Assembly (NCBI GenBank): GCA_020073615.1
Contig: JAIQEX010000001.1
Coordinates: forward strand, 1 to 64,000
DNA from: Terriglobia bacterium
GTDB taxonomy: Bacteria > Acidobacteriota > Terriglobia > Bryobacterales > Bryobacteraceae
Direction of reading: 5' to 3'
Length of the DNA stretch: 64,000 bases
Positions 1 to 64,000 of the stretch are shown piece by piece. A program made the translations under genes and the position numbers. The stretch's first letter is position 1. Every line of letters begins with the position of its first letter. Under the pieces are notes generated by a model. It saw nothing but the letters and a program-made list of their open reading frames with translations. It ran no database searches and was not told the origin of the DNA.

Positions 1-157
1 GGTAGTAGAACGCGCCGGGAGGATCACGCTCCATCTCATCGTCCGCAGATGAGTTCCGGCCGGCTATTCCTCGATCGGGTTGCTCGCCAGCATTGCCCGT
101 CTCCGCTTCACCGGCACGCCCAGACTACCACGCACCTTCTGCCCACCCTGGCAAAAC

Positions 158-207
158 AGGACATTTCTACTTTGCAGAGAATAGGACATTTCTACTTTGC
201 GTTGACA
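158..207. repeat. IS21-type terminal direct repeats
   Basis: Two identical 18-bp copies (AGGACATTTCTACTTTGC) lie at 158-175 and 183-200, separated by 7 bp, and are followed by GTTGACA ending at 207. Read on the minus strand, the block starts TGT and then carries the repeats, which is the layout of IS21-family ends (TGT terminus followed by internal transposase-binding repeats). Two copies of a 12-bp unit follow at 209-232. No intact istA/istB lies inside the window next to it, so it may be a remnant end or the edge of an element extending left of position 1. The family assignment is from memory of IS21 ends. Confidence 0.55.
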
Positions 208-249
208 GTCTTCCGTCTTGTCTTCCGTCTTGTCTCTGTCGCGGCAGCG

Positions 250-357
250 CGCTCCCCGCACGTAATCCTTCACCCCGGTGTAGCCGCCACCGAATCCATG
301 CTCTGCCTTAATTAAGCCGATCCCAGACGCCCTGGCGGTGTGTCGCTGCTTCCGCAG
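250..357 (-). pseudogene. IstA (IS21 transposase) internal fragment
   Basis: The minus-strand translation here reads KQRHTA, then EHGFGGGYTGVKDYVR, which closely resembles the segment of IstA just before its integrase core (HGFTGGYTxVKxYVR in family members). There is no start, no catalytic DDE core and no istB nearby, so this is a fragment of about 36 codons. It lies outside the terminus marked by the repeats at 158-207, which suggests nested or rearranged IS21 debris. The stretch 1-157 shows no recognisable gene. Confidence 0.5.
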
Positions 358-368
358 ACACCGCGTCC

Positions 369-1076
369 TCACCAGCCCATCTGACCCATCCGCTCGAGGA
401 TCAGCGCGCTGTACTCGTTCATGCGCGCCGGCCGGCGCCGCAGCGGGGCCGGGAGAATGGCTGCGAGCCGGGCGGCCTGCTCCCGGCCGACGCTCCGAGC
501 CACCGTCGCGTAATGGTAGCGCGCTGCCGCTTCCGCCCCGTAAATGCCCGGTCCCCACTCGACCACGTTCAGATACAGTTCGAGGATGCGCCGCTTGCCC
601 AGGGCGAGCTCGGCCACGGGAACCAGCGTGGCCTCCACGCCCTTGCGCAGGAAGGAGCGGCCGGTACCAAAGAACAAGTTTTTCACCAATTGCTGCGTAA
701 TCGTGGAGCCGCCGCGGCCGTGGCCTTCCTCCCAGTTGTGCTCCGCCGCGGTCCGCAGCTCGTGCCAGTCAAAACCGTGGTGCTGGTAGAAGCGTGCGTC
801 CTCGGCGGCGATCACCGCGTGCTGGAGGTCGGGCGCAATGCGATCGAGCGCGACAAATGTGTAGTGCTTGCGATACGGCTTCTTGTGCATCCAGGCTTGC
901 ACCCGGCGCTCGATGTGCACGGCGGTGAACGGCGGATCAATCCAGCGAAGGGCCAGCAGGCTCAGCGCGAGCAGCGACCAGCCGGCCAGCACGGCGGCCA
1001 GGCACCAGCGGAGCACACGCCGGACCAGTCCTTTGCTTGCCGGCTTCCCGGCGCGAGACCGTTTCGCGGGCGTCAC
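369..1076 (-). CDS. mtgA: Monofunctional biosynthetic peptidoglycan transglycosylase
   Basis: This 235-residue GT51 enzyme polymerises lipid II into glycan strands at the inner membrane. One membrane anchor spans about residues 21-43. The GT51 motifs are present in order: AAEDARFYQHHGFD with the catalytic Glu at about 92, GGSTITQQLVKNLFF at 122-136, and KRRILELYLNVVEWG with the second key Glu at about 173. There is no transpeptidase domain, and the length matches MtgA (220-245). It is a single gene, divergent from the DUF2911 gene at 1128; 50 bp separate the two starts. The ATG start keeps a lysine/arginine-rich cytosolic tail before the anchor. Assignment is firm. Confidence 0.93.
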   Translation of the reverse strand: MTPAKRSRAGKPASKGLVRRVLRWCLAAVLAGWSLLALSLLALRWIDPPFTAVHIERRVQAWMHKKPYRKHYTFVALDRIAPDLQHAVIAAEDARFYQHHGFDWHELRTAAEHNWEEGHGRGGSTITQQLVKNLFFGTGRSFLRKGVEATLVPVAELALGKRRILELYLNVVEWGPGIYGAEAAARYHYATVARSVGREQAARLAAILPAPLRRRPARMNEYSALILERMGQMGW

Positions 1077-1127
1077 ATTCCAGGATAAGCCGCCTCACCT
1101 TTTCCCTCCGGCCCCGTCCAGTCCTCC

Positions 1128-2258
1128 ATGCTTCGTCTCGCTGCGACTATCGTCCTGGCTGTACCCGCCTTCGCCCAATTTGTCCCCGGGCTCGCCATGC
1201 CGCCAAGCGGCAACAATCAAAAATCGTCCGTGACCCAGCACATCGGGCCGGTACGCGTCACCATCGACTATTCCAGCCCCGCCGTCCATGGACCCGACGG
1301 CAAGGACCGGCGCGGCCAGATCTGGGGCAAGCTCGTCCCTTACGGCCTCACCGACCTCGGGTTCGGCAACGGCAAGCCCGCGCCCTGGCGCGCCGGGGCC
1401 AATGAGAACACGGTGTTCGAGGTATCGGACACCGTCTCCATCGAAGGCAAGCCGCTCGCCGCCGGACGTTACGGCCTGCACATGATCGCCGGCCCCGAGG
1501 AGTGGCAGTTGGTCTTTTCCAAGGACTCCAACGCCTGGGGCAGCTTCTACTACGACCCGGCCGACGATGCCTTGCGTGTCGCCGTCAAGCCGCACAAGCA
1601 CGAGTACCGCGAATGGCTGACCTACGAGTTCACTTCCCGCCGCCCCGCCGAGTCGGTGGCGGAACTGCAATGGGAGGAGCTCGCCGTTCCGTGGACCATC
1701 AAAGTGGAAAACATCAACGACCTTTACATCTCGAAGCTGAAGGAGAACCTGACCAACGTGCAGGGCTTCGGCTGGCGCGGTTGGGTGGCCGCTTCGCAGT
1801 TCTGCGTCGCCCAGAACACGCATCTCGAACAGGCGCTGGAATGGGCCGAGATCGCCGTGAGCAAGCAATTCATCGGCGAGGCGAATTTTGCAACGCTGAG
1901 CAATAAGGCGCAGGTGCTGGAGAAACTCGGCCGCAAGGACGAGGCGGCCGCGGCGATGCAAGCCGCCGTCCACCACCGTTCCGCCACCCCCTTCGACCTG
2001 CACCAGTACGGCCGCCGTCTGCTGGCGGAGAAGAAAAATCAGGAAGCGATGGAGATTTTCAAATTAAGCTTCGAGCGCAATGGCGACATCTGGCCGGTGC
2101 ACGTGGGCCTAGCCCGCGGGTATGCCGCCAACGGCGATCCCAAGCAGGCGCTCGAGCATGCGCGCAAAGCGCTGACCCAGGCGCCCGACGAGCTCAACCG
2201 CAAGGGCCTGGAAGCCATGGTCGCAGCGCTCGAGGGGGGACAACCCATCGCGCAATAG
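1128..2258 (+). CDS. DUF2911 protein with C-terminal TPR region
   Basis: This is a secreted 376-residue protein. A short signal peptide (cleavage after about residue 16, AFA|QF) is followed by a DUF2911 domain at about 35-190 with the usual RGQIWGKLVPYG, WRAGANENT and SFYYDP segments. The remainder (about 210-365) is alpha-helical with TPR-like repeats (ALEWAEIAV, LEKLGRKDEAAAAMQ, ALEHARKAL). DUF2911 proteins are common in Acidobacteriota and Bacteroidota, and their biochemical role is not known. The periplasmic location follows from the signal peptide. No operon partner is obvious; the next gene starts 84 bp later with its own leader. Confidence 0.85.
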   Translation: MLRLAATIVLAVPAFAQFVPGLAMPPSGNNQKSSVTQHIGPVRVTIDYSSPAVHGPDGKDRRGQIWGKLVPYGLTDLGFGNGKPAPWRAGANENTVFEVSDTVSIEGKPLAAGRYGLHMIAGPEEWQLVFSKDSNAWGSFYYDPADDALRVAVKPHKHEYREWLTYEFTSRRPAESVAELQWEELAVPWTIKVENINDLYISKLKENLTNVQGFGWRGWVAASQFCVAQNTHLEQALEWAEIAVSKQFIGEANFATLSNKAQVLEKLGRKDEAAAAMQAAVHHRSATPFDLHQYGRRLLAEKKNQEAMEIFKLSFERNGDIWPVHVGLARGYAANGDPKQALEHARKALTQAPDELNRKGLEAMVAALEGGQPIAQ

Positions 2259-2342
2259 CGCCGTGAGAACGGTTCGGTTTATTACAACGCCGCGCCGGCG
2301 AAAAATGTGATACCAACGCAAAAGCGATACACTCTGTGAGAG

Positions 2343-3239
2343 ATGGAAGACCAGAAGAACCAACATAAGAACGATACCTCGCCCGACGATATCGCACGGC
2401 GCGACTTTATGGCTCTCTCCGTGGGCGCGGGCCTTGCCGCGGCGTCGGGGTCGGCCGCGGCTGCAGGCCTGGCCGTCGTCGAAACCGACATCGAAATCAA
2501 GACCCCCGACGGCACGTGCGACGCCGCCTTCATCCACCCGAAGAGCGGTTCTCACGCGGGCGTGCTGCTCTGGCCCGACGTATTCGGCTTGCGGCCCTCC
2601 ATGCGCGAAATGGCCAAGCGTCTTGCCGCCGAGGGGTATTCCGTGGTGGTGCCCAATCCCTTTTACCGCGTGTCGAAAGCTCCTTTCACCGATGCCTCCC
2701 ACTTCAACTTCCAGGATCCGGCCGACCGGGCGAAGCTCGGCCCGTTGACGGCGTCGCTGAACGCGCCCGGCAACCCCGAGAAGGATGCGGCCGCGTACGT
2801 GGCCTTCCTCGACGCGCAAAAAGAGGTGAACAAGGCGAAGAAGATCGGCACCCAGGGTTACTGCATGGGCGGACCGCTGGTGGTGAGGACCGCCGCGGCC
2901 GTGCCCGGCCGCATCGGCGCCGGGGCATCGTTCCACGGCGGCGGCCTGGTCACCGACAAGCCCGACAGCCCGCATCTGCTCGCGCCGAAGATCAAGGCGC
3001 ACATGTATTTCGGCATCGCATCGAATGACGACGCGCGCCAGCCGGACCAGAAGGACAAGCTGAAAGAAGCGTTCGCCGCCGCGCACGTTCCCGCGGAGAT
3101 CGAAGTCTATCCGGGAGCGCTGCACGGCTGGTGCGTGCCGGACATGCCCCTCCAGGACGGCAAGCCGATCTACAACAAGCCGGACGCCGAGCGCGCCTGG
3201 GCTAAACTCGTGGCGTTGTACAAGGCCGCGCTGGCGTGA
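2343..3239 (+). CDS. Tat-exported dienelactone hydrolase family protein
   Basis: This is an alpha/beta-hydrolase of 298 residues. It has a twin-arginine signal (ARRDFMALSVGAG, residues 18-30) followed by an Ala-rich hydrophobic stretch, so it is probably exported folded. The nucleophile is the Cys in GYCMGG (about C174), as in carboxymethylenebutenolidase-type enzymes, with the likely acid in SNDDA (about 228-231) and the His in ALHGWCVPD (H261). The triad is therefore Cys-Asp-His. The substrate is unknown; an ester or lactone is likely. Its stop overlaps the GTG start of the next gene (GTGA), indicating translational coupling. Confidence 0.85.
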   Translation: MEDQKNQHKNDTSPDDIARRDFMALSVGAGLAAASGSAAAAGLAVVETDIEIKTPDGTCDAAFIHPKSGSHAGVLLWPDVFGLRPSMREMAKRLAAEGYSVVVPNPFYRVSKAPFTDASHFNFQDPADRAKLGPLTASLNAPGNPEKDAAAYVAFLDAQKEVNKAKKIGTQGYCMGGPLVVRTAAAVPGRIGAGASFHGGGLVTDKPDSPHLLAPKIKAHMYFGIASNDDARQPDQKDKLKEAFAAAHVPAEIEVYPGALHGWCVPDMPLQDGKPIYNKPDAERAWAKLVALYKAALA

Positions 3240-4501
3240 ATTTCAGGGCGGCTCGGCACGGCGTGCTGGTGGCGGCGCTGTTGGCGCTGCCTTCCTCCGG
3301 CCGGGTGCCCGCGGGAAAGCCCGAGGACGCGGGCATGTCGGCAGAGCGCTTGCAGCGAATTCACGGGGCGGTTGCGCGGCATATCGATGCGGGGGAAATC
3401 GCCGGCGCTGTGACGCTGGTGGCGCGGCACGGCAAGATCGTCCATTTCCAGGCGCACGGTCTCATGGATCTGGAAGCGAAGCGGCCCATGACGCCGGACG
3501 CCATCTTCCGCATCGCGTCGATGACCAAGCCCATTACCGGTGTGGCGGTCATGATGATGGTCGAGGAAGGGAAGATCCGCCTGAGCGATCCGGCGTCGAG
3601 ATTCATTCCCGAGTTCAAAGACACCAGGGTTGCCGCCGCCCGCGATTCGATCACCCCTCGCCCGCAGCCTAGCGCAGCGGAGAGCCGGATTACTATCTGG
3701 CGCCGGCCTGGCGCGAGGTCACGATCCGCGATCTGCTGACGCACACCTCGGGCCTCGTCAGCGGCGGCCCAGGAGCGCGAGATGCGGCCAAGTTGGCTCC
3801 CAAGACGCCCGCCGACACCCTGGCCAGCTACGTCCCGAAATTGGCCTCCGTTCCGCTCGACTTCCAGCCAGGCACCGAGTGGGCATACAGCGGACAGGCG
3901 GGTCCCGACGTGCTTGGGCGGATCGTGGAGATCGTCTCCGGCCAGCCCTACGACGAGTTCCTGCGCCAACGCATTTTCGAGCCGCTGCGCATGAAAGATA
4001 CGTTCTTCTATGCGCCCGACGACCGCCAGGCGCGGCTGGTGACCTTGTATGAGAAAAGCCCGCAGGGTTTGCGGAAAAGCGAAAACCAGGATGGCTTTTC
4101 CAGCCGGACGTTTTTCGCCGCCGGGGCAGGGCTGGTGTCCACCGCCGAAGACTATCTGCAGTTCGCGCAGATGCTGCTGAACGGCGGCAAGCTGAACGGC
4201 CATGTGCTGCTGAGCCCGAAGACCGTGCAACTGATGGCTTCCAATGGGCGGCATGTTCAACGGAAAGCTCGGGCGGCCCGCGCACGGCATGGGCTACGGG
4301 TTCCTGGTGGGCGTGGTCGAGGACTCGGTGGCCTCGGGACTGCGCGTTTCCACGGGCAGCTTCGGCTGGGATGGTGCGTTCGGTACCCAGGCGTGGATCG
4401 ATCCCGCCGAAAAGATGGTCTCCATCATCATGATCCAGACGCAGGTGCAACCCGTGCAGCGCGATTTCGAAAACGCCGTGATGCAGGCGATTATCGAGTA
4501 G
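3236..4501 (+). pseudogene. Serine beta-lactamase-like hydrolase, two frameshifts
   Basis: A class-C beta-lactamase/esterase-fold serine hydrolase is recovered only by changing frame twice. The first piece (from GTG 3236) carries the SxxK catalytic motif (SMTKP). After a switch at the GAGAG run near 3680-3684, the second piece reads PDYYLAPAWREVTIRDLLTHTSGL and later GTEWAYSGQAGPDVLG. A second switch at the GGG run near 4241-4245 restores the last 85 codons (GGMFNGKLG to the stop at 4501). Undoing a 2-bp and a 1-bp insertion would give one ORF of about 420 codons. All motifs survive, so decay is recent or these are sequencing errors. It overlaps the stop of the convergent gene at 4491 by 11 bp. 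Confidence 0.8.
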
Positions 4502-7196
4502 CCGCGCGCAGCACAAAGTAAGGCTGATTGGCCAGATTCGGCGCGAATCCCGGATACAACCACGCCTTTTCCGGCCCTTCCCGAAACTCGAAGTAGTACT
4601 GCAACGGATACGGCGAATCGGTATAGGCGGCCGGTATGCTCGACCGGTATACGTTGTTCCGAGCTTCCATCGCGACGCTTTGAAAGCGCTCCGCCTGGTT
4701 CACGTGCCGGTAAAACAGGCGCGCCGACGCCAGAATGCGCCCCTGCTCGACGACGATTTCCAGCGCTACCGCCTGCTGCGGAAGGAATCCCGCGGGCGGA
4801 TGGTGATGGCACGCGGGCGGAGCGCGCCGCGGCCGCCGCAGCACCTCTTCGATGGCCGCGTCCACGCGCGGGTCCGCTACTGTTCCGGCCGCGGCCGCGC
4901 GCTGCTCCATGCGGGCGATATCCTGGTCCATCGCCGGGAGGCGGTCCAGCCAGTGGCCGCGCGCCGACGCTTTGTTGCTCGCCGCCAGATCGGCCACGTA
5001 CACTCCCCTGGCTCGTTCGGCGACCTGTGCCCATGCCGCCCGCGCGGCGCGGTAGGCGCGCAGCGCTTCTTCGAGCGCGCGACGGTTGCCGGTACGTTCG
5101 TGAATCGCGTACAGCACGCCGCTGCGAAACTTGGCGGCGAAGAAGCGGCCCAGCCCCGCCTGCAGACTCACGTCGATCGCCAGCCGGCGAAGCGCCACGG
5201 GCTCCGGTTTTCCCGCATGCCGCAGGCCCTTCTCCGCGTCGTCCGCGAAATCCTCCAGCCACTGCGCAACTTCAACCGGCGAATACCTGGCGCTGCGCTC
5301 CCCCTTCAGCAGCTCCTCGGCGAACTCGCTCATGCGGGAAAACAGTTGCGGGTCGAGCGGGCTGACATTCTGAAAGGTCTTCGGCGAGGGCGTATCGCCG
5401 TACGGATTGCCCGGCGCTTCGCCCGTCATGGGCTGGTTCCAGTAAATCTCCGGCCAGTAGGCGTCGCACGCCGCCGAGGGCAGATGCGCGGTGGTGACGA
5501 TGGGCAGGATGCGGCTGGCGCAGGCCAGCGCGGATGCCCAACCGCGGGCCGCGGCGCCGCCGCCAAACTGCCGATGCCAAACTTCGGCGCCGGTTTCCGG
5601 GTGGTACATCAGGCGGCCCCAGACGCGGTACCAATAGGTGTACTTCTCCCAATCCCAGCGTGGCTCCAGGCCGGCATCGGCATAGCCTGTGCGGCTGCCG
5701 CCGGACGCGCCCGTCCCGCGGCGGCCGCGGCAGGTCAGCGGCTCCATCAGGTCGGCGCCCGCCGAGCCGCAGAATTGAAACATCCGCGAGTAGGCCGCCG
5801 CGGCGTCAGGGTCCCCCCACAGCAGGAGCCGCTGGGTTCCCGAGAAGACGCGGTGCCGGACGGTGTACTTCCGGTCGTCGCGCAGCAGATCGGCATATCC
5901 GTAGCGCGTGAAGATGCGGGCGCCCTCGCTGAGGGTCATCAGGCCGCCGCCGGTGCGGCCCGCCACGGGCATTTCCAGCTCGCGAATGGCCGCCTGGTGA
6001 TACGGCATGCCGAGGTGTTCCGCCCAATATTTCGGCGAGATGTTCACCGGCACTCCCGTGGCCAGCGCGCGGCCGATCATGGTGGCGTCGATGCCCTTGG
6101 CATGCAGGTCGAGCTCGACTTTGCGACCGCAGCGCGCCACCCCGTCGAACACTGTGCTCCAGAAGTCGTAGCTGCCTTCGGCCACGCCGCTCTCGCCGTG
6201 AATGCGCAGCGCCACCGCGGAGATGGCGGGACAGGCCTGCAACACCGCCGTCAGGGCATCGCGGCAGTAGGGAGCGTGGGTATCGGCGGTGAGCCCCTCG
6301 ATGGTGTTCTGGGCGCGCGGGCTGGTGGGCCAACGGTATCCATGCGTCCAGATCCCCAACTGGAACTCCATGCCGCGCGCGACGGTCTGTTCGGCGATGA
6401 ACCGCAGCGTCTCCAGGTTGCGGTCGCGCTCGGCGTCCGGAAGATGCGCCGCGCGCACGCTGTACCCCGGCACGGAGAGGAGAAACGGATAGAGGAACAG
6501 GAAATAGGAGTCCGCGACCTGCCGCAAGTCGTCGTAGCCGAACCCGAAGGCCAGGTGGAGCCGGTTGAAGCGGTGCCCAGCCAGCATGGTCAGGTAGCGC
6601 GGCCACATGGCGCGGTCGTAGAACCAGGGCTTGTCGAGCGCTTCGCTGGTGAACTGGCGCATCACGCTGCGCACCCTATTGGCGGGGCGTTCCATGATCG
6701 GCCGGCCAGTTTGGAGGGCGGCGTCCGGCCCCGGCCGGAGGCGCACCCGGTCGGCCAATTCGAGCAGCGCGTATACCAACCCACGCGCATCGGCGCCCGA
6801 CGCCAGAAGCGCCGTGCCGTCCGCCGTTCTGGTGGGCAGCAGAGCGAGGCTCTCCGGCGTGTCCGGCAGGGAGATGCCCGCCCTTGCGAGCGCCGCCGCG
6901 GCCATCGGCGTGGTGCGGCCCGACGCGATGATCGAGAATTCGCGTGGACCCGCCTGCTGGGGCCGCTCGCGCCGGCGGACCGTCACGCCCGCGTCCTCCA
7001 GGGCTTGCTGCAACTCCCCGGCGGCCCACTGAACGGGCGCGGCCGAGGCTATCGGATCCGACGAATCGAGAACCAGGAAAACCGTGCCGCCTTTGCGGAC
7101 TTGCCCCGAGGTGGGCGGACCGCAGGCAAGCGCGCCACCGGCCAGACCCGTCCGGCGCAGGAAGTCCCGCCTGTTTAGGGAAGCGCGATCGCTCAT
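4491..7196 (-). CDS. Tat-exported glycoside-hydrolase-like protein
   Basis: This 901-residue protein starts at MSDRASLNRRDF (7196); the longer open frame upstream of it looks spurious. A twin-arginine signal (RRDFLRRTGLAGGALACG) predicts export, possibly as a lipoprotein because of the Cys after ALA. The N-terminal part (about 35-150) resembles the beta-hexosaminidase-like domain that precedes GH20, GH67 and GH115 barrels. The middle (about 190-480) has barrel-like segments such as MLAGHRFNRLHLAFGFGYD, LGIWTHGYRWP, ALRIHGESGVAEG and DLHAKGID. The C-terminal half is helical. No family can be named securely, and an alpha-glucuronidase-like or hexosaminidase-like role is inference. The gene stands alone and is convergent with the gene before it. 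Confidence 0.7.
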   Translation of the reverse strand: MSDRASLNRRDFLRRTGLAGGALACGPPTSGQVRKGGTVFLVLDSSDPIASAAPVQWAAGELQQALEDAGVTVRRRERPQQAGPREFSIIASGRTTPMAAAALARAGISLPDTPESLALLPTRTADGTALLASGADARGLVYALLELADRVRLRPGPDAALQTGRPIMERPANRVRSVMRQFTSEALDKPWFYDRAMWPRYLTMLAGHRFNRLHLAFGFGYDDLRQVADSYFLFLYPFLLSVPGYSVRAAHLPDAERDRNLETLRFIAEQTVARGMEFQLGIWTHGYRWPTSPRAQNTIEGLTADTHAPYCRDALTAVLQACPAISAVALRIHGESGVAEGSYDFWSTVFDGVARCGRKVELDLHAKGIDATMIGRALATGVPVNISPKYWAEHLGMPYHQAAIRELEMPVAGRTGGGLMTLSEGARIFTRYGYADLLRDDRKYTVRHRVFSGTQRLLLWGDPDAAAAYSRMFQFCGSAGADLMEPLTCRGRRGTGASGGSRTGYADAGLEPRWDWEKYTYWYRVWGRLMYHPETGAEVWHRQFGGGAAARGWASALACASRILPIVTTAHLPSAACDAYWPEIYWNQPMTGEAPGNPYGDTPSPKTFQNVSPLDPQLFSRMSEFAEELLKGERSARYSPVEVAQWLEDFADDAEKGLRHAGKPEPVALRRLAIDVSLQAGLGRFFAAKFRSGVLYAIHERTGNRRALEEALRAYRAARAAWAQVAERARGVYVADLAASNKASARGHWLDRLPAMDQDIARMEQRAAAAGTVADPRVDAAIEEVLRRPRRAPPACHHHPPAGFLPQQAVALEIVVEQGRILASARLFYRHVNQAERFQSVAMEARNNVYRSSIPAAYTDSPYPLQYYFEFREGPEKAWLYPGFAPNLANQPYFVLRAATR

Positions 7197-7280
7197 GGTG
7201 ACACGACCCCCTGTGTCGTTCCGCGATCGGCGGCGAGTAACCAAATGGCCCCGCGGCAGCCTAACGGTAAGGAGGCAATC

Positions 7281-7898
7281 ATGCCCGAGACCCGCCGCGG
7301 TCTGCACCCGTTCGACACCTGCTCCAGGATCTCCGCCACACCATCCGTACGCTACGCCGCGACACCAGCTTCGCCGCCTTCGCAATCCTGATCATCGGGC
7401 TCGGCATGGGCGCCAGTTGTACCGTGTTCAGCGTCCTCAACGTGCTGCTTCTCCACCCGCCGCCCTTCCCGGAGCCGGAGCGGCTGGTGTGGCTGGCCAA
7501 TGCACGATACCAGCGGCTGCTGAGCCACGGCCTCTGGGAGCGCCGCTTCGCCTCCGACCCCGCCATCGCCGGCCGCGCGCTGATCATCAACGACGAGCCC
7601 CACACGGTGGCCGGCGTGCTGCCGGCGACCTTCGATTTTGCCTCGGTCTTCGCGCCCGGCAGCCACTTCGATCTCTTCTTCCCCTTGCCGCTCACGGCCG
7701 AAACCAACCGCTGGGGCAACACCCTGGCCATTATAGGCCGGCTCAACCCCGGTGTCGCTATAGGGGCCGCCCAGGCGAGACCACCGTGCGGGCGGCGCAA
7801 ACCACCGCCGCACATCCGGAGCGCAACACCTCCGAAGGAACCTGAGCCCGCTCGGCGAGCACGTCAGCGGGCGCATCCGCCTCGCCCTGGTCGTGCAC
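7281..7898 (+). pseudogene. ADOP/MacB-type permease remnant
   Basis: A good ribosome site (AAGGAGG at 7269-7275) and an ATG at 7281 open a frame that breaks after about 35 codons. The next frame then gives LLQDLRHTIRTLRR and ILIIGLGMGASCTVFSVLN, the first membrane segment typical of acidobacterial duplicated orphan permeases, then PEPERLVWLAN. An internal deletion joins this to LWERRFASDPAIAGRALIIND and the rest of the periplasmic domain. Two further frame changes lead to SPLGEHVSGRIRLALVV, where the family continues into membrane segment 2, and the similarity stops at about 7898. At least three frameshifts and one deletion make it a pseudogene. Intact ADOPs are about 800-890 residues. Confidence 0.7.
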
Positions 7899-8081
7899 GT
7901 AGTCCAGCCGTAGCGGGTGTGCCACGGGATACACACCGTGTTGCCGGGCCCGCTCCACCGCCGCCTGCCACAGCGGCTCCGGTAGTTTCGTCCGTCGCGG
8001 CTGGCTGCTGCGAAACTGATCCAGCGGGTGTTGCAAATGGAGGATGGGCTCGGGAATAGACAATGTGCTCTTGTGGTTCAC
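7899..8081 (-). pseudogene. Small IS-associated protein, N-terminal fragment
   Basis: The minus frame from 8081 reads MNHKSTLSIPEP, then HPLDQFRSSQPRRTKLPEPL and WQAAVERARQHGVYPVAHPLRLDY. This resembles the small accessory protein carried by some insertion sequences in Acidobacteriota and Planctomycetes (RRTRLPEPLWQxAVELARQHGVxxVAxxLRLDYMGLK). The resemblance ends at LDY, exactly where the ADOP similarity on the other strand ends, so position about 7898 is a junction. The fragment is about 60 codons. Function and family name are uncertain. Confidence 0.4.
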
Positions 8082-8232
8082 TTCAGCCGCCCCCTCGCGA
8101 CCGAATGTGAACTTAACAGGATGGGCTATCGGGCGTCACGCGCCCGGAAGCCGCGAGCTTTTCCTGCCGGAATCCTTCGGCAGGCCTCGGCCGTGGCCGA
8201 AGACGACAGGCGGACACTCGCTACGCCAAGCC

Positions 8233-8500
8233 ATGAAATGCGCGATCTACGCCCGTGTCTCGACCAAGAAGCAGGAAACCGCCAAGCAATTGACCGATCT
8301 CCGCGGCTATGCCAGCGCATGGAATGGGAGGCGGTCGAGTACATCGAGCAGGCCAGCTCGGTGAAGTATCGCCCGGAGTTCGAACGGTTGTTGGCCACGC
8401 CCGGCTGCGGAAGTTCGACGTCGTGCTGGTTTGGAACGTGGACCGTTTCGCTCGCTCCATGAAGCAGTTCGTGGATACACTCTACCTGCCCTTTTCGTCG
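8233..8500 (+). pseudogene. Serine recombinase (resolvase) N-terminal remnant
   Basis: ATG 8233 begins MKCAIYARVSTKKQETAKQL, the start of a serine recombinase catalytic domain with the nucleophile Ser in ARVS. The frame then shifts to QRMEWEAVEYIEQASSVKYR and PEFERLLATP, and shifts again to KFDVVLVWNVDRFARSMKQF, which holds the DRFARS motif of this family. Similarity is lost soon after VDTLY (about 8480). The C-terminal DNA-binding part is absent. It is a broken remnant of a mobile-element recombinase next to other debris. Nothing recognisable lies between 8510 and 8659. Confidence 0.7.
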
Positions 8501-8659
8501 TGGGACCTGATCGGCGCCGCGCGCGACGGTGTGGCGCGAACGGCAATTGCGACTGCCTTGGCTGCCGGTGCCCTGATGATGGCGCGCGTAGTCTGGGGAG
8601 CGAGATTGCTCAGCGGAGCTCCCCCGCGCTGATCGGTCACGCGATTCGCCAGCTTCCGC

Positions 8660-9928
<1,269 letters not shown>

Positions 9929-10039
9929 GGCCGAACCTCTTTCGGGACTACAGACTGGGCACAGACCGCATCATACTACTTTGCACGGCCGCCCGGCACG
10001 CCAGGCATCCCATCCGGGAATATTCGGGTCCGAAACGCA

Positions 10040-10069
10040 GATGGCGGGGCCCGGCCGGACCCCGCCATC
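10040..10069 (-). terminator. Hairpin downstream of gdhA
   Basis: A perfect 10-bp inverted repeat (GATGGCGGGG at 10040-10049 with its complement at 10060-10069, 10-nt loop) lies 29 bp past the stop of the glutamate dehydrogenase gene at 10098. The U-tract on the minus strand is poor, so it may end or stabilise the transcript rather than act as a textbook terminator. Confidence 0.5.
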
Positions 10070-10097
10070 AAGACTCTACAATACGCTGAACGGACCC

Positions 10098-11650
<1,553 letters not shown>

Positions 11651-11802
11651 TTTAGGGCATGAAACTCTCTTTACACAGCGCACTATATTCCCTATCACAC
11701 ACCACGTCAAGGGGGTGGTGTCAAGATTGCGCAAAATTCGCCGTGACGTTCTCCTGTATTCGTGTTTTCTTCGCCTCCGGGCAGATGGACGTACGCCAAG
11801 CT

Positions 11803-12450
11803 TTACTTGCGGGCGGGCAGGAGCGACGCTTCGAGCGCGATGCGGACCAACTGGCTCCGCGTGCGCACGCGCGTTTTTTGAAAAAGCTGCTGCAAGGTGG
11901 CCTTAACGGCGCTTTCCGAGACGCCGATCTGGGTGGCGATCTCCTTGTTGGTGAGTCCTTCGAAGATGCCGCGGAGTACCTCCTGCTCGCGGGCCGTCAG
12001 GAACTTACGGACACTATGATCGTCGCGCTGGTGAACGCCTTCGGCCATAAGTTGAACGACTTTCTGGTCGATCCACACCTCTCCGCCGGCGATGTGCCGG
12101 ATGGCGCTGGCCAGGCTGACGGGGGAACTGTGCTTCAGGAAGATGCCCGAAGCCCCCGATTGCAGTGCGATGGAGGATTCCGTGGCACTCATTCCGGCAG
12201 TTACCATAAGGACCCTGCCCTGGTAACCCGCGCGGCGGGCCGCGGCTATGAACTGGCTGCCATGATCGTCGCCGAGGTCGAAATCCAGCAGGACGATATC
12301 GACAGGCGACTGACGCAACAGCGCCAGCGCTTCGTCGGCAGTGCCGCAGTGGCCTACCATCGCGAAGTCGGGCTCCGACGCCAGGAGGCGGCTTAGGCTT
12401 TCGCGAAACAGGACGTGATCATCGAGCAACAACAGTCGTATGGGTTGCAT
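11803..12450 (-). CDS. NarL/LuxR-type response regulator
   Basis: This cytosolic 215-residue two-component regulator has a receiver domain at about 4-120, with the acidic pocket DD at 10-11, phospho-acceptor Asp at about 56 (LLDFD), Thr in VTAG and Lys in FLKHSS. A LuxR-type helix-turn-helix follows at about 148-205 (LTAREQEVLRGIFEGLTNKE). It overlaps the end of the histidine kinase gene by 32 bp, so the two are surely co-translated. The pair sits back to back with the efflux operon beginning at 14088, which is a plausible but unproven target. Confidence 0.92.
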   Translation of the reverse strand: MQPIRLLLLDDHVLFRESLSRLLASEPDFAMVGHCGTADEALALLRQSPVDIVLLDFDLGDDHGSQFIAAARRAGYQGRVLMVTAGMSATESSIALQSGASGIFLKHSSPVSLASAIRHIAGGEVWIDQKVVQLMAEGVHQRDDHSVRKFLTAREQEVLRGIFEGLTNKEIATQIGVSESAVKATLQQLFQKTRVRTRSQLVRIALEASLLPARK

Positions 12451-13855
12451 GTTCGCTGGTGCGGACGGCCTCGGAACCGGCTACGGCGAGGTCAATCACG
12501 AAAGAACAGCCGGGCGCCGCCGGATCGTGACGGAGATCGCCGCGGAAGGAGCGCACAAACGCGCGCGAGAGATACAGGCCGAGGCCGGTGGAATCGGCGC
12601 CTTTTTGAAACGGCTGAAACAGCGTCTCGGTGGAACCTATGCCCGGTCCGGTGTCGCTGACCCGGATAGATACTAAGTCATGGCTCGTGGAGACGGAGAT
12701 GTCGATGCGCCTGGTTTGGGCGTCCTGTAAAGCACGCTCGCTGTTCTTCGTAAGATTCAGAAGGATCTGTAGTAAGTGGTGGCGATCGGCCCACACCGCG
12801 GGCAGATCCTGCGGGATCTCCCAGCGCACGGTTATGCCCGCTTCCCGGCAGTAGGGTTCGAGCACGATCCTCAGATCGTCGAGAATCTCGTTGAGATCGA
12901 CGCCGCCGATCTGGACGTCGTCGGCGCTCTGTTTCAGCTCGAGCGAGGCGATCTTATTCAGAGTCGCGACCAGGGCGCCGAGCGCCTCGAAATCCTTGCT
13001 CCCCTCGAGCGCCCGGCTGCGCGCCAGGTTTTCATAAATGACGCCGATGGCGCCGCACACATTGCGGACTTCGTGGGAGACCGCTCCCACCAGGATGCGG
13101 GAGCCTGCCAGGAGCTGTTCGAGGCTGGACTCCTCCCTTTCCCGCATCTCTTCGGAGGCATCCACCACGAGCGCGGCCAGGCGCGGGCCCACGGCGGTCC
13201 AGTAGGTGGAGAAGAAGACGTTGGCCAGGAAGACTTCTCCTTGCTCGCGCTCGCCGCGGCACTGCATTTCCGTGCGAAACGTCTGCGGCGTATGTTCGAT
13301 CGAGGGGACGCAGCCGAGGGCCGCGATGTAGCGCCGGATATTTCTTCCGGGCAGTTCTCCGGCCGTCACGCCCAACAGGCGGTGCGCCGCGGAATTGGCC
13401 AGCAGGATTTTGCCCTCGGCGGTCGTGGTGAGGATGGCGGCTGGGCTGCTGTCGATGAGAAACTCGAGCTGCTCTTCGGCCTCGCGCCGTGCGGCTGCTT
13501 CCTTCTCGACGCGCCGGAGGTTGTCGGCCTCCAGGCGGCGGCGCCGCGCGACCTCATAGGCGAACAGGCCCGTGCCGGCTAAAGAGGTAAAGACCAGGAT
13601 ATCGGTGGGCAGCGCGGCGGCCAGGGTAAACGGGAAGGGATCGAAGAAATCGGACAGCAGCGTGCAGACCAGCGCGGCGCCCAGGATCTGCCAGCGCGGC
13701 AGCACCGTCCCCACCAGCAGGATGGGAAAGAGGTAGAGGAAGCCGAAAGAAATGTTGAGGTCGACGCGCCAGTCGATGAGGGCGACGATGGCGGTGACCA
13801 GGCCAGCCCGAGCGAGTACCGCGCGCCTGCTTCCCTGCAGATAGCCGAAGACCAT
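12419..13855 (-). CDS. Membrane PAS histidine kinase
   Basis: This sensor kinase (about 478 residues) has an N-terminal membrane domain with four hydrophobic segments in the first 100 residues, a helical linker, a PAS-like domain at about 130-240, and a HisKA dimerisation box GAVSHEVRN with the phospho-His near 261. An HATPase domain follows, with the N-box (LLQILLNLTKNSERAL), SDTGPGIG and STGLGLYLSR. The start at 13855 is chosen because AGGAAGGGG lies 9 bp upstream; an open frame extends to 14059 but is rich in unlikely residues. It overlaps the response regulator. The signal sensed is unknown. Confidence 0.85.
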   Translation of the reverse strand: MVFGYLQGSRRAVLARAGLVTAIVALIDWRVDLNISFGFLYLFPILLVGTVLPRWQILGAALVCTLLSDFFDPFPFTLAAALPTDILVFTSLAGTGLFAYEVARRRRLEADNLRRVEKEAAARREAEEQLEFLIDSSPAAILTTTAEGKILLANSAAHRLLGVTAGELPGRNIRRYIAALGCVPSIEHTPQTFRTEMQCRGEREQGEVFLANVFFSTYWTAVGPRLAALVVDASEEMREREESSLEQLLAGSRILVGAVSHEVRNVCGAIGVIYENLARSRALEGSKDFEALGALVATLNKIASLELKQSADDVQIGGVDLNEILDDLRIVLEPYCREAGITVRWEIPQDLPAVWADRHHLLQILLNLTKNSERALQDAQTRRIDISVSTSHDLVSIRVSDTGPGIGSTETLFQPFQKGADSTGLGLYLSRAFVRSFRGDLRHDPAAPGCSFVIDLAVAGSEAVRTSEHATHTTVVAR

Positions 13856-14087
13856 GCGGCAGTACCCCTTCCTGAATTCTAGAAAAACCAAGGCCCGGAG
13901 GCCAAGGGCCATGACCAAAAGATAGGTTGCGCCGGGCTGAAAGATATGCCCGGCGGCGCGCGCGAAACCGATAGAGTCATAGGTGGAGGCGGGGCTTCCG
14001 GGAGGTCTCCGTTCGGAACACCCGGGGGCGGCACCGCCGGCGCTGCTTTCGCCGCGCAAGAATCCAAATGATCTTTACGGAGGCGAC

Positions 14088-15344
14088 ATGCAGCTCCGGG
14101 CGAGGCGTCTGTGGCTGGGCATTCTGATGGCGGGCTGGACGGCAGGGGGGTTGTGCGCGCAGCCGGCGCTGACCTGGGCGGAGGTGCGCGCCCGGTTCGA
14201 GGCCGCCAACCCGACTCTGCAGGCCGGCGGGATCGCCATCCAGGAATCCAAGGCGCAGGAGATCACGGCCCATCTACGTCCCAACCCCACCCTCACGGCA
14301 ACCCTGGATCAACTCGACCCGTTCACGCCGAACCCGTACCGCCCGTTGGGCAATACGCTGCCGCTGATTACTTTCGATTACCTGCATGAGCGCCAGCACA
14401 AACGGGAATTGCGGCTGGAAAGCGCGCAACGGGCGACCATGATCGCGGAATGGCAGCAGGCCGACGTGGCGCGGAACCTGATTTTCAACCTGCGTAACGC
14501 CTTCGTGCAGACGCTGCAGGCGAAATCCGTCGCGGCGTTGGCGAAGGAAAACCTGGACTATTTCGACCGCGAGTTGGCCATCAGCCGCGACCGCTTCCAG
14601 GCCGGCGATATTGCGCGCGTGGACCTGGACCGGCTGGAACTGCAACGGGTGCAGTATGAAGCGGACTATCAGACCGCGCAGGTGAACCTGCGGACCGCCA
14701 AGATCGCGCTGCTTACGCTGCTCGACGACCGGCGGCCGGTGGAGCAGTTCGATGTGACGGGAGTGTTCGATTTTGCCGGGCGCGTCCTGCCGCTCGAGGA
14801 GCTTCGCGCCACGGCGATGGATGCACGGCCGGATCTGAAGGCCGCGGCGCTGGCCATCGAGAAAGCACAGACCGACCGGCGGCTGGCGGCGGCAAACAGC
14901 TCGGCCGATCCTACCTTCGGCCTGGACATCGGGCGCAATCCCCCCATTCCCGCGTACTTCGGGGTGAGCGTGAACATTCCGCTGCGCATTTTCGACAGGA
15001 ACCAGGGCGAGAAGCTGCGGACCGAACTGGAAATCAAGCGCACGGAGAGACTGCGCGAGGTTGCCGCAGCGCAGGCGCTGAGCGATGTGGATTCGGCGTA
15101 CGCGGTGTTGACTAACACCATGGCGCTGTTGCAGCCATATAAAACGAGCTATCTGCCGGCCGCGACGCGCGTGCGAGACACTATGTCGTTTTCCTACCAG
15201 CACGGCCAGGCCTCTTTGTTGGAGTATCTGGACGCGCAGAGAGATTACAGGAGCGTGGAGTTGAGTTACTTAATCCTGGTGGGATCTTATCTGGCCTCTG
15301 CTAATCAGGTGAACTTGGCGGCGGGACGCGAGGTAATACAATGA
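14088..15344 (+). CDS. TolC/CusC-type outer-membrane efflux protein
   Basis: This outer-membrane channel protein (418 residues) is the exit duct of the RND pump encoded downstream. A signal peptide ends near residue 22 (GLCAQ). The rest is long amphipathic helices in two OEP-type halves (RDRFQAGDIARVDLDRLEL and FSYQHGQASLLEYLDAQRDY are the characteristic segments). The start at 14088 has GGAGG 5 bp before it; an earlier in-frame ATG (13983) lacks a signal peptide. Its stop overlaps the ATG of the adaptor gene by 4 bp. It is divergent from the kinase gene, with about 230 bp between the starts. Confidence 0.9.
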   Translation: MQLRARRLWLGILMAGWTAGGLCAQPALTWAEVRARFEAANPTLQAGGIAIQESKAQEITAHLRPNPTLTATLDQLDPFTPNPYRPLGNTLPLITFDYLHERQHKRELRLESAQRATMIAEWQQADVARNLIFNLRNAFVQTLQAKSVAALAKENLDYFDRELAISRDRFQAGDIARVDLDRLELQRVQYEADYQTAQVNLRTAKIALLTLLDDRRPVEQFDVTGVFDFAGRVLPLEELRATAMDARPDLKAAALAIEKAQTDRRLAAANSSADPTFGLDIGRNPPIPAYFGVSVNIPLRIFDRNQGEKLRTELEIKRTERLREVAAAQALSDVDSAYAVLTNTMALLQPYKTSYLPAATRVRDTMSFSYQHGQASLLEYLDAQRDYRSVELSYLILVGSYLASANQVNLAAGREVIQ

Positions 15345-16540
15345 GAGACGCTTTTGCCGGCAAGCTAAAGCATGCCCCACCATTGCAACAGCATGGTTGG
15401 GTGGGGCATGCTTTAGCTTGCCGGTTTGCTCTGCTTGTGGCGCTGTCGGCCGTTCTCTGCGGCTGTGGGGCGAAGGGGGCCGTGGATCCCGCCGCGGGTG
15501 CGCCGCCGCCCGCCAAAGTGGAGCGCGAAGGCGATGCCGCCACAGTGCGCGTGGACCGTCCCGAGCAATTCCCCCTGGCTGCCGCCGACGAGTACAACGC
15601 CACGACCGAATTGAATGTAACCGGCGTGGTGACTGCCGATGTCTCGCGCAACGTGCCGGTAATTTCGCTGGCGTCCGGCCGCGTTACCGAAATCCACGCC
15701 CGCCTGGGCGACCAGGTCACTAAGGGGCAGTTACTCATGCGCGTGGAGAGCGCCGAAATCTCGTCGGCATTTTCGGAATGCCGCAAGGCGGCGGCCGACG
15801 AGGCGCTGGCGCGTGCGCAGCTCGCCCGGTCCCAGTTGCTCTATGAAAAGGGCGCCATCGCCCAGAAGGAGCTGGAGGTTGCGCGGAGCAATGAAGACAA
15901 GGCGGCCATCGATCTGGAGACGGCGCGCGAACGGCTCCGCGTGCTGGGGGTGGACGCGAACCGTCCGGCTGCGACGGTGGACATCGTGGCCCCGGTGTCC
16001 GGGGTGATCGTGGAGCAGAACGTGACCGCGGCGGCGGGCGTGAAGACGCTGGACAATTCGCCCAACCTGTTCACTATCGCCGATCTTTCGAAGGTCTGGA
16101 TCGTGTGCGACGTCTACGAGAACGATCTGCGGAACGTGCATCCGGGCGATTATGCCGAGATTCGCCTGAACGCCTGGCCCGGTCGAGTGCTGAAGGGGCG
16201 GATCGGCAATATCGGTCCCAGTCTCGATCCGGCCATACGCACGGCGAAGGTCCGCATCGAGGTAGACAACCCGGGGCCGATGCGCCTGGGCATGTTCGCC
16301 AACGCTACGTTCCGCGGAGAGGCGAGGGAGGCGCATGCCCTGGTCCCGGCGGCGGCGGTTCTGCACCTGCACGATCGCGATTGGGTCTACGTGCCGGCGG
16401 GCGAGCGCGCCTTCCGCCGCGTGGAAGTGGCCGGCGGGAAGATGATTCCACCCGGCATGCAGGAAGTAACATCGGGCATCAAGCCGGGCGACCGGGTGGT
16501 GGCCAACGCGCTGGTCTTACAAAATACGGTGGAGCAGTAA
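15341..16540 (+). CDS. RND efflux periplasmic adaptor (CusB/CzcB type)
   Basis: This 399-residue membrane-fusion protein links the RND pump to the outer-membrane channel. It is a probable lipoprotein with its acylated Cys at about 42 (VLCGC). The biotinyl-lipoyl-like halves (LASGRVTEIHARLGDQVTKG at about 108-127 and VDIVAPVSGVIVEQNVTA) flank a helical hairpin, followed by beta-barrel segments. The signal-peptide n-region (codons 6-28) is encoded by a near-perfect inverted repeat, which is unusual (see the repeat at 15357). The start overlaps the previous stop (ATGA). The RND pump gene begins 8 bp after the stop. Confidence 0.9.
   Translation: MRDAFAGKLKHAPPLQQHGWVGHALACRFALLVALSAVLCGCGAKGAVDPAAGAPPPAKVEREGDAATVRVDRPEQFPLAAADEYNATTELNVTGVVTADVSRNVPVISLASGRVTEIHARLGDQVTKGQLLMRVESAEISSAFSECRKAAADEALARAQLARSQLLYEKGAIAQKELEVARSNEDKAAIDLETARERLRVLGVDANRPAATVDIVAPVSGVIVEQNVTAAAGVKTLDNSPNLFTIADLSKVWIVCDVYENDLRNVHPGDYAEIRLNAWPGRVLKGRIGNIGPSLDPAIRTAKVRIEVDNPGPMRLGMFANATFRGEAREAHALVPAAAVLHLHDRDWVYVPAGERAFRRVEVAGGKMIPPGMQEVTSGIKPGDRVVANALVLQNTVEQ
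15357..15424. repeat. Palindromic element inside adaptor gene
   Basis: Two perfect 25-bp arms (15357-15381 and 15400-15424; the left one runs CCGGCAAGCTAAAGCATGCC then CCACC) flank an 18-bp loop. The 68-bp unit stays in frame and encodes the charged start of the adaptor signal peptide. The GTGGGGCATGC core looks like a dispersed palindromic repeat rather than a coding design. In mRNA it would form a very stable hairpin 16 nt after the start codon, so it could limit translation of the adaptor. Confidence 0.85.
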
Positions 16541-16548
16541 CCAGGCCC

Positions 16549-19500
16549 ATGATCCGCACGCTGGTCGATTACGCTCTCAATAACCGGTTTCTCATCGTGG
16601 TGGGCGCCATCCTGCTGCTGACCTGGGGCGCCGTCTCCTTTCACAAACTGCCGGTGGAAGCGTATCCCGATGTGGCCAACAACTACGTGCAAGTGATCAC
16701 GCAGTGGCCGGGCCGCGCGGCCGAAGAGGTGGAGCAGCAGGTGACGATTCCCCTCGAGATCGTGATGAACGGGATCCCGCACCTGGAGCACCTGCGGTCC
16801 ACGTCGCTGTTCGGGCTCTCCAGCGTGATGCTGATTTTCGACGACCAGTCGCAGAACGATTGGAACCGGCAAAAGGTGCTGGAGCGGCTGGCGCAGGCGA
16901 ATCTGCCGAACGGCCTCAACCCGCAGATCGGGTCGGATTATAGTCCGGTGGGCCAGATCTATTGGTACACGCTCCGCAGCACGAACCCGGCGTACGACCT
17001 GATGGAGCTGAAAACCATCGAGGATTGGGTGCTCGAGAAACAGTTCAAGTCCGTCCCCAACGTGGTGGACGTAGTGAGTTTCGGAGGCGTCACCCGGGAG
17101 TACCAGGTGCGGCTCGATCCCGAGAAACTGGTTTCTTATGGTTTGAATCTGGCGCAGGTGGAGCAGCAACTGGCGAACAACAACGTGAACGCCGGCGGAA
17201 GCTTTGTGGAAGCCGGCCTGCAGCAGATCAATGTAAGGGCGCTGGGACTCTTCAAGCACGTGGACGACATACGGCAAACGGCGATCAAGACGCAGAGCGG
17301 CACGCCGCTGCGCATCGGCGATATCGCGACGGTGGCGCAGGGACCGAAGATCCGCCTGGGGCAAATCGGCAAGGCGATTCACCGCGCCGACGGAAAAATC
17401 CTCGACAGCGACGACGTGGTGATGGGCATCGTTCTGCTGCGCAAGGGCGCCGATTCCGATTCGACGCTGGAGGCCATTCACGACAAGGTGAACGAGCTGA
17501 ACGAGCGCATTTTGCCTCCGGGTGTGAAGATCGTTCCCTTTCTCGACCGCAGCAACCTGGTGCACTACACCACGCACACCGTGCTGCACAATCTGACCGA
17601 GGGCATCCTGCTGGTGGCGCTGATCCTGTTTTTGTTCCTGGGCAACGCCCGCGGAGCTCTGCTGGTGGCATTGACGATTCCGTTTTCGCTGCTCTTCGCC
17701 GCGGTCTGTCTCAACCTGATGAAGATTCCGGCGAACCTGCTTTCGCTCGGCGCGCTGGATTTCGGCATGGTGGTGGAGGGTGCGGTGGTGATGGTGGAGA
17801 ACATCGTGCGCCACCTGGGCCGGACCGTGCGGCGCTCCGCCAAGCCGCTCGAGGCCATCCGCGACGCCGCGCACGAAGTGCAGCGGCCGGTGTTCTATTC
17901 GATCGCCATCATCATTACGGCGTACCTGCCGATTTTCACGCTCGAGCGGGTGGAAGGCAGATTGTTCAAGCCGATGGCGTGGACGGTGTCGTTCGCGCTG
18001 GCGGGCGCGCTGATCTTCTCGATGCTGATTGCGCCGGTGCTCTCCAGCTTCCTCTTTGGCGCGACGGTGCGCGAGTGGGCCAACCCCGCCATGGAGTGGA
18101 TGACGAGGGCGTATCGCGAAAGCCTGCAACGGGCCATTCGATTTCGCTGGGCGACGCTCGCCGTGGCGGCGGGCGCGCTGGCGCTCTCCGCGTGGCTGAC
18201 GCTGAGCGGCGCGATCGGTTCGGAATTTCTCCCGCACCTCGACGAAGGCGCGATCTGGGCCCGAGCCACCCTGGCGCCCAGCACCGGCCCCACCGAGGGC
18301 GCCCGCGTGATGAACCAGGCGCGGCTGATTCTGGCGTCGTTTCCCGAGGTGACGCAAGTGATCAGCCAGGTGGGGCGGCCGGACGACGGAACGGACACCA
18401 TCGGCTTTTTCAATACCGAGTACTTCATCGATCTCAAGCCCAAGGAGCAGTGGCGGCCCGTGTTCCAAAAGGACAAGGAACAACTGATCGCCGCCATGGA
18501 TCGCCAGCTCGAGAAGATTCCCGGCGCCTTGTGGAACTACTCCCAGCCCATCGCCGACAACATGGAGGAGGCGGTGAGCGGCGTCAAGGGGCAGTTGGCC
18601 ATCAAGGTTTTCGGCGACGACCTCAAAATGCTGGAAGCTGCCGGAGAGCGGATCGTGAATGTCCTGCGGACCGTTCCGGGCGTCGCCGATCTCGGGCTGT
18701 TCCGCGTGATCGGCCAGCCGAACCTGGAGTTCGCCGTGGACCGCGCGCAAGCAGCGCGATATGGCATCAACGTGGCCGACGTCCAGGATGCCATCGAGAC
18801 CGCCGTGGGCGGAAAGAGCGTCAGCCAGGTCCTCGAGGGCGAACAGCGCTACGACCTGGTGGTGCGCTATGAGGCCCCCTACCGCGACACGGAGCAGGCC
18901 ATCGAGCACATACGCCTGCTGGCGCCAACGGGGGAGCGCGTTTCGCTGGCGCAGCTTGCGCGGATACAGGTGCTCGATGGCGCCTCGGAGATCTACCGGG
19001 AAGCCAATTCGCGCTACGTGGCGATCAAGTACAGCGTGCCCGTGCGCGACCTGGGCAGCACGGTGGAAGAGGCGGTCCGCAAAGTGAACCGCGAAGTGAA
19101 ACTGCCCGCGGGGTATCACATCGATTGGGCCGGCGAATACGAGAGCCAGAAGAGATCGTCGAAGCGGCTGATGGTGGTGCTGCCGATCACTATCCTGGTA
19201 ATCTGCATGATCCTCGAGACGGTTTTCAAGTCCTTCAAGTGGGTGCTGCTGATACTGGCCAATGTGGCCATGGCGCCGATTGGCGGGCTGGTGGCGCTGC
19301 TAGCGACGGGCACGCATTTCAGCGTCTCCTCCGGGGTGGGCTTCCTGGCGCTGTTCGGGGTGGCCGTCGAGACCGGCGTGATCATGCTGGAGTACATCAA
19401 CCAACTGCGCGCGCGCGGGGCGCCCGTGCTGACGGCGGCGGTCGAGGGATCGGTGGAGCGGCTGCGCCCCATCATGATGACCATGCTGGTGGCGAGCGTG

Positions 19501-19674
19501 GGGTTGCTGCCGGCGGCGCTGTCGCGCGGCATCGGTTCGGACGCACAGCGGCCGTTCGCCATCGTCATTGTGGGTGGCCTGATGGCGGCCCTGGCGCTGG
19601 GCATTTTCCTTTTGCCGACGCTGTACGTGTGGGTGGCGGGGGAAGGGGACAAGCTGCCGGAGGCGGAGAGGTAA
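16549..19674 (+). CDS. Heavy-metal-type RND efflux permease (CusA/CzcA family)
   Basis: This inner-membrane proton-driven pump (1041 residues) has the usual duplicated layout: a membrane segment at 13-32, a periplasmic loop, six membrane segments, a second half from about 540 (FRWATLAVAAGALAL), and six more. The TM4 motif reads GALDFGMVVEGAVVMVEN, as in the heavy-metal family but with VE where CzcA has VD. The N-terminal segment LPVEAYPDVANNYVQVITQW is characteristic. The metal cannot be assigned (Cu/Ag, Zn/Co/Cd or Ni remain possible). The start at 16549 follows the adaptor stop by 8 bp; an upstream open extension is spurious. It is the third gene of the efflux operon. Confidence 0.92.
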   Translation: MIRTLVDYALNNRFLIVVGAILLLTWGAVSFHKLPVEAYPDVANNYVQVITQWPGRAAEEVEQQVTIPLEIVMNGIPHLEHLRSTSLFGLSSVMLIFDDQSQNDWNRQKVLERLAQANLPNGLNPQIGSDYSPVGQIYWYTLRSTNPAYDLMELKTIEDWVLEKQFKSVPNVVDVVSFGGVTREYQVRLDPEKLVSYGLNLAQVEQQLANNNVNAGGSFVEAGLQQINVRALGLFKHVDDIRQTAIKTQSGTPLRIGDIATVAQGPKIRLGQIGKAIHRADGKILDSDDVVMGIVLLRKGADSDSTLEAIHDKVNELNERILPPGVKIVPFLDRSNLVHYTTHTVLHNLTEGILLVALILFLFLGNARGALLVALTIPFSLLFAAVCLNLMKIPANLLSLGALDFGMVVEGAVVMVENIVRHLGRTVRRSAKPLEAIRDAAHEVQRPVFYSIAIIITAYLPIFTLERVEGRLFKPMAWTVSFALAGALIFSMLIAPVLSSFLFGATVREWANPAMEWMTRAYRESLQRAIRFRWATLAVAAGALALSAWLTLSGAIGSEFLPHLDEGAIWARATLAPSTGPTEGARVMNQARLILASFPEVTQVISQVGRPDDGTDTIGFFNTEYFIDLKPKEQWRPVFQKDKEQLIAAMDRQLEKIPGALWNYSQPIADNMEEAVSGVKGQLAIKVFGDDLKMLEAAGERIVNVLRTVPGVADLGLFRVIGQPNLEFAVDRAQAARYGINVADVQDAIETAVGGKSVSQVLEGEQRYDLVVRYEAPYRDTEQAIEHIRLLAPTGERVSLAQLARIQVLDGASEIYREANSRYVAIKYSVPVRDLGSTVEEAVRKVNREVKLPAGYHIDWAGEYESQKRSSKRLMVVLPITILVICMILETVFKSFKWVLLILANVAMAPIGGLVALLATGTHFSVSSGVGFLALFGVAVETGVIMLEYINQLRARGAPVLTAAVEGSVERLRPIMMTMLVASVGLLPAALSRGIGSDAQRPFAIVIVGGLMAALALGIFLLPTLYVWVAGEGDKLPEAER

Positions 19675-19711
19675 TCCCAGCGGCGCGGTTCCATTTCTCC
19701 CTTTCAGAGGG

Positions 19712-19717
19712 TATAAT
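19712..19717 (+). promoter_or_regulatory. Candidate -10 box before 34-residue ORF
   Basis: A perfect TATAAT lies 21 bp before the ATG at 19738, with only a weak -35 (TTCCAT at 19689-19694, 17-bp spacer). It may give the small gene its own transcript apart from the efflux operon. Confidence 0.4.
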
Positions 19718-19737
19718 CTGAATCGGGAGAGATCGCC

Positions 19738-19842
19738 ATGGGCCCGTTAGACATTCCGGGGGTGCTCATCATCCTGGGCATTTTGGGCGGGATCGCGTGG
19801 GCCATCTATAATTGGACGCATCCCAACGCGCATACGCCGTAG
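19738..19842 (+). CDS. Small single-span membrane peptide (34 aa)
   Basis: This ORF of 34 codons follows the RND gene by 63 bp. GGGAGA stands 7 bp before the ATG. The translation begins MGPLDIPGVLIILGILGGIA and continues WAIYNWTHPNAHTP, so one membrane segment spans about residues 7-25 with a short polar tail. Small membrane peptides can associate with RND pumps (AcrZ with AcrB is the known example), and its position makes a similar role conceivable, but that is inference only. No family is recognised. The small size leaves some doubt that it is translated. Confidence 0.55.
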   Translation: MGPLDIPGVLIILGILGGIAWAIYNWTHPNAHTP

Positions 19843-19844
19843 CC

Positions 19845-20648
19845 CTACTGCCGCGGTTGCCGCCCGGCGCCGAAAAGGCCGTCGATGCGGAACGAGTATC
19901 CGGCGGCGAAGAAGCGATTGGGCGCGGCGTGGGAGAGCCCGAATCCGAAGTGAAAATCCACTTGATGTCTCGGCGTGGGCCGGTACGCCGCGCCGCAGTG
20001 GAGCAATTGCCGCGCGCCGCCGGTGCGGGGGTAGTCGCCGGCGTATTCCACGAATGCATCCGGGCGCTTCGTGATCTCCCGCTCCAGATAGAAAGTGGGC
20101 TCCCAGGTGGGGTTGCGGCGCCCATCTTCAGTCGCATAGAAGAGCGATTGCATGCCGCCGAGCGACCATCCGTCCGCCAGATCGCGCGACCACCCGAACT
20201 TGAGGAACGGGTCGAATGCGTGGGTGCTCACATCGTGGGCGCCGGTAGGCAAGCTGGCGCCCACGATCACGGCCAGGTCGAAGCGGCCCGGCAAGGGTCC
20301 AAGCTGGTGCTTCACGCTCACACCGACATCGTCGAAGCCGGAGGGGTCCGGTCTGCCGTCCGTGGCGGAGATATAGTTCGGCGTCACGAAGCGAATTTCG
20401 GTGCGGCGCCAGAGGCCGAGGCGTATGAGGGTTTCGGAAAGGTCGAGCGTGTCTCTGCCGTGGTCGCGCGTCCAGGCGAACCCGTTCTCGAACTGAAGGG
20501 ATCCGAGCGGAACCACCACGCCGGATTCGGTGACGTCGGGGCGGTCGGTGACGATCTCCGGCGGCGGATTTTGGGCGAAGCACGGAAGCGCGGCGATGCC
20601 CGCGAGGGCGGCAACGGCAAACCGGCACACGCCAGGAACGGAAGTCAC
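19845..20648 (-). CDS. Outer-membrane beta-barrel, phenol MetA-degradation-like
   Basis: This is a 267-residue exported protein with a signal peptide ending near residue 25 (PCFAQ). The mature start EIVTDRPDVTESGVVVPLGS, followed by alternating amphipathic strands (SLQFENGFAW, GRFDLAVIVGASLPTG, HQVDFHFGFGLS), matches the MetA-pathway phenol-degradation-like outer-membrane family (PF13557 type). Members are usually annotated as transporters, and the substrate is unknown. It is convergent with the efflux operon; the stop lies 3 bp past the small membrane ORF. Confidence 0.75.
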   Translation of the reverse strand: MTSVPGVCRFAVAALAGIAALPCFAQNPPPEIVTDRPDVTESGVVVPLGSLQFENGFAWTRDHGRDTLDLSETLIRLGLWRRTEIRFVTPNYISATDGRPDPSGFDDVGVSVKHQLGPLPGRFDLAVIVGASLPTGAHDVSTHAFDPFLKFGWSRDLADGWSLGGMQSLFYATEDGRRNPTWEPTFYLEREITKRPDAFVEYAGDYPRTGGARQLLHCGAAYRPTPRHQVDFHFGFGLSHAAPNRFFAAGYSFRIDGLFGAGRQPRQ

Positions 20649-20681
20649 GCTCCCATTGGAGCATTGAACGGCGATTTTGGG

Positions 20682-21059
20682 CTACGAAGCCCGGGAATAC
20701 GCGGCAGCCCGGTGCGCCACCAGGACATTCCGGACCGCTTGCAAGAGCGCTGCCGGGGAAAACGGCTTCTGCACGAACTCGAAATCGACATCCGGCCTGA
20801 GGTGGCCCGAAACCAGAATGATGGGGACTGCCGGGAACGTTTTCCTGACGGACGTTGCGAGGGTCAATCCGTCGCCGCCGGGCATCTGCACATCGGTCAC
20901 GATGAGCGCCACTTCGCCCTCACGTTTCCGCACGGCCTCGAATCCGTCGGCGCCATTGTCAGCTTCTACGGTCTGAAAATGCTCGCGCTGCAAGATGGCC
21001 GCGACATAGGCCCGGAGCGCCGGTTCATCGTCCACGACAAGTGAGATTCTGTGCGGCAT
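20682..21059 (-). CDS. Stand-alone CheY-like response regulator
   Basis: This 125-residue protein is a single receiver domain with no output domain. Acidic residues DDE are at about 10-12, the phospho-acceptor Asp is at about 56 (IVTDVQMPGGDG), SG and K follow (VSGHL, FVQKPFSP). It would act by protein-protein contact or as a phosphorelay sink. No kinase is adjacent; the 34-bp gap to the outer-membrane gene downstream suggests co-transcription. Its partner is unknown. Confidence 0.88.
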   Translation of the reverse strand: MPHRISLVVDDEPALRAYVAAILQREHFQTVEADNGADGFEAVRKREGEVALIVTDVQMPGGDGLTLATSVRKTFPAVPIILVSGHLRPDVDFEFVQKPFSPAALLQAVRNVLVAHRAAAYSRAS

Positions 21060-21263
21060 AGTTGGTAGATGTCCGGAAATTTGCGAACGTTGCTAAAAGA
21101 ACCCGCGAGGATTGGAAAATGTTGCGGCTGTGCGGGTACGGAGGCTCGAAAGGGCCATGGAAAATGACAGTGCCGTAACCCCGTGCGCGTGGGCCATCGA
21201 GCGGCGTTCGAGAATCCCGTGGGGGTGAGGGGCGCGCGGCCCGCCTATGACATAATTGTGGAG

Positions 21264-21776
21264 ATGGCGGCCCCACGCACTCTGATCGCGGTGGAAGAAT
21301 ACCTGCATACGGCATACCGGCCCGACTGCGATTTCGTAGACGGCATTATTGAGGAGAGAAACGTGGGCGAGAAGGATCACGCCAAACTTCAGCAGGAGAT
21401 CCTGTTCTACCTGCGCGAGCGCCGGCGGGAGTGGAACATTTTTGTGATCCAGGAGCTACGCGTCAGGGTGTCTGCCACGCGGTATCGTATACCCGACATC
21501 TGCGTGGTGGCCGGACCCGAACCCGATGAGCAGGTCTTCACTTCGCCTCCCTTTCTGTGCATCGAGGTTCTTTCGCCCGAAGACCGCATGAGCCGCATGC
21601 AGAAGCGGATCGACGACTATCTCTCGTTCGGCGTGCGCTACGTCTGGGTGGTCGACCCGCAAACCGGCAGAGCCTGGATCTATACCGCCGAAGGCATCCG
21701 CGAGGTCCGCGACGGCATGCTGCGGACCGAGGGCCCGGAGATTGTCGTGCCGCTCGCGGAAGTGTTGGGCAGATGA
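21264..21776 (+). CDS. Uma2 family (DUF820) putative endonuclease
   Basis: This 170-residue protein has the PD-(D/E)XK-like fold of the Uma2 family: a Tyr/Leu-rich start (VEEYLHTAYRPDCDFVDGII), RIPDICVV with the conserved Asp, LCIEVLSPEDR with the Glu, and KRIDDYLSFGVRYVWVVDP. These proteins are common in cyanobacteria, Chloroflexi and Acidobacteriota; nuclease activity is predicted from the fold and a physiological role is not known. The ATG at 21264 is chosen because family similarity begins right after it. The 205 bp upstream hold no gene, and TGACATAAT at about 21246 could be its -10. Confidence 0.85.
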   Translation: MAAPRTLIAVEEYLHTAYRPDCDFVDGIIEERNVGEKDHAKLQQEILFYLRERRREWNIFVIQELRVRVSATRYRIPDICVVAGPEPDEQVFTSPPFLCIEVLSPEDRMSRMQKRIDDYLSFGVRYVWVVDPQTGRAWIYTAEGIREVRDGMLRTEGPEIVVPLAEVLGR

Positions 21777-21835
21777 AGTGCGGCGCCATTCTATAGTGCC
21801 TGTGGACGGCCCAATCGGTTAACTGGCTTGCGGGG

Positions 21836-21915
21836 CGCAGGCGGATCTTGCCGGCAATCGGGTACCTGGTGTTTGAAATCCGGCGGTTCGGCGATATCTG
21901 CCTGCCGCTGGAAAC
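21836..21915 (-). pseudogene. Fossil C-terminal fragment of a CocE-like hydrolase
   Basis: The minus strand here reads QISPNRRISNTRYPIAGKIR then LRPAS. This lines up with the intact CocE gene downstream (EISSSNFPRFDRNPNTGG then PIADEIRLRPAIQ), and the DNA is visibly similar (GGGGCGCAGGCGGATCT occurs in both, here and at about 22036). It appears to be about 26 codons left from a second copy in the same orientation. It is short, so coincidence cannot be excluded fully. Confidence 0.45.
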
Positions 21916-21956
21916 ACTCTACCATTTGAGTCATTCAGGTTTGCCGCCGGTGCAAG

Positions 21957-23678
21957 TTACCCCTTGCTCTCGGGCATCACCAACAGCACCACGTGAGAGG
22001 GCCGCTCGCGGTCGTGGTACACGGTCTGGATGGCGGGGCGCAGGCGGATCTCGTCGGCGATCGGGCCGCCGGTGTTGGGGTTGCGGTCGAAGCGGGGGAA
22101 GTTGCTGCTCGATATCTCCACGCGGATGCGGTGCCCCTTCAGAAACACGTTGCTCGTGACCCCGGCATCGAGGGTGATCCGATAGACCTCGCCCGCCTGG
22201 GCCAGCTCCGGCTTCTCCAGCGAATTGCGATACCGCAGGCGCAGCAGGCCGTCGGTGAGGTTGCGCGCGTATCCGTCCGGAAACACGTCCACCAGTTTCG
22301 CCGTGAAATCGGTGTCGCGCGCGCTGGTGGCCACGTACAGCACCACCTTGACGGGCCCGATCGCCTCCACCTCCTCCTTGAGCGGCCGGGTGGTGTAGAC
22401 CAGCACGTCGTTGCGCTTCTCCACCGGGCGCTGGTCCTTGGGCCCCCACGGGAAGACCAGCGGATTGCAGCATAGTGCGCCGCCCAGCGTCGGGGCCGGG
22501 TCGCGCGGGTCGAAAACGTAGCTATCCTCGGAGACGTGCCACTTCGGCTTCTCGTCGAGCGCGCCGTCGCCGTTCAGGGTGTTCGCCTTGCCGCTGCTCA
22601 CCAGGAACAGTTTGCGCTCGCGCGCCTCTTCCGGCGGCCACTGGCGCTCCTCGCGCCATTTGTTGGCCCCCATCACGAAGATCTTCACCGGCGGCTGCGA
22701 CAAAAGCGGCGTGTCCTTCCCCATGAGCCACTGGTCGAACCACTCCAGTTGCAGGGTGCGAATCGGAACCGCCGCTTCCGGCCCAAAACTCGCCCCTTCG
22801 AACTGATACGACATGTTATGCGCCCACGGACCGATGAGAATGCGGTTCAGCCCGGAATTCTTGTGCAGCGCGGCGTAAGCTTCCAGGTCGCTCTCGACGA
22901 AATTGTCGTACCACCCGCCGATGGAAAACACCGGGATGTGGACCTTCTGAATCTGCTCCCTGGTGCTGATAGCGCGCCAGAAGGAATCGTAAGCGGGATG
23001 GTCGAGAGCTTCGCGGTACATCTCCGACGTCCAGCCGGTGGCCACGATATCGGCGGTGCGCAACGGCAGATGCAGGGTGTATTTCGAAAAGTCGGGGTGG
23101 TAGCCCGGCGCCCGCTGGTTCTCCGACATCCACTCCAGCCGGTGACCCAGTTTCAACGCGCCTCCGGGTGAATAGAAGCGGTCGCGGTAATCGTCGGCCC
23201 CCGAGACCACAGGAAAGATCGCCTTCAAGTGCGGATTATTGAGCAGCGCCGCCTTCCACTGCACGATTCCCAGGTAGGAACCGCCCACCATGCCGATTTT
23301 GCCGTCCGACCACGGCTGGCGCGCGATCCAGTTGAGCGTGTCGTCGCCATCGGCGGGTTCCTGCTGGAGCGGTTGGAAGACGCCCTCCGATTCGTAGCGG
23401 CCGCGCACGTCTTCCACCACGACGGCGTACCCGTGGTCCACGAATGCCTGATAGTTGGGCGTGATGGTGGCGCCGCGGCCGTACGGCGTGCGCACCAGAA
23501 TCGCCGGCAGGCGCGCGTGTTCGGAACCGAGCGGCGGCAGAAAAACGCTGGCGGCGAGGTGTACCCCGTCGCGCATGAGAATAGCCGCGTGCAATTGCCT
23601 GGTCGGCGGCTTCTGCGGCGCGCCGAACGCAACGCCACAGAGCAACGCTAGATACAGAATTCGCTCAGCAGTTGCCAA
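21957..23678 (-). CDS. CocE/NonD-type hydrolase (peptidase S15 family)
   Basis: This secreted 573-residue alpha/beta-hydrolase belongs to the Xaa-Pro dipeptidyl-peptidase/cocaine-esterase group. A signal peptide spans about 1-20. The nucleophile Ser is in GMVGGSYLG (about S134), after DVRGRYESEG and IARQPWSDGKIG. A C-terminal jelly-roll domain (about 370-570, VLVYTTRPLKEEVEAIGPVK onward) completes the architecture. It likely cleaves an ester or amide (peptide, acylated amino acid, or beta-lactam-like). Its start overlaps the end of the glycosyltransferase gene by 31 bp, so it is the third gene of an operon with yggS. Confidence 0.88.
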   Translation of the reverse strand: MATAERILYLALLCGVAFGAPQKPPTRQLHAAILMRDGVHLAASVFLPPLGSEHARLPAILVRTPYGRGATITPNYQAFVDHGYAVVVEDVRGRYESEGVFQPLQQEPADGDDTLNWIARQPWSDGKIGMVGGSYLGIVQWKAALLNNPHLKAIFPVVSGADDYRDRFYSPGGALKLGHRLEWMSENQRAPGYHPDFSKYTLHLPLRTADIVATGWTSEMYREALDHPAYDSFWRAISTREQIQKVHIPVFSIGGWYDNFVESDLEAYAALHKNSGLNRILIGPWAHNMSYQFEGASFGPEAAVPIRTLQLEWFDQWLMGKDTPLLSQPPVKIFVMGANKWREERQWPPEEARERKLFLVSSGKANTLNGDGALDEKPKWHVSEDSYVFDPRDPAPTLGGALCCNPLVFPWGPKDQRPVEKRNDVLVYTTRPLKEEVEAIGPVKVVLYVATSARDTDFTAKLVDVFPDGYARNLTDGLLRLRYRNSLEKPELAQAGEVYRITLDAGVTSNVFLKGHRIRVEISSSNFPRFDRNPNTGGPIADEIRLRPAIQTVYHDRERPSHVVLLVMPESKG

Positions 23679-24748
23679 TACTGGTTCCCCGCTAGCTCCA
23701 CCCGGTGATGAGCCCGCACATGCCCGGCCCCCCGTTGGCCGATGGCGCGGGCCACCTCAGTCATTAATGTTAACAGAACCATGTGCTGCCGAAGGGACTC
23801 GCGCTCCGCCAAGCCGGGCTCGATGCGCACGCAGGCGTCCTGGGGGAACCGCGAGCACTCCGCCGCCTCGGTGAGCAAGACCGGCTTGCCGATACCCATG
23901 AAACGGATGGCGATGCCCGAGGTCTCGCCGGCCGCCGGGTAGCGCAGGTTGATGCACGCATCGACGGCTTGCGCCGCCAGCCAGAACTCGCGCTCCTCCA
24001 GAAACGGCCGGCGCACTACGCCGGGGGCGGACAGCAGCGGCGCGACGGCGCGCTCCAGGTCGGTGGAAGCGAACCGCCCGGCCACCAGCAGCGCGCTGTG
24101 CGGCGCCTCGCGGCGGACCTCGGCAAACGCCTCCAGCACGGTGAGCAGGCGTTTGGATTCCCGCAGATACCCGAAAACGCCGAACAGAAAAGCCCCCGGA
24201 GCCACGCCCAGGCGCTGGCGGTAGCGCGCCGCTTCGCCGTCGCTGGGCAGCGCGGGCATCTTAAAAAGGTGGGGAATCTCCACCACGCGCGCGCCGGGGG
24301 CATGTGCGGCAACCGCGCGGGCCGCCGCCGGATTGTGCACCACCACGACCCGCGCCCGCTCCGCGATGCGCTTGAGCATGGGGTAATCGAAATAGCGGCG
24401 GTCGGCCGCAGAGGCCGCGCGCCCGCGCCACAGTTCCCGCGCCAGCCCGCGGTTCCACTCCCCGTAGTTATAGACGAACTCCTCTATACAAGATGGCTCG
24501 TCCAGTTGTCCCAGCAGGAAATGGTGCAGCACGGCATCGTGCAGCACGACCACGCCGGGCTCGGCCAGCGCGCGCCGGTAGATCTCCGCGTGCAACGCGT
24601 TGTTGCCCAGATGGTACAGCGCCACGTCGCAACGGCGGGGCGCGACCTCGACCTGCCCGTGGCGCCGCAGTTCCGTGAGCAGGGCCGCCGAGTAATCGGC
24701 TACTCCGGAATGAGCCGGCGGCAGCGGCGAGCAAAAGCCGACGGTCAC
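23648..24748 (-). CDS. Glycosyltransferase, GT4-like
   Basis: This cytosolic 366-residue transferase starts at GTG 24748 (VTVGFCSPLPPAHSGVADYS), overlapping the yggS stop by 4 bp (GTGA). The N-terminal Rossmann half has the GVADYS glycine segment and HDAVLHHFLLG. The C-terminal half has FGYLRESKRLLTVLEAF and the donor-binding region GETSGIAIRFMGIGKPVLLT, where the usual E-x7-E motif is modified. This matches GT-B fold, GT4-type enzymes found in cell-surface polysaccharide clusters. Donor and acceptor are unknown. No polysaccharide genes flank it, so its partnership with yggS is odd. Confidence 0.8.
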   Translation of the reverse strand: MTVGFCSPLPPAHSGVADYSAALLTELRRHGQVEVAPRRCDVALYHLGNNALHAEIYRRALAEPGVVVLHDAVLHHFLLGQLDEPSCIEEFVYNYGEWNRGLARELWRGRAASAADRRYFDYPMLKRIAERARVVVVHNPAAARAVAAHAPGARVVEIPHLFKMPALPSDGEAARYRQRLGVAPGAFLFGVFGYLRESKRLLTVLEAFAEVRREAPHSALLVAGRFASTDLERAVAPLLSAPGVVRRPFLEEREFWLAAQAVDACINLRYPAAGETSGIAIRFMGIGKPVLLTEAAECSRFPQDACVRIEPGLAERESLRQHMVLLTLMTEVARAIGQRGAGHVRAHHRVELAGNQYWQLLSEFCI

Positions 24749-25410
24749 ACTTTTTTCCGCTTTCCGAACAGCGCCGTGCCGACGCGCACGCAGGTGGCGC
24801 CCTCCTCGATGGCGGCCTCGAGATCGTGCGACATCCCCATGGAAAGCTGCGCCAGCCCGTGCCGCTCCGCCAACTCGCGCAGCCGCCGGAAATACCCGCG
24901 CGACGCCTCCGGATCGTCCGACCACGGCGGCATGGTCATCAGCCCCAGCAAGCTCAGGTGCGGGCATTCGCGCACGGCCACGATCAACTCCGGCAACTCC
25001 GCCGGGTCCGCGCCGCTCTTGGCTTGCTCCGGCGAAAGCTTTACCTCCAGCATCACCTCGAGCGCGCGTCCGGTTCCCTCCAGACGCCGCGCCAGCTTGG
25101 GCGAATCCACCGTCTGGATCACCTGGAACAGCTCCGCCGCCTTCTGCGATTTGTTGGATTGCAGATGGCCGATCAGGTGGAACCGCGCCCCCTCCAACTG
25201 GGCCACAGCGGGAGCTTTTTCGGCGAACTCCTGGACGTAGTTTTCGCCGAAATCGCGCAGCCCCAGCGCGTAGGCTTCGCCGATCACCGCCGCCGGAAAT
25301 ACCTTGGTGACCGCCAGCAGAAGGATGCCCGCCGGATCGCGCCCGGCACGTTCCGCGGCCCGCGCCATCCGTTCGCGCACCGCCCTCAGCCGCTCGCGCA
25401 GGTTGTCCAT
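24745..25410 (-). CDS. yggS: YggS/PROSC-type PLP-homeostasis protein
   Basis: This 221-residue single-domain protein binds pyridoxal phosphate without known catalysis and balances vitamin B6 and amino-acid pools. The PLP lysine is in LLLAVTKVFPA (about K36). Other hallmarks are RDFGENYVQEF, HLIGHLQSNKSQ, LMTMPPWSDD, SMGMSHDLEAAI and RVGTALFGKR, all at their usual spacing. The start is taken at MDNLRERL (25410); an in-frame ATG four codons earlier is possible. It is the first gene of the operon with the glycosyltransferase and the CocE hydrolase. Confidence 0.92.
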   Translation of the reverse strand: MDNLRERLRAVRERMARAAERAGRDPAGILLLAVTKVFPAAVIGEAYALGLRDFGENYVQEFAEKAPAVAQLEGARFHLIGHLQSNKSQKAAELFQVIQTVDSPKLARRLEGTGRALEVMLEVKLSPEQAKSGADPAELPELIVAVRECPHLSLLGLMTMPPWSDDPEASRGYFRRLRELAERHGLAQLSMGMSHDLEAAIEEGATCVRVGTALFGKRKKV

Positions 25411-25484
25411 GGCAGGCTGCACGCTTCAGTATACCGGCACCGGCGAGTTCGACTGGCACGTGCGCAGTCTGTGCCGCGCCATCC

Positions 25485-26027
25485 TCATCCGCGTTCGATC
25501 TGTTCCCTCAGGGCGGCAGGGTACGACGGCCGCAGCTCGGGGTGCGCCTCCGCAAGCCGGATCAGGTCCAGCTCGTCTTTCTTGCGCTTGCTCAGGCGCC
25601 GCTCGGGGTCGCTCCAGGCCCAGAGTTTTCCTTGCACGACGTCCGCCAGGCAGGCGACTTTCACCTGTTGTCCCAACACTTCGGCCTCCACTGAACGGGC
25701 CGGGAACGCCTGGTATCGTTCATCGGTCGTGAACTGAATCCGCAGGTCGCTTCCCGGCGCCCGCACATTTACCGAGTGGGCGTGCTCTTCGATCTGGAAG
25801 CCCTGGTCCCGCAGATGGGCGGCCAACCCGGGAAGCAGGCGGGCAGTCGCCACAATGTCGGCGTCGAGGGTGTAGACCGGCTCCACGTAGCAGTTGACGG
25901 CCAGCCCGCCGATCAGACAGTACGGGCCGAACCGTTCGCATGCTGCGATCAGCAGAGCGAAATCGGTCGCGCCTCCTTCGGTGGTCAACTCGTATGCCTC
26001 CCGCGCCGTCACACTTTCACTGTACAT
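25485..26027 (-). CDS. Nucleotidyltransferase-fold protein (AbiEii/MNT-like)
   Basis: This protein of about 180 residues has the nucleotidyltransferase signature CLIGGLAVNCYVEP then VYTLDADIV (GG at about 40-41, acidic pair at 55 and 57), and the later SDPERRLSKRKKDELDLIRL helix common in toxin-like family members. The start at 26027 is chosen over 26108 because the first 27 codons of the longer frame look non-native. Such proteins act in toxin-antitoxin or resistance contexts, but no partner gene is adjacent. Substrate unknown. Confidence 0.65.
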   Translation of the reverse strand: MYSESVTAREAYELTTEGGATDFALLIAACERFGPYCLIGGLAVNCYVEPVYTLDADIVATARLLPGLAAHLRDQGFQIEEHAHSVNVRAPGSDLRIQFTTDERYQAFPARSVEAEVLGQQVKVACLADVVQGKLWAWSDPERRLSKRKKDELDLIRLAEAHPELRPSYPAALREQIERG

Positions 26028-26092
26028 CGCCGTGCTTGCTCCCTGGAATCGGAACGGGGTGGGGTATACTCGCCCAAAGGCGTCCAACAACC

Positions 26093-26878
26093 ATGTGGCT
26101 GGAAACAACCTGGCGGGATGTTCAATATGCGTGGCGCGGGCTCAGGCGCAATCCGGGATTCGCCATCACGGCGATTGCCTCGCTGGCGCTCGGAATCGGT
26201 TCGAGCCTCTCCATCTTTGCGGTGGCGGACGGCCTGTTGTTGCGGCCTCTCCCCTTTCGCGAGCCTGACCGCATGGTCATGGTCTGGGAACGGAATGTGC
26301 GGCTGCAGCGAACCGAGCACAACCCGATTTCGCCCGGCAACTACCGCGACTGGAAGGCGCAGAACGACGTGTTTGCCAGCATGGCGGCATTCTTCGACGG
26401 GCGCGCCGTGCTGAGCGACGGCCAGCGCGTGGAAGAACTGGAGAACCGTTACGCCACCGCGGACCTGCTGCCCATGCTCGGCGTCGCGCCGTTGCGCGGC
26501 CGCTTCTTCACCGCGCAGGAAGACACCCCCGCCGCGCCCGACGTGCTGGTAATCAGCTACCGGCTGTGGCAAAGCTGGTTCGCGGGCGACGAGGGCGTGG
26601 TGGGGCGCAAGGTGCAACTGCGCTCGCGGCCGGCCACCATCCTCGGGGTGCTGCCGCCCGGTTTCTCGTTCCGCGACCACAATATCGACCTGTGGGAGCC
26701 CATGGGCTTCGACCCCGCGCTCGACTACCGCGCCACCGCGGGGCGGTACCCGATGGCCGCCGCGCGCTTGAAGCCGGGTGTGACCCTGGCGCGCGCACAG
26801 GCGCAGATGACGGCCATCGCCGCCCGCCTGGGAGCCCTGTATCCGGCCTTCGACAAGAACTGGCTGCGCATGGAGTGA
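26093..26878 (+). pseudogene. ADOP permease, truncated after first periplasmic domain
   Basis: The frame of 261 codons encodes the start of an acidobacterial duplicated orphan permease: TWRDVQYAWRGLRRNPGFAI, the first membrane segment (ITAIASLALGIGSSLSIFAV), then a full MacB-type periplasmic domain to RLGALYPAFDKNWLRME and a stop. Intact members run to about 800-890 residues with seven more membrane segments, all missing here. The next gene begins 148 bp later. A stop or deletion has removed two thirds of the gene, so function as a transporter is very unlikely. Confidence 0.75.
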
Positions 26879-26949
26879 CGGTACCGGTACTTCCAGCGCC
26901 TAACGCCACAACACCACCACCCGAAGCTGGTGCCCGAAATTCGTGGCGA

Positions 26950-26979
26950 TTTACACCTTCCGGCGAGTTCTGCTACACT
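26950..26979 (+). promoter_or_regulatory. Promoter of receptor gene 1
   Basis: TTTACA (26950-26955), an 18-bp spacer and TACACT (26974-26979) preceded by TG (extended -10 TCTGCTACACT). It lies 53 bp before the ATG at 27027. The same TCTGNTANNCT motif precedes the other three receptor genes. Confidence 0.6.
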
Positions 26980-27026
26980 ACGGCTTCAGGGTTTAGTAGT
27001 TTTGGATCTCAAAAGGGGGTTAGTCG

Positions 27027-30000
27027 ATGAAAATAGCGCTAGCTGTTTCGCTTATTCTGCTCGTTTTTTCCATAGGCGCGTTTGCGCAAGCCGCCGGAGT
27101 GGCGGGAATATCCGGGGTCGTCCGGGATCCATCGGGCGCCGTAGTACCGGGCGCCAAAGTAGTGATCGCCAGCGAGAATCAGGGTACCATCCGTACTTTG
27201 AACACCAATGACGCCGGGTTGTTTACGGCGCCGGCCCTGACGCCGGGTCCGGGCTACATGGTAACCGTGACCGCCGAAGGTTTCGGCGGGTTTGAGGCCA
27301 AGAGCCTCGCGCTGGCCGTAGGCCAGGAGATCAACCTCAACATCAGTTTGAAGGTTGCCACCAGCACCACGGCGATCGAAGTCACCACCACCGCGCCGCT
27401 GGTGGAAGACACCAAGACCGACGTATCGCAGGTCATCGGGACCACGCAAATCACCGACCTGCCGATCAACGGCCGCCGTGTGGATTCCTTCGTCCTGCTG
27501 ACTCCGGGCGTCACCAGCGACGGCTATTACGGCCTGCTCACCTTCCGCGGCGTGGCCGCGGGCAATTCGTTTCTGATCGACGGCAACGACACCACCGAAC
27601 AGTTCTACAACGAGAACGCGGGACGCACGCGTATTGCGGCGCAGATTTCCCAGGACGCGGTGCAGGAGTTCCAGGTGGTCTCGACCAATTTCGGGGCCGA
27701 ATACGGCAAGGCCATGGGCGGCGTGGTCAACACGGTCACGCGCTCGGGCGGCAACCAGCTTCACGGCACCGCCTACGAGTTCTTCCGCAACCAGGATTTC
27801 AACGCTCGCGCCCGCTACGCCACCACGGTGCCGGACGAGACGCGCCACCAGTTCGGCGCCTCGATCGGCGGCCCCATCGTCAAGGACAAGCTGTTCTACT
27901 TCTTCAACGGCGATTTCACGCGCCGCGATTTCCCGCTGGTTTCGAGCGTGATCCGCGCCGGCGTGATCGACACCAACGCACAGGCGTGGATCGGTTGTGG
28001 CGCTCCGGCCACGCCGGCCCAGTGCTCGGCCATCAACGCCCTGTTGCCGCGCTTCTTCGGCACGCTGCCGCGCACCGTCACCCAGGACCTGGGCTTCGGG
28101 CGCATCGATTATCACGTCAACGACCGCAACACCTTGAGCGCCAGCCTGAACTACATGCGCTTCATTTCGCCCAACGGCATCCAGACCGGCGCATCGGTGA
28201 CCACCGGCGGCGCCATCACCTCGAACGGCGACGACACGGTGCGCGTGCGCAACGGCAAGCTGAGCTGGACCACGGTTCCGACTTCCAGCTTCGTGAATGA
28301 GTTTCGCGTGGGCTGGTCCACCGACCGCCAGGCGGACACTTTCAACAACGCGTCCATGGGCCAGGGTCTCGGCTTGCTGGGTGTTTCCGTTGCCGGCCAG
28401 GCCATCGGACCCGCGGCCTATCTGCCGCGCGTCGAGCCCAACGAACAGCGCTTCCAGTTCGCCGACAACGCTTCCTGGACCAAGGGAACGCACATCTTCA
28501 AGCTGGGCGCCGATATCGCCAACACCGCCGATTACACCTATTACATCAGCGGCCAGTATGGCAGCTATAGCTACTCGACCGTCACCGCGTTCGCGCAGGA
28601 CTACTCCGGCAACACCACCGGCACCAAGTACTGGAACTCGTTCTCTCAGACCTTCGGCAACCCGGTCGTGGACGCCACCATCCAGGACTACGGCTTCTAT
28701 GTGGAAGACCAGTGGCGCGCCACTTCCAAACTCACGTTCAATTACGGTGCGCGTTATGAGTATGCGCAACTGCCGCAGCCTAAGACCTTCAACCCGATCT
28801 ATACGCAGACGGGCCACATCAACTCGGCGAACAACAACGTGATGCCGCGCGTCGGCCTGGCCTATCGCCTGAACGACAAGACGGTGCTGCGCGCCGGCTA
28901 CGGCATGTTCTACGCCCGCTTCGCCGGCGGTACCATCGACAACCTGTTCACCAACAACGGCGTACTCCAGACCTCCATTTCGCTGTCCTCGACGCAGGCG
29001 CCGCAGTTTGCCGCCGGTCCGAATTTCCCCAACGCCCTCGCTGCCATTCCGACCGCCGCCAACCTGGGCACTTCTACCATTCAGTTCGCCGCGCCGAACC
29101 TCAAGACGCCCTACTCCGAGCAGGGCACCTTCGCACTCGAGCGCCAGTTGAGCCACGACATCGGCATCACGGCATCCTACATCTGGAGCCGCGGCGTGCA
29201 GTTGTACGGCGTGCGCGACCTGAACCTGCCCACCACGACCGTGCCGTACACCTACACCATCGGCGACGCCACGGGCGCCCCGGTGAGGTACTACACCACC
29301 AACGTACTGACGGGCGCGCGTCCGGACTCCCGGTTCGGCGCCATTTACCAGGATGAAAACGGCGTCAACAGCTTCTACAACGCGCTCGCCGTGCAGATCC
29401 GCAAGCAGATGTCGCACGGGCTGCAGGCCGACGTTTCGTACACCTGGTCGCATGAGATCGACGACGGCCAGAGCTACGGCGGCAGCAGCAACAACCTGTT
29501 CCTGAGCGGCGCCGGCTACTGGCTCAACAACGGCAACTTCAAGGCCGATAAAGCCAGCGGCAGCGAAGACCAGCGCCACCGCTTCGTCGCCAATTTCGTC
29601 TGGGCGCCCACCTTCAGCCACCGCTCCGGCGCCTTCTTCAAGTACGTGGTCAACAACTGGCAACTGGCCACCATCACCACCCTGCAAAGCGGCCGCCAGG
29701 CGGGCAGCGAGACCATCCGCATGACCGACTCCGCCTCCACGTTCCCGGTCAAGGGCGTGTTCAGCACCGGCAACCTGGGCGGCAACGGCCTGAGCAGCCG
29801 CATACCCTGGCTCGGGGCCAACAACCTGTACACGCCGCCGTCCTACCGTGCGGACGCGCGTCTCAGCAAGATCATTCCGTTCGGCGAGACCAAGAGAAAC
29901 CTGGCCCTGAACTTCGAAGTGTTCAACGTCAGCAATACCATCGCCGACACCAGCATTTCCGCCCAAGCCTATACCGAAGCCAAGGGCATCCTCACCTTCA

Positions 30001-30095
30001 CGCCCACGGCCTTCGGCCAAGGCACCGGCGAAGCCGGATTCCCCGACGGCACACAGGCGCGCCGTATGCAGGTATCGGCCCGCTTTACCTTCTAA
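27027..30095 (+). CDS. Oar-like TonB-type outer-membrane receptor 1
   Basis: This 1022-residue outer-membrane protein has a signal peptide at about 1-21 (IGAFAQ), then a carboxypeptidase-regulatory-like Ig-type domain at about 26-115 (GISGVVRDPSGAVVPGAKV). A plug-like domain follows (TQITDLPINGRRVDSF, FRGVAAGNSFLIDGNDTTEQ), then QDAVQEFQVVSTNFGAEYGK and a long beta barrel ending in ARFTF with the C-terminal Phe typical of barrels. No TonB box is obvious. These Oar-like proteins are amplified in Acidobacteriota and are presumed to import or sense oligosaccharides or other large substrates. It is the first of four in tandem and is closest to the second. Confidence 0.88.
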   Translation: MKIALAVSLILLVFSIGAFAQAAGVAGISGVVRDPSGAVVPGAKVVIASENQGTIRTLNTNDAGLFTAPALTPGPGYMVTVTAEGFGGFEAKSLALAVGQEINLNISLKVATSTTAIEVTTTAPLVEDTKTDVSQVIGTTQITDLPINGRRVDSFVLLTPGVTSDGYYGLLTFRGVAAGNSFLIDGNDTTEQFYNENAGRTRIAAQISQDAVQEFQVVSTNFGAEYGKAMGGVVNTVTRSGGNQLHGTAYEFFRNQDFNARARYATTVPDETRHQFGASIGGPIVKDKLFYFFNGDFTRRDFPLVSSVIRAGVIDTNAQAWIGCGAPATPAQCSAINALLPRFFGTLPRTVTQDLGFGRIDYHVNDRNTLSASLNYMRFISPNGIQTGASVTTGGAITSNGDDTVRVRNGKLSWTTVPTSSFVNEFRVGWSTDRQADTFNNASMGQGLGLLGVSVAGQAIGPAAYLPRVEPNEQRFQFADNASWTKGTHIFKLGADIANTADYTYYISGQYGSYSYSTVTAFAQDYSGNTTGTKYWNSFSQTFGNPVVDATIQDYGFYVEDQWRATSKLTFNYGARYEYAQLPQPKTFNPIYTQTGHINSANNNVMPRVGLAYRLNDKTVLRAGYGMFYARFAGGTIDNLFTNNGVLQTSISLSSTQAPQFAAGPNFPNALAAIPTAANLGTSTIQFAAPNLKTPYSEQGTFALERQLSHDIGITASYIWSRGVQLYGVRDLNLPTTTVPYTYTIGDATGAPVRYYTTNVLTGARPDSRFGAIYQDENGVNSFYNALAVQIRKQMSHGLQADVSYTWSHEIDDGQSYGGSSNNLFLSGAGYWLNNGNFKADKASGSEDQRHRFVANFVWAPTFSHRSGAFFKYVVNNWQLATITTLQSGRQAGSETIRMTDSASTFPVKGVFSTGNLGGNGLSSRIPWLGANNLYTPPSYRADARLSKIIPFGETKRNLALNFEVFNVSNTIADTSISAQAYTEAKGILTFTPTAFGQGTGEAGFPDGTQARRMQVSARFTF

Positions 30096-30118
30096 CTGGT
30101 TCAAAATTCGTAACACTC

Positions 30119-30151
30119 GGGGCGAGGCCGAAAGGCCCCGCCCCTTTCTTT
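30119..30151 (+). terminator. Intrinsic terminator of receptor gene 1
   Basis: The hairpin GGGGCG-A-GGCC with loop GAAA, GGCC-C-CGCCCC (30119-30144) is followed by TTTCTTT. It starts 24 bp after the stop of the first receptor gene. Confidence 0.8.
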
Positions 30152-30153
30152 AT

Positions 30154-30221
30154 GTGGGGTGGGCCTCCCGACGGCCCAAGCCGGCCCAGGCCGGGAAGCC
30201 AGGCCGGGAGGCCTACCCCAC
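30154..30221. repeat. GC-rich palindromic repeat between receptors 1 and 2
   Basis: Arms of 17 bp (GTGGGGTGGGCCTCCCG at 30154-30170 and 30205-30221) pair with one mismatch. The 34-bp middle holds an inner GC-rich hairpin. It is 68 bp in all, the same length as the palindrome at 15357, and shares the GTGGGG core, but the arms differ. It ends 10 bp before the extended -10 of receptor gene 2. Confidence 0.75.
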
Positions 30222-30231
30222 CGCCGCGGAT

Positions 30232-30242
30232 TCTGATATGCT
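30232..30242 (+). promoter_or_regulatory. Extended -10 promoter of receptor gene 2
   Basis: TCTGATATGCT (TG-n-TATGCT), 44 bp from the -10 T to the ATG at 30281, with no clear -35. The leader after it is similar in sequence to that of receptor gene 4 (GTCAGAG or ATCAGAG followed by CAGGGTC). Confidence 0.55.
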
Positions 30243-30280
30243 GTCGATCAGAGGAAAACAGGGTCTTAAGAGGTGAATCT

Positions 30281-33200
30281 ATGAGAAAAGTTGCTGCATT
30301 ATCTCTCCTCACGCTCGTGTACTCCGCCGGGGCGTTTGCCCAGGCGGTGGCCGGACTTGGCGCCATTTCCGGCACGGTGCGTGATGCTTCGGGAGCCGTC
30401 GTGCCAGACGCTACCGTGGTCGTCGCCAACGAGTCCAAAGGCATCCGGCGAACCATGCAAACCACCGATGCCGGAGTGTTCGCAGCGCCGGCCCTGGTGC
30501 CGGCAAGCAACTACAGCCTCACCGTGACCAGGCAGGGCTTCGCCACCTGGGAAGCCAAGGATTTCGAAGTCCTGGTCGGGCAGACGGTGGATTTCCGCAT
30601 CAACCTGCAAGTGACCACCGCCACCACCAAAATCGAAGTGACCGCGGAGGCACCGCTGGTGGAAGACACCAAGAGCGGCGTGAGCCAGGTGGTGACCCAG
30701 CAGCAGATCGACCAACTGCCCATCAACGGGCGGCGCGCCGATACCTTCGTGCTGCTCACCCCGGCGGTGACGCCCGACGGCACCTTCGGGCTGGTGAGTT
30801 TCCGCGGCATCTCGTCGGGCAACTCCTTCCTGACCGACGGCAACGATACAACCAACAGCTTCTACAACGAGAACGCCGGCCGCACGCGCATCTCCACCCA
30901 GATTTCGCAGGACGCGGTGCAGGAGTTCCAGGTGCTTTCCGATGGCTTCTCGGCGGAATTCGGCCGTGCCTTGGGCGGCGTGATCAACACCGTGACGCGC
31001 AGTGGCTCCAACGAGTATCACGGCACCGGCTACTGGTTTTTCCGCAACCGCACCCTGAATGCCCCCGACCGCTACGCGCTGGGCTACAACGCGCCGGAAT
31101 GGCGCCACCAGGCGGGCGCCACCTTGGGCGGGCCCATTAAGAAGGACAAGCTTTTCTTCTTCGCCAATTTTGAGGAAGTGCAGCGCAATTTCCCGGGCCT
31201 GAACCGCATCATCAACACCAGCTTCACTACCACCGGCGGACAGATCGTTCCTTCCACGTGCACCGCCACGGCGGCCCAGTGCGCGACGGCCATCGCTTTC
31301 ATCCAGAAACAGATGGACGTGCTGGTGCCGCGCACGGTCAGCTCCACCATGGGCTTTGCCAAGCTCGACTGGCGCCCCACGTACCGCAATTCGTTCAGCT
31401 TCGACGCCAACGTGATGCACTGGCGGTCGCCCAACGGCATTCAGACCCAGGCGGTCCTGCCCAGCGGGAACATGCTGGGCGGCAACGGCAATTCCACCGT
31501 CGAGACGCGTTACGGAAAGGCTTCCTGGACCGCGGTTCCGAGCAACGCTTCGGTGAACGAACTGCGCTTCGGCTGGTTCAAGGACCGCCTGTCGGATCCG
31601 GGAGCTTCGGACCTGTGGCCCTCCACCGGCGCGCTGGTGATCAACCTGAACGGCAGCGCCGTAGGCGCCGCCGCCGCTTACCCGCGCACCTTCCCCAGCG
31701 AGCAGCGCTTCCAACTGGTGGACAACTACAGTTGGACGCACGGAGCCCACTCGGTGAAATTCGGCGTGGACTGGCAGACCACCGAAGACTACATGAATCA
31801 GCTCTTCAATGGCGCCGGGACCTACAACTTCTCCACCCTGACCGCTTTCGCCAAGGACTTCTCCGGGAACAGCACCAACGCCAAGGATTACTCCACCTTC
31901 ACCCAGGCATTCGGCAACCCGATCCAGGATTTCCGCACGTCGGACATCAACTTCTACGCGCAGGACACCTGGAAGGCCACCAAGCGGCTAACCTTGAACT
32001 ACGGTGTGCGGTACGAAAAGACGTTCCTGCCGCAGCCCACGGTGGTCGATCCGAACTATCCGCAGACCGGGAAGATTCCGGCCTACAACAAGGACTTTGC
32101 GCCGCGCTTCAGCCTCTCCTACTCGCTGGGCGACAAGACCGTGCTGCGCGCCGGCTACGGCCTGTTCTATGCCCGCTTCCTGGGCAACGGACTGGACACG
32201 CTGTACCTGGGCAACGGGCGCTACCAGACCACCATTTCGGTCAACTCCACCACCAGCGGCGCCCCGGTGTTCCCCAACATCGTGCCCAACGCCGCCAGCG
32301 TACCGGCCGGCACCGTGAACATCACCTTCGCCGATCAGAACCATTTCCGCAACCCGTATACGCAGCAGGGCACCATTGCGCTCGAGCGCCAGTTGTCGCG
32401 CGACATGGTGCTGACGGCCAGCTACATCTGGAGCCGCGGCTTGCAGATCTGGACCTCGCGCGATCTGAACCTGAACGCGCCCACGGCCATGGGAACGTAT
32501 GTCATCGACGATGCCGGCGGAAACCAGGTGGGCTCGTTTACGACTCCGCTCTGGACCTCCAAGCCGGATACCCGCTACGCCCATATTTACGAAGTGGACA
32601 ACGGCGGGCAGTCCTGGTATAACGGCCTGGCCTTGCAGCTTCGCAAGCGCATGTCGCACGGGCTGACGGGGTCGGTTTCGTACACCTGGTCGCACGCCAT
32701 CGACGATGCCAACCAGAACGGCGCCAGCGGAGTGATCGGCTGGACGCAATCCAACCTGGCGGCCGGCAACTATGCGCTCGATAAAGGCAGCTCGCCGCTC
32801 GATCAGCGCCACCGCGCGGTGATCAACTTCCTGTGGAGCCCCACGCTCACCACCAGCAAATCCGCCGCGGCGCGTTACCTGGTGAACGGCTGGGAACTTT
32901 CCGCCATCACCACGCTGGCCTCGGCCGAACCGGTTTCGGCCACCGTGGGCAGCGTCAGCACCGGCAACGGCACGGTCTTCTCTGGCGTGCAACTGCTGTA
33001 CAGCACCATGAACGGCAGCGGCGGCTGGAGCCGCGTTCCCTTCTACCCGGTGAGCAGCCTCGATGTGGACCGGACCTACCGCGTGGACGCGCGCCTGTCG
33101 CGCAACCTGCCCATCAGCGAGCGCGTGAAGGGCACCCTGATGTTTGAGGCGTTCAACGCGTTCAACACGCAGTACAACACCGGCGTGAACACGCAGGCCT

Positions 33201-33322
33201 TCACCGTGAGCGGCAACGTTCTGAAGCCGGTGGCGGGCCTGGGCGTAGGCAACCAGTCGCAGGGCTTCCCGGACGGCACCAACGCGCGCCGCTGCCAGGT
33301 GGCGTTGCGGTTCGTGTTTTAA
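30281..33322 (+). CDS. Oar-like TonB-type outer-membrane receptor 2
   Basis: This 1013-residue protein is clearly paralogous to receptor 1, with the same order of elements: signal peptide (about 1-21), regulatory Ig-like domain (GAISGTVRDASGAVVPDATV), plug (QQIDQLPINGRRADTF, FRGISSGNSFLTDGNDTTNS), QDAVQEFQVLSDGFSAEFGR and a barrel ending ALRFVF. The ATG at 30281 is chosen because the longer open frame upstream runs through the palindromic repeat and promoter. AAGAGGTGA serves as ribosome site. Predicted to bind large extracellular substrates; the specificity is unknown. Confidence 0.88.
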   Translation: MRKVAALSLLTLVYSAGAFAQAVAGLGAISGTVRDASGAVVPDATVVVANESKGIRRTMQTTDAGVFAAPALVPASNYSLTVTRQGFATWEAKDFEVLVGQTVDFRINLQVTTATTKIEVTAEAPLVEDTKSGVSQVVTQQQIDQLPINGRRADTFVLLTPAVTPDGTFGLVSFRGISSGNSFLTDGNDTTNSFYNENAGRTRISTQISQDAVQEFQVLSDGFSAEFGRALGGVINTVTRSGSNEYHGTGYWFFRNRTLNAPDRYALGYNAPEWRHQAGATLGGPIKKDKLFFFANFEEVQRNFPGLNRIINTSFTTTGGQIVPSTCTATAAQCATAIAFIQKQMDVLVPRTVSSTMGFAKLDWRPTYRNSFSFDANVMHWRSPNGIQTQAVLPSGNMLGGNGNSTVETRYGKASWTAVPSNASVNELRFGWFKDRLSDPGASDLWPSTGALVINLNGSAVGAAAAYPRTFPSEQRFQLVDNYSWTHGAHSVKFGVDWQTTEDYMNQLFNGAGTYNFSTLTAFAKDFSGNSTNAKDYSTFTQAFGNPIQDFRTSDINFYAQDTWKATKRLTLNYGVRYEKTFLPQPTVVDPNYPQTGKIPAYNKDFAPRFSLSYSLGDKTVLRAGYGLFYARFLGNGLDTLYLGNGRYQTTISVNSTTSGAPVFPNIVPNAASVPAGTVNITFADQNHFRNPYTQQGTIALERQLSRDMVLTASYIWSRGLQIWTSRDLNLNAPTAMGTYVIDDAGGNQVGSFTTPLWTSKPDTRYAHIYEVDNGGQSWYNGLALQLRKRMSHGLTGSVSYTWSHAIDDANQNGASGVIGWTQSNLAAGNYALDKGSSPLDQRHRAVINFLWSPTLTTSKSAAARYLVNGWELSAITTLASAEPVSATVGSVSTGNGTVFSGVQLLYSTMNGSGGWSRVPFYPVSSLDVDRTYRVDARLSRNLPISERVKGTLMFEAFNAFNTQYNTGVNTQAFTVSGNVLKPVAGLGVGNQSQGFPDGTNARRCQVALRFVF

Positions 33323-33368
33323 GAAGCTGTCAGCGGTCTGCGTTCAGCAATTAGCTTTAATCAGTCCT

Positions 33369-33400
33369 GCAGGCGCTCCATCCGGGGCGCCTGCTTTTTT
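33369..33400 (+). terminator. Intrinsic terminator of receptor gene 2
   Basis: Arms GCAGGCGC (33369-33376) and GCGCCTGC (33387-33394), extendable to 11 bp with an ATCC loop, are followed by six T. It lies 46 bp after the stop. Confidence 0.88.
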
Positions 33401-33440
33401 ACTTCCCCGCCACCCCGCGCTAACGAAACCGTCACATTCG

Positions 33441-33451
33441 TCTGGTAAGCT
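33441..33451 (+). promoter_or_regulatory. Extended -10 promoter of receptor gene 3
   Basis: TCTGGTAAGCT (TG-n-TAAGCT), 44 bp from the -10 T to the ATG at 33490, matches the motif shared by all four receptor genes. GAAAGGAGGG follows as ribosome site. Confidence 0.5.
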
Positions 33452-33489
33452 CTGATATCTGTTCCCACTGTCTCGAAAGGAGGGTTTCC

Positions 33490-36400
33490 ATGCGTTTCAC
33501 TTGCGGAGCGATCTCCCTGCTCCTCTCCCTGGCGGCCGGTTCTGGGTCCCTGTCCGCTCAGCAGTTGCTCGGCGGCATCACCGGCACGGTGGTGGATGCC
33601 ACGGGATCGGCGGTTCCCCGCGCTGCGGTGACCGTCAAGAACGTCGACACCAATCTGCAAATCAAACTGCTCACGTCGATCAATGGTTCGTACCAGGCCT
33701 CGAATCTGCCGATCGGAAACTATAGCGTGTCCTTCAGCAAAGACGGGTTCAAGACCGAGACCCACACGTCGATTCTGGTCCAGGGGGACCGCACGGCAAC
33801 GGTCAACGGCAGCCTGGAAGTCGGCGCGGTCGCGACCACCGTCGAAGTGACCGCGACCCCCTTGCTCAACGCCGTCGATACCACGACCGGTTACGTGCTG
33901 GACACGCTCGCCATCAACAACGCGCCTTTGGGCACCGGCAGTTTCACGCAACTGGCGCTGCTGAGTCCCGGCCTCTCGGCCGATTTTCTCAATGGCTCGG
34001 GGTCCAACAGCGGCCTGGGAAACCAGGCCATCTGGGCCAACGGACAGCGCGATTCCAGCAACAGTTTCACCATCAACGGGGCCAACGCGGACAACCTGTT
34101 CAACGGCAAGTCCACCAGCCAGGTGGCCTCCAACCGTTTCACGTTGAACACCGGAACCAGCGGCCTGCCGGGCGGCGACACGCTCACCAGCGGCTCGGTC
34201 TACGATGCCGTCGGACAGGGCCTCCCTACGCCGGCCCCGGAAATGATTCAGGAACTGCGCGTCAACTCGGGCCTGTACGACGCGTCGCAGGGCGGCAAGA
34301 GCGGCGCGCAGATCGAAACCACCACCCGCTCGGGCACCAACCAGTTTCACGGCATGGCCTACGACCACCTGCAGAACACCGGCATGGACGCCAATTCGTT
34401 CTTCCGCAATGCCGTCCCCAATACCGCCGCGGCTGGCGCCCCCGCGAATAATGTCGTCGTCGGCAACGCCCCGGCGCTGCACTACAACCGCTATGGGGCG
34501 GATGTGGGCGGACCCATTTTCAAAGACAAACTGTTCTTTTTTGCCGGCTATCAGGGCATCCGCGACCACGATGCCAACAACGGAACATCCACGCTTACGG
34601 TGCCCCAGCATCTTACCGACGACCGCAGCGCGCCGGCCCTGGCCGCCATGGTACAGGCCGATTTCGGCAAGACCATCGCCTCGAGCGCGATTAGCCCGGC
34701 CGCGGTCGCTCTGTTCAATGCCAAGGTCGGGAACCAGTTCCTGATTCCCACGCCCACCATCACCGGCAGCGCCGCCACCGCCCTCGGCTACGATGCCATC
34801 CTCATTCAGGCGTCGAAGTTCGAAGCCAACATGGGCGTGGGCGACCTGGACTACATGGTGAACAACAAGGACCGCATGGCCCTGAAGTTCTTCACCCAGA
34901 CCAATCCCACCACCAACCCCTTCGGCGGCTCCGCCACCTTGGGCTTCCCCAAGGTCACGCAGGCCGGCTCGCAGACCGCTACACTCGACAACACGACGGT
35001 CTTGAATCCGGCAATGACCTGGGAAAATAAAGCCGGCTTCGTGCGCATGGTCACTTACGGACAAACCGGCCAGCCCTTCACGCCGGGCACGCTGGGAATC
35101 GACGTGTTCGGCAGCACGGCATTTCCCGGAATCACCATTACGAAATCCGACCCGGTGATCAACAAGGGCCTGACGGTGGGGCCGACTTCCAACTTCGCCA
35201 ACGCCGGAAGCTACCAGAACAACTATCAGGGCACTTCCACCTTCGGGTGGGTGAAGGGACGCCACACGCTCGGCCTGGGCGCCAATTGGACGCACAGCCA
35301 GCTCAACATCCTCAACAACAACAACAACACCGCCAGCATGGCCTTCACGGACTGGCCCACGCTGTTCACCGGCGCCCCGACCATCGGCAGCAGTTCGAAG
35401 TATTTCGCGGGATCGAGCAACCGCTACTACCGCGCCGAACAGGTGGGCGCCTACGTGCAGGACAACTTCAAGCTGGCTTCCAACCTGACCGTCAACCTGG
35501 GTGTACGCTACGACTTCGACGGGCCGCTATCGGAAAAGTACGGCAACCTGACTAACTTCCACCCGGATGCTTTCCAGTACAACACCGCTGCCGACACCAT
35601 CGTCAACACCGGAATCGTCGTGGCCGGAAATAACAAGACTCTGGGGACGCCCGGGGTCAGTAATTCCACGCTGTCGGGAAGGCAGTGGGGCATCGCGCCG
35701 CGCATCGGCATTGTCTGGAGCCCCTCGGCAGTGAGAAACCTGGTGGTCCGCACCGGGGTGGGCATCTACTTTGACCGTGGCGAGTATTTCAGCGAGTTCT
35801 CTCCCAGCGCCGGCAGCGGCTTCAACGGGCCGTTCGGTGTGACGTTGGCGCCGCCCTTCGTGCAGCAGGTGGGCACCACCGCGGCCGGCACCCTGGCCCA
35901 ACCTTTCGCGGGCGCGGCGCTGCCCGCTCCGGTGACCAACCTGAACCTCTTCAGCAGCCTCTTTCCCAATGCGGCGTCCCTGGCCAAAGGGACCACCACC
36001 TACCTGTTCGGCGGCTACGATCCCACCAACAAGCTGCCTTATTCCGAGAATTGGACTCTGGATCTGCAATGGCAGCCGGTGAACACGGTGCAGTTGAGCC
36101 TGGGCTACATCGGCAGCCACAGCGTGCATCAGGTGCTCCCCATTCCGTTCAACCAGCCCAACGTGGCCACCGCCTCCAACCCCATCAACGGCCAGACCAC
36201 TTCCTACGGATTCAATGTGGTGCCTTCGGAAACCCTCAAGACTTTCGACGGCGGCAATACCGACCTGCGCGTTCCCTTCCTGGGGATCTCCAACAGCTCG
36301 GTCTTCTACAAGGCCGAGGGGATCGCCACGTACAACGCGCTGCAATTCGGACTTCGCAAGAGCCTCAGCCATGGCTTGCAGATCACCGGCGCGTACACCT

Positions 36401-37170
36401 GGTCACACACCCTCGACGAGCAGAGCGGGCTGGGACTGTTCTACAACGGCAACAACCCCAGCAACCCGAAACAATCGTACGCCAGCTCGTTGTTCGACCG
36501 CACTCACGTGGCCGTCGTCCAGGTTTACTACGAGACGCCGAAGGTAGCTTCCGGGAACGCGCTCCTCAAGGCCTTGGGCAACGGATGGGCGATCAGCAGC
36601 GTGACCAGCCTGCAAAGCGGTCTGCCCTACAACCCGATCGACTTTTCGGGCGCCGTGGCCGGCCAATACTACGCGAACTTCGTCGAGCTCCTGGATCCGG
36701 AGGTGCCCCTCAAGCCGGGCATCACCGCGCAGCAGGCCCAGCTTCAGGGCTCCACCGGCATCAACCCCTCCAAGCCCATCCTGAACGCGGCGGACTTCTT
36801 CGTTCCGCAGTTGGCCCCGGGCACCAACGGCGTACCCACCGATTGCACCGCCGCCGGGGTTTGCGACACCTTTGAAACCACTTTTGGAGGCACGGGGCGC
36901 GATCTGTTCCGCGGCCCGGCCCAGAAGCGCCTCGACATCTCGCTGATCAAGACCACCAGAATCCGCGAGCGCTACGTCGTCCGCTTCGGGGCTGACGCGT
37001 TCAACGTCACCAACACTCCGAGCTTCGATGTGCCGACCAACAGCGCCAGCCAGTACAGCGTGCGCGCCGGTGTGCCGACCCAGGTGGCCCTGCCTGCGTC
37101 GTTCGGCTTGATCCAGCACACCATCGGCAGCGCGCGCTTCCTGCAACTGTCCTTGACGGTCGCGTTTTGA
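33490..37170 (+). CDS. Oar-like TonB-type outer-membrane receptor 3
   Basis: This is the longest of the four (1226 residues) and the most divergent. A signal peptide (about 1-24, SLSAQQ) precedes the regulatory Ig-like domain (GGITGTVVDATGSAVPRAAV at about 27-46). The plug differs from the others (NAVDTTTGYVLDTLAINNAP, NSFTINGANADNLFNGKS), and an inserted segment before the barrel includes PTPAPEMIQELRVNSGLYDA. The barrel ends LSLTVAF. Its own promoter and the terminators on either side imply independent expression. Ligand unknown; the different plug suggests a different ligand from receptors 1, 2 and 4. Confidence 0.87.
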   Translation: MRFTCGAISLLLSLAAGSGSLSAQQLLGGITGTVVDATGSAVPRAAVTVKNVDTNLQIKLLTSINGSYQASNLPIGNYSVSFSKDGFKTETHTSILVQGDRTATVNGSLEVGAVATTVEVTATPLLNAVDTTTGYVLDTLAINNAPLGTGSFTQLALLSPGLSADFLNGSGSNSGLGNQAIWANGQRDSSNSFTINGANADNLFNGKSTSQVASNRFTLNTGTSGLPGGDTLTSGSVYDAVGQGLPTPAPEMIQELRVNSGLYDASQGGKSGAQIETTTRSGTNQFHGMAYDHLQNTGMDANSFFRNAVPNTAAAGAPANNVVVGNAPALHYNRYGADVGGPIFKDKLFFFAGYQGIRDHDANNGTSTLTVPQHLTDDRSAPALAAMVQADFGKTIASSAISPAAVALFNAKVGNQFLIPTPTITGSAATALGYDAILIQASKFEANMGVGDLDYMVNNKDRMALKFFTQTNPTTNPFGGSATLGFPKVTQAGSQTATLDNTTVLNPAMTWENKAGFVRMVTYGQTGQPFTPGTLGIDVFGSTAFPGITITKSDPVINKGLTVGPTSNFANAGSYQNNYQGTSTFGWVKGRHTLGLGANWTHSQLNILNNNNNTASMAFTDWPTLFTGAPTIGSSSKYFAGSSNRYYRAEQVGAYVQDNFKLASNLTVNLGVRYDFDGPLSEKYGNLTNFHPDAFQYNTAADTIVNTGIVVAGNNKTLGTPGVSNSTLSGRQWGIAPRIGIVWSPSAVRNLVVRTGVGIYFDRGEYFSEFSPSAGSGFNGPFGVTLAPPFVQQVGTTAAGTLAQPFAGAALPAPVTNLNLFSSLFPNAASLAKGTTTYLFGGYDPTNKLPYSENWTLDLQWQPVNTVQLSLGYIGSHSVHQVLPIPFNQPNVATASNPINGQTTSYGFNVVPSETLKTFDGGNTDLRVPFLGISNSSVFYKAEGIATYNALQFGLRKSLSHGLQITGAYTWSHTLDEQSGLGLFYNGNNPSNPKQSYASSLFDRTHVAVVQVYYETPKVASGNALLKALGNGWAISSVTSLQSGLPYNPIDFSGAVAGQYYANFVELLDPEVPLKPGITAQQAQLQGSTGINPSKPILNAADFFVPQLAPGTNGVPTDCTAAGVCDTFETTFGGTGRDLFRGPAQKRLDISLIKTTRIRERYVVRFGADAFNVTNTPSFDVPTNSASQYSVRAGVPTQVALPASFGLIQHTIGSARFLQLSLTVAF

Positions 37171-37226
37171 GCGCTGGAAGATTTAACCTTCCAGACTTGT
37201 CTTTGTCCATACACTTGTAACCGGAT

Positions 37227-37237
37227 TCTGATATTCT
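37227..37237 (+). promoter_or_regulatory. Extended -10 promoter of receptor gene 4
   Basis: TCTGATATTCT (TG-n-TATTCT), 51 bp from the -10 T to the ATG at 37283. The following 30 bp closely resemble those before receptor gene 2. Confidence 0.55.
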
Positions 37238-37282
37238 GTCCGTCAGAGCTAAATTCAGGGTCCCAAAAGAGGGGGGAAAACT

Positions 37283-40200
37283 ATGAACAGATTGTCTCGC
37301 TTCGCTTTCCGCCGGCACTGGTCTCACGTCTTGCTGCTGGCTATCCTATTGGTCCTCGCCGCCGGCCCATCGCTGTTCGGACAGGCGGCTTCCGGCACCG
37401 CCACCATCGGCGGCCTGGTGACCGATCCTTCGGGTGCGGTGATCCCCGGCGCGGATGTGGTGGTCCGCAACGTGGACACTAACGTGGCCCGCGAGTTGAA
37501 GTCGAATGATGCCGGGCAGTATGAGGCGGCCTCGCTGCAACCGGGCAACTACGAGGTGAAGGGTTCCAAGTCGGGGTTCGGTACGCTCACGCGCAAGGGT
37601 ATCACCGTGGCCGTTGGACAGCGGGCCATGGTGGATCTGGCGCTGAACGTAACCGTAACCACCGAGAACATCACCGTAGAAGCCAATGTGGCCGTGGTGG
37701 AGACGGACAAGACCGACGTCAGCACGGTGGTCAACTTGAAAGACATGTCCAATCTGCCCATGAGTGGCCGCCGCTGGGACAGCTTCGCGCTCTCCACGCC
37801 GGGCACTTCCAACGACGGCGGATTCGGCCTGCTCAGTTTCCGCGGCATGTCCGGTCTGTACAACAACAACATGATCGACGGCATGGACAACAACCAGGCG
37901 TTCTTCTCGGAAGCCAAAGGCCGCACCCGCCTGAACTTCGCCTACAGCATCGACGCCATCCAGGAGTTCCAGGTCGGCAACAGCGCGTTTTCCGCGCAGT
38001 ACGGGCGCGCGGCCGGCGGGGTGGTGAACGCCGTGACGAAATCGGGAACCAATGCGATTCACGGCACCGGGTTCTACCTGATCCGCGACGACTCTTTGAA
38101 CGCCGCCAATCCGTTCAGCGCGAACCAGTTGGTCGCCGTGGGCCTGCCTGGCAAGCCGCAGGACCGGCGGCAGCAGTTCGGCGCAAGCGTGGGCGGGCCT
38201 CTCAAGAAGGACAAGGTTTTCTACTTCCTGAACTACGAGCAGCAGAAACGCAATTTCCCCATGGCCGTGGTTCCCGGCGCCGCGAGTTTCTTTAACAGCG
38301 CGTGCACCGCGCCCGGTTGCGGCCAGGTAGTATCGTTTTTCCAGAGCCTGGTCGAAACCCAACCCCGTCAGGGCAACGAAGCGGTCGGCTTGGGCAAGGT
38401 GGACTACAACCTCAACTCGCGCAATACCCTTACCGGCTCGGTCAACATCCTGCGCTGGGATTCGCCCAACGGCATCCAGACCGCGCCCTCGACCTCCGTC
38501 CATTCCAGTATGAACGGCTCCGACGACGTCTCCGACGAAACCGTCATCGGCAAGTGGAACGCCATCTTCACGCCCACTTTCCTCAGCGAATTGCGCTTCC
38601 AGTACAGCCGCGACTTCGAGTTCGAGCTGGCCAACGCCCCCGGCCCCTCGGTGAGCACCACCAACGGCATCAATTTCGGCATGCCCAACTTCCTGCCGCG
38701 CGCTGCATTTCCCGATGAAAAGCGCATCCAGATTTCGCAAAATCTGAGCGGGCTGAAGGGGCACCATTCGTTGAAATTCGGATGGGACGCCAGCCGCGTC
38801 GACGACCTGCAAATCAACCTGTTCTCCGGCGGCGGCGTGTACAGCTACTCCACGCTGAACAACTTCGCGCTGGATTGCGGCAATGCCGCGTTGCCCGTCC
38901 CGCTGGGCAACTGCGCGGCGGCTCCTTCCACGACTCCCGGATTTACCGGAGTCGTAGGCAAGCATTACACCAACTTCACGCAGGCCTTCGATTCCCTGGG
39001 AGCGGCCGGCTCCACGGACTTCCAGACCTGGGACTTCGCCGGCTACGTCGAAGACAGTTGGCGGCCCATCACCAACCTGACCATCAACCTCGGCCTGCGG
39101 TATGAACTGCAGACCATGCCGACGCTGCACGGAAGCCCGCTGGAGTCACGCACCAATCAACTCAAGACGGATCGGAATAATTTCGGCCCGCGCGTGGGCT
39201 TGAGCTGGGATCCCGGCAAGAACCAGAAGACGGTGATCCGGGTGGGCGGCGGAATCTACTACGGACGCACCCAGAATTCCACCATTGCCAACCTCATCAC
39301 CAACAACGGCGTGCGCTTCGTATCCTTCACCTTGACACCCACTTCCGCCGGCGCACCTCTGTTTTCCAACACGCTGTCGGGGCCTCCCGGCGGCGCGGGC
39401 TCCAAACCGGATATCGTGTTCGCCGACCCGAATTTCGTCAGCCCGATCACCTACCAGGGCGAATTCTCCATCGAACGCGAAATCGCTCACAACACCACAC
39501 TGAGCGCCATCTACATGGTGAACCGCGGCCAGCGGATGCCGGTCTACCTGGACACCAACCTGCCCTTGCCCGGATCGGCCACGTTCACCATCTGCGGTAC
39601 GGCCCTCAATGGAACCGCCTCCAGTTGTTCCAACCCGGCGGGCACGATAGCTGTGCCATTCTTCTCCGGGGCACGGCCCAATCCCAACTTCGGCTTCATG
39701 ACCGACGTCTCCAGCGTGGTCAACACCTGGTACAACGGCCTGGTAATCCAGGCGAAGCACCGCTTCTCCCATGGATTCCAGATGGACGCCGGCTTCACCT
39801 GGTCTAAGGCGCAGGACGACGATCAGAATTCGCAGACCTTCACCACCAACGAATCCGCCTCGAATCCGTTCAACCTGAAGGGCGACTACTCGCTGTCGGA
39901 TTTCGATCAGCGCAAACGCTTCACGTTTTCCGGGGTCTGGGAACTGCCCACCCACAACATTCAGTCGGCGGGGCTGAAGCGCATCGTGGATGGCTTCCAG
40001 ATTTCCGGCATCCTGACGCTGGCCGACGGGCGGCCTTATTCGGGCGGTATTTCGGGAAGCCCCTCGCCCGGAGGCGTCACTTCCGGCGTGCTGGGCGTTG
40101 GCGGTTCCGCGCGGTTTCCAGGGGTGGGACGGAATACCTTCGTGGGGCCGGGGGCCAATAGTGTAGATTTGCGCCTGTCGCGCGACATCAAGCTCTCCGA

Positions 40201-40396
40201 GCGCGTCCATTGGCTGTTGATCGCGGAAGCCTATAACGTGGCCAACCGCTACGAAATCACCAGCATCAACACCACGCAATACAGCTTCAGCGGTCTGAAC
40301 CTGTTCCCGCAGACCAGTTTCCAATCGCGAAGCGGATCGGGCACCAACCTCTTCGGTGCGCGGCAGATTCAGTTGGGAACACGCATCGCGTTCTGA
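37283..40396 (+). CDS. Oar-like TonB-type outer-membrane receptor 4
   Basis: This 1037-residue protein has a longer N-terminal signal region (hydrophobic core about 15-33, cleavage near SLFGQ). The regulatory Ig-like domain follows (ATIGGLVTDPSGAVIPGADV), then the plug (LKDMSNLPMSGRRWDSFALS, FRGMSGLYNNNMIDGMDNNQ), SIDAIQEFQVGNSAFSAQYG and the barrel ending LGTRIAF. It follows the family plan of receptors 1 and 2 but with its own plug sequence. AAAGAGGGG lies before the ATG. A strong terminator follows at 40418. Confidence 0.88.
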   Translation: MNRLSRFAFRRHWSHVLLLAILLVLAAGPSLFGQAASGTATIGGLVTDPSGAVIPGADVVVRNVDTNVARELKSNDAGQYEAASLQPGNYEVKGSKSGFGTLTRKGITVAVGQRAMVDLALNVTVTTENITVEANVAVVETDKTDVSTVVNLKDMSNLPMSGRRWDSFALSTPGTSNDGGFGLLSFRGMSGLYNNNMIDGMDNNQAFFSEAKGRTRLNFAYSIDAIQEFQVGNSAFSAQYGRAAGGVVNAVTKSGTNAIHGTGFYLIRDDSLNAANPFSANQLVAVGLPGKPQDRRQQFGASVGGPLKKDKVFYFLNYEQQKRNFPMAVVPGAASFFNSACTAPGCGQVVSFFQSLVETQPRQGNEAVGLGKVDYNLNSRNTLTGSVNILRWDSPNGIQTAPSTSVHSSMNGSDDVSDETVIGKWNAIFTPTFLSELRFQYSRDFEFELANAPGPSVSTTNGINFGMPNFLPRAAFPDEKRIQISQNLSGLKGHHSLKFGWDASRVDDLQINLFSGGGVYSYSTLNNFALDCGNAALPVPLGNCAAAPSTTPGFTGVVGKHYTNFTQAFDSLGAAGSTDFQTWDFAGYVEDSWRPITNLTINLGLRYELQTMPTLHGSPLESRTNQLKTDRNNFGPRVGLSWDPGKNQKTVIRVGGGIYYGRTQNSTIANLITNNGVRFVSFTLTPTSAGAPLFSNTLSGPPGGAGSKPDIVFADPNFVSPITYQGEFSIEREIAHNTTLSAIYMVNRGQRMPVYLDTNLPLPGSATFTICGTALNGTASSCSNPAGTIAVPFFSGARPNPNFGFMTDVSSVVNTWYNGLVIQAKHRFSHGFQMDAGFTWSKAQDDDQNSQTFTTNESASNPFNLKGDYSLSDFDQRKRFTFSGVWELPTHNIQSAGLKRIVDGFQISGILTLADGRPYSGGISGSPSPGGVTSGVLGVGGSARFPGVGRNTFVGPGANSVDLRLSRDIKLSERVHWLLIAEAYNVANRYEITSINTTQYSFSGLNLFPQTSFQSRSGSGTNLFGARQIQLGTRIAF

Positions 40397-40417
40397 TGAG
40401 GGTTATGTAGGCTTAAG

Positions 40418-40450
40418 ACAGGCGCTCCTTGCGGGGCGCCTGTTTTTTTT
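40418..40450 (+). terminator. Intrinsic terminator of receptor gene 4
   Basis: Arms ACAGGCGC (40418-40425) and GCGCCTGT (40436-40443) are followed by a run of eight T. The stem is nearly the same as that after receptor gene 2, so the terminators appear to have been copied with the genes. Confidence 0.9.
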
Positions 40451-40459
40451 GCTTTGATC

Positions 40460-40876
40460 TCAGTGACCGGCCGTGGCCACGCGATATCGCCGCCGGAATC
40501 GCGACAGGTACGGCGCTCCCGCCGGCGCCGGTTCCGGAAGGCACTCGGCGTGAATCGCATCCAGCATACCGGCGGCCTGCGCGCTGGCCGGGTCGAATCC
40601 ATACGCCTCCAGCGCGCGGCGAACCTCCTCCAGCCGTCCCGCATAGGCGGGAAACTCCACCAGCGTGGTGGCCACTTCCTCGCGCCGGTCGGCGTACTGG
40701 TACACCATGACGGCATCGTGATAGACCTGCGGGTTGACGGGAAAACTCGTTTGCGACAGCGTCTCCAGCAGCGACTCCAGGTCGCGCGGGTCCACGTCGA
40801 TCGAGATGGAAATCAGGTCGCCTTCGCTGCCGGACAGCGAAGAAACGGCCGGTACGGTTTTAGGACAGACAGTCAT
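40460..40876 (-). CDS. Hypothetical protein behind a structured leader
   Basis: This is a 138-residue soluble protein that I do not recognise. It begins MTVCPKTVPAVSSLSGSEGD and has an acidic alternation of strand and helix (LISISIDVDPRDLESLLETL, VYHDAVMVYQYADRREEV, LEEVRRALEAYGFD) before a basic tail (YLSRFRRRYRV). No signal peptide, membrane segment or metal motif is seen. The start at 40876 has GGAGGG just upstream; a frame from 40918 would run into the terminator hairpin. The gene lies 41 nt after an intrinsic terminator that ends a structured leader (40917-41039), so expression may be controlled by attenuation. It is convergent with receptor gene 4. Confidence 0.65.
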   Translation of the reverse strand: MTVCPKTVPAVSSLSGSEGDLISISIDVDPRDLESLLETLSQTSFPVNPQVYHDAVMVYQYADRREEVATTLVEFPAYAGRLEEVRRALEAYGFDPASAQAAGMLDAIHAECLPEPAPAGAPYLSRFRRRYRVATAGH

Positions 40877-40916
40877 CCAACCCTCCAGCACCGGGCGATG
40901 CCGGGCCACTCGCAAC

Positions 40917-40945
40917 AAAAAACCCTGGAGCCAGAGGCGCCAGGG
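40917..40945 (-). terminator. Intrinsic terminator within the leader
   Basis: A nine-base-pair stem with one mismatch (40923-40945) is followed on the minus strand by six U (40922-40917), located 41 nt before the start codon at 40876. Such a terminator in front of a gene, rather than behind one, points to attenuation. Confidence 0.75.
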
Positions 40946-41039
40946 TCGAAATGTTCTCGAACAGACCGACTCGCCTTTAGCACTTTTTTTCGTGGTTGCA
41001 ATTAGCCAGGCTCACATGAGCCTTAAATCAATCCACGTA
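40917..41039 (-). ncRNA. Candidate structured leader RNA with terminator
   Basis: Reading the minus strand from the predicted start near 41039: a basal stem CGTGG/CCACG encloses a 7-bp dyad AGGCTCA...TGAGCCT (41008-41023). An A-rich linker and GTGCTAAAGGCGAGTC follow, then a hairpin GGTC-TGTTC-GA-GAACA-TTTC-GACC. Last comes the terminator stem CCCTGG-C-GCC, loop TCT, GGC-T-CCAGGG (40923-40945) with six U. The order of promoter, folded domain, intrinsic terminator and gene is that of a riboswitch or attenuator. I cannot match it to a known class. It could also be a short sRNA with the gene reached by readthrough. Confidence 0.55.
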
Positions 41040-41045
41040 TATCTA

Positions 41046-41075
41046 AGAATACCACCCCTGCCCTGGGCGAAGCAA
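41046..41075 (-). promoter_or_regulatory. Promoter of the structured leader
   Basis: On the minus strand, TTGCTT (41075-41070), an 18-bp spacer and TATTCT (41051-41046) preceded by TGG form an extended -10 promoter. A start about 7 nt downstream puts the basal stem of the leader RNA right at its 5' end. Confidence 0.55.
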
Positions 41076-41158
41076 TAGTTTTTGTATTCCGCAAAACTGC
41101 GCCGTGCATTGCCATACGCCGCTCCACAATGCTAGGCTGCAAGCATCTGGAGGAGATG

Positions 41159-41707
41159 ATGAAGCTGTCTTTTGCATTGGCCGGTGCGCTGTTGGCGGCC
41201 AACCTTTTCGCCCAAAACGTGCAGCCGCCGCATACCAGCCTGAAGGTCGGCGACATGGCGCCCGATTTCACCCTGCCCGCCACCACCCCGCAGCGGGCCA
41301 ACGTCAAACTCTCGGACTTCCGCGGCAAATCCAACGTCGTCCTGGCCTTCTTTACCGCGGCCTTCACCGGTGGTTGAACGCAGGAAGTTAAAGCCTACCA
41401 GGCTGGTATGGCAAAATTTGAAGCTTCCGACACCAAAGTTTTTGGCATTAGTACGGACACTGTCTTTTCGCAGAGAGAATTCGCCGCCAAGAACAACATC
41501 ACCTTCCCCATGCTGAGCGATTTCGCGAAGCGCCAGGTTTCCACCGATTACGGCGTGTTGATGCCCGAATACGGCCTGGACAATCGCGCCACCTTCGTGA
41601 TCGACAAGGAGGGCAAGATCGCTTTCATCGAGGAGGGCAACAAGGCCATCGATCCGGCCGGCGCCGATGAGGCGTGCAGCCGCCTGGCGCATAAAGAGGC
41701 GAAGTAG
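41159..41707 (+). CDS. Exported peroxiredoxin, probable selenoprotein (Sec73)
   Basis: This AhpC/TSA-fold peroxidase has 182 residues if the in-frame TGA at 41375-41377 is read as selenocysteine. A signal peptide covers about 1-19 (NLFAQ). [11 protein letters not shown] and [17 protein letters not shown] lead to TAAFTGG-Sec-TQEV, where family members have TGGCT with the peroxidatic Cys; the usual Pro seven residues before it is Thr here. The frame continues with [25 protein letters not shown] and [12 protein letters not shown], all normal for a peroxiredoxin. GGAGG lies before ATG 41159 (an adjacent ATG at 41156 is possible). A SECIS-like hairpin follows the TGA. The alternative is a nonsense mutation or sequencing error. 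Confidence 0.85.
41393..41412 (+). promoter_or_regulatory. bSECIS-like hairpin after in-frame TGA
   Basis: GCC-TACC pairs with GGTA-GGC, with one bulged T on the 3' side (41409). The apical loop AGGCT can tighten to the triloop GGC. The loop GG (41401-41402) begins 23 nt after the TGA. A stem of 7 bp, a small loop starting with G and this spacing fit the bacterial SECIS pattern bound by SelB; in E. coli fdhF the bulged U is on the 5' side instead. Confidence 0.65.
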
Positions 41708-41735
41708 CAAAATCGAGCCGGCCGCTCGCGTGGCG

Positions 41736-42065
41736 TCACTTTCCTGGCGCCACTTCCGTCAGCTCCAGCGTCAGCAGGGCGCCGCATTTCCCGCACACCA
41801 GAGAGCCGTCGTCGGTCATGTAGACGGCAGTGGCGTCGCACTGGGCGCAGGCCGCGGTCGGATCGGCGGCCTCCGGCGGCGGATCGGGCGGCACAATTCC
41901 CGAGAGCGCGCCGCCCGCCCGCGCGGTCACCGGCTCGAAGGTGGTTCCGCAATTGGCGCAGACGTGGTTGAAACAGCAGTTCGGCGTGCAGCTATAGAAC
42001 ACCTCGCCCGAACCGCACACCGGACAGGCAATGGCGAGCTTGCGGGTCTTCACCGGGCCGGGCAT
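41736..42065 (-). CDS. Multi-zinc-ribbon protein
   Basis: This 109-residue soluble protein carries four CxxC knuckles: ACPVCGSG (about 14-17), HVCANCGTTFEP (about 36-39), CAQCDAT and LVCGKCGALL, plus a CTPNCC cluster. They would form two zinc ribbons. A Pro/Ala-rich linker separates the halves. No enzymatic domain is present, so it may be a metal-dependent protein-binding or nucleic-acid-binding module. It is 9 bp downstream of the parvulin gene in the same direction and probably co-transcribed. The precise function is unknown. Confidence 0.75.
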   Translation of the reverse strand: MPGPVKTRKLAIACPVCGSGEVFYSCTPNCCFNHVCANCGTTFEPVTARAGGALSGIVPPDPPPEAADPTAACAQCDATAVYMTDDGSLVCGKCGALLTLELTEVAPGK

Positions 42066-42074
42066 CTTCGGCCG

Positions 42075-43007
42075 CTACTGTTTGGCCATGCCGAAAAACT
42101 CCGGATCGAGCACCGCCGGGGTCTTCTTCTGCAACTCCTCGATGGCCTTCTGTAACTGCGCGGGCTTCACGCGGCTCTCGATGTCCGGCCGCAGCTCCTC
42201 GAAGCTCTTGACCGCCTCCACCTTGATGATGTGGTAGCCGAACTGCGATTTCACCGGTTGGCTCAGCTCGCCCGGCTTCATCGTGAAGGCCGCCTCCTCG
42301 AAGGAGGGCACCATCTGGCCGCGGTGAAAGAAGCCCAGATCGCCGCCCTTGGCCCCGGAGCCGGCGTCATCGGATTCCTGGGTAGCCAGCGCCGCAAAAT
42401 CGGCGCCGCCTTCGAGCTTCTTCCTGAGCTCCTGCGCTTTGGCCAGCGCCTCGGCGTCGCTCAGCTCCTTCTGCCCCGGCTTGACCGGCACCGGCGAGCC
42501 CTGCATGCGGATCAGGATGTGCCGGGCATGCACCTGCTCCAGTTCCTTCTTGTGGTCGTCGTAGTATTTGCGCACCTCGGCGTCGTCGAGCTTGAGGTCC
42601 TTCTGCATCGATTCCGCGGTCATGCCCGCCAGGGTATTGGCGTCGGTGAACATGGTGCGGATCTTGTACTCGGAGCTCTCATTCAGCTTGCGGTGCTGGC
42701 CTTCCTGGGCCAACACAAAAACCCGGGCCAGGCTGTCGGCTACCTCCTTGCGGCGGGCCGGATTCTGGTACTGCTGCGGGAGGGACGCCACGATCTGGTT
42801 GAACTGCGCGGCAGTGATCTTGACGTCGCCGGCCGCGATCACCACGCGGTCGGGAGGAACCTGGGGCGCCGCCTTGGGCGGAGCGTTTTCCACCGATAGC
42901 CTGACCTCCGGCATGGGCGGCGTTTGCGGAGGCTTTGCCGGAGGAGGGGTCTGCGCCAGCAGGCAAACCGCTGGACAAAGTAATAGTATATTGCGGAACA
43001 ACGTCAT
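42075..43007 (-). CDS. Periplasmic parvulin-type peptidyl-prolyl isomerase
   Basis: This 310-residue folding factor of the SurA/PrsA group has a signal peptide at about 1-19 (VCLLAQ), a Pro-rich linker and an N-terminal chaperone helix region (VKITAAQFNQIVASLPQQYQ). The rotamase domain is at about 160-270 (VHARHILIRMQG, ATQESDDAGSGAKGGDLGFF, FGYHIIKVE). It would assist folding of outer-membrane proteins, of which this neighbourhood encodes several very large ones. The downstream zinc-ribbon gene follows after 9 bp. Confidence 0.9.
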   Translation of the reverse strand: MTLFRNILLLCPAVCLLAQTPPPAKPPQTPPMPEVRLSVENAPPKAAPQVPPDRVVIAAGDVKITAAQFNQIVASLPQQYQNPARRKEVADSLARVFVLAQEGQHRKLNESSEYKIRTMFTDANTLAGMTAESMQKDLKLDDAEVRKYYDDHKKELEQVHARHILIRMQGSPVPVKPGQKELSDAEALAKAQELRKKLEGGADFAALATQESDDAGSGAKGGDLGFFHRGQMVPSFEEAAFTMKPGELSQPVKSQFGYHIIKVEAVKSFEELRPDIESRVKPAQLQKAIEELQKKTPAVLDPEFFGMAKQ

Positions 43008-43062
43008 TTTTCTATGATAACCGGTCGCAGGAGAACGGTGGCGATGCCCGCTACCGCAACCG

Positions 43063-43383
43063 TTAATGCGCCGGTTCGATGACCGCCGACATGGACCCTT
43101 TGGAGCGCGGAAGCCGCCAATCCGGGCCGTACGAGTGAATCTGATCGCGGGCGAATTCCGCCGCCGCCAGCTCGCAGGTGATCAGCACCGTGCGCCCGCA
43201 GCGGTCCACCTCTTCGGCGTGCCCGTAAGCCTGGTCCAGCGTGAAAATGAAAATCTTCTGGAGCATTTCGATCACGTAATCGTAGGTGTGGTCGTTGTCG
43301 TCCAGCAACACCACGCGATAGAGCGGCACCAACTGGTCCCGCTCCACGACTTCCGCGTCGGGAGAAACCGAGGGCTTCGGCAT
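43063..43383 (-). CDS. clpS: ClpS adaptor protein
   Basis: This 106-residue adaptor delivers N-degron substrates to ClpAP. The core YRVVLLDDNDHTYDYVIEML (about 23-42) holds the conserved DDN/H motif that binds the N-terminal residue, although TYDY replaces the usual TTFE or TMEF. A second conserved block reads GRTVLITCELAAAEFARDQI. The start MPKPSVSPDAEVVER (43383) is chosen; much longer upstream frames oppose the cysteine desulfurase gene and are spurious. No clpA is adjacent. The C-terminal tail is longer than in E. coli ClpS. Confidence 0.85.
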   Translation of the reverse strand: MPKPSVSPDAEVVERDQLVPLYRVVLLDDNDHTYDYVIEMLQKIFIFTLDQAYGHAEEVDRCGRTVLITCELAAAEFARDQIHSYGPDWRLPRSKGSMSAVIEPAH

Positions 43384-43485
43384 GCGCTCCGGCTGCGGCC
43401 GGCATGACCAGTATCCGCTATTCGACGCCCGCCCGACAACCGCGGGCTGCGGCACAATGGAAGTGCCGGGACATCGCGGCCGCCC

Positions 43486-44643
43486 ATGCACCAGCCGGTC
43501 TATCTGGACTATCACGCCACCACGCCGCTCGATCCGCGCGTGCTGGAGGCCATGCTGCCCTTCTTCGGTCCCCGGTTCGGCAACGCCGCCAGCCGCAGCC
43601 ACCGCTACGGCTGGGAGGCGGAGAAGGCGGTGGAGCTGGCGCGCCGGCGGGTGGCGGAGCTGGCCGGCGCGGCGGCCCGCGAGATCGTCTTCACCAGCGG
43701 CGCCACCGAATCCGATAACCTCGCGCTCAAAGGCGCCATGGAGGCGTACCGCTCCCAGGGGAACCACATCGTGACCATGGCCACCGAGCACAAAGCCGTG
43801 CTCGATACCGTGCGGCGTCTCGAACGGCTGGGCGCGCGCGCCACCGTGCTGCCGCCCGAGCGCGACGGCCTGCTCGATCTCGACCGCCTGCGCGGCGCCA
43901 TCGAGCCGGATACGGTTCTGGTGAGCGTGATGTACGCCAACAACGAGATCGGCGTGATCCAGCCGGTGCGCGAAATCGGCGCTATTTGCCGCGAGAAGGG
44001 CGTGCTGTTCCACTGCGACGCGGCCCAGGCCCTGGGCAAGGTGCCCATCGACGTGGCGGCCTGCCAGGCGGACCTGATGTCCTTCAGCGCGCACAAGCTG
44101 TACGGCCCCAAGGGTGTGGGCGCGCTCTACGTCGGGCGCCGTCCGCCGGTGCGCCTGGCGCCGCAGATCGATGGCGGAGGCCACGAGTGGGGAATGCGCT
44201 CCGGCACGCTGAACGTGCCCGCTATCGTGGGCTTCGGGGAGGCATGCGCGCTCGCGGCGCGCGAGATGGACGTTGAAGCCGCGCGCGTGAGCGGACTGCG
44301 CGACCGCCTCCAGGCGCGGCTCCAGGCCGAGCTTCCCGAGGTGTACGTCAACGGCGCCCTGGAGCACCGCCTGCCCGGCAATCTGAACATGAGCTTCCGC
44401 GGGGTGGATGGCGAAGCGCTGCTCCTGAGCCTGCCCGATGTGGCGCTATCCACCGGCTCGGCCTGCACCTCGGCTACCGTGGAGCCCAGCTTCGTGCTCG
44501 CCGCGCTCGGCGTGAGCCGCGAGCTGGCGCACTCCTCGCTGCGCTTCGGCCTGGGCCGTTTCACCACGGAGGAGGAGGTGGATTACGCGGCCGGGCGCGT
44601 CATCGAAGCGGTGCGCAAGCTGCGGGAGCTGGCGCCGGTTTGA
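43486..44643 (+). CDS. Cysteine desulfurase (NifS/IscS class V aminotransferase)
   Basis: This 385-residue PLP enzyme removes sulfur from cysteine to give a protein persulfide for Fe-S cluster, thiolation or selenium-related pathways. The PLP lysine is in [12 protein letters not shown] (about K204) and the catalytic Cys is in STGSACTSA (about C327) on a flexible loop of IscS/NifS group I length. YLDYHATTP and [11 protein letters not shown] mark the N-terminus. It is divergent from clpS; no iscU or sufU is adjacent. In a selenoprotein-making cell it could also supply selenium, but that is inference. Confidence 0.9.
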
Positions 44644-44657
44644 TCGTGCCCTGCGCG

Positions 44658-44666
44658 TGTTATAAT
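44658..44666 (+). promoter_or_regulatory. Extended -10 promoter of rpmI
   Basis: TGTTATAAT, a perfect extended -10, lies just after the cysteine desulfurase stop and 46 bp before rpmI. A weak -35 (TTGATC at 44640-44645) has a short 15-bp spacer. Confidence 0.6.
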
Positions 44667-44706
44667 TTTTGAGTCTTTCCTGTTCGCAAAGATCCAGGGA
44701 ATAACT

Positions 44707-44901
44707 ATGCCGAAGCTCAAGACCCACAAAGGTGCGTCTAAGCGGTTCAAGAAAACGGGCACGGGCAAAGTGGTTCGCAATCACGCCTTTGGCCGCCATA
44801 TCCTGACCTCGAAGCCGCACAAGCGCAAGAAGAAACTGCACCAGAGCGTGGTGGCCGATCCATCCAATCAGCCCGCTCTGAAGCGCATGCTCCCCTACTG
44901 A
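44707..44901 (+). CDS. rpmI: 50S ribosomal protein L35
   Basis: This 64-residue basic ribosomal protein starts [20 protein letters not shown] and ends LKRMLPY, as L35 proteins do. It is followed 81 bp later by rplT. The usual upstream partner infC (IF-3) is not here; the gene has its own promoter behind a cysteine desulfurase gene. Confidence 0.97.
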
Positions 44902-44982
44902 GGGTGAGCGGATTGCGCGGACGGAGCGCGTGGCACGTGCCCGAGCCGCCGATCGAAGATAGCCATTGAAAGGAGATCAAAC

Positions 44983-45345
44983 GTGCCCAGAGTCAAACGA
45001 GGTACCCACCGCCGGGCCTCCCGCAAGAAGACGCTTCACCAGGCATCCGGCTACTTCCTCACTAAGAGCAAACTCTACCGTTCCGCCCAGGAGGCGGTGG
45101 AGCGCGCCCTCAAGTTCGCCTATGTCGGCCGCAAGAATAAGAAGCGCGATTTCCGCGCGCTGTGGATCGTGCGCATCAACGCGTCGTGCCGCGAGGCCGG
45201 CTTGTCCTACAGCAAGTTCCTGCACGGGTTGAAGGCCGCCGGGATGGACCTGAACCGCAAGGTCCTGGCGGATATCGCCCTGCACGACGACACCGCATTC
45301 CGCCAGTTGGTGGATAAAGCCAAAGCCGCCTTGGAGAAGGCATAG
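44983..45345 (+). CDS. rplT: 50S ribosomal protein L20
   Basis: This 120-residue large-subunit protein ([20 protein letters not shown], then [20 protein letters not shown]) has the typical length of 115-120. The start is GTG 44983 with AAAGGAG 7 bp before it. L20 is an early 23S rRNA assembly protein and in many bacteria represses its own operon by binding the leader; the GC-rich 81-bp gap after rpmI could serve that, but this is not shown. The next gene begins 8 bp after the stop. Confidence 0.97.
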
Positions 45346-45353
45346 ATCAAGCT

Positions 45354-45596
45354 ATGAGTCCCGTGGAACAGGAAACCGATTCCCTCAGCAGTTTGGAGGA
45401 GCGCATCCAGCGAGCCGTCCAGCTCGTGGAGAGATTGCGCCAGGAAAAAGAAGCGGCGCTCGAAGAAGCCGCGCAGGCGCGCAGCGAGGCGGCGCGTCTG
45501 TCGAGTGAGGTGAAGACGCTCCAGGCGGAGCGCAAACAGGTCCGCACCCGCATCGAGAAACTGCTGGGACAGATCGACCAGTTGAGCGGCGGTTAG
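45354..45596 (+). CDS. Small coiled-coil protein, ZapB-like
   Basis: This 80-residue protein is almost entirely one coiled coil (LEERIQRAVQLVERLRQEKE through RIEKLLGQIDQL). It lies 8 bp after rplT and 23 bp before zapA, so a role as a ZapB-type partner in Z-ring organisation is plausible from position and form. Sequence identity to ZapB cannot be claimed, because coiled coils resemble each other. Confidence 0.7.
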   Translation: MSPVEQETDSLSSLEERIQRAVQLVERLRQEKEAALEEAAQARSEAARLSSEVKTLQAERKQVRTRIEKLLGQIDQLSGG

Positions 45597-45619
45597 CCGG
45601 CCCGCTCGCGAAGGCCCGG

Positions 45620-45931
45620 ATGGAAAGCCCACCCGATAAACAGACCGTTCGCGTGACTATTCTGAGCCGGCCGTACGTGCTGCGCACCGCGGGCGATCCG
45701 CGCGAGGTGGAGGCGCTGGCGGCGAGCGTGGACGACCTCATGCTCACCATCGCCTCCAAGGCCCCCAACGCCGATTCCACGCACATTGCCGTGCTCGCCT
45801 GCTTGCACCTGGCGGACCGTCTGCAAGCGCTCGAGCGCGATCTCAACCGGCTCAAGGACCGCGTGGACCGCAAGAGCGAAGAGTTCGCCATCATGCTGGA
45901 AGGCTTGATCGCGTCGGCGGGGGATCACTGA
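45620..45931 (+). CDS. zapA: Cell division protein ZapA
   Basis: This 103-residue protein would bundle FtsZ filaments at mid-cell. The start carries the ZapA beta-strand pair (KQTVRVTILSRPYVLRTAGD) then EVEALAASVDDLMLTIASKA, a helix (THIAVLACLHLADRLQALER) and a C-terminal coiled coil. Length and order fit ZapA. The stop overlaps the ATG of the DUF1684 gene (A of TGA/ATG at 45931). Confidence 0.87.
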   Translation: MESPPDKQTVRVTILSRPYVLRTAGDPREVEALAASVDDLMLTIASKAPNADSTHIAVLACLHLADRLQALERDLNRLKDRVDRKSEEFAIMLEGLIASAGDH

Positions 45932-46752
45932 TGCCCGCACGCCTGCTGGCGATGCTGCTGGCCGGGACGGCGCTGCTGGCAGTGTCCGCGTATGAAACGG
46001 CGCTCGCCCAGTGGCGCCAGGAGCGGGAAGCGTCCTTGCGGTCCGATGGAGGCTGGCTCACCGTCGCCGGACTTTTCTGGCTGCACGATGGCGCCAACCA
46101 TTTCGGCCGGGACGCAGCCAACGATATTGCCCTCCCCGATGGACCCGCCCGAGCCGGCGTCTTCACGCTGCATGACGGCAAGGTGACGGTGGAGATGGAG
46201 GGCGGCCGGCGGGAGCTGCATTCCGATTCCGCCGACATGGCGCAAGTGGGCCGGCTCCGTCTGTACGTCATCAAACGCGGCGAACGGTACGGCATACGGC
46301 TGAAAGACCCGGACAGCGAGTATCGCCGCGATTTCCACGGCATCGAGTATTTCCTCGCCCGCGAAGAGTATCGCGTCACGGCGCGGTTCGTCGCCGAGCC
46401 GCGAAAAATTCCGATCCTCAATGTCCTGGGACAGACCGACCAGCAGGAGTGCCCCGGCTACGCCCTGTTCCGCCTGGGCGGCCGTGAGATGCGGCTCTAT
46501 CCCATCCTCGAGGAGCCCGGCGCGAAGGAGCTCTTCTTCATCTTTCGTGACCAGACCGCCGGAAAAGAGACCTACGGCGCCGGCCGGTTTCTGTACTCGG
46601 ACCTCCCGCGCGACGGCCAGGTGGTGCTCGACTTCAACAAGGCCTACAATCCTCCCTGCGCGTTCACGCCCTACGCCACCTGCCCGCTCCCGCCGCCGGA
46701 AAACCGCCTGCCGGTGAGGATCGAAGCGGGCGAGAAGAAGTACGGGCACTAG
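45931..46752 (+). CDS. DUF1684 family protein
   Basis: This 273-residue exported protein has a signal peptide at about 1-19. The family landmarks are WRQEREASLRSDGGWLTVAG, LFWLHDGANHFG, RDFHGIEYF and the C-terminal AYNPPCAFTPYATCPLPPPE then NRLPVRIEAGEK. DUF1684 proteins are frequent in Acidobacteriota and actinobacteria and have no established activity. It overlaps the zapA stop by one base, so it is at least co-transcribed with the division genes. Confidence 0.85.
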   Translation: MPARLLAMLLAGTALLAVSAYETALAQWRQEREASLRSDGGWLTVAGLFWLHDGANHFGRDAANDIALPDGPARAGVFTLHDGKVTVEMEGGRRELHSDSADMAQVGRLRLYVIKRGERYGIRLKDPDSEYRRDFHGIEYFLAREEYRVTARFVAEPRKIPILNVLGQTDQQECPGYALFRLGGREMRLYPILEEPGAKELFFIFRDQTAGKETYGAGRFLYSDLPRDGQVVLDFNKAYNPPCAFTPYATCPLPPPENRLPVRIEAGEKKYGH

Positions 46753-46875
46753 CGGGGAGTCCGGTCTCGAGGCCGCGACCACCCTGCGCAGCCGCGGCGC
46801 GTGGCGGCCGGAAACAGGCGCGGACATTGTGTGGAGCAGCCGGCTCGCGGGATGATTGGCACTGGACGGGAAACC

Positions 46876-47829
46876 ATGGAACTGGCAATCACAGCAGACG
46901 ACGTGCGCGCGGCGGCGGTTCGCATACGGCCCCTGGCGCGCAAAACGCCAGTGCTCACTTCGGCGGGATTCGACCGCGAAGCGGGGACGCGCGTGTTTTT
47001 CAAGTGCGAGAACCTGCAGCGCGGCGGCGCGTTCAAGATTCGCGGTGCCTCGAACCTGATCCTGTCGTTGCCGGCGGAGGCGCTGGAGCGGGGCGTGGTG
47101 GCGTACTCCTCGGGGAATCACGCGCAGGCCACGGCCATCGCGGCGCGGCACGTGGGGGCGCGGGCGACCATCGTGATGCCCGCCGACGCGCCGCGCTCGA
47201 AGAAGGAGGCGACGCGCGCGTTCGGGGCGGCCATCGTCGCCTACAACCGGTTCAAAGACAGCCGCGAAGCGATCGCCGGCGCCATTCTGAAGGAGAGCGG
47301 CGCCACCCTGGTGCCGCCTTTCGACCATCCCATGATCATGGCCGGCCAGGGCACGGCCGCGCTGGAACTGCTGGAGGAGGCCGGACCGCTCGATGCCCTG
47401 ATCGCCCCGGTGGGCGGCGGCGGGCTGCTCTCGGGCTGCGCCACTATCGCCAAGGATTTGCACCCGGCAATTCGCATTTTCGCGGCGGAACCGGAGGGGG
47501 CCAACGACACCTTCCTTTCCTTTGCCGCGGGAGAGCGCGTGACGGTGGCGCACCCGCAGACCATTGCCGACGGGTTGCGGTCGCCCAAGCCGGGGGAGTT
47601 GACTTTTCCGGTGCTGCAGCAACTGGTGGAGCGTGTGGTGCTGGTGTCGGACGACGAAATCCGCGCCGCGGTGAAGTTCCTGCTGCTGCGGCTGAAGATC
47701 CTGGTCGAGCCGAGCGGGGCGGTGCCGGCGGCCGCGGTGCTGTTCCGGAAACTGCCGGAGACGATCCGTTCCGTGGGCGTGGTGCTGTCCGGCGGCAATG
47801 TGGATTTTGAAGAGCTCGCGAAGTATTGA
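46876..47829 (+). CDS. Threonine dehydratase-like PLP enzyme
   Basis: This 317-residue fold-type II PLP enzyme without an ACT domain belongs to the catabolic threonine/serine dehydratase or serine racemase group. The PLP lysine is in GGAFKIRGASN (about K54), the phosphate-binding glycine loop reads GGGGLLSG, and SSGNHAQA contacts the substrate. It would deaminate threonine or serine to a 2-oxoacid; hydroxyaspartate activity is also possible. The start at 46876 (MELAITADDV) is preferred over an ATG 24 bp earlier. The RidA gene 1 kb downstream would clear the enamine/imine product, a sensible pairing. Confidence 0.88.
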   Translation: MELAITADDVRAAAVRIRPLARKTPVLTSAGFDREAGTRVFFKCENLQRGGAFKIRGASNLILSLPAEALERGVVAYSSGNHAQATAIAARHVGARATIVMPADAPRSKKEATRAFGAAIVAYNRFKDSREAIAGAILKESGATLVPPFDHPMIMAGQGTAALELLEEAGPLDALIAPVGGGGLLSGCATIAKDLHPAIRIFAAEPEGANDTFLSFAAGERVTVAHPQTIADGLRSPKPGELTFPVLQQLVERVVLVSDDEIRAAVKFLLLRLKILVEPSGAVPAAAVLFRKLPETIRSVGVVLSGGNVDFEELAKY

Positions 47830-47926
47830 GGATCCCGGGTCTGCTCTCCGTGCCGTCGTGGCGCGCGCGTACGGTTGATCGAGTCCGCCTACAGCGTGCT
47901 ACCCTGATGTTCTACCCACCCGGACG

Positions 47927-48850
47927 ATGCGAAACGTAGTCATTATAGGTTCGGGCTGCGCCGGAAACACCGCAGCCATGTACGCCGCGCGCGCCAATCT
48001 GAAACCGCTGGTGGTGGCCGGGCACGAAGCCGGCGGGCAGCTTTCGCTCACCACCCTGGTGGAGAATTTCCCCGGATTTCCCGAGGGCATCCAGGGGCCC
48101 GAGCTGATCGAGAACATGAAACTGCAGGCGCAGAACTTCGGCGCCGAATACCTGCACGGCGCGGTCATCGATACCGATTTCTCCACGCGGCCGCTGCGGC
48201 TCAATATCGAAGGCGAATGGATGGAGACGCGCACGGTGATCGTCGCCTCGGGGGCCTCGGCGCGCTGGCTGGGCCTGGAATCGGAACAGAAGCTGATCGG
48301 CCATGGCGTGAGCTCCTGCGCCACCTGCGACGGGTTTTTCTATAAAGGGAAGAGGATCATGGTGATCGGCGGCGGCGATTCGGCCATGGAGGAGGCCAAC
48401 TTTCTGACGCGCTTCGGCCGGGACGTGACGCTGGTGCACCGCCGCGAAGAATTCCGCGCCTCCAAGATCATGCTGGACCGCGCGCGCCACAACCCCAAAA
48501 TCAAGTTCCTGCCGAGCACGGTGGTGGAACATGTGTTCGACGTTTCGCAGAGCCTGGTGACGGGCGTGCGGCTGCGCAACCTCAAGACCGGGGAGGAGTG
48601 GGAACAGGATGTCGACGGCTTCTTCGTGGCCATCGGGCACATTCCCAACACCAAAGTTTTCAAAGGCCAGATCGAAACCGACGCGGACGGTTACATCCTG
48701 TCCAAGGGCGGGGCGCGGACCAACATTCCCGGCGTGTTCCACGCCGGCGACGTGCAGGACCGCAGCTACCGCCAGGCCGTCACCGCCGCCGGCGCGGGCT
48801 GCATGGCCGCCATCGAAGCCGAGCGTTATCTGGAAGCGGAAGGACATTAA
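47927..48850 (+). CDS. trxB: Thioredoxin reductase
   Basis: This 307-residue flavoenzyme moves electrons from NADPH to thioredoxin. It has the FAD motif GSGCAGNTAAMYAARANL, GGQLSLTT, the redox disulfide SSCATCDGFF (C131/C134), the NADPH motif GGGDSAMEEANFL and the second FAD motif VFHAGDVQDRSYRQAVTAAG. All are at standard spacing. The ridA gene begins 4 bp after its stop. Thioredoxin would in turn reduce peroxiredoxins and MsrB such as those encoded in this window. Confidence 0.95.
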   Translation: MRNVVIIGSGCAGNTAAMYAARANLKPLVVAGHEAGGQLSLTTLVENFPGFPEGIQGPELIENMKLQAQNFGAEYLHGAVIDTDFSTRPLRLNIEGEWMETRTVIVASGASARWLGLESEQKLIGHGVSSCATCDGFFYKGKRIMVIGGGDSAMEEANFLTRFGRDVTLVHRREEFRASKIMLDRARHNPKIKFLPSTVVEHVFDVSQSLVTGVRLRNLKTGEEWEQDVDGFFVAIGHIPNTKVFKGQIETDADGYILSKGGARTNIPGVFHAGDVQDRSYRQAVTAAGAGCMAAIEAERYLEAEGH

Positions 48851-48854
48851 TTCA

Positions 48855-49241
48855 ATGATCGAGCGCATTTCCCCTCCCGGGGTGCCCGCCCCGCGCGGCC
48901 CCTATTCCCCGGCGGTTCGCGCCGGCGATTTCATCTACGTTTCCGGCCAGGTGCCCATTGACCCGGCCACCGGACAGGTGGTTTCCGGCGATATCAAGTT
49001 GGAGACACGCCAGGTATTGAACAACATCAAAGCCAACTTGGAAGGCTGCGGAGCGTCGCTGGCGGACGTGATCAAGACCAGCGTGTACCTGACCGAGGTG
49101 AAGGATTTCGCGGGCATGAACGAAGTCTATGCGGAGTTCTTCGGAGTAGCGAAGCCGGCGCGCACCACGGTGACCGTGCTGGCGCTGCCGTTACCGGGCG
49201 CGAAGGTGGAGATCGACGCGATTGCGTATAAGGCGAAGTAG
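48855..49241 (+). CDS. ridA: RidA family enamine/imine deaminase
   Basis: This 128-residue protein of the YjgF/YER057c/UK114 family hydrolyses reactive 2-aminoacrylate released by PLP dehydratases. It has PRGPYSPAVRAGDFIYVSGQ, GCGASLADVIKTSVYLTEVK and ARTTVTVLALPLPGAKVEID, with the catalytic Arg in ARTTV. It is 4 bp behind trxB and near a threonine dehydratase-like gene. An open extension upstream is a shadow of trxB; the start MIERISPPG is chosen. Confidence 0.94.
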   Translation: MIERISPPGVPAPRGPYSPAVRAGDFIYVSGQVPIDPATGQVVSGDIKLETRQVLNNIKANLEGCGASLADVIKTSVYLTEVKDFAGMNEVYAEFFGVAKPARTTVTVLALPLPGAKVEIDAIAYKAK

Positions 49242-49326
49242 CTTTCAGGTATAGAGCAGGAACGAGCGAAATCGGCTGGCCGGCAAAACGACCCTCGGCC
49301 ATTTTGTACCATTATGGTCCTAATTG

Positions 49327-49335
49327 TGCTATTAT
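49327..49335 (+). promoter_or_regulatory. Extended -10 promoter of CBS gene
   Basis: TGCTATTAT, an extended -10, lies 38 bp before the ATG at 49368. TTGTAC (49304-49309) is the nearest -35-like box but with a 20-bp spacer. Confidence 0.45.
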
Positions 49336-49367
49336 GCTCTCCACATACGTTCGCGGAGGGGTGTTTC

Positions 49368-49793
49368 ATGGCCCGAGTTCGAGATCTCCTTCACAATCGG
49401 ATCCTCTTCCATGCCGAAGAGAACGATGCCGTGGCCGACGTGGCCCGGCAAATGGCGCAGCTTCACATCGGGGCCATTCTGGTCCTCGATGGAGGCCGGC
49501 TTTGTGGCGTGTTCAGCGAGCGCGACCTCATGAAACGGGTGGTGCTGGAACGGCTCAATCCCGAAAGCACGCCGGTCAAATTCGTCATGAGCACCGATGT
49601 CGTGACCGTGGATGAAGACGCCGAGCTGCAAGAGGCCATGGAGGCCATGGAGGCGCACAGTTGCCGCCACCTCCCCGTCATGCGCGGCGGCCGTGTCACC
49701 GGGTTTCTTTCCATGCGCGACATCATGCATTATGAGCTGACGCGCCAGACCGACGAAATTCACCACATGCGCGCCTACATCCACGGCGCGTGA
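49368..49793 (+). CDS. CBS-domain pair protein
   Basis: This 141-residue cytosolic protein is made of two CBS repeats: about 5-60 (VADVARQMAQLHIGAILVLD ... GVFSERDLMKRVV) and about 68-125 (VTVDEDAELQEAMEAMEAHS ... GFLSMRDIMHYEL). Such stand-alone pairs bind adenine nucleotides and regulate partner proteins. The start MARVRDLLHNR (49368) has GGAGGGG 7-9 bp upstream. The next gene, cbiX, begins with a GTG overlapping this stop by 4 bp. Confidence 0.9.
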   Translation: MARVRDLLHNRILFHAEENDAVADVARQMAQLHIGAILVLDGGRLCGVFSERDLMKRVVLERLNPESTPVKFVMSTDVVTVDEDAELQEAMEAMEAHSCRHLPVMRGGRVTGFLSMRDIMHYELTRQTDEIHHMRAYIHGA

Positions 49794-50173
49794 GCCCGGG
49801 CATCATCGTCTTCGCGCACGGTTCCCGCATCGCGTCGGCCAACCAGGCGGTGTGCGAGGTGGCTGCCCGATTGGCCCAAGCAGGGTCGTTCGAACATGTA
49901 GAGGCTGCTTTCCTGGAGCTTGGCCAGCCCGACCTGGAAGGTGCTGTGGCACGGCTGGCCAGCTACGGGGTGCGGCGCATCGTGGTGCTCCCCTATTTCC
50001 TTACTCCGGGGCTGCACCTGGAGCGCGATCTGCCCCGCATTGTCGCAGATATCTCCAGTAAATACAGCGGATTAGAGATTCTAGTCACGCCCCCGCTCGA
50101 CGGCCATCCGGCGCTCCTCGAGGTGCTCCTGGACCGTGCCCGCGCAGTAATAAACTTGACAACATCGCACTAA
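49790..50173 (+). CDS. Single-domain CbiX/SirB-type chelatase
   Basis: This 127-residue protein has the length of the short CbiX chelatases that insert cobalt or iron into sirohydrochlorin. FAHGSR (about 8-13) carries the metal-binding His, and YFLTPGLHLERDLPRI carries a second His. The start is GTG 49790 in a GTGA overlap with the CBS gene. No other cobalamin or siroheme genes flank it. Its 3' end contains the dnaK promoter. Confidence 0.87.
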   Translation: MSPGIIVFAHGSRIASANQAVCEVAARLAQAGSFEHVEAAFLELGQPDLEGAVARLASYGVRRIVVLPYFLTPGLHLERDLPRIVADISSKYSGLEILVTPPLDGHPALLEVLLDRARAVINLTTSH

Positions 50174-50185
50174 AGGATTGATAAT
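50156..50185 (+). promoter_or_regulatory. Vegetative promoter of dnaK
   Basis: TTGACA (50156-50161), an 18-bp spacer and GATAAT (50180-50185) form a near-consensus sigma-70 promoter, starting inside the last codons of the cbiX-like gene. No CIRCE dyad and no clear HAIR motif (CTTGAGT-N7-ACTCAAG) was seen between here and 50233. Confidence 0.75.
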
Positions 50186-50232
50186 GGTCCTGGACTAAAT
50201 ATCCAAGACGTTCGAGGAGGATTTTTCATCCC

Positions 50233-52161
<1,929 letters not shown>

Positions 52162-52169
52162 GCGCTCGC

Positions 52170-52199
52170 GGGGAGGGGGCTTTCCCCCGCCCCCATTTT
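52170..52199 (+). terminator. Intercistronic hairpin between dnaK and dnaJ
   Basis: GGGG-A-GGGGG, loop CTTT, CCCCC-G-CCCC (52170-52193), followed by A and four T. It looks like a partial terminator or mRNA stabiliser; the dnaJ ATG is only 10 bp beyond it, so readthrough is required for dnaJ unless a hidden promoter exists. Confidence 0.6.
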
Positions 52200-52203
52200 G
52201 GCC

Positions 52204-53367
52204 ATGTCTCCTCCTAAGCACGAGTACTACGAAACCCTCGGGGTGGCGCGCAAGGCCTCCACGGAGGAAATCCGCAAGGCTTACCGCAAACTGGCGCGCA
52301 AGCATCATCCCGATCTGAACCCGGGGGACAAGTCTGCCGAAGACCGGTTCAAAAACGTCCAGGAAGCCTACGACGTGCTGAGCGATCCCAAGAAACGCCA
52401 GATGTACGATCAGTATGGCTTCTATTCCGAGAGTGGGTTTCCCGGCGCCGGTGGACCGGGCGGGCAGGGGCCCCACCCGGGCATGGATTTCGGCGGATTC
52501 GATTTTTCCGATTTCACTTCGGGCGCGGGCCGCGGACGTACCGAAACCGGCGGCGGGTTCCGCGACATCTTCTCGCAGTTCTTCGGCGGCCACGGCGGGG
52601 CTGCCGCCCAGCAGTCGGAACCGGAAAAGGGCGGCGACCTCGAATACGCCATGGACATCGACTTCTGGCAGGCCATCAAGGGCATGCAGGCGCGCCTCAA
52701 CATCACGCGCTACGAGACCTGCGGCACCTGCCGCGGCACCGGTTCCACCGGAGCCGGCGAAGTCGCCTGCCCGCAATGCAAAGGCACGGGCCACGTCACC
52801 CAGATGGCCGGCGCCATGAAGTTCAACCTGTCCTGCCCGCGCTGTGGAGGCTCCGGCAAACTGCGCAATGCCTGTCCCACCTGCGGGGGAGACGGCCGCG
52901 TGCCGCGCACCGAAAGCGTCGAGGTGCGCATCCCGCCGGGGGCGCGCAATGGTTCCCGCCTGCGCGTGCCGGGCAAGGGCAACGCAGGCACCATGGGAGC
53001 CCCTCCGGGAGACCTCTATATCACCACCAAGGTGGAGGAGCATCCGTTTTTCCACCGGGAGGGCGACAACATCGAAATCAAGGTGCCCATCGCGGTCTGG
53101 GAGGCGGCGCTCGGTTCCAAGATCGAGGTGCCCACCATCGATGGCCGCACTTTGCTGAAGATTCCGCAGGGCACCAAAAACGGGCAGCGCTTCCGTTTGC
53201 GCGAGAAAGGCGTGCTCAATTCGCGGACCAGCCAGCGCGGCGATCAGATTGTGGAAGTGGCCATCGAAGCTCCCGAAGCGCACGACGAGCGCACGCGCGA
53301 ACTGCTGCGCGAGCTGACCAAGCTGCATCCCGAAGATCCGCGGGCGGAGATCTGGACCAAGGTCTGA
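52204..53367 (+). CDS. dnaJ: Chaperone protein DnaJ (Hsp40)
   Basis: This 387-residue co-chaperone has the J domain with HPD ([11 protein letters not shown], about 33-43), the Gly/Phe-rich region, four zinc knuckles ([32 protein letters not shown]) and the C-terminal substrate domains. It stimulates DnaK ATPase. The ATG at 52204 is preferred; a TTG two codons upstream is in frame. The G/F region is rich in [11 protein letters not shown]-type repeats, as in the DnaJ group found with hspR. hspR starts 2 bp after its stop. Confidence 0.96.
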
Positions 53368-53369
53368 AC

Positions 53370-53783
53370 ATGGCCAAGGCGAAATCCAAAGCGGCGTACA
53401 TGATCTCGGTGGTGGCGGAACAATACGCCATCCACCCGCAGACCCTGCGCCTCTACGAGCGCGAGGGCCTCCTCAAGCCCTCGCGCAGCGAAGGCAACAC
53501 GCGGCTCTACACCAGCGAAGATCTGGAGCGCCTGGACGTGATTCTCCACCTGACGCGCGATCTGGGGGTCAATCTGGCGGGAGTCGAGATCATTCTCAAC
53601 ATGCGCGAGAAAATGCGCGAGATGCAGTCGCAGATTCAGGAGTTCATCGCCACCCTGAATCGCGAGCTGGCGGCCCGCAGCGTACCGCATCCCGAGCCCG
53701 AAGAGCGCAACTCGCTCATCCCCGTGATGGTCGCCCGGCCAGGGCCATCCGCCAACCCGCCCCCTAATCGGCGCAACCGGTAA
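53370..53783 (+). CDS. hspR: MerR-family heat-shock repressor HspR
   Basis: This 137-residue regulator has a MerR-type winged helix (AAYMISVVAEQYAIHPQTLR, LYEREGLLKPSRSEGNTRLY) and a coiled dimerisation helix (IILNMREKMREMQSQIQEFI). Position as the last gene of dnaK-dnaJ-hspR is characteristic; HspR in Streptomyces uses DnaK as a co-repressor. There are no Cys residues for metal sensing. A long upstream frame is a shadow of dnaJ. Whether it binds its own operon cannot be seen, since no clear HAIR operator was found. Confidence 0.9.
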   Translation: MAKAKSKAAYMISVVAEQYAIHPQTLRLYEREGLLKPSRSEGNTRLYTSEDLERLDVILHLTRDLGVNLAGVEIILNMREKMREMQSQIQEFIATLNRELAARSVPHPEPEERNSLIPVMVARPGPSANPPPNRRNR

Positions 53784-53806
53784 TCCGCGTTAACATTGAT
53801 GTAGTC

Positions 53807-54496
53807 TTGCACGCCCCCCTGGAAACAGCTTCCGGAACGCGCGGAGCCACCCTCGGCTATGTGGCGCCATTCGCAGTCTTTGTCGGCTTCATGGCGCTGG
53901 AACGCGCCGCCGGGCTGCCGCCGCAATGGGCTTATCCGCTTCGGCTGGCCGCGGTCTCACTGGCCCTGATTCTGTTTTCCCGCCGCTACCTGCCGGCCCG
54001 CCCCTCGTTCCCGCTGGCCAGCGTCGCGATCGGGGCAGGCGTTTTTGCGGTCTGGATCGCCCCCGACCTGCTGTTCGGATACCGCCACTACTGGCTCTTC
54101 GAGAACGGGATAACCGGCGCGGCCGTGAGTACGGCGCCCGCGGGCCTGCGCACCGACCTGGCCTTCAAGATCCTGCGCACCGCCGGCTGCACCCTCGTCG
54201 TCCCCGTAGTGGAGGAGCTGTTCTGGCGCGGCTGGCTCATGCGCTGGCTCATCGACACCCGCTTCCTCAAGGTTCCGCTCGGCAAGTATGCGCCCTTGGC
54301 CTTCTGGATGACGGCGCTCCTGTTCGCCTCCGAGCACGGCCCCTACTGGGAAGTCGGGGTGGCTGCCGGTATTGTCTACAACTGGTGGATCGTCCGAACC
54401 CGCAACCTGGCGGATTGCATGCTGGCTCATGCGGTTACCAATGGCCTGCTCTCGGCGTACGTGCTCCTCACCGGCCAGTGGCAATACTGGCTATAA
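53807..54496 (+). CDS. CPBP/CAAX-type intramembrane protease
   Basis: This 229-residue membrane protein has about seven hydrophobic segments. The ABI/CPBP signature is complete: EELFWRGWLMR (EE at about 136-137, Arg at 141), ASEHGPYWEVGVAAGIVYNW (His about 177) and CMLAHAVTN (His about 208, Asn 212). It most resembles the CAAX-protease-related group found with exosortase systems (TIGR03008-like), but no exosortase or PEP-CTERM gene is in the window. A TTG start (53807) is the only one that keeps the first membrane segment; this is uncertain. Confidence 0.8.
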   Translation: MHAPLETASGTRGATLGYVAPFAVFVGFMALERAAGLPPQWAYPLRLAAVSLALILFSRRYLPARPSFPLASVAIGAGVFAVWIAPDLLFGYRHYWLFENGITGAAVSTAPAGLRTDLAFKILRTAGCTLVVPVVEELFWRGWLMRWLIDTRFLKVPLGKYAPLAFWMTALLFASEHGPYWEVGVAAGIVYNWWIVRTRNLADCMLAHAVTNGLLSAYVLLTGQWQYWL

Positions 54497-54665
54497 CCGG
54501 ATGGCGCGGGCGCGCGTCTCACTATATGACAGGTGTCCAGAAGATTTCCTTCTCCCTGTCCCGGCTCCGGACACGCGGTACGTCGGGCCCCGCGATCCGG
54601 AGCCGCCCCGAACCGCCAGACCGATCAGAGAATGTGACTGTCCCCAATTGAGGAGGAGGTTGCGA

Positions 54666-55007
54666 GTGATCGCTACCGGCGAAGAGCATGAGCGCATGCT
54701 GGCCGAAATAGAGAAGCTGATGGACAAGGGCGGCCATCGTACCCCGGAAGAGGATACTGCCCTGGAGTTGATGGTTCGCCTGGTCAAGGATTACGAAGCG
54801 GAGCATCACCCTTTGCGCGATCCGAGTCCCCACGAAATGTTGGTGTACCTGATGGAACAACGGAATCTGCGGCAGGCCGACCTGCTTCCGGTCTTCAAGT
54901 CGCGAGGTTACGCATCGGACGTGGTCAACGGGAAGCGCGCCATCAGCAAAGCACCTGCCCGGCAGCTTGCCGAGTTCTTCAAGGTCCCGGCCGCTCTGTT
55001 TGTCTGA
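54666..55007 (+). CDS. HigA-type antitoxin/XRE regulator without partner
   Basis: This 113-residue protein has a helical N-terminal part (EEHERMLAEIEKLMDKGGHR, TPEEDTALELMVRLVKDYEA) and a C-terminal helix-turn-helix (MLVYLMEQRNLRQADLLPVF, YASDVVNGKRAISKAPARQL) as in HigA antitoxins. GTG 54666 is chosen because AGGAGG ends 6 bp before it; family members often have about 20 more residues at the start. A HigB toxin would be expected just upstream, but 54497-54665 holds no such gene. It may be an orphan antitoxin or a remnant of a pair. Confidence 0.75.
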   Translation: MIATGEEHERMLAEIEKLMDKGGHRTPEEDTALELMVRLVKDYEAEHHPLRDPSPHEMLVYLMEQRNLRQADLLPVFKSRGYASDVVNGKRAISKAPARQLAEFFKVPAALFV

Positions 55008-55058
55008 CTCGCCGGCCGTCGTTCGCTAAAATAGTCCTTTGACACCGCGGCAGCATCC

Positions 55059-56984
55059 ATGATCCAACTCAGCGGGGCGGCGAAACGCTATGGCCCCAAA
55101 ACCCTGTTTGAAAACGTGGACTGGCTGGTCACCAACCGCGAGCGCGCCGGCATCGTGGGCGCGAACGGCACAGGCAAATCCTCTATGCTCAAAGTGCTCG
55201 CGGGCATCGAAGGCCTCGACTCGGGCTCCGTCACCACGCAGAAGGGAGTCACCACCGGCTATCTCCCCCAGGAGGGCCTTTCGCTTTCCGGGCGCACGGT
55301 TTTCGCCGAGTGCATGACCGTGTTCGCCGATGTGCACGCGCTCGAAGACGAGCAGGAGCGCCTCACCCACCGCATGGCCGAGCTCGACCCCGCCGGCCCG
55401 GTATACGCGCAGGTGGCCGACCGCTTCCATCGCGCCGAAAGCGAGTTTCGCGCGCGCGACGGCTATGCCATCGAGGCCCAGGCCGGCGCCGTGCTCTCCG
55501 GCCTGGGATTTTCGCAGCGCGACTGGCAGCGGCGTACCGAGGAATTCTCCGGCGGCTGGCAGATGCGCATCGCGCTTGCCAAACTGCTGCTCGAAAAGCC
55601 CAACCTGCTGCTGCTCGACGAACCCACCAACCACCTCGACCTGGAGGCCCGCAACTGGCTGGAGGAGTATCTCGCCGCCTATCCGGGCGCCTTCGTGCTG
55701 GTCTCGCACGACCGCTATTTCCTGGATGTCACGGTGCGCAAAATCGTCGAGCTGTGGAACAAAGGCCTCCACTACTACACCGGCGGCTTCACGCGCTACG
55801 AGCAGTTGAAGACGGAGCGGCGCGCCCAGCTCCAGGCGGCGTACGACAATCAGCAGGACCGCATCCGCCAGCTCGAAGCCTTCATCAGCCGCTTTCGCTA
55901 CCAGGCCACCAAGGCCAAGCAGGTGCAGAGCCGCATCAAGGAACTGGAGCGCATCGAGCGGATCGAAATCCCGCCGGAGGAAAAGACCATCCACTTCCGC
56001 TTTCCCCAGCCGAAGGCGAGCGGCCGGGTGGTGGCCGAATGCAAGAAGGTCGCCAAGAGCTATGGCGATCACCTGGTCTTCTCCGACGTGGACTTCATGA
56101 TCGAGCGCGGCGACCGCGTGGCCCTGGTGGGCGTGAACGGCGCCGGCAAATCGACGCTCATCAAAATTCTGGCCGGCGCCGAGCCCGTTACCGCCGGCGA
56201 ATACATCCTCGGGCATAATGCGCAGCCGGACTATTTCGCGCAGGACCAGTACAAGGAGCTGGACCCCGATGCGCGCATGATCGACGACCTGTCCACGGTG
56301 GCCACCCGCGCCACCAACACCGAGCTGCGCAGCATTCTGGGCTGCTTCCTGTTCTCCGAGGACGATGTGTTCAAATCCATCGGCGTGCTTTCCGGCGGCG
56401 AGCGCAACCGCTACGCGCTGGCGCGCATGCTCATGATGCCTTCCAATTTCCTGCTGCTCGACGAGCCCACCAACCACCTGGATCTGCGCGCCAAGGACGT
56501 GCTGCTCACGGCGCTCGAAGATTTCAGCGGCACGGTGGTCTTCGTTTCCCACGACCGCTACTTCATCGACAAGCTGGCCACACGAATCTTCGAGGTGGAG
56601 GACGGCAGGCTGCACGTCTTCCCCGGGAATTACGAAGACTACCTCTGGCGGAAAGCGGGCGGGCACCTCAGCCACGCGCCGCAGGAGGAGAGCGAGCCTG
56701 TCGCGGAACCAGTGCCGGCCGTCGCCTCGGCCCTCGGGGAGGGCCGCGCCCCGCGCCTGAATCCCATCAAGCTGCGCCAGATGAAGGAACGCCGCCGGGC
56801 GATCGAAGAGGAAGTGACGAAGCTCGAGGCGGAGATTGCCGGCTACGAAGCGGCGCTCGGCAATTTCGTCAGCGTGGAGGAGACGCAGCGTGTGACCGGC
56901 CTCTTGGACGCCCGCCGCGGCGGCCTGGAAGCGCTGCTGGCGGAGTGGGAAGACGTGGCGCAGTCCATCGAATCCGCCGGGTGA
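55059..56984 (+). CDS. ABC-F family ATPase
   Basis: This 641-residue cytosolic protein has two ABC domains: Walker A GANGTGKS and GVNGAGKS, signatures FSGGW and LSGGERNR, Walker [13 protein letters not shown] in both halves. It lacks membrane segments. The linker between domains ([20 protein letters not shown]) and a charged C-terminal coiled coil ([20 protein letters not shown]) fit the Uup/YheS/YdiF part of the family, which acts on ribosomes. A role in translation or antibiotic protection is possible. msrB starts 6 bp after the stop. Confidence 0.92.
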
Positions 56985-56989
56985 ACCAT

Positions 56990-57550
56990 ATGCCTTCGCG
57001 CCGCGCGTTCCTGTTCATGCCCTTCGCCTTCGCCGGCCTGGTGGCGCTTTCCAGGCGGAAGGAGCGCCCTCTGCCGGATGCGCGGCGCAGCGGCTCCGGC
57101 CCGTTCGTCGACCTGGTCGTCTTCCACGATAATGGGAGCAGGGAGACTGTCCACGTGCAGAAAATCGAAAAGACCGATGCCGAATGGCAGAAAGAGCTCA
57201 CCCCCGAGGAATTCGCCGTAGCGCGCAAGAAGGGCACGGAACGCGCGTTCACCGGCCGCTACTGGAACAACCACGAAGCCGGCCAGTACCGCTGCGTGTG
57301 CTGCGGCACCACGCTGTTCCGCTCGGAGGAGAAGTTCGAGTCGGGCACCGGCTGGCCCAGCTATTGGGCGCCCGCCGCCGAAGAGAACGTGCGCACCGAA
57401 AAGGACACCAGCATGTTCATGGAGCGCGTCGAGGTGCTGTGCAGCAAGTGCGACGCGCATCTCGGCCACCTCTTCGAGGACGGTCCGGCGCCCACCGGCC
57501 AGCGCTACTGCATCAATTCGGCGGCGCTGCGGTTCGAGCCGAAGAAGTAG
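56990..57550 (+). CDS. msrB: Membrane-anchored or exported MsrB
   Basis: This 186-residue peptide-methionine (R)-S-oxide reductase has an N-terminal arginine pair and hydrophobic stretch ([18 protein letters not shown]), so it is likely exported or anchored. The MsrB domain spans about 62-183: structural zinc sites CVCC (C102/C105) and CSKC (C151/C154), GWPSYW, and the catalytic Cys in RYCINS (C174), which is a plain cysteine codon here. It would repair oxidised methionines in envelope proteins using thioredoxin-type reductants. It is 6 bp after the ABC-F gene. Confidence 0.93.
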
Positions 57551-57569
57551 GCACAAGCTACCGGCAATT

Positions 57570-58544
57570 TCACCGGAACCGCACTTTGACGTCGGGCTTG
57601 TTCTCCAGGCGGGTAGTATCGATGAAGCGCACGCGGGCGGGCGTGGAAGTCATCACCACCGATTGCGTGTGGACGCCGTCGCCGGTGAAGCGCACGCCCT
57701 GGAGCAGGTTGCCGTCGGTGACGCCGCAGGCGGCGAAGACCAGGTTGTGGCCGGGGGCCAGCTCGCGCGTGGTGTAGACCCGGTTCACGTCGTGGATGCC
57801 CATGGCCTGCATGCGTTCCTTCTGGGCGTCGTCTTTCACCACCAGGCGGCCCAGGATCTCGCCGTTGAGGCAGCGGAGCGCGGCGGCGGTGAGCACGCCT
57901 TCGGGCGCGCCGCCGGAGCCCATGACGGCGTGGACGCCGGTGCCGGCCACAGCGGCGGCAATGCCCGCCGAGAGGTCGCCATCGGAGATGAGGCGGATGC
58001 GGGCTCCAGCTTCGCGAATATCGGCGATGAGTTTCTGGTGGCGGTCGCGCTCGAGCACCACCACCACCAGGTCGTCGACGCCGCGCTGCAGGCGCCGCGC
58101 GATGGCCTTGAGATTGTGCTTCACGGGCGCTTCCAGATCCACCGCGCCCTTGGCGGCGGGGCCCACCACGATCTTCTCCATGTAGCAATCCGGCGCGTGC
58201 AGCAGGCCGCCGCGCTCGGAAGCGGCCAGCACGGTGATGGCGCCGGCGCCTCCCGTGGAGCAGAGGTTGGTGCCCTCCAGGGGATCGACCGCGATGTCCA
58301 CCGTCACCGGATCGTTCTGGTGGCGCGCGCCCACCTTCTCGCCGATGAACAGCATGGGGGCCTCGTCGCGTTCGCCTTCGCCGATGACGATGGTGCCGTC
58401 GATGGCCACGGTGTCCAGGCAGCGGCGCATGGATTCCACGGCCGCCTGGTCGGCCAGCTTGGGATCGCCCATCCCCATGGTGCGCGCCGAAGCGATGGCG
58501 GCATCTTCCACGACGCGGAGCATTTCGAGCGAGAGATCGAACAT
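57570..58544 (-). CDS. glpX: Class II fructose-1,6-bisphosphatase
   Basis: This 324-residue metal-dependent phosphatase of gluconeogenesis belongs to the GlpX type. Catalytic and metal-binding motifs are [18 protein letters not shown] and [17 protein letters not shown], then [20 protein letters not shown] and [20 protein letters not shown]. The length is typical. It is divergent from the hydroxyacid dehydrogenase gene with 17 bp between starts, so the promoters must overlap the opposite gene. It converges with msrB. Confidence 0.94.
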
Positions 58545-58561
58545 GTGGTAGCTTTCTCCTC

Positions 58562-59533
58562 ATGGACAATAACACAGTCCTGGTGCTGGCGGACCCCGCC
58601 GACCGGCAACTGGCGATGCTGGAGGAGCTGCCTCCGGAGACCACCATCGCGGTGGGGAATTCGCGGGAGGCCTTCGAACGGGCGGCGCCCGAAGCGGCGG
58701 TGATCTTCAACTGGGCGCTCTCGGGCGGCCTGTTGCGCGAGGTGTTCGCCATGTCTCCGGCGGTGCGCTGGGTGCACGTGCGCGCCGCGGGCCTGGACAA
58801 CCTGCTGTTTCCGGAGCTGGTGGAAAGTCCCGTGCCGCTCACCAACGGCAGCGGCGTTTTCAGCCCCTCGCTGGGCGAGTTCGTGGCCGGCGCGATTCTG
58901 TATTTCGCCAAGGATTTCCGCCGCATGGTGCGCGCGCAAACGGCGGGGGTGTGGGACCCGTTCGACACCGTGGAGGTGGCGGGGCAGACGGTGGGCATCG
59001 TGGGGTACGGCGACATCGGCCGCGCGGTGGCGACGCGCGTGCGCGCCCTGGGAATGCAGGTGCTGGCGTTGCGCCGCCACGGGCCGCCGTTGTACAACGT
59101 GGATCCGCTGGTGAGCCAGGTCTACGGCCCCGACCGCCGCGCCGAGATGCTGGCGCGCGCGGATTACGTGGTGGTGACCGCGCCGCTCACCCCGGAGACG
59201 CGGGGCATGATCGGAGAGCCGGAGTTCGCCGCGATGAAGCGCGAGGCGGTGGTGATCAACGTAGGGAGAGGCCAGGTGATCGACGAGGCGGCGCTGGTGG
59301 GAGCGCTCACCGGCCAGCGCATCAAGGGCGCGGCGCTCGATGTCTTCAACCAGGAGCCGCTGCCCGCGGGCCATCCATTCTATAAGCTGGAAAACGTCCT
59401 GCTGTCGCCGCACGCAGCGGACCACACGCCCGACTGGATGGACCAGGCGATGCGCTTCTTCCTGGCGCAATTCGACCGTTTCCGCAAAAGCGAACCGCTG
59501 CTGAACGTGGTGGACAAGCGGCTGGGGTATTGA
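58562..59533 (+). CDS. D-2-hydroxyacid dehydrogenase family protein
   Basis: This 323-residue NAD(P)-dependent oxidoreductase has the Rossmann motif TVGIVGYGDIGRAVATRV, the catalytic Arg region INVGRGQVIDEAALVGAL, a Glu in FNQEPLPAGHPFY and the catalytic His in LLSPHAADHTPDW. The N-terminal domain is typical of the glyoxylate/hydroxypyruvate reductase or GhrA-like branch. The substrate is not readable. It is divergent from glpX. Confidence 0.88.
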   Translation: MDNNTVLVLADPADRQLAMLEELPPETTIAVGNSREAFERAAPEAAVIFNWALSGGLLREVFAMSPAVRWVHVRAAGLDNLLFPELVESPVPLTNGSGVFSPSLGEFVAGAILYFAKDFRRMVRAQTAGVWDPFDTVEVAGQTVGIVGYGDIGRAVATRVRALGMQVLALRRHGPPLYNVDPLVSQVYGPDRRAEMLARADYVVVTAPLTPETRGMIGEPEFAAMKREAVVINVGRGQVIDEAALVGALTGQRIKGAALDVFNQEPLPAGHPFYKLENVLLSPHAADHTPDWMDQAMRFFLAQFDRFRKSEPLLNVVDKRLGY

Positions 59534-59553
59534 GGCGGGGCGGCGGGGAGCCG

Positions 59554-59937
59554 CTACCGCCGGCTTCGACTCGGCCGGCGTTGTTTTCCAGGCTTTCCCT
59601 GCTGCTTGCGACCTGACGCTCCGGAAGGTGCATCTCCGAAGCGGTCTATGACCACTGTGCCCCCATCGGGAAACACCGCTTGAATCCGGAGTTCACCGCC
59701 CGCCGCGTGGATATAGTTTCGCAGTGTGCTGAGGTACATGTCCGCGCGTTGCTCTATGCGGGAGATCGAGCTTTGCGGCACGTCCAGCATCTTGGCCATG
59801 TCGGCTTGCGTGAGTCGCCTGGCGCCGCGGAGTTCTTCGAGCGCCATCCTCTGCAACTCCTGCCCTACCCGACGCTGGTTGTCCGCCCGGCTCGCGGGGT
59901 CCATCTTTGCCTGAAGCTCCTTGTAGTTGCGTGCCAT
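59554..59937 (-). CDS. XRE-family antitoxin
   Basis: This 127-residue DNA-binding protein has an XRE helix-turn-helix at about 40-95 (LRGARRLTQADMAKMLDVPQ, SSISRIEQRADMYLSTLRNY) and a very basic C-terminal tail. It follows the toxin-like gene by 8 bp in the same direction, so toxin comes first as in HigBA-type systems. It likely binds the toxin and represses the pair's promoter. Confidence 0.85.
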   Translation of the reverse strand: MARNYKELQAKMDPASRADNQRRVGQELQRMALEELRGARRLTQADMAKMLDVPQSSISRIEQRADMYLSTLRNYIHAAGGELRIQAVFPDGGTVVIDRFGDAPSGASGRKQQGKPGKQRRPSRSRR

Positions 59938-59945
59938 GATTTCCT

Positions 59946-60296
59946 CTATTCATCCCCCAGTTCTCGCAAATGCCGGTCATATATGGCATCCGCGAGTGGT
60001 ACATACTCCTCATACCAGCGGTTGTCCCCAGTCTTGTCTCCACCAATCAGCAAAATCGCAGTCCGGCGCGGGTCGAAAGCATAGAGGACTCGATACGGCC
60101 GTCCTTCATGCTGAATGCGCAGCTCCCGCATGTGCGCGTGACGCGACATCGCAACCCCGGAAGAGTGAGGCATCTTCAAGGTAGGACCAAGAGCCTGCAA
60201 CAGGCTGACGGTGAAATCGACGCTCTTCTGCTCGGCAGGTGTCAGACTGTCCCACCATTCGCCGAACTCATCGGAGAATTCGACTTCCCAGGCCAC
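59946..60296 (-). CDS. RelE/HigB-type toxin (phage Gp49-like)
   Basis: This 116-residue protein begins MAWEVEFSDEFGEWWDSLTP and has MRELRIQHEGRPYRVLYAFD then PRRTAILLIGGDKTGDNRWY, as in Gp49-like HigB toxins. These cleave mRNA at the ribosome; here the Arg residues and C-terminal KTGDNRWYEEYVP are in place, so it appears intact. The antitoxin gene follows 8 bp downstream. Confidence 0.85.
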   Translation of the reverse strand: MAWEVEFSDEFGEWWDSLTPAEQKSVDFTVSLLQALGPTLKMPHSSGVAMSRHAHMRELRIQHEGRPYRVLYAFDPRRTAILLIGGDKTGDNRWYEEYVPLADAIYDRHLRELGDE

Positions 60297-60395
60297 ATCC
60301 TAGTATGTCATGCGCGACATTATGCTGTCAACGGCATATTGGCGGGTCAGGGTGTCATTTGGGCTTCTCGACCTGCTGCGTCCGCGGCGCTACGA

Positions 60396-60689
60396 CGGAG
60401 TGGCGGGCGAGGCTGGCTGCGGTCGCCGGTGTATGTCGGGTCAGCCTATGGCACCGACGGCATCTGGGGACGTTGGTCCGACTATGCTCGCGACGGCCAC
60501 GGCGGGAACACCCTCCTCAAAGATCTTGTTGCCAGCGATCCGGACTATCCGAGGGCGTTCTCCTACTCGATTTTGCAGATCTTGCCAAAGACCCTCGCCA
60601 AGGACGACGTGATCGAGAGGGAGGGCTGTTATAAACGGAAGCTCGGCACCCGCGCTACCGGCTTGAACAGCAGTGAGTTACGAAGGTAG
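60396..60689 (+). pseudogene. GIY-YIG nuclease-domain remnant
   Basis: From about 60424 the plus strand reads PVYVGSAYGTDGIWGRWSDY, GHGGNTLLKDLV, SDPDYPRAFSYSILQILPKT then KDDVIEREGCYKRKLGTRAT and GLNS. This is the C-terminal three quarters of a GIY-YIG domain protein (YVGSAYG is the second half of the motif; Arg in GRW and the catalytic Glu in EREGCYK are present). The expected GVYLI strand and start upstream are not found in frame, so the N-terminus is lost. It sits next to a toxin-antitoxin pair and a frameshifted nucleotidyltransferase. Confidence 0.65.
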
Positions 60690-61047
60690 ACTCGCCCAGC
60701 CACCGTCTGCATAGAGCAGCATTCCTTCGCGCAACACGGTCGCGGGCAGGGATCCTTTCAGGTGGAGACGGCTGTCGAAATTGCGGCGGGTCCAGACCAG
60801 GAAGTCACCGCTCCGGGCCAAGCCTTCGACAGCGGTGTAGCCCAGGCCGGGGTCCTTCCGGTCCGCTGGCGCGTCGTTCGGTAACACGACCATCAGATCG
60901 TAGTCGCTATCCGGCGTAGCGTCGCCCCGTGCCGTCGAAACCAAAAAGATAAATCCGCTCGGGCCGATAGACGTCCGCCAGCCGCCGCACAATTCCAGCA
61001 AGAAGGGGATCTCCGGGCGAGGGCGCCTGCGAGCAACGTCCGTCCAC
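60678..61047 (-). pseudogene. Nucleotidyltransferase (MNT type), one frameshift
   Basis: From GTG 61047 the minus frame reads DPLLAGIVRRLADVYRPERI then YLFG; one extra T (near 60940) breaks it, and the next frame continues STARGDATPDSDYDLMVVLP, LVWTRRNFDSRLHLKGSLPA and TVLREGMLLYADGG to 60678. Removing one base restores GSTARGDATPDSDYDL, the full nucleotidyltransferase motif, in a protein of about 122 residues. It is a pseudogene by one indel, or a sequencing error. MNT proteins normally pair with HEPN partners; none is adjacent. Confidence 0.75.
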
Positions 61048-61067
61048 GCGGTTCTCTGCTCCTCAAC

Positions 61068-62258
61068 TCAGTGTGACATACCGGCCGCGGTTAATTCCGG
61101 CTGGCACTGCTCGATGGCGCGCGCGAATCCCGCGAGCGAGCGCTCCAGGTCACTTTTCGCGATAGTCAGCGAGAGCCGCATGTACCCGCTGCGGCCGAAG
61201 CCGGAGCCGGGAACCGCCAGGATGCCCTCGGCCTGCAGCAGGCGGATGAAGGCGATGTCGTCGGGGATGGGCGTCTTGGGGAAGACGTAGAACGAGCCCG
61301 CCGGGCGCGGCGCTTCGTAGCCCATCGCCTGGAGCGCGTCGCACAGCAGGTTGCGCTTCTCCTGGTAGGGCGCCACATCGACGGTGGCCTCGGGAACTTC
61401 CGCCACCACCCATTGCCAGATCGCCGGCGCGTTGATGTACCCCAAAATGCGGTTGGCGAAGGTGCAGGCGTTGCGCAGCGGCGCGGCTTCGGCCAGGTGC
61501 GGCGGTATCGCCAGATAGCCGATGCGCTCGCCGGAAACTGCCATCGCCTTCGACCAACTCCACGCCAGAACGGCGCGCTTCAGGATGCTCAGCGTCTCCG
61601 GCGCGGCGGCGCCATCGAAGACCAGCGGCTTGTACGGCTCGTCGCTGATCACCAGCACCGGCTCGCGGACGATTTCGTTCAGCTCCCGCAGGACTTGCGC
61701 GCTGTACACCGCGCCCGTGGGGTTGTTGGGGGAATTCAGGATCAGCGCCTTGGTGTGCGGCGTGATGGCGCGCGAGATGGCGGCGATGTCCGGCTGGAAG
61801 CGCTCGTCCGTCTCCACCGTCACCACGCGGCCGCCGTGGTTCTCGATGTAGAAACGGTACTCCGGGAAGTACGGGTTCAGCACGATCACTTCGTCGCCCG
61901 GATCGAGAATCGATTTCAGCACCACGTTGATCGCGCCTGCCGCCCCGGTGGTCATGATCACGTCGTCGCCCGTAAACGGCTCCCCGGTGCGCTCCGCCAG
62001 CAGTCGCGCCAGCCGCGCCCGCACCTGCGGATAACCGGCGTTGGGCATGTAGCCGTGGCGGTGCGGCAGGTCCTCCGCCGCCACTCGCCGCAATGCCGCG
62101 ATCACCGCTTCCGGCGGCTCTACCTCGGGGTTGCCCAGGGAAAAGTCGAAGACGTTCTCCGCGCCGCGCTCCTTGCGCATCTGGATCCCGATCTCGAACA
62201 TGCGGCGAATCCAGGAGGAGCGTTCCATCTGTTCGGCGATGGCTCGCGAGATGCTCAT
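61068..62258 (-). CDS. Aspartate aminotransferase-fold aminotransferase
   Basis: This 396-residue fold-type I PLP enzyme has the PLP lysine in AWSWSKAMAVSGERIGY (about K237). It also shows FDFSLGNPEVEPP, TTGAAGAINVVLKSIL, LNSPNNPTGAVYS (Asn-Pro motif) and ISDEPYKPLVFDG with the pyridine-binding Asp. Its class I/II subtype resembles pyridoxal-dependent aminotransferases annotated as aspartate/tyrosine or LL-DAP types; substrate not assignable. It is monocistronic, divergent from the MFS transporter gene. Confidence 0.9.
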   Translation of the reverse strand: MSISRAIAEQMERSSWIRRMFEIGIQMRKERGAENVFDFSLGNPEVEPPEAVIAALRRVAAEDLPHRHGYMPNAGYPQVRARLARLLAERTGEPFTGDDVIMTTGAAGAINVVLKSILDPGDEVIVLNPYFPEYRFYIENHGGRVVTVETDERFQPDIAAISRAITPHTKALILNSPNNPTGAVYSAQVLRELNEIVREPVLVISDEPYKPLVFDGAAAPETLSILKRAVLAWSWSKAMAVSGERIGYLAIPPHLAEAAPLRNACTFANRILGYINAPAIWQWVVAEVPEATVDVAPYQEKRNLLCDALQAMGYEAPRPAGSFYVFPKTPIPDDIAFIRLLQAEGILAVPGSGFGRSGYMRLSLTIAKSDLERSLAGFARAIEQCQPELTAAGMSH

Positions 62259-62350
62259 ATCCGCATTCTACCCCAGATTCCGGATAAGCACCACCCGGTT
62301 GTGGGGAATCTGGACCGGCGCGCTCCAGGACGGCCCACGGCGCAGCGCTA

Positions 62351-62356
62351 TATAAT
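62351..62356 (+). promoter_or_regulatory. Candidate -10 box of the MFS gene
   Basis: A perfect TATAAT lies only 10 bp before the TTG at 62366 and 22 bp before an in-frame GTG at 62378. No good -35 is seen. If used, the transcript would be leaderless or nearly so. Confidence 0.4.
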
Positions 62357-62365
62357 CGGAGTGCT

Positions 62366-63637
62366 TTGACCTTCGCGGTGCTCTCCAAGCCGGCGGCTTC
62401 GCACGTGCGCTGGACGGTCTGCGCGCTCCTCTTCTTCGCCACCACCATCAATTACGTCGATCGCCAGGTGCTCAGCCTGCTGGCCAAGACGCTGGAGACG
62501 AAGATCGGATGGAACGACATCGAATACAGCAACATCACCACAGCGTTCACGGCGGCTTACGCTATCGGCATGCTGGGCGTCGGCCGGTTGCTCGACAGGT
62601 ACGGCACGCGCGTTGGCTTTGCGCTGGCGGTCGCCGTGTGGAGCGCGGCCGCCATGGCGCACGCCGCCGCCACTACGGCGTTCACCTTCGGCATCGCGCG
62701 CGCCTTCCTGGGACTGGGCGAGGCCGCCAATTTTCCAGCCAGCATCAAAACTGTCGCCGAATGGTTTCCCCGAAAAGAACGCGCGCAGGCCACGGGGATC
62801 TTCAATTCCGGATCGAACGTGGGCGCCACCGCGGCCATACTGGCGGTGCCGTACCTGACCCTCCGCTTTGGATGGCCGGCGGCATTCGTGGCGACCGGGG
62901 CGCTCGGTTTCGTTTGGCTGGCGTTCTGGCTGGCGATCTACGCCCGGCCCGAGGAGCATCGCAAGATCTCCGCCCAGGAACTGGGATACGTGCAGGCCGA
63001 CCCGCCGGACAAAGCCCAGTCGTACCCCTGGGCGCCCCTGCTGCGCCACAAAGAGACGTGGGCCTTTTCCGCCGGCAAGTTCCTGACCGATGGCATCTGG
63101 TGGTTCTATCTGTTCTGGCTCCCCAAGTACCTTCAGGAAACCTTCGGGCTCACCATCAGCCAGATCATCGTTCCCACGCTGATAGCCTACAATGGGGCGA
63201 GCGTGGGGAGCGTGGCGGGCGGGTGGCTGTCGTCGGGGTTGCTCAAGCGAGGCTGGAATTTGAACGCGTCCCGCAAGCTGGCGATGCTGATCTGCGCGCT
63301 GGCCGTGGTGCCCGTCATTTACGCACCCTACTCGCGGAGCATGTGGCTGGTGGTCGGGCTGGTGACGCTGGCACTGGCAGCGCACCAGGGCTGGTCGGCG
63401 AACCTGTTCACCACGGCTTCGGACATGTTCCCGCGGGCGGCCGTGGGCAGTGTGGTGGGCATTGGCGGCATGGCGGGGGCGCTGGGCGGCGTCCTGGTGC
63501 AGAAAGCCACCGGCTACATTGTCACGTGGACCCACAGCTACCTGCCGATGTTCATCACGGCCGGATCCATCTACGTGCTGGCCTTGGCCGTGGTGCACGC
63601 CCTCGCGCCGAAGCTCACTGCCGCGGAGCTGGATTAA
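62366..63637 (+). CDS. MFS transporter, anion:cation symporter (ExuT-like) group
   Basis: This inner-membrane protein of about 423 residues has twelve hydrophobic segments. ATTINYVDRQVLSLLAKTLE in TM1 with its DR pair, GRLLDRYGTRVGFALAV between TM2 and TM3, and FLGLGEAANFPASIKTVAEW then FPRKERAQATGIFNSGSNVG are characteristic of the ACS family (hexuronate, sialic acid, organic anion import). Hexuronate is a reasonable guess given acidobacterial polysaccharide use. The start is uncertain: TTG 62366 or GTG 62378. The next gene starts 4 bp after the stop. Confidence 0.87.
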   Translation: MTFAVLSKPAASHVRWTVCALLFFATTINYVDRQVLSLLAKTLETKIGWNDIEYSNITTAFTAAYAIGMLGVGRLLDRYGTRVGFALAVAVWSAAAMAHAAATTAFTFGIARAFLGLGEAANFPASIKTVAEWFPRKERAQATGIFNSGSNVGATAAILAVPYLTLRFGWPAAFVATGALGFVWLAFWLAIYARPEEHRKISAQELGYVQADPPDKAQSYPWAPLLRHKETWAFSAGKFLTDGIWWFYLFWLPKYLQETFGLTISQIIVPTLIAYNGASVGSVAGGWLSSGLLKRGWNLNASRKLAMLICALAVVPVIYAPYSRSMWLVVGLVTLALAAHQGWSANLFTTASDMFPRAAVGSVVGIGGMAGALGGVLVQKATGYIVTWTHSYLPMFITAGSIYVLALAVVHALAPKLTAAELD

Positions 63638-63641
63638 CCGC

Positions 63642-64000
63642 GTGCGTTCCCGTTGGCGCGATCTGGCGGCCATCGCGCTGCTGCTGGCGCTGGCCATCGG
63701 GCTCTATTGGAAGCTGAGCCTCTCGCCCGAGTACACCTGGCTGCAAAACCCCGACATGGGGCTGCAAGTCCGCCCCTGGCTGGATTTCCAGGCGCGGGAA
63801 CTGCATGCCGGGCGCCTGCCGTTGTGGGACCCCTATCTTTTCGCCGGCCAGACACTGATCGGCCAGGTGCAGCCGGGCCTCGCCAATCCGCTGAACTGGA
63901 TTCTTTTCGCCATGCCGCTGGCGGGCGGTCACATCGCCCTGGGCGCGCTCCACTGGTACTGGGTGCTGATCCGCTTCCTGGCGGCGGTGTTCGGCTTTCT
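63642..64000 (+). CDS. YfhO-like membrane protein, 5' part only
   Basis: From GTG 63642 the frame is open to the window edge (119 codons). It shows one membrane segment at about 8-24 (LAAIALLLALAIGLYWKL), then PDMGLQVRPWLDFQARELHA, GRLPLWDPYLFAGQTLIGQV and a second set of hydrophobic stretches. This matches the start of large multi-span membrane proteins of the YfhO group, which resemble GT-C glycosyltransferases. It is 4 bp behind the MFS gene and likely in the same operon. The rest lies outside the window. Confidence 0.7.
   Translation, partial: MRSRWRDLAAIALLLALAIGLYWKLSLSPEYTWLQNPDMGLQVRPWLDFQARELHAGRLPLWDPYLFAGQTLIGQVQPGLANPLNWILFAMPLAGGHIALGALHWYWVLIRFLAAVFGF

Follow-up and report, generated by a model that had tools for sequence, protein, structure and literature searches.

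Introduction

A riboswitch points to the pathway of the gene under its control. Known SAM-II riboswitches include both those that act through a terminator and those that act through the Shine-Dalgarno sequence, most of them carrying terminators (PMC6061858, PMC2258182, PMC1273637). The ligand site of this class is virtually that of SAM-V, in whose solved structure the adenine of SAM pairs with U47, which is itself bonded to U8, while the sulfonium is next to the triple U20:A48.U9 and the amino-acid end binds A50 (PMC6061858).

The window analyzed here, a stretch of 64,000 nucleotides from a Terriglobia bacterium of the Bryobacteraceae (Acidobacteriota), carries on its minus strand an RNA of this ordinary, already known class in front of an unusual target, a member of a new and conserved orphan protein family. 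The leader is most probably a SAM-II riboswitch that serves as a transcriptional OFF switch for this one small gene (probability about 0.83); the aptamer, promoter, terminator and linkage are read from sequence, and from them we infer the response to SAM.

The SAM-II Aptamer

The following elements were assigned to the aptamer:

40967..41042, minus strand: SAM-II aptamer (Rfam RF01726)
40991..41037, minus strand: P1, CGUGG (41037-41033) with CCACG (40995-40991)
41025..41029, minus strand: third strand GAUUU in L1
41008..41023, minus strand: P3, a predicted hairpin inserted in the aptamer loop between L1 and the P2 strand
40978..41001, minus strand: P2 pseudoknot, UUGC (41001-40998) with GCUA (40981-40978)
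40973..41006, minus strand: P2a, GCU (41006-41004) with GGC (40975-40973)

The preliminary description could not assign the fold to a known riboswitch class. An assignment is possible, as cmscan against Rfam matched SAM-II at 46.3 bits (E 1.1e-5 with the entire window searched), a score only 2 bits above the curated cut-off of 44, below which most scored relatives fall. It was the single Rfam match over the curated cut-off in the entire window, which places the leader in a known class and rules out a novel one, and a covariance model built for this family scored the window aptamer at 86.4 bits. Membership in SAM-V was also rejected, since cmscan, even with E values up to 1 allowed, found nothing that matched the SAM-V model and the extra hairpin is placed elsewhere. 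The genome gave no SAM-II match besides the window copy and no SAM-I RNA, and its metX region had neither a SAM-II match nor any other Rfam match.

The core consists of P1, GAUUU, the UUGC/GCUA pseudoknot and an A-rich linker. Among 78 relatives, 99.2% of cells were paired in P1, which in other Acidobacteriota reads CCUGG/CCAGG and GCUGG/CCAGC. The GAUUU strand, whose counterpart lines the ligand site of relatives with solved structures (PMC6061858), was invariant in 78/78, as were the columns of P2 (97.6% of cells paired). The three pairs of P2a were formed in 72-78 of the 78, and its outer position varied as GC, GU, AU and UA with pairing kept. Covariation was also detected in P3, where both sides had changed at 5/5 counted pairs. 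One relative (L104) has GCUACA where the others have GCUAAA.

By homology, U47, U8, U20, A48, U9 and A50 of SAM-V correspond to positions 40979, 41027, 41000, 40978, 41026 and 40976, and the equivalents of U8-U10, U19, U20, G21, U47, A48 and A50 were invariant in 78/78 distinct relatives. Judged by its sequence, the leader is a SAM-II aptamer with every base that by homology contacts SAM. The position of A18 (SAM-V numbering; 41002), the partner of A50, is C in about 39/87 relatives, and this C is linked with G at a site in L1; these relatives retain A50, and the window copy retains A18.

Promoter, Leader and Gene

The remainder of the transcription unit, together with the 3' hairpin, comprises:

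41046..41075, minus strand: promoter, -35 TTGCTT (41075-41070) and extended -10 TGGTATTCT (41054-41046)
40917..40945, minus strand: intrinsic terminator, hairpin CCCUGGCGCC-UCU-GGCUCCAGGG (40945-40923; 9 pairs, one mismatch) followed by six U (40922-40917)
40882..40886, minus strand: Shine-Dalgarno GGAGG, 5 nt before the ATG
40460..40876, minus strand: gene of a 138-residue protein of no known family (open reading frame, homologues and models; GlnB/ACT-type ferredoxin-like fold predicted)
40415..40446, strand not assigned: terminator hairpin 3' of the gene, from the scan

At this level the preliminary description was borne out, in its sequences as well as its coordinates. Its extended -10 promoter is present, with a -35/-10 spacer of 18 nt, and TTG plus TAnnnT at promoter spacing 5' of the aptamer was found in 76/86 distinct relatives, as opposed to 2.0 in shuffles; the promoter is absent from the list given by a strict sigma-70 scan of the window. 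The 5' arm of the first stem, said to begin at the transcript start, is that of P1, starting at 41037, about 9 nt past the -10, and these positions show a predicted start of the RNA at P1. The near-perfect terminator with six U was recovered both from the sequence and by a generic scan of the window, the ATG of the 138-codon gene does follow about 40 nt beyond 40917 (at 40876), and the proposal of a riboswitch-type attenuation unit is supported, the leader being a SAM-II aptamer plus terminator before a gene. That the terminator might serve another transcript was ruled out, because the next upstream gene is transcribed divergently and the conserved leader contains the terminator.

The leader was more stable than 200/200 dinucleotide shuffles (z -3.6), and terminator hairpins in 59 relatives averaged -18.6 kcal/mol. 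The terminator hairpins of L069, L048 and L055 have inner stems of unusual length. The Shine-Dalgarno sequence is kept in the leader alignment. In the same alignment, GCCGGAUGCUGGAGG before the start codon (about 40896-40882) is conserved beyond the needs of this element and of helix H (see below), and no pairing partner was found for it. The hairpin 3' of the gene appears placed to be shared with a convergent TonB-receptor gene.

On the other side of the promoter lies a peroxiredoxin gene (AhpC/TSA; 41129-41710, plus strand) in which an in-frame UGA occupies precisely the position of the peroxidatic cysteine (AAFTGG-U-TQEV). Several other genomes of the order share this UGA, one has Cys in its place, and the window's genome carries a tRNA-Sec (77.7 bits); by its sequence, the product is very likely a selenoprotein.

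Proposed Switching Mechanism

The aptamer tail GCUAAAGGCG stands before the terminator (40945-40917), and two further helices that use it were predicted:

40935..40978, minus strand: proposed antiterminator, tail AGGCG (40976-40972) with CGCCU (40939-40935) in the 5' arm of the terminator, from folds and covariation
40894..40975, minus strand: helix H, tail GGCGAGUCGGUC (40975-40964) with GGCCCGGCAUCGCC (40907-40894), from cross-species swaps and leader folds

The tail thereby has three fates that are at least partly mutually exclusive, namely the P2/P2a pseudoknot, the antiterminator with (C)GCCU(UU), and helix H. When SAM is bound, the pseudoknot would hold the tail GCUAAAGGC and block the antiterminator, so that the terminator would form and transcription would end before the gene. 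When SAM is lacking, the tail AAAGGCG would pair with CGCCU(UU) in the 5' arm of the terminator, and polymerase would read through. Helix H encloses the terminator, its 3' side being the stretch between terminator and Shine-Dalgarno, and it is possible in read-through RNA only. It can have no part in the choice between stop and read-through, since the polymerase has already passed the terminator when the 3' arm of H is transcribed; it may instead keep the tail off the aptamer after read-through, which suggests a way in which the finished mRNA could be locked in the ON state.

Comparison across species favored both helices. The antiterminator scored -13.18 for real species pairs versus -12.33 (sd 0.22) for swapped partners, and helix H -16.03 versus -14.07 (sd 0.23), each beating 200/200 partner swaps, whereas a control pair of regions stayed within the range of its own cross-species swaps. 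Pairing between the tail and the terminator arm before hairpin closure was predicted in 39/59 leaders with strong terminators, whereas shuffled arms gave 21 (maximum 27), and helix H was present in the folded full leader of 55/59. Predicted helices that use aptamer bases and exclude the terminator exist and covary. In minimum-energy folds of the growing window transcript, the antiterminator was present at 113 nt, followed by the terminator from 119 nt and by helix H from about 143 nt; the window antiterminator has 5 pairs and is weaker than the terminator. The second hairpin of the preliminary description (about 40970-40944) is one among several competing folds.

Linkage between RNA and Protein

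The preliminary description had made its reading depend on conservation of the leader upstream of orthologues of the protein, and this test left the reading standing. Named MAGs (records of Bryobacterales and of other Acidobacteriota) yielded eight orthologues, and in 8/8 a SAM-II RNA lay some 80-185 nt upstream, separated from the gene by a terminator; the same RNA accompanied 96/100 members of the family. The latter figure comes from 200 genomes of the window's order, searched with a profile for the protein and with the covariance model for the RNA. The protein occurred in 100 of them and the RNA in 99, always as one copy each; both were present in 96 genomes, neither in 97, and one alone in 7. 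The RNA and the protein are plainly linked (Fisher p 1e-47, a value that is uncorrected for kinship and, the genomes being related, overstates the independent evidence). Among the three genomes with the RNA only, two carry next to it a copy of the protein that is diverged or frame-shifted, and in one the RNA lies at a contig end; the protein lacks the RNA in four genomes (G344, G386, G401 and G491).

A deep profile run against 297 genomes across the phylum retrieved relatives of the protein from the window's own genome only. No constant neighbor gene that might be an operon partner was found among relatives; one subclade shares a block with a sigma-factor-like gene, and the window's subclade has the Sec-peroxiredoxin neighbor. 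A link to the presence of MetX or MetE was rejected: MetX-type matches were present in 81/81 genomes, and MetE-like matches showed no clear split.

Diversity of Expression Platforms

The same gene was found behind three different platforms. The terminator platform occurs in most relatives. In several genera the aptamer tail is itself the Shine-Dalgarno sequence (AAAGGAG..ATG; for example, GCUAAAGGAGUUGCCUCAUG), so that binding of SAM would directly hide the ribosome site, an arrangement that also fits repression by SAM. In the third group about 90 nt carry no terminator, and the tail forms a helix with downstream sequence. On the protein tree, which has few resolved forks, members with the same platform group together, and platforms appear to have changed more than once. 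Such variety around a constant pair argues that selection keeps the aptamer-gene pair and not the platform, and one pair with three platforms offers a natural series for studying how mechanisms change in riboswitches.

The 138-Residue Protein and Its Possible Role

Members of the protein family are about 80 to 155 residues long and share the core LVSVxIxVxPRxLExLLEALAxxxFPINPxIxH...TxVEFPAY. E34, L37 and F75 are invariant in 69 members, N48, P49, L33, L40 and P76 are nearly so, and H53 is also among the conserved residues of this set. Searches of Pfam, NCBIfam and PDB profiles with the protein gave no match, and profiles in Pfam and PDB likewise gave no sign of membership in GlnB/PII. Two AlphaFold models, built from nine sequences, reached a mean pLDDT of 67 for the window protein and 75 for a short orthologue (core 80-91), that is, medium confidence, and both predict a ferredoxin-like beta-alpha-beta-beta-alpha-beta order. 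The nearest solved folds among the matches listed were GlnK/PII, the ACT domains of aspartokinase, and CutA, with a best E of 7e-4 and TM of about 0.5; this weak resemblance between a model and solved structures would indicate a fold class rather than a family.

Both PII and ACT domains sense small molecules. Taken together with the riboswitch, these folds suggest that the protein regulates or assists methionine/SAM metabolism, and our tentative guess, which leans on the models, is a small ferredoxin-fold protein with such a role that would be made when SAM is short. A more specific and rather doubtful proposal is a two-tier circuit, in which the only SAM-II riboswitch of this bacterial family would drive, in place of a methionine enzyme, a metabolite-binding GlnB/ACT-like protein that regulates the methionine/SAM pathway in trans; if true, an RNA sensor would drive a protein sensor of the same pathway. 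The riboswitch offers a first clue to the function of a protein family that had no annotation and occurs in about half of the genomes sampled from a soil-dwelling order (Bryobacterales MAGs).

SAM-II RNAs were also detected elsewhere in the phylum. In other families, they stand with terminators before methionine synthase (metH-type) genes (L002-L006), and threonine-synthase-like genes (TIGR00260; L163, L164, L165 and L166) in further families of the class are preceded by SAM-II RNAs that have short loops and terminators. Repression of a threonine synthase by SAM would be odd, so the TIGR00260-type enzyme may do something else. By analogy, these sites support the pathway suggested for the 138-residue protein, not its exact role. 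A further SAM-II RNA (L162:2235-2295, minus strand; 48.6 bits) lies directly before a gene for an Oar-like TonB-dependent outer-membrane protein. A search of open-access papers found no earlier description of SAM-II RNAs from this lineage or of such a target.

Alternative Explanations

A promoter, a compact conserved fold and a terminator make up a complete small-RNA gene, and the terminated RNA might itself be the main product, acting in trans, with the downstream gene secondary. In Sinorhizobium meliloti, the SAM-II leaders of metZ and metA do yield small RNAs, the terminated RNAs RZ and RA (PMC9373788). This explanation is nevertheless improbable here, because the RNA accompanies the one gene in 96/99 genomes, and because the leaders of several genera have no terminator and use the tail as Shine-Dalgarno, which is sensible only in cis. 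The aptamer might also have changed its ligand, for example to SAH or another compound of the methionine cycle, as could be suspected from the C at the A18 position in about 39/87 relatives, with its linked G in L1, and from a target that is not a known methionine gene. However, the bases that touch SAM or flank the sulfonium are all invariant and A18 is kept in the window copy, which makes such a change similarly hard to credit.

An ON switch, in which SAM favors expression and the protein consumes SAM, for instance as a SAM lyase, has a structural argument on its side: the phage SAM lyase Svi3-3 forms a trimer whose subunits are ferredoxin-like and of the GlnB type (PMC7877911), and the fold predicted for the 138-residue protein is of the same type. 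Yet all platforms found place the tail in the SAM-bound pseudoknot and predict OFF, the protein has no sequence match, and no SAM lyase is named among the 50 PDB and 50 viral fold matches listed. A SAM lyase is recognized by a catalytic Tyr and Glu; the residues conserved here include E34, F75, N48 and H53, candidate counterparts at most. Expression favored by SAM is thus very improbable, and a SAM-repressed transcriptional switch in cis is the reading preferred here.

Comparison with Known Systems

On the protein side, GlnB/PII and the ACT domains of aspartokinase resemble the 138-residue protein in the predicted beta-alpha-beta-beta-alpha-beta order, at TM of about 0.5 with identity below 20% and no sequence-profile match. 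On the RNA side, the metZ leader of S. meliloti has the same succession of aptamer and terminator with a predicted stop on SAM binding, but metZ encodes a methionine enzyme, and the accessible part of that report describes no helix comparable to H (PMC9373788). The SAM-II 'long loops' variant (RF01726; Weinberg et al. 2010, PMC2864571) shares P1, the GAUUU of L1, the UUGC/GCUAAA pseudoknot and the A-rich linker; its examples came from Bacteroidetes and marine samples, whereas the present RNA has a covarying P3 and precedes an orphan gene of Acidobacteriota. SAM-V (PMC6061858) is alike in its nearly identical SAM site, its H-type pseudoknot and an extra hairpin that is also named P3; in SAM-V, however, this hairpin comes after the 3' strand of P1 and regulation acts on translation, whereas here the hairpin is inserted between L1 and P2.
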